DNA of 10,974 nt from a bacterium (lineage in GTDB: Bacteria > CSSED10-310 > JAJRTK01). Shown here in pieces: positions 1 to 10,974 of the stretch. Each line of letters opens with the position of its first letter. The stretch's first letter is position 1. The translations under genes and the position numbers were made by a program. The notes under the pieces are model-generated. The model was not told the origin of the DNA and did no database searches. It saw nothing but the letters and a program-made list of their open reading frames with translations. Location of the stretch: positions 1 through 10,974 of the forward strand of contig JAJRTK010000474.1 of NCBI GenBank assembly GCA_024278345.1, given 5' to 3'.

Positions 1-306
1 GGAAAGGCGAACGTTTGGGTTCTGGGGAAACTGAATGGCCCGGCGGACAGCGGAATAACCTTCCTTCTTGACCTCCACGGCGATCTCTCCGTCCGAGAGC
101 CCCTTGAAGATAGCCTTCCCGGAAGAACCGGTGGTGCGTTTCTTGGAGCCATCTGGGCCGTGGACGACCACTTCAGCGCCGGCAAGGGGTTGGCTGGAAG
201 ATCGTGTGGAATCGATGACCGAAACCTGGAGCCGTGGTCCCGAAGCGCAGGAGATGGCGAAACAGGCAAGGGCAAAAAAAGAGGTGAAACGTATGAAATG
301 GCTCAT
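1..306 (-). CDS. Putative lipoprotein with carboxypeptidase-regulatory-like domain (partial, 3' end beyond window)
   Basis: This minus-strand reading frame is open from an ATG at 306-304 to the window edge, giving 102 residues without a stop. The N-terminus (MSHFIRFTSFFALACFAISC) is a signal peptide. It ends in a lipobox-like A-I-S-C, which lacks the usual Leu at -3, so lipidation at Cys20 is probable but not certain. After about residue 27 comes one beta-sandwich of the CarboxypepD_reg / Ig-like type: a 'PLAGAEVVVHGPDG' strand-turn, a 'TTGSSGKAIFKGL' turn and a 'VEVKKEGYS' strand, matching the family pattern of A-x-V ... dG-x-a-x-f-x-g-L ... GY. Such domains usually bind or present ligands at the cell surface; the function here is unknown. 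The upstream in-frame stop is at 397-399 with no ATG, GTG or TTG between, so this start is forced although no Shine-Dalgarno is visible. It is divergent from the RNase E/G gene. Confidence 0.75.
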   Translation of the reverse strand, partial: MSHFIRFTSFFALACFAISCASGPRLQVSVIDSTRSSSQPLAGAEVVVHGPDGSKKRTTGSSGKAIFKGLSDGEIAVEVKKEGYSAVRRAIQFPQNPNVRLS

Positions 307-631
307 GGTTGGCTGTACCGGCGGCGAGCAATCCTCTGAAGAATGGGATCCTCGCCATTTGTTGTTTGATGAATGGGTAGGAGATTGGTATTGTACTCAA
401 AAGAGGCATCTTTCACCATGACGGAAGAAGATCGAGGACTCTAGCAAGAAAACTGGCAGGTTGTTTGGTTGAACTCTGGACCGGGTTTCCCGCCGCCGTT
501 TGATCTCCTCGACGACAGCCGTCCGCTTCCCCCGTTGACCGCGGGCTCCCGCTTGCAGGTTCAAAGCGGCTGGAAGGCGCAAGGTCCAAGGAGCTGAACT
601 GTCTGTTCGGGACGTTTGGGTTTCCGTTACC

Positions 632-643
632 ACGAGGCCTCGT
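632..643. repeat. Perfect 12-bp palindrome
   Basis: The sequence ACGAGGCCTCGT is its own reverse complement. It lies about 335 nt upstream of the RNase E/G start. It could be an operator for a dimeric regulator or the tip of an RNA structure; no family is recognised. Confidence 0.5.
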
Positions 644-869
644 AGATTTCATTGACGACACACGGAGCCACAGGAAGTCTTCCTTCGTCACCAGCGGCAT
701 CGGCCTATCCATACCCCGAAGGTGGGGCTAGGCGGGAATTTTGGGATACCCGGCGCTGGATGCTTTTGAAGTCGCCCCCAGTACTAGTCGGCGCCGTCTT
801 GGCGGCTTTGGCGAGGGGCGCATGGGTAGGGAGACCAAATGATTTCATCCGGCCAACGGGGCCGCGTCG

Positions 870-881
870 TGGGAGCTCCCA
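870..881. repeat. Perfect 12-bp palindrome upstream of RNase E/G
   Basis: TGGGAGCTCCCA is a perfect palindrome about 97 nt before the RNase E/G start codon, flanked by GGCC motifs that could extend pairing in RNA. It may be a regulator site or a hairpin in the 5' leader. Function not known. Confidence 0.5.
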
Positions 882-977
882 AGCTAGGCCACCTTTCCTA
901 CTTGAGGGCCGAGCAAAGCTTCCACTGGCCGCCGTGACGGGAAGATCCGTGGCACCTGAAGGCTCAAGGGCACTTTT

Positions 978-3461
978 ATGGAGCGAACGATCATCATCAA
1001 TGTCGAGCACCGGGAAACTCGCCTGGCAATGCTCGACAACAAGCAGCTCGTCGAGTTTCATGTCGAGCAGAAGAAAGCTGTTTCAGCGGTTGGCAGCGTC
1101 TACTACGGCAAAGTCATCAACATCGTTCCGGCTATCCAGGCAGCCTTTATCGATATGGGCCTGGAAAAACATGGTTTCCTGCATGTTGGAGACTTGCGGT
1201 TGCCGGACGTCGATATCGACCGCAACACCAAGATCCAGCAAGTTCTGAGCAAGGGTCAACCGGTTCTGGTGCAGGTCCAAAAAGATCCCATTGCTACCAA
1301 GGGCTTTAAGCTGACCATGGACGTCAGTCTCGCGGGGCGTTATACGGTTCTCATGCCCCGCTCGGAAAGCGCCGGGGTTTCCCGTTCCATCCAGGATCGG
1401 CGGGAGCGAGAGCGGCTTCGATCCATCTCGAAAGAGGCCAAAGTCTCCGGACTGGGCGTGATCATTCGGACGGTAGCTGAAGGCAAGCCCAAGGCCGAGG
1501 TCGCGAGAGACCTTCGTTATCTTGTTCGTCTCTGGAAGACCATCCAACAGCGTGTCCGGCAATCGAGCGATCCACATCTAGTTTACCATGCGCCAGATTT
1601 AGTGGAAAAAACCCTTCGCGACGCCTATAAGCAGTCCGACACGCGGATCATCCTCGATGATGAGAGCTGTCGCGAACGGATCATCCGCTTCTTGTCACTC
1701 TACTATCCCCGGCACGAATTCATCGACGAGATTCTGCTCTACAAAGAGGCCGAGCCGATTTTTCGGCATCATAACCTGGATCGTGAGCTGGAACGGGCTT
1801 TCAAGCGGCGCGTCGATCTCGAGTCCGGTGGCTTCCTGTTGATGGAAGAATCCGAAACCCTCACGGCCATCGACGTCAACAGCGGAAGGCTCACCAGGAC
1901 GTCGGGGCCAGAAGAAACAGCCATCCGGACGAACATGGAGGCGGCGGCGGAGATCACTCGCCAACCCCGGCTCAGGGACATCGGCGGGATGATCATCATC
2001 GACTTCATCCCCATGGGCACGAAGAAGCAACGCAACCGAGTCTACAACTCTCTCAAACGTGTCCTGAATCGCGATCGATCCCGCACCAAGCTTTCTTATT
2101 TTTCGGATCTGGAGCTTGTACAGATCACGCGCCAACGTGTCCGGGAGAGCCTCGAACAACAGATGACCGAGCCTTGTACCCACTGCAACGGGCAAGGCCG
2201 CCTCTTTTCCAGAGAAACGCTGGCCAGCCAGATCCTGCGGGAGCTACGGGAGCTCCTTTTTGCTCAGTATCCCACCGTGGTCAAGATCTGGCTCCACCCG
2301 GAAGTCCACCATTTGCTTGTCGAGGATCACACCTATATCCGGGACTTGGGGAAACAGACCGGAAGTAGCATTGTTTTTATTCCGGATCCATCGAAACCAC
2401 TGGATCGGTACCAGATCAAACCGGAGGGGATACCTCTGGTTTTGGCCGCACCGGCAGCATCGCGGGCACTTCGTAGCGACATCGCAAAACAGTTTGGAAA
2501 GGAGTTTCAAAAGGCGCTCTCGAAGGAAGAGCGGAAGAAGCTCGATCAGGCGGAATCCGAGGCGGTTCAAAAAACTGGAACACGCACTTCCGCCCCACAG
2601 TCCGCGGATGGTTGGGGTGACGAGAGACTGGAGCGTGAGGCCAAACGAGCCCAGCAGCGGGCGGACCGGCAGGCCCAGCAGCAGGCGGAGAAACAGGCCC
2701 AGCAGCGGGCGGAAGAACAGGCCCAGCAGCGGGCGGAAGAACAGGCCCAGCAGCAGGCGGAGAAACAGGCCCGGCAAAGAGCGGCGAAACGTGCGCCGAG
2801 AGACGGCGGCTCCAAAGCGAAGGAGGAGCGAAAGGGGAAATCCCCGGAAAAACCGGGCGACGTAGAAAAAGGGAAGAAGCCCGCCTCCCAGTCCCGTAGG
2901 CGAAGCTCTCGGGGTCGCCGAGGAAAGCAGCCGGAGCAATCTACTGCCAAGAAGGCCGCCGAAACGCGAAAACAGAAAGCTCCAGAGAACGGATCTGCCC
3001 AGTTGACAGAACAAAAACCCCGTCCTAGCCGAAAGAAACGTGGGAACCACCAGAGTTCGGAACCTAAGGGCAAATCCCAGGCGGCTGAAAAAAAGAAGAG
3101 TTTCACCAACGGGCTCCAGGCGCCGATGCCCGAACCGGGAAAAGCCCTCTCTTTTCGTCCCGAGCCGAAGGGGTCGAGGCTTCGTTTCAGCAGCCGCCGA
3201 GATCTGAAGAATGGTTTTGGCGACAAATACGAAATTTGGGCTCAGGCCGCCAAGGAACCTTCAAAGAAGCAAGATGTCGAACCGACTCCGGAAGCACCTG
3301 GCGCCCTTCCTGAAAACCAGGCGAAAGCACCGAAGAATGGAAAGCAACCGGCCACCAAGCGTCGCAAACCCCGCAGCCGTTCTCGATCATCTCGCCGACC
3401 GGCCAGGCCACGGAAAAATGCGGCAAACAACGGAGCACCAAAGAGCGTCCAATCAAGCTAA
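978..3461 (+). CDS. rne: Ribonuclease E/G family endoribonuclease with long basic C-terminal tail
   Basis: Single-strand-specific endoribonuclease that processes rRNA and tRNA and starts mRNA decay in the cytoplasm. The 827-residue protein opens with the family N-terminus and an S1 RNA-binding domain (about 37-120, 'GSVYYGKVINIVPAIQAAFID'). The 5'-sensor/RNase H-like region and DNase I-like catalytic domain follow. The metal-binding aspartates are Asp299 in 'TAIDVNSG' and Asp342 in 'IIIDFIPMG', and the Zn-link is Cys400-x-x-Cys403. From memory these sit four residues before E. coli RNase E Asp303, Asp346, Cys404 and Cys407. The catalytic core ends near 500. Beyond it is a low-complexity tail of about 325 residues rich in Lys, Arg, Gln and Ala, with six 8-residue repeats (558-605), resembling the disordered RNA-binding/scaffold half of RNase E more than the short RNase G. 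The ATG at 978 has an AAGGG Shine-Dalgarno 7-8 nt upstream. The gene overlaps the next one by 44 nt. The RNase E versus G name is uncertain; family membership is not. Confidence 0.95.
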   Translation: MERTIIINVEHRETRLAMLDNKQLVEFHVEQKKAVSAVGSVYYGKVINIVPAIQAAFIDMGLEKHGFLHVGDLRLPDVDIDRNTKIQQVLSKGQPVLVQVQKDPIATKGFKLTMDVSLAGRYTVLMPRSESAGVSRSIQDRRERERLRSISKEAKVSGLGVIIRTVAEGKPKAEVARDLRYLVRLWKTIQQRVRQSSDPHLVYHAPDLVEKTLRDAYKQSDTRIILDDESCRERIIRFLSLYYPRHEFIDEILLYKEAEPIFRHHNLDRELERAFKRRVDLESGGFLLMEESETLTAIDVNSGRLTRTSGPEETAIRTNMEAAAEITRQPRLRDIGGMIIIDFIPMGTKKQRNRVYNSLKRVLNRDRSRTKLSYFSDLELVQITRQRVRESLEQQMTEPCTHCNGQGRLFSRETLASQILRELRELLFAQYPTVVKIWLHPEVHHLLVEDHTYIRDLGKQTGSSIVFIPDPSKPLDRYQIKPEGIPLVLAAPAASRALRSDIAKQFGKEFQKALSKEERKKLDQAESEAVQKTGTRTSAPQSADGWGDERLEREAKRAQQRADRQAQQQAEKQAQQRAEEQAQQRAEEQAQQQAEKQARQRAAKRAPRDGGSKAKEERKGKSPEKPGDVEKGKKPASQSRRRSSRGRRGKQPEQSTAKKAAETRKQKAPENGSAQLTEQKPRPSRKKRGNHQSSEPKGKSQAAEKKKSFTNGLQAPMPEPGKALSFRPEPKGSRLRFSSRRDLKNGFGDKYEIWAQAAKEPSKKQDVEPTPEAPGALPENQAKAPKNGKQPATKRRKPRSRSRSSRRPARPRKNAANNGAPKSVQSS
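2649..2792 (+). repeat. Six tandem 24-bp units inside the RNase E/G gene
   Basis: Six consecutive 24-bp units encode AQQRADRQ, AQQQAEKQ, AQQRAEEQ, AQQRAEEQ, AQQQAEKQ and ARQRAAKR (residues 558-605). Units 3 and 4 are identical in DNA, as are units 2 and 5, which points to recent slippage or unequal exchange. The encoded segment is highly charged and should form a long single helix or coiled coil. Copy number probably varies between strains. Confidence 0.9.
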
Positions 3462-4491
3462 ACTCGATGCCAAAGCTTTCCGGTTTCGGGCCGTCCTCCA
3501 TGGAATTCTCTTGTTTGGTGTCCTGGCCTCCCTCGCCCCGGGCCCGGTGATGACTGCTCCGGCTTCCCCCGCCAAGGCCCCCACCGGCGGATCGGCGCCA
3601 AAGAAGCCATTGAAACCGTTCTTGGAGGTTTCCACCAAGGGGACTTACCGGCTGAGCTTCGACGCTCGGAATCGCTTGGTTGCCGCGAGCACTAGAGACA
3701 GGGCGATCCGCGTCTTTTCCAGTCTCGATGGAAGGCTCCTCCGCAGCCTGGATACCGGACGCTACACCGAAGCCCCGAAATGGATGGCCCATGGTCGCTA
3801 CCTGGCTGTCGCCGACTGGAAACCGTCACTTCATCTCTATGATGGCGCCACCTTCGAGCCGCTCTTCGAAATTGACCTCCCCTCTCGGGCTACGGCCATG
3901 GCGTTGGTAGAATCGAGCCGCCGGGAAAACCGCCTGGTGGCGGTGGGTCTTTTCGACGGGCGAGTCGCCTTTTACAAGCTTGGTGATGGTGCGAAGGTCG
4001 GGAATTTCCAGGCCCATGAACACTATGTCTCCGGCCTTGTATCTACCGGTGGGGGCCTGGTGACCGGCAGCTTCGATGGATCCCTGGCGGTATGGGATTT
4101 CGAGGGAAATCTACTCCGTCGGACCGACTGGAAAGTAGGAAACTTCATTCAGAAAGCCGACAATCAACGGGTATTGGTGAGAGATTTTTCCGATTCGGTG
4201 ACTCTATTTGATCCAGAGAAGAGCTCTAAATCCAAACCCCTAGCCTTGCTGGAAGAGACCCTGCTCGACACCGCGTTCGCCCCGTCTAGAAACCTGGTTG
4301 CCGCAGCGACGAGTACCGGCACTGTCTCTTTGTTCGACGCCACGGCGGGAAGAGAGATTCTCCGCTTCCAGGCCCATGGGGATCAGATCTTGGGTCTGGA
4401 TTTTACTGATGATGCCGAACTTTTGGTCACTGGCTCCGAAGACGGTACCTTCAAGATTTGGAAGGTTGCGGATTTGCTGAGATCCCGCTGA
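3418..4491 (+). CDS. Secreted WD40-like beta-propeller protein
   Basis: A protein of 357 residues from the ATG at 3418, with a hydrophobic export signal after a long basic N-region (about residues 22-47, 'AVLHGILLFGVLASLAPGPV'), followed by an Ala/Pro/Lys linker and about seven WD40-like blades (68-354). Blade endings include 'DRAIRVFSSLDG', 'KPSLHLYDG', 'DGRVAFYKLGDG', 'DGSLAVWDFEG', 'DSVTLFDPE', 'TGTVSLFDATAG' and 'DGTFKIWKV'. Seven blades would close a complete propeller, a protein-protein scaffold; the partner is unknown and no catalytic residues are seen. The start lies 44 nt inside the RNase E/G gene, so translation is probably coupled. An open frame extends further upstream but only as an overlap with the RNase tail. 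Membrane anchoring through an uncleaved signal is possible; otherwise it is periplasmic. Confidence 0.82.
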   Translation: MRQTTEHQRASNQAKLDAKAFRFRAVLHGILLFGVLASLAPGPVMTAPASPAKAPTGGSAPKKPLKPFLEVSTKGTYRLSFDARNRLVAASTRDRAIRVFSSLDGRLLRSLDTGRYTEAPKWMAHGRYLAVADWKPSLHLYDGATFEPLFEIDLPSRATAMALVESSRRENRLVAVGLFDGRVAFYKLGDGAKVGNFQAHEHYVSGLVSTGGGLVTGSFDGSLAVWDFEGNLLRRTDWKVGNFIQKADNQRVLVRDFSDSVTLFDPEKSSKSKPLALLEETLLDTAFAPSRNLVAAATSTGTVSLFDATAGREILRFQAHGDQILGLDFTDDAELLVTGSEDGTFKIWKVADLLRSR

Positions 4492-4518
4492 ATTCGCCGG
4501 GAGTCCTCGACCAACTCT

Positions 4519-4523
4519 GGAGG
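4519..4523 (+). promoter_or_regulatory. Shine-Dalgarno GGAGG deciding the TTG start at 4530
   Basis: GGAGG sits 6 nt before the TTG at 4530, the best ribosome-binding site in this stretch. It favours this start over the upstream TTG at 4458. Confidence 0.65.
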
Positions 4524-4529
4524 CAAACC

Positions 4530-6134
4530 TTGTCCAAACGTCCCTGCTCGCTCGTGGCCCTGGACTCATTTCCCCGTCTGGGATGGATCGAAAAGCCCTC
4601 ACCAGTTACGGCGATGCCGGACCTCGCCCGGAGCCTGGGACTGGAATGGCTCGGAGCCAAGCGGGATGACCAGTGCGCTGTTTTTCCCGGTGGCTCGAAG
4701 ATCCGAAAGCTCGACTATTTGCTGGCATCGGAACCATTCGCTAGCGCTAGCCGGTGGATCTCCATGGGCGCCATCGGATCGGGGCAACTTGTTGCCTGTA
4801 GCGAAGCAGCACGAAGGCTGGGGCGCAGCCACGAGGTTTTCGTCTTTTGGGAACCCCTCAGCTCCGGCGTCCTGGACAACCTGGCCTTCACGGCACTTCA
4901 TGCGGCGAAGCTCCGCTACTACCCCGGTCGGGTTTCCTGCTTCTTGCGGCACAGGCTCTCCGGAATTGGTGAGGGTGCGGTGATTCCGCCCGGCGCGAGC
5001 TGCCCCACCGCGATGCTCGGACTGGTCCGCGCTGGCCTGGAACTGGCGGCGCAGGTGGAAGCGGGACTGCTACCGGAACTTTCGCGACTCTACGTGCCCC
5101 TGGGCTCGGCAGGGACCGCTCTCGGACTCTTGGCGGGCTTGGCCTTGGGGGGCCTGAAGACACAAATCCACGCAATTTCCGTGGTAGAAAAGTTTCTATC
5201 GACCCGCCGGCGCCTCCGGCGGCTCTTGGGGGCGCTCAAAAAGCTCCTGATTTCCGCGAACATCCCAGAAGCCCGAGAACTGGACCTGGAAAGGCTCGTC
5301 ATTGATCGCCGCTACCTTGGACAGGGCTACGGTCGCGCTTCCGCCGAATCTCTGGCAGCCTGCCACCGCTTGAAGGAGCATGGCCTCACCCTGGAACCGA
5401 TCTATTCCGGTAAGGCCATGGCCGCCCTGCTGTCGGATGCCAAGAAAAACATCTCCGGAGCCGTTCTTTTTTGGAATACCTTCCGCGGCCCCCTGCCTCC
5501 GCCGAGGGAGGGGTGGCAGGAGCGGCTTCCTCGAAAGCTTCGGCGACGCCTGAAAATGGCCGAAACTTCTTCCGGCCCGACGCGCAGGATCTTTCTCCTG
5601 GGCGGAGCAGGGCTGGCCCTTGCGGGTGCCGTCGCGGTGCGGATCACCGGTTATCCTGATCTTCCCGATTGGAAGGGGAAAGTCCTTCGTCCCTGGCAGG
5701 CGCTGGTCCTCATGGCGGCGGCCGAGGCTCTGCTTCCACCGCTCTTGGGTGATCCAGATTTCGCGGGCGTCGCGGCAAATGTGGATGCGTACTTAGTGGG
5801 AATGCCCAAGGGGTTTCTGCGCCAGATTGATCTTCTGTTTTGGGTCATCGAGCAGGGGACGACGCCCCTGGGTCTCAGGGTTTCCCGCTTCACGGAGCTC
5901 CAACCCCAGGCGCGGGAAGAGTATTTATCGGGGCTTGCGGCCTGGGGCGGTCCCCTTGGGGAAGCCTACCGAGGTCTTCGCGATCTCTGCATGATTGGCT
6001 ACTATCAGCAAGATGCCGCCTGGAAGGGAATGGGCTACGAGGGCCCTTGGATCAAGGATTCTCAGAAACCAGATGATCCCTATCGAAGGCTCCTCGCCTC
6101 CCCGGGGAGCTTGCCCCAAGGAGCCTCACCATGA
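4530..6134 (+). CDS. PLP-dependent enzyme (ACC deaminase/D-cysteine desulfhydrase-like) read in frame into a Tat-signal dehydrogenase small subunit
   Basis: One uninterrupted frame of 534 residues with two unrelated parts. Residues 1-342 are a fold-type II PLP enzyme. 'KRDDQCAVFPGGSKIRKLDYLL' carries the expected Schiff-base Lys57, 'GAIGSGQ' replaces the usual G-x-x-S-N-H/Q loop, and 'GSAGTALG' is the phosphate-binding loop. The family deaminates ACC or desulfhydrates D-cysteine; the substrate here is unknown. After a basic stretch ('RLPRKLRRRLK'), residues 343-534 begin with Met-Ala and a twin-arginine signal and look like gluconate 2-dehydrogenase subunit 3. I chose the TTG at 4530 because GGAGG lies 6 nt upstream; another TTG at 4458 overlaps the WD40 gene and has no such site. 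There are 38 nt after the WD40 stop, and the 3' end overlaps the GMC gene by ATGA. It may be a true fusion, a lost stop codon, or two proteins with an internal start at 5556. Confidence 0.8.
   Translation: MSKRPCSLVALDSFPRLGWIEKPSPVTAMPDLARSLGLEWLGAKRDDQCAVFPGGSKIRKLDYLLASEPFASASRWISMGAIGSGQLVACSEAARRLGRSHEVFVFWEPLSSGVLDNLAFTALHAAKLRYYPGRVSCFLRHRLSGIGEGAVIPPGASCPTAMLGLVRAGLELAAQVEAGLLPELSRLYVPLGSAGTALGLLAGLALGGLKTQIHAISVVEKFLSTRRRLRRLLGALKKLLISANIPEARELDLERLVIDRRYLGQGYGRASAESLAACHRLKEHGLTLEPIYSGKAMAALLSDAKKNISGAVLFWNTFRGPLPPPREGWQERLPRKLRRRLKMAETSSGPTRRIFLLGGAGLALAGAVAVRITGYPDLPDWKGKVLRPWQALVLMAAAEALLPPLLGDPDFAGVAANVDAYLVGMPKGFLRQIDLLFWVIEQGTTPLGLRVSRFTELQPQAREEYLSGLAAWGGPLGEAYRGLRDLCMIGYYQQDAAWKGMGYEGPWIKDSQKPDDPYRRLLASPGSLPQGASP
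5556..6134 (+). CDS. Tat-signal gluconate 2-dehydrogenase subunit 3-like protein (alternative internal start within the fused frame)
   Basis: If translated from the in-frame ATG at 5556, this is a 192-residue exported protein. It begins M-A-E-T-S-S-G-P-T-R-R-I-F-L-L-G-G followed by a hydrophobic stretch, a typical twin-arginine (Tat) signal at the position expected for a mature gene start. The body shows the subunit-3 pattern: 'LMAAAEALLPP' early, a 'VDAYLVGMP' helix, and near the end 'MIGYYQQDAAWKGMGYEGPW', the conserved motif of this family. In FAD-dependent gluconate and glucose dehydrogenases this small subunit escorts the signal-less GMC subunit through the Tat pathway, and a GMC gene follows with an ATGA overlap. 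No strong Shine-Dalgarno precedes the ATG (TGAAA only). An out-of-frame TGA at 5551 lies five nt before it. The domain identity is firm; separate translation is inferred. Confidence 0.55.
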   Translation: MAETSSGPTRRIFLLGGAGLALAGAVAVRITGYPDLPDWKGKVLRPWQALVLMAAAEALLPPLLGDPDFAGVAANVDAYLVGMPKGFLRQIDLLFWVIEQGTTPLGLRVSRFTELQPQAREEYLSGLAAWGGPLGEAYRGLRDLCMIGYYQQDAAWKGMGYEGPWIKDSQKPDDPYRRLLASPGSLPQGASP

Positions 6135-7651
6135 TTTTCGACGCTTCGAGCTTCCCGCTTCCGCTGACCCTGGAAAGCGATCTTTGCGTCATCGGCTCCG
6201 GAGCCGGTGGCGCAACGGCCGCCACCGTGGCAGCGGAAGGCGGAATGAAAGTCATCATGCTCGAAGCAGGCGAGTTTTTGACTCCCAGCGACATGAGCCA
6301 GCGGGAAGAGGAGATGATGCCGCGGCTCTTCCGCGAAGCAGGAGCCAGAACCACCGCCGACCGCCGGATCAAGATCATCCAGGGGAAAGGCGTCGGCGGT
6401 TCGACTCTTCACAACCAAAATCTTTGTAAACGAATTCCGCCGGAGATTCTGGAGGACTGGAGCAGAAACCGACAGTTGGCGAAACTCTCCACGGAGGACT
6501 GGGATGCCCTCTATGGCGAAATCGAAAAAATGCTCGAAGTCACTCAAATCGACCGCGGCCTTTGGAATCGCCACAACTTGCTCTTGGAAAAGGCTTGCCA
6601 AGAGCTCGGGTGGCGCGGCGGGCCTCTCTTCCACAACCGCACGGGCTGCATCGGCTCGGGATTCTGCGAGCTCGGTTGTGCCTATGACGCCAAGAACAAC
6701 GCCTTCAAAGTCTTGGTGCCCCGCGCCATCCGCGCTGGAGCCCAAATCCTCTTCCGGTGCCAGGCGATCCGCCTCCTGCACGAAGCTGATGGCGTCACCG
6801 GAGTTCAGGCCGTCGCTCTGGAGCCAAGGACGAACCGGGTCCTGGGCCAGATCCTGATCCGTGCGCCCAGGGTCTGCGTTTCCGCTTCGGCAACGGGGAC
6901 AGCCGCCATCCTTCGGCGCTCCAGGCTCTCCGATCCACCCGGCTCCGTGGGCGAAAACCTCCACATCCATCCCGCCGTCATCGTGGCGGGCGATTTCGAC
7001 CAGCCGGTCCGGGCCTGGGAGGGAATTCCTCAAACTTACGAATGCACCCAGTTCCTGGAATTCGGCGCCAAGGCCGAGCACGAAATCTGGATCGTTCCGG
7101 CCTTCGCCCATCCACTGGGCACATCGGTCATGCTTCCCGGGCATGGCCGATCTCACCGGGATCTCATGGAACGATACGAGCACTTGGCGGTTCTCACGGC
7201 AATGCTCCACGACTCCACGGTGGGCCGAGTGGAACCGGCAGGGGATCTGGGGCTCCGTATCGGCTACCGTCTCAGCCCCGAGGAGCGGGGAGAACTGGTG
7301 TTCGGGCTCCGGGCCTGCGCGAAGCTGCTTTTTGCCGCTGGCGCACGCCGGGTCATCGTTCCCGGGCCCAACCTCCGAATTCTCCGAAAGCCCGATGAGA
7401 TCGAGGATCTTAGAAAGTTATCCACATCTTCGGAGCCCCTGGGCATGACGGCGGTTCACCCCATGAGCACGGTTCCCATGGGCGACGATCCTCAGACGGC
7501 GGCGGTGGGGAGCGACGGGAAGCACCACCGCCTCGAAGGCCTCTGGATTGCCGATGGATCCCTCTTCCCCTCTTCCATCGGCGGGCCTCCACAACTCTCC
7601 ATCTATGCCCTGGGCCTTCACGTGGGAAGAGCGCTCCTTGCCCACGGCTGA
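6131..7651 (+). CDS. GMC-family FAD-dependent oxidoreductase
   Basis: A flavoprotein of 506 residues in the glucose-methanol-choline family, which oxidises alcohols, sugars or sterols. The N-terminal FAD-binding fold shows G22-x-G-x-G-G ('VIGSGAGGATAA') and a 'LEAGE' ribose-binding end at about 44-48. The GMC signature is 'GKGVGGSTLHN' (85-95). A Cys cluster 'GCIGSGFCELGC' (Cys173, 179, 183) precedes 'DAKNNAF'. The C-terminus carries the active-site His443 in 'HPMSTVPMG' and 'GLWIADGSLFPSS'. Where most relatives have Asn or His in a 'VNP' motif, this one has 'GGPPQLSI'. There is no signal peptide, so export would depend on the Tat-signal partner encoded just upstream. ATG at 6131 follows AAGGAG by 7 nt and overlaps the upstream stop (ATGA), implying tight coupling. 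The closest match by context is a membrane-bound periplasmic dehydrogenase subunit. The substrate is unknown and no cytochrome c subunit is found nearby. Confidence 0.93.
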   Translation: MIFDASSFPLPLTLESDLCVIGSGAGGATAATVAAEGGMKVIMLEAGEFLTPSDMSQREEEMMPRLFREAGARTTADRRIKIIQGKGVGGSTLHNQNLCKRIPPEILEDWSRNRQLAKLSTEDWDALYGEIEKMLEVTQIDRGLWNRHNLLLEKACQELGWRGGPLFHNRTGCIGSGFCELGCAYDAKNNAFKVLVPRAIRAGAQILFRCQAIRLLHEADGVTGVQAVALEPRTNRVLGQILIRAPRVCVSASATGTAAILRRSRLSDPPGSVGENLHIHPAVIVAGDFDQPVRAWEGIPQTYECTQFLEFGAKAEHEIWIVPAFAHPLGTSVMLPGHGRSHRDLMERYEHLAVLTAMLHDSTVGRVEPAGDLGLRIGYRLSPEERGELVFGLRACAKLLFAAGARRVIVPGPNLRILRKPDEIEDLRKLSTSSEPLGMTAVHPMSTVPMGDDPQTAAVGSDGKHHRLEGLWIADGSLFPSSIGGPPQLSIYALGLHVGRALLAHG

Positions 7652-7654
7652 ACG

Positions 7655-9859
7655 ATGACCTGGCACTCCCCGTCTTTCCCCCTACTCTTCGAAATCCCCA
7701 TGGAATCGCAGAATCCTCACAACCCGCACGAGGAGCCCCCGCTGGAGGACCCGCTTCTTGGACTCGAGCTCGCTGGCTGCCGTCTGGTGAAGCGGATCGG
7801 CACGGGAGGCATGGGCGCGGTCTACCGGGCGGTCCAGCTTTCTCTCAACCGGTCCGTCGCCGTCAAGCTCATCCACCCCATTTTTGCCGCTGACCCCGAC
7901 AACCTCGCCCGGTTCTACAACGAAGCCCGGGTCGTCGCCGCCCTCAATCACCCCCATATCTTGCAGATTTACGACGTGGGCCGGAATGCGGGTCTCCACT
8001 ACATCATCATGGAGTTCATCGAGGGCCTGAGCTTGGGCGAACTCGCCACCGCCGGCGCCCCCATGGAGCTCTACGTGGAGATCCTTCTGCAAGTTCTCTC
8101 CGGCTTGGGCCATGCCCACAAGCGGAGCGTCATCCATCGGGACCTCAAGCCGGAGAATATCCTCCTTGCGGGAGGCACCCACGCAAAGATCGCGGATTTT
8201 GGGATTGCCAAGATGTTAGATGCCGCCAGGCACCTGACGGCCACGGGCAAGGTGGTGGGCACGCCGAGCTACATCAGTCCGGAAGCCGCCCAAGCCCAAC
8301 CTCTCGACGCACGAAGCGACATCTATTCCTTGGGTGCCACCTTTTACCACGTTCTCACGGGTGAGCTGCTCTTCGATGGCCCGTCACCCATGGCGGTGGT
8401 GATGAGCCACCTTCAACAACCTCCCCGCCCCTTGCGGGAGCTGCGCCCTTCTATTCCTTCGTGGCTTGCCCGGATTATCGAACAGATGTTGGCCAAGGCT
8501 CCGAAGGATCGCTTCCCCGATTGCCAGGCCATCATCGATGCCCTGGAGATCGGCCGGGCCAAGCGGCTTGTCCACAGTCAGACCTCTCTTGGGGGAGCCC
8601 ACCTTTCTCATTCTGGCCCTTCCAAGGAATCCCGGCCCCAATCCAAGACGACCAAGCTTGCTCGTTTCGCGTCGAAGCTGGCAAATCCTTTCGGCCGCTC
8701 ACCCTGGCAACCATGGGAAACATCCGGATCCAGGCCGAAACAACCTTCGCGACGGGCTTCCACGTCCGCTCAAAGAAAAGCCCCCCTTGTCACACTGCTA
8801 CTTCTGCCGTTCCTGCTGGTGGTGGCATTGTTGGGACATGAGATGCGGCGCACCCAAAAACTGCTTTCCCCAGCGCCCCAAAATCCTCCTCCCACCGACA
8901 CGGTCAACCTTGACAAGCCGCCGCTTTCCGAAGCTGGGCTCCCCAAAGTACCCCAGATCATCGCGACCCCGGCACCGACAGCCACGGAAGCCAGAGGAGA
9001 CGAACTGGGAGAGCTCGTTGACCCTCTCCCCTCCCCCCAGAGTCCAGAGTTCCCTGATTGGCTGCCCATGGTGGAGGCGCCGCTTCAGGCTCTGGGAAAG
9101 TTCGCTCACGAGACCGCTCGTTTCCTGATTCTGGTGCAGATGTCCGTCCAAGCCGAGCCCACGCCTCTGGCGAGCGCCACCGCTTCTCCACCCGATGACA
9201 CCGCCCCCACACCACTGGACCAGGCCGAATCGCGTCCCACCCAAGTGCCCTCACCAGTGCCCCCCCCTGAGGCCACCGCCACTCCAGCGCCGCCAAAACC
9301 AGATCCGAAGCTGACGGACGAAGCCGATATCGCCGAATTCCTCCGGCGAACCAGCGAAGAGATCGAGAACCTCCTGGCCAAGGGTAAACTGGACGATGCG
9401 TGGCAGCTCTACAGAGTGGCAAAGAGCCGGGTTGCTTCCGGGAACCGGACATCAAAGAGGCGCCAGGTCCTGGCCAGCCTGGGGAGGAGACTGCTCCAGG
9501 CGCCTCTCCGCGAACGATGCCGCCGATTTCTGCGACACCTGATAGCCAAAAGGTGGGTGACTCTTTCCTACTATTTTCCGGCGAAGAACTGCGAGTTTTC
9601 CAAGGAGCCCAACATCAGACGAGTGGAAAAGCGCCTTCGGAAGCTCCTGGGTTTGCCAAAAAAGAGCGTCATCAGGAAGAGTGACATCGTAGAGCTTCAG
9701 CTTGGCAAAGACCGCAAAACCGGCTGGACACGGCTCTCTCTCCACCTCAAGGGGCACTCCAAACCGACACAGGTCCGCCTGGAATGGATCCTGACCTGCG
9801 GGCGGTGGCGTCTTGACACCAAGCCCCTCAAATCCAGACTGCTGGGTTTGTTCGACTGA
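7655..9859 (+). CDS. Membrane Ser/Thr protein kinase (PknB/Hanks type) with extracytoplasmic C-terminal domain
   Basis: A protein of 734 residues. The cytoplasmic kinase domain (about 43-300) is complete: glycine loop 'IGTGGMGAVY', Lys71 in 'VAVK', helix-C Glu90, 'HRDLKPEN' with catalytic Asp163, 'DFG' 181-183, an activation loop with Thr195 and Thr197, 'GTPSYISPE' and 'SDIYSLG'. All catalytic residues are present, so it should be active. A basic, Ser-rich juxtamembrane stretch (305-376) leads to one transmembrane helix (about 377-394), then a Pro/Thr/Ala-rich extracytoplasmic linker (405-555), a charged helical region (555-625) and a compact C-terminal domain (about 620-734, 'RFLRHLIAKRWVTLSYYF' and 'RLEWILTCGRWRLD') that may be an NTF2-like fold; this last point is inference. 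The first ATG lies 3 nt after the GMC stop; a second in-frame ATG at 7700 would remove 15 residues. Neither has a good Shine-Dalgarno. It ends the plus-strand block. Confidence 0.9.
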   Translation: MTWHSPSFPLLFEIPMESQNPHNPHEEPPLEDPLLGLELAGCRLVKRIGTGGMGAVYRAVQLSLNRSVAVKLIHPIFAADPDNLARFYNEARVVAALNHPHILQIYDVGRNAGLHYIIMEFIEGLSLGELATAGAPMELYVEILLQVLSGLGHAHKRSVIHRDLKPENILLAGGTHAKIADFGIAKMLDAARHLTATGKVVGTPSYISPEAAQAQPLDARSDIYSLGATFYHVLTGELLFDGPSPMAVVMSHLQQPPRPLRELRPSIPSWLARIIEQMLAKAPKDRFPDCQAIIDALEIGRAKRLVHSQTSLGGAHLSHSGPSKESRPQSKTTKLARFASKLANPFGRSPWQPWETSGSRPKQPSRRASTSAQRKAPLVTLLLLPFLLVVALLGHEMRRTQKLLSPAPQNPPPTDTVNLDKPPLSEAGLPKVPQIIATPAPTATEARGDELGELVDPLPSPQSPEFPDWLPMVEAPLQALGKFAHETARFLILVQMSVQAEPTPLASATASPPDDTAPTPLDQAESRPTQVPSPVPPPEATATPAPPKPDPKLTDEADIAEFLRRTSEEIENLLAKGKLDDAWQLYRVAKSRVASGNRTSKRRQVLASLGRRLLQAPLRERCRRFLRHLIAKRWVTLSYYFPAKNCEFSKEPNIRRVEKRLRKLLGLPKKSVIRKSDIVELQLGKDRKTGWTRLSLHLKGHSKPTQVRLEWILTCGRWRLDTKPLKSRLLGLFD

Positions 9860-9905
9860 CCGGATCTGGCATGGGCGGGGATTGTCCCGCTGCCGCATTC
9901 CGGTC
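9858..9905 (+). terminator. Imperfect hairpin overlapping the kinase stop, possible terminator
   Basis: GACCGGA at 9858-9864 pairs with TCCGGTC at 9899-9905, and GCGGG at 9875-9879 pairs with CCCGC at 9886-9890 around a short loop, forming an interrupted long stem that begins in the stop codon of the kinase gene. There is no T-tract after it, so it is not a standard intrinsic terminator. It could protect the transcript 3' end or act with Rho. Confidence 0.3.
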
Positions 9906-10099
9906 GGCGCGTGAGTTCCGCATCTTCCGGCGATGTCGGATTCGGGGCTAAGGTACCGGTCAACGGTGACCCAAAGGCGAGTGGCGGCGGACGGAGGGGT
10001 ACTCACGCCGTAGGCGTGGGTCATGCCGCCGGGAACGGAAGTTAACCAAAAGAAAAGAAAGAGTTTTTGCTGAGATAACGCTCTGCAAGGGTCACACCA
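9860..10099. other. Convergent intergenic region with hairpins
   Basis: This is 240 nt between the kinase stop and the stop of the minus-strand barrel gene, with no supported gene. It holds several inverted repeats (9858-9905, 9958-9971, 10001-10021). On the minus strand, just past the barrel stop, an imperfect GCAGAG...CTCAGC stem (about 10085-10068) is followed by a T-rich run read as TTTCTTTTCTTTT. This could serve as a weak terminator for that gene. Confidence 0.45.
10001..10021. repeat. Short inverted repeat (9-bp arms, 3-nt loop)
   Basis: ACTCACGCC and GGCGTGGGT flank GTA and pair along all nine positions with one T-G wobble. It lies midway between two convergent genes and may contribute to transcription termination or transcript stability. 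No T-tract follows on either side. Confidence 0.4.
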
Positions 10100-10687
10100 T
10101 CAGCGAATGTAATAGGCCACGCCTCCGCTGATGTAGTCCCTGGCATCGGAATCAAGGCCCAGACCCAGCTCCAATAGAAGGTCGATGTTCTTCGAGAGAC
10201 GATACTCGATGCCCGGAACCAGAAGGAGCCGCCCGCGGCTGCCCACAGGGCCTTCCGGAAAGTCCAACGCCCAGTCCAGAGCACCGTAAATCTCGAGGTT
10301 CGGGCGTATTTCACCGCTCACAGTCCCCACGAGATCGATTCCAGGCCGGTCGATACCTCCGCTGGCCCTCGCCCAGTGGAGCCCCGTGCTCACCGACAGA
10401 TCCAGCGGCCCTCGGAGCAGCCAGAATTCCGCATCCGCTCCCAAAAAAGTCATCCCGTCGAAAAAAGCTAGCTTGAGCTCCACGTCCATTCCACGCCAAA
10501 CCCCGTACCCTCCGCGGAGAACCATCCCCAGGTCGGAATCGCCTTCCAAAAGCCAAACCGGATGCGCCAGGATCTTGAAGTTCCCCGGATTGATGGTTTC
10601 GGCGCTTCCCAGGACCCCATCCTGAGCCATGGCGGAAACTCCTGTCACCAGTAACCAAATCAACAAGATTCCGCTTGCGCGTCGCAT
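10100..10687 (-). CDS. Small outer-membrane beta-barrel protein (putative)
   Basis: A protein of 195 residues with a clear Sec signal peptide (MRRASGILLIWLLVTGVSAMA, cleavage after Ala21). The mature part of about 174 residues alternates hydrophobic and polar residues in strand-like segments separated by charged or Gly/Asp turns ('DLGMVLRGGYGVW', 'MDVELKLAFFDG', 'PLDLSVSTGLHWARA', 'NLEIYGALDWALDF', 'RLLLVPGIEYRL', 'IDLLLELGLGL', 'DYISGGVAYYIR'). This is consistent with an 8-strand outer-membrane barrel; the final residue is Arg rather than the usual aromatic. No specific family is recognised. The ATG at 10687 was chosen because GGAGGT sits about 6 nt upstream; an in-frame start ten codons further up would bury this site and disrupt the signal peptide. 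It is convergent with the kinase gene and has its own upstream region containing a tandem repeat. Confidence 0.78.
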   Translation of the reverse strand: MRRASGILLIWLLVTGVSAMAQDGVLGSAETINPGNFKILAHPVWLLEGDSDLGMVLRGGYGVWRGMDVELKLAFFDGMTFLGADAEFWLLRGPLDLSVSTGLHWARASGGIDRPGIDLVGTVSGEIRPNLEIYGALDWALDFPEGPVGSRGRLLLVPGIEYRLSKNIDLLLELGLGLDSDARDYISGGVAYYIR

Positions 10688-10730
10688 CACTACCTCCTGG
10701 AATTGACCCAGAATCACCAGCCAAACAAGG

Positions 10731-10812
10731 GATTCTACCTCGCCGAGCTTTTTGCGCGACCGACTGGTTTCGATTCTACTTCGCTGAGTTTGTTACACGA
10801 TCGACTGGTTTC
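10731..10812. repeat. Two tandem copies of a 41-bp imperfect direct repeat
   Basis: Copy 1 is 10731-10771 and copy 2 is 10772-10812, directly abutting. They match at 34 of 41 positions; six of the seven differences are transitions. Both start GATTCTAC and end CGACTGGTTTC. The repeat sits 44 nt upstream of the barrel-gene start on its promoter side. A unit of 41 is not a multiple of three, so it is not coding. It may be paired regulator sites or an ancient duplication. Confidence 0.85.
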
Positions 10813-10894
10813 CATCTGTGAGGAAATTCTCTTTTTTGGGGACCTATCAAATCCCCGCGTTTTTGCTTTACACTCCGCGGCGCCGCCCTGGTGG

Positions 10895-10913
10895 CACCGG
10901 CATCTTGCCGGTG
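10895..10913. repeat. Perfect hairpin, REP-like palindrome
   Basis: CACCGGC and GCCGGTG pair perfectly around the loop ATCTT, set in GC-rich flanks (10878-10920). There is no T-tract, so it is not an intrinsic terminator. GC-rich stem-loops of this form are often dispersed intergenic repeats, but only one copy is in this window, so this remains inference. Confidence 0.45.
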
Positions 10914-10974
10914 GCGGGCTGGACGGGATTCACGGAATTGAACGGTGGGTTCCTTTCGTGCGTGGACTTGTCAA

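Follow-up and report, generated by a model that had tools for sequence, protein, structure and literature searches.

Can a complete enzyme precede a twin-arginine (Tat) signal in the same polypeptide, and if so, on which side of the membrane would each part end up? The question is raised by one gene in the window, a 10,974-base stretch of bacterial DNA. The first-pass annotation described a PLP enzyme and a Tat-signal subunit in one frame without a stop codon between them, and the frame 4458-6134 (+) is indeed open through both halves. Of the three explanations then offered, a real fusion with an internal membrane segment is borne out by conservation across the clade, a lost stop codon or error is rejected, and internal initiation at 5556 is not supported.

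The likely start of the fusion gene is TTG 4530, which has a strong Shine-Dalgarno sequence (best anti-SD duplex of -9.3 kcal/mol). Counted from there, the ATG at 5556 encodes residue M343, the number previously given for the internal methionine. Within the gene, the PLP enzyme comes first, followed by the Tat signal with its arginine pair and then the small-subunit domain, and the stop codon (TGA 6132-6134) overlaps the start of the GMC gene. The coordinates of all features are listed in Table 1.

Table 1. Features of the fusion gene and its GMC partner, in positions of the window.
Feature	Positions	Strand	Remarks
Shine-Dalgarno sequence GGAGG of the fusion gene	4519..4523	+	6 nt before TTG 4530
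Fusion gene	4530..6134	+	534 aa, TTG start; the frame is open, and homologues keep their full length in one frame
Fold-type II PLP enzyme domain, residues 1-337	4530..5540	+	D-cysteine desulfhydrase/ACC deaminase family
K57 in GGSKIRK, presumed PLP-binding lysine	4698..4700	+	invariant in 21 fusions
Poorly conserved linker, residues 338-351	5541..5582	+	separates the PLP domain from R352 R353
Internal ATG (M343), probably not a start	5556..5558	+	no SD; ATG in 2/40 homologues
Twin arginines R352 R353	5583..5588	+	in 40/40 fusions and 45/45 aligned subunit sequences
Weakly hydrophobic helix (354-370) and flanking R371	5589..5642	+	follows RR
Helical small-subunit domain, distant Gluconate_2-dh3 (PF13618)	5643..6131	+	always directly upstream of GMC
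GMC oxidoreductase, no signal peptide	6131..7651	+	PF00732 1.5e-33, PF05199 6.7e-21

The PLP domain is recognized by the Pfam PALP profile (6.4e-19; 68.8 bits against a curated cut-off of 35) and matches PDB entry 4d8t at 7.8e-22, with its GGSKIRK motif aligned to GGNKLRK of that enzyme; its structural model superimposes on 4d8u with a Z score of 36.5 and an rmsd of 2.6 over 308 residues. The residues that are invariant in this half among 21 aligned fusions include K57, S84, Y267, and Y292. The domain nevertheless stays under the cut-off of every named NCBIfam model, scoring 93.2 bits of the 289.4 required for TIGR01275, 54.6 of 392 for TIGR01274, 109.4 of 450 for CuyA, and 96.6 of 429 for PRK03910.

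The small subunit is harder to place. A PF13618 match was obtained for 8 of 45 subunit relatives (best 7.8e-8) and not for the subunit half of the window, and the search of the small-subunit model against the PDB returned no fold match, which is uninformative either way. Its GMC partner passes both Pfam cut-offs (GMC_oxred_N, 116.9 bits against 23; GMC_oxred_C, 75.7 bits against 24.6), and the protein begins at its FAD motif, without a signal. It carries a cysteine triad, C173/C179/C183, that recurs in 47 of 59 GMC relatives and that we offer only as a suggestion of an Fe-S cluster in this enzyme. The triad was not found in the GMC partners of a Myxococcaceae-related subgroup (L048, L049, L052, L055, and L089), in which the fusion is kept. 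At one further locus, the GMC gene that follows the fusion is split into two frames (L102:3081-4578, +), by a frameshift or as a pseudogene.

When both halves were aligned to homologues, a check that had been proposed for this locus, relatives were found to encode one fused gene. There are 40 distinct fused frames including that of the window, mostly from Myxococcota and among them one from the finished genome of Minicystis rosea, and in each of the 40 the two halves are joined in frame without a stop codon, and an RR pair is present. Scanning the genome collection with GMC yielded 29 loci, in 21 of which the PLP and subunit halves adjoin, always as one frame without a stop; further fusions came from a survey of 377 genomes of the phylum to which M. 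rosea belongs. A scan of genome contigs with the subunit alone as query found no relatives. In two genomes (G428 and G417) both halves again lie in one frame, and the TGA counted there is not between them. The junction frame is open in 40/40 fusions, and the other two frames are open in 24/40 and 35/40. As an internal control, the subunit-to-GMC junction at the same loci uses all three frames (24, 6, and 2 cases where scorable), which indicates that the PLP/subunit junction is not in frame just because the genes are tightly packed. By these alignments, the fusion is genuine and conserved across the clade.

A further question is what the signal does at residue 352, behind a complete enzyme rather than at the N-terminus. 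The Tat-like stretch MAETSSGPTRRIFLLGGAGLALAGAVAVR (5556-5642) contains the segment TRRIFLLGGAGLALAGAVAVR at residues 351-371, and in all 40 fusions a pair of adjacent arginines leads into a weakly hydrophobic stretch. Between L337 and D419, the 21-fusion alignment has no invariant residues other than R352 and R353; the helix of the predicted structure begins at this pair, and R371 is conserved in at least 90% of sequences. The uncharged stretch has a median of 16 residues, which is short and borderline for a stable anchor. No AxA cleavage site is conserved after the helix among the fusions; one is present by eye in three relatives with separate genes (L111-L113). The fusions thus combine the features of internal Tat signals, namely an internal RR, low hydrophobicity (Kyte-Doolittle best 15-mer mean of 2.0 across the 40), and a positive charge after the segment (R371). 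The earlier doubt that a buried Tat signal could serve export was too strong, given the internal signals known from FecR and from the Rieske proteins of actinobacteria.

Together, the invariant RR, the weak hydrophobicity, R371, the signal-less GMC partner, and a TatC encoded in the genome of the window (G000) favour an uncleaved, N-in/C-out membrane protein inserted by Tat, in which a cytosolic PLP enzyme is anchored to the membrane and a periplasmic dehydrogenase is carried along as a hitchhiker; we give this reading about two chances in three. Translation from TTG 4530 would give a single polypeptide. The PLP enzyme at its N-terminus would fold in the cytoplasm, and the internal RR-plus-hydrophobic segment would serve as an uncleaved Tat signal-anchor. 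TatBC would bind this segment as the usual hairpin; a Tat signal enters the membrane in this form, its RR lying at the cytoplasmic face of TatC (PMC7317946), so an enzyme ahead of RR would be left in the cytoplasm and only the C-terminal subunit domain would cross. Bound to that domain, the GMC dehydrogenase would be carried across with it, and the product would be an N-in/C-out complex with the PLP enzyme on the inner face and the FAD dehydrogenase on the outer face. Tat dependence, topology, hitchhiking, and lack of cleavage are all points that we infer.

Alternatively, the fusion could be wholly cytosolic, with the RR helix left over as a structural linker and GMC likewise in the cytosol. 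Such a location would suit a protein whose N-terminus is a cytosolic PLP enzyme and whose hydrophobic stretch is short, but it would not be expected to hold RR invariant in 40 fusions while the surroundings drift, and the non-fused subunits of the sister group carry ordinary-looking RR segments. We regard it as unlikely.

The linker bears on two other alternatives. Across homologues it measures 9-36 aa and varies in whole codons only, and in close pairs changes at third codon positions are in excess (77/170, from pairs that are not independent) despite its fast evolution, as expected for translated sequence. One chain could be made and then cut between the PLP domain and RR, which would set free an ordinary Tat precursor with its signal at the N-terminus. 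In favour of this, no part of the protein is less conserved than the linker, which is also modelled with low confidence, yet its length and sequence vary widely, with no conserved site; moreover, a plain stop codon, as in L111-L113, would suffice for the same outcome, whereas the fusion is kept clade-wide. This route, too, is improbable.

The same frame could also yield two products, the full fusion and a Tat subunit translated on its own from ATG 5556. In the window, an in-frame ATG does stand ahead of a textbook RR signal, and one relative (L050) likewise has an ATG there. However, the anti-SD pairing of -2.1 kcal/mol upstream of ATG 5556 is weaker than at 78% of positions within the coding sequence of the window, and the interval from the PLP domain to RR has no conserved start position among the 40 homologues, 21 of which lack any ATG, GTG, or TTG there. 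With start codons missing from so many homologues and a variable linker, internal initiation is not the conserved mode; an internal start at 5556, without an SD and not conserved, is not supported, and we consider the two-product scheme doubtful. The out-of-frame TGA noted just upstream does lie at 5551-5553, but its interpretation as a remnant of a gene boundary is unsupported, since in the three relatives with separate genes the dividing stop shares the reading frame of the subunit. Finally, a sequencing or assembly error, or a stop codon lost in this strain alone, might be suspected in a contig from a draft genome of 550 contigs, but the same fusion in about 40 related bacteria, spanning dozens of independent assemblies and one finished isolate genome, rules it out for practical purposes.

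With an anchored, uncleaved fusion as the preferred reading, we turn to its origin. In the GMC tree, the window groups with the fused loci and with L053 and L117, both truncated at contig ends, in one clade (100/98), and the sister group (L026, L068, L069, and L071) has the subunit without the fusion. The fused enzymes also form one clade in the PLP tree (100/99), which contains a single stand-alone paralogue (L115) and whose sister is a Planctomycetota copy, L071, located 1.5 kb upstream of a subunit-GMC gene. In that gene (L071:4323-6485, +), the Tat subunit is fused to GMC instead, in a frame of 721 residues. The genome with the stand-alone PLP gene (G103) also has a fused copy (L059), and duplication and fission are possible there. 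Because the genome of the window belongs to a small phylum other than the one surveyed with 377 genomes, its fusion gene was probably acquired by transfer.

In three outgroup genomes (L111-L113), the PLP, subunit, and GMC genes are adjacent but separate, with an in-frame stop, and the subunits have ordinary Tat leaders with an alanine-rich cleavage region. Their PLP enzymes belong to a different subclade from the fused ones, and these loci may represent a second, independent pairing of the same functions. It is thus probable that PLP and GMC enzymes were paired, or stayed paired, on more than one occasion, and this speaks for a functional link. Apart from the fusion and GMC, no conserved neighbours that might point to the substrate were found, except in one very close group of five loci. 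The window itself contains an RNase E/G gene with a long, repetitive, basic C-terminal tail (978-3461, +) and a Ser/Thr protein kinase gene (7655-9859, +) on either side of the locus; kinase genes are also found close to L065, L067, and L072.

Both teaching and prediction place Tat signals at the N-terminus. If the proposed topology is correct, the Tat receptor would accept bulky, folded N-terminal extensions in a family kept across Myxococcota, and predictors that scan only protein N-termini would miss such substrates. An orphan subfamily of PLP enzymes would also be linked to a GMC dehydrogenase, with both made testable. We lean, by a small degree, toward a “two-faced” enzyme with PLP chemistry inside and an FAD dehydrogenase outside the same patch of membrane, whose reactions are possibly coupled. 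In an incomplete literature search, no description turned up of a Tat signal with a complete enzyme fused in front of it; internal Tat signals are already known, and it is the enzyme ahead of one that is apparently new.

Relative to known systems, the PLP half resembles D-cysteine desulfhydrase and ACC deaminase (4d8t, 1j0a, and 1rqx) in its fold and PLP-lysine motif, and differs from them in having GAIGSGQ/H for GAIQSNH and a C-terminal fusion. FecR spans the membrane once, with a short anti-sigma domain in the cytoplasm at its N-terminus and its C-terminal domain in the periplasm. The N-terminal part of the fusion, by contrast, is a complete enzyme of ~337 residues, and the half predicted to be exported is a dehydrogenase subunit. 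The internal Tat signal is common to both, as far as that of FecR is described in accounts of the original report (Passmore et al. 2020, J Bacteriol 202:e00541-19; via PMC11533796 and PMC10924467). Rieske proteins of actinobacteria, Sco2149 among them, have internal Tat segments that are released from Sec by their low hydrophobicity and by the positive charges that follow them (PMC5449189). The fusion shares with them a Tat motif within the chain, both of these properties, and an exported C-terminal domain (here predicted), but the Rieske segment follows two or four Sec-inserted spans (PMC5449189) and that of the fusion follows a soluble PLP fold with no earlier span.

The closest parallel for the dehydrogenase is the FAD-glucose dehydrogenase of Burkholderia cepacia, whose small Tat subunit is a Tat hitchhiker protein (PMC6719666). 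No significant sequence or fold match was found between the fusion's small subunit and the B. cepacia gamma subunit, and the B. cepacia enzyme has an N-terminal signal, a separate small subunit, and no PLP enzyme (PMC6719666). As with its gamma and alpha subunits, however, a small Tat-signal subunit and a signal-less GMC subunit are encoded together (PMC6719666), and the spacing of its 3Fe-4S ligand cysteines (212/218/222) is the same as that of C173/C179/C183 in the GMC partner of the fusion.
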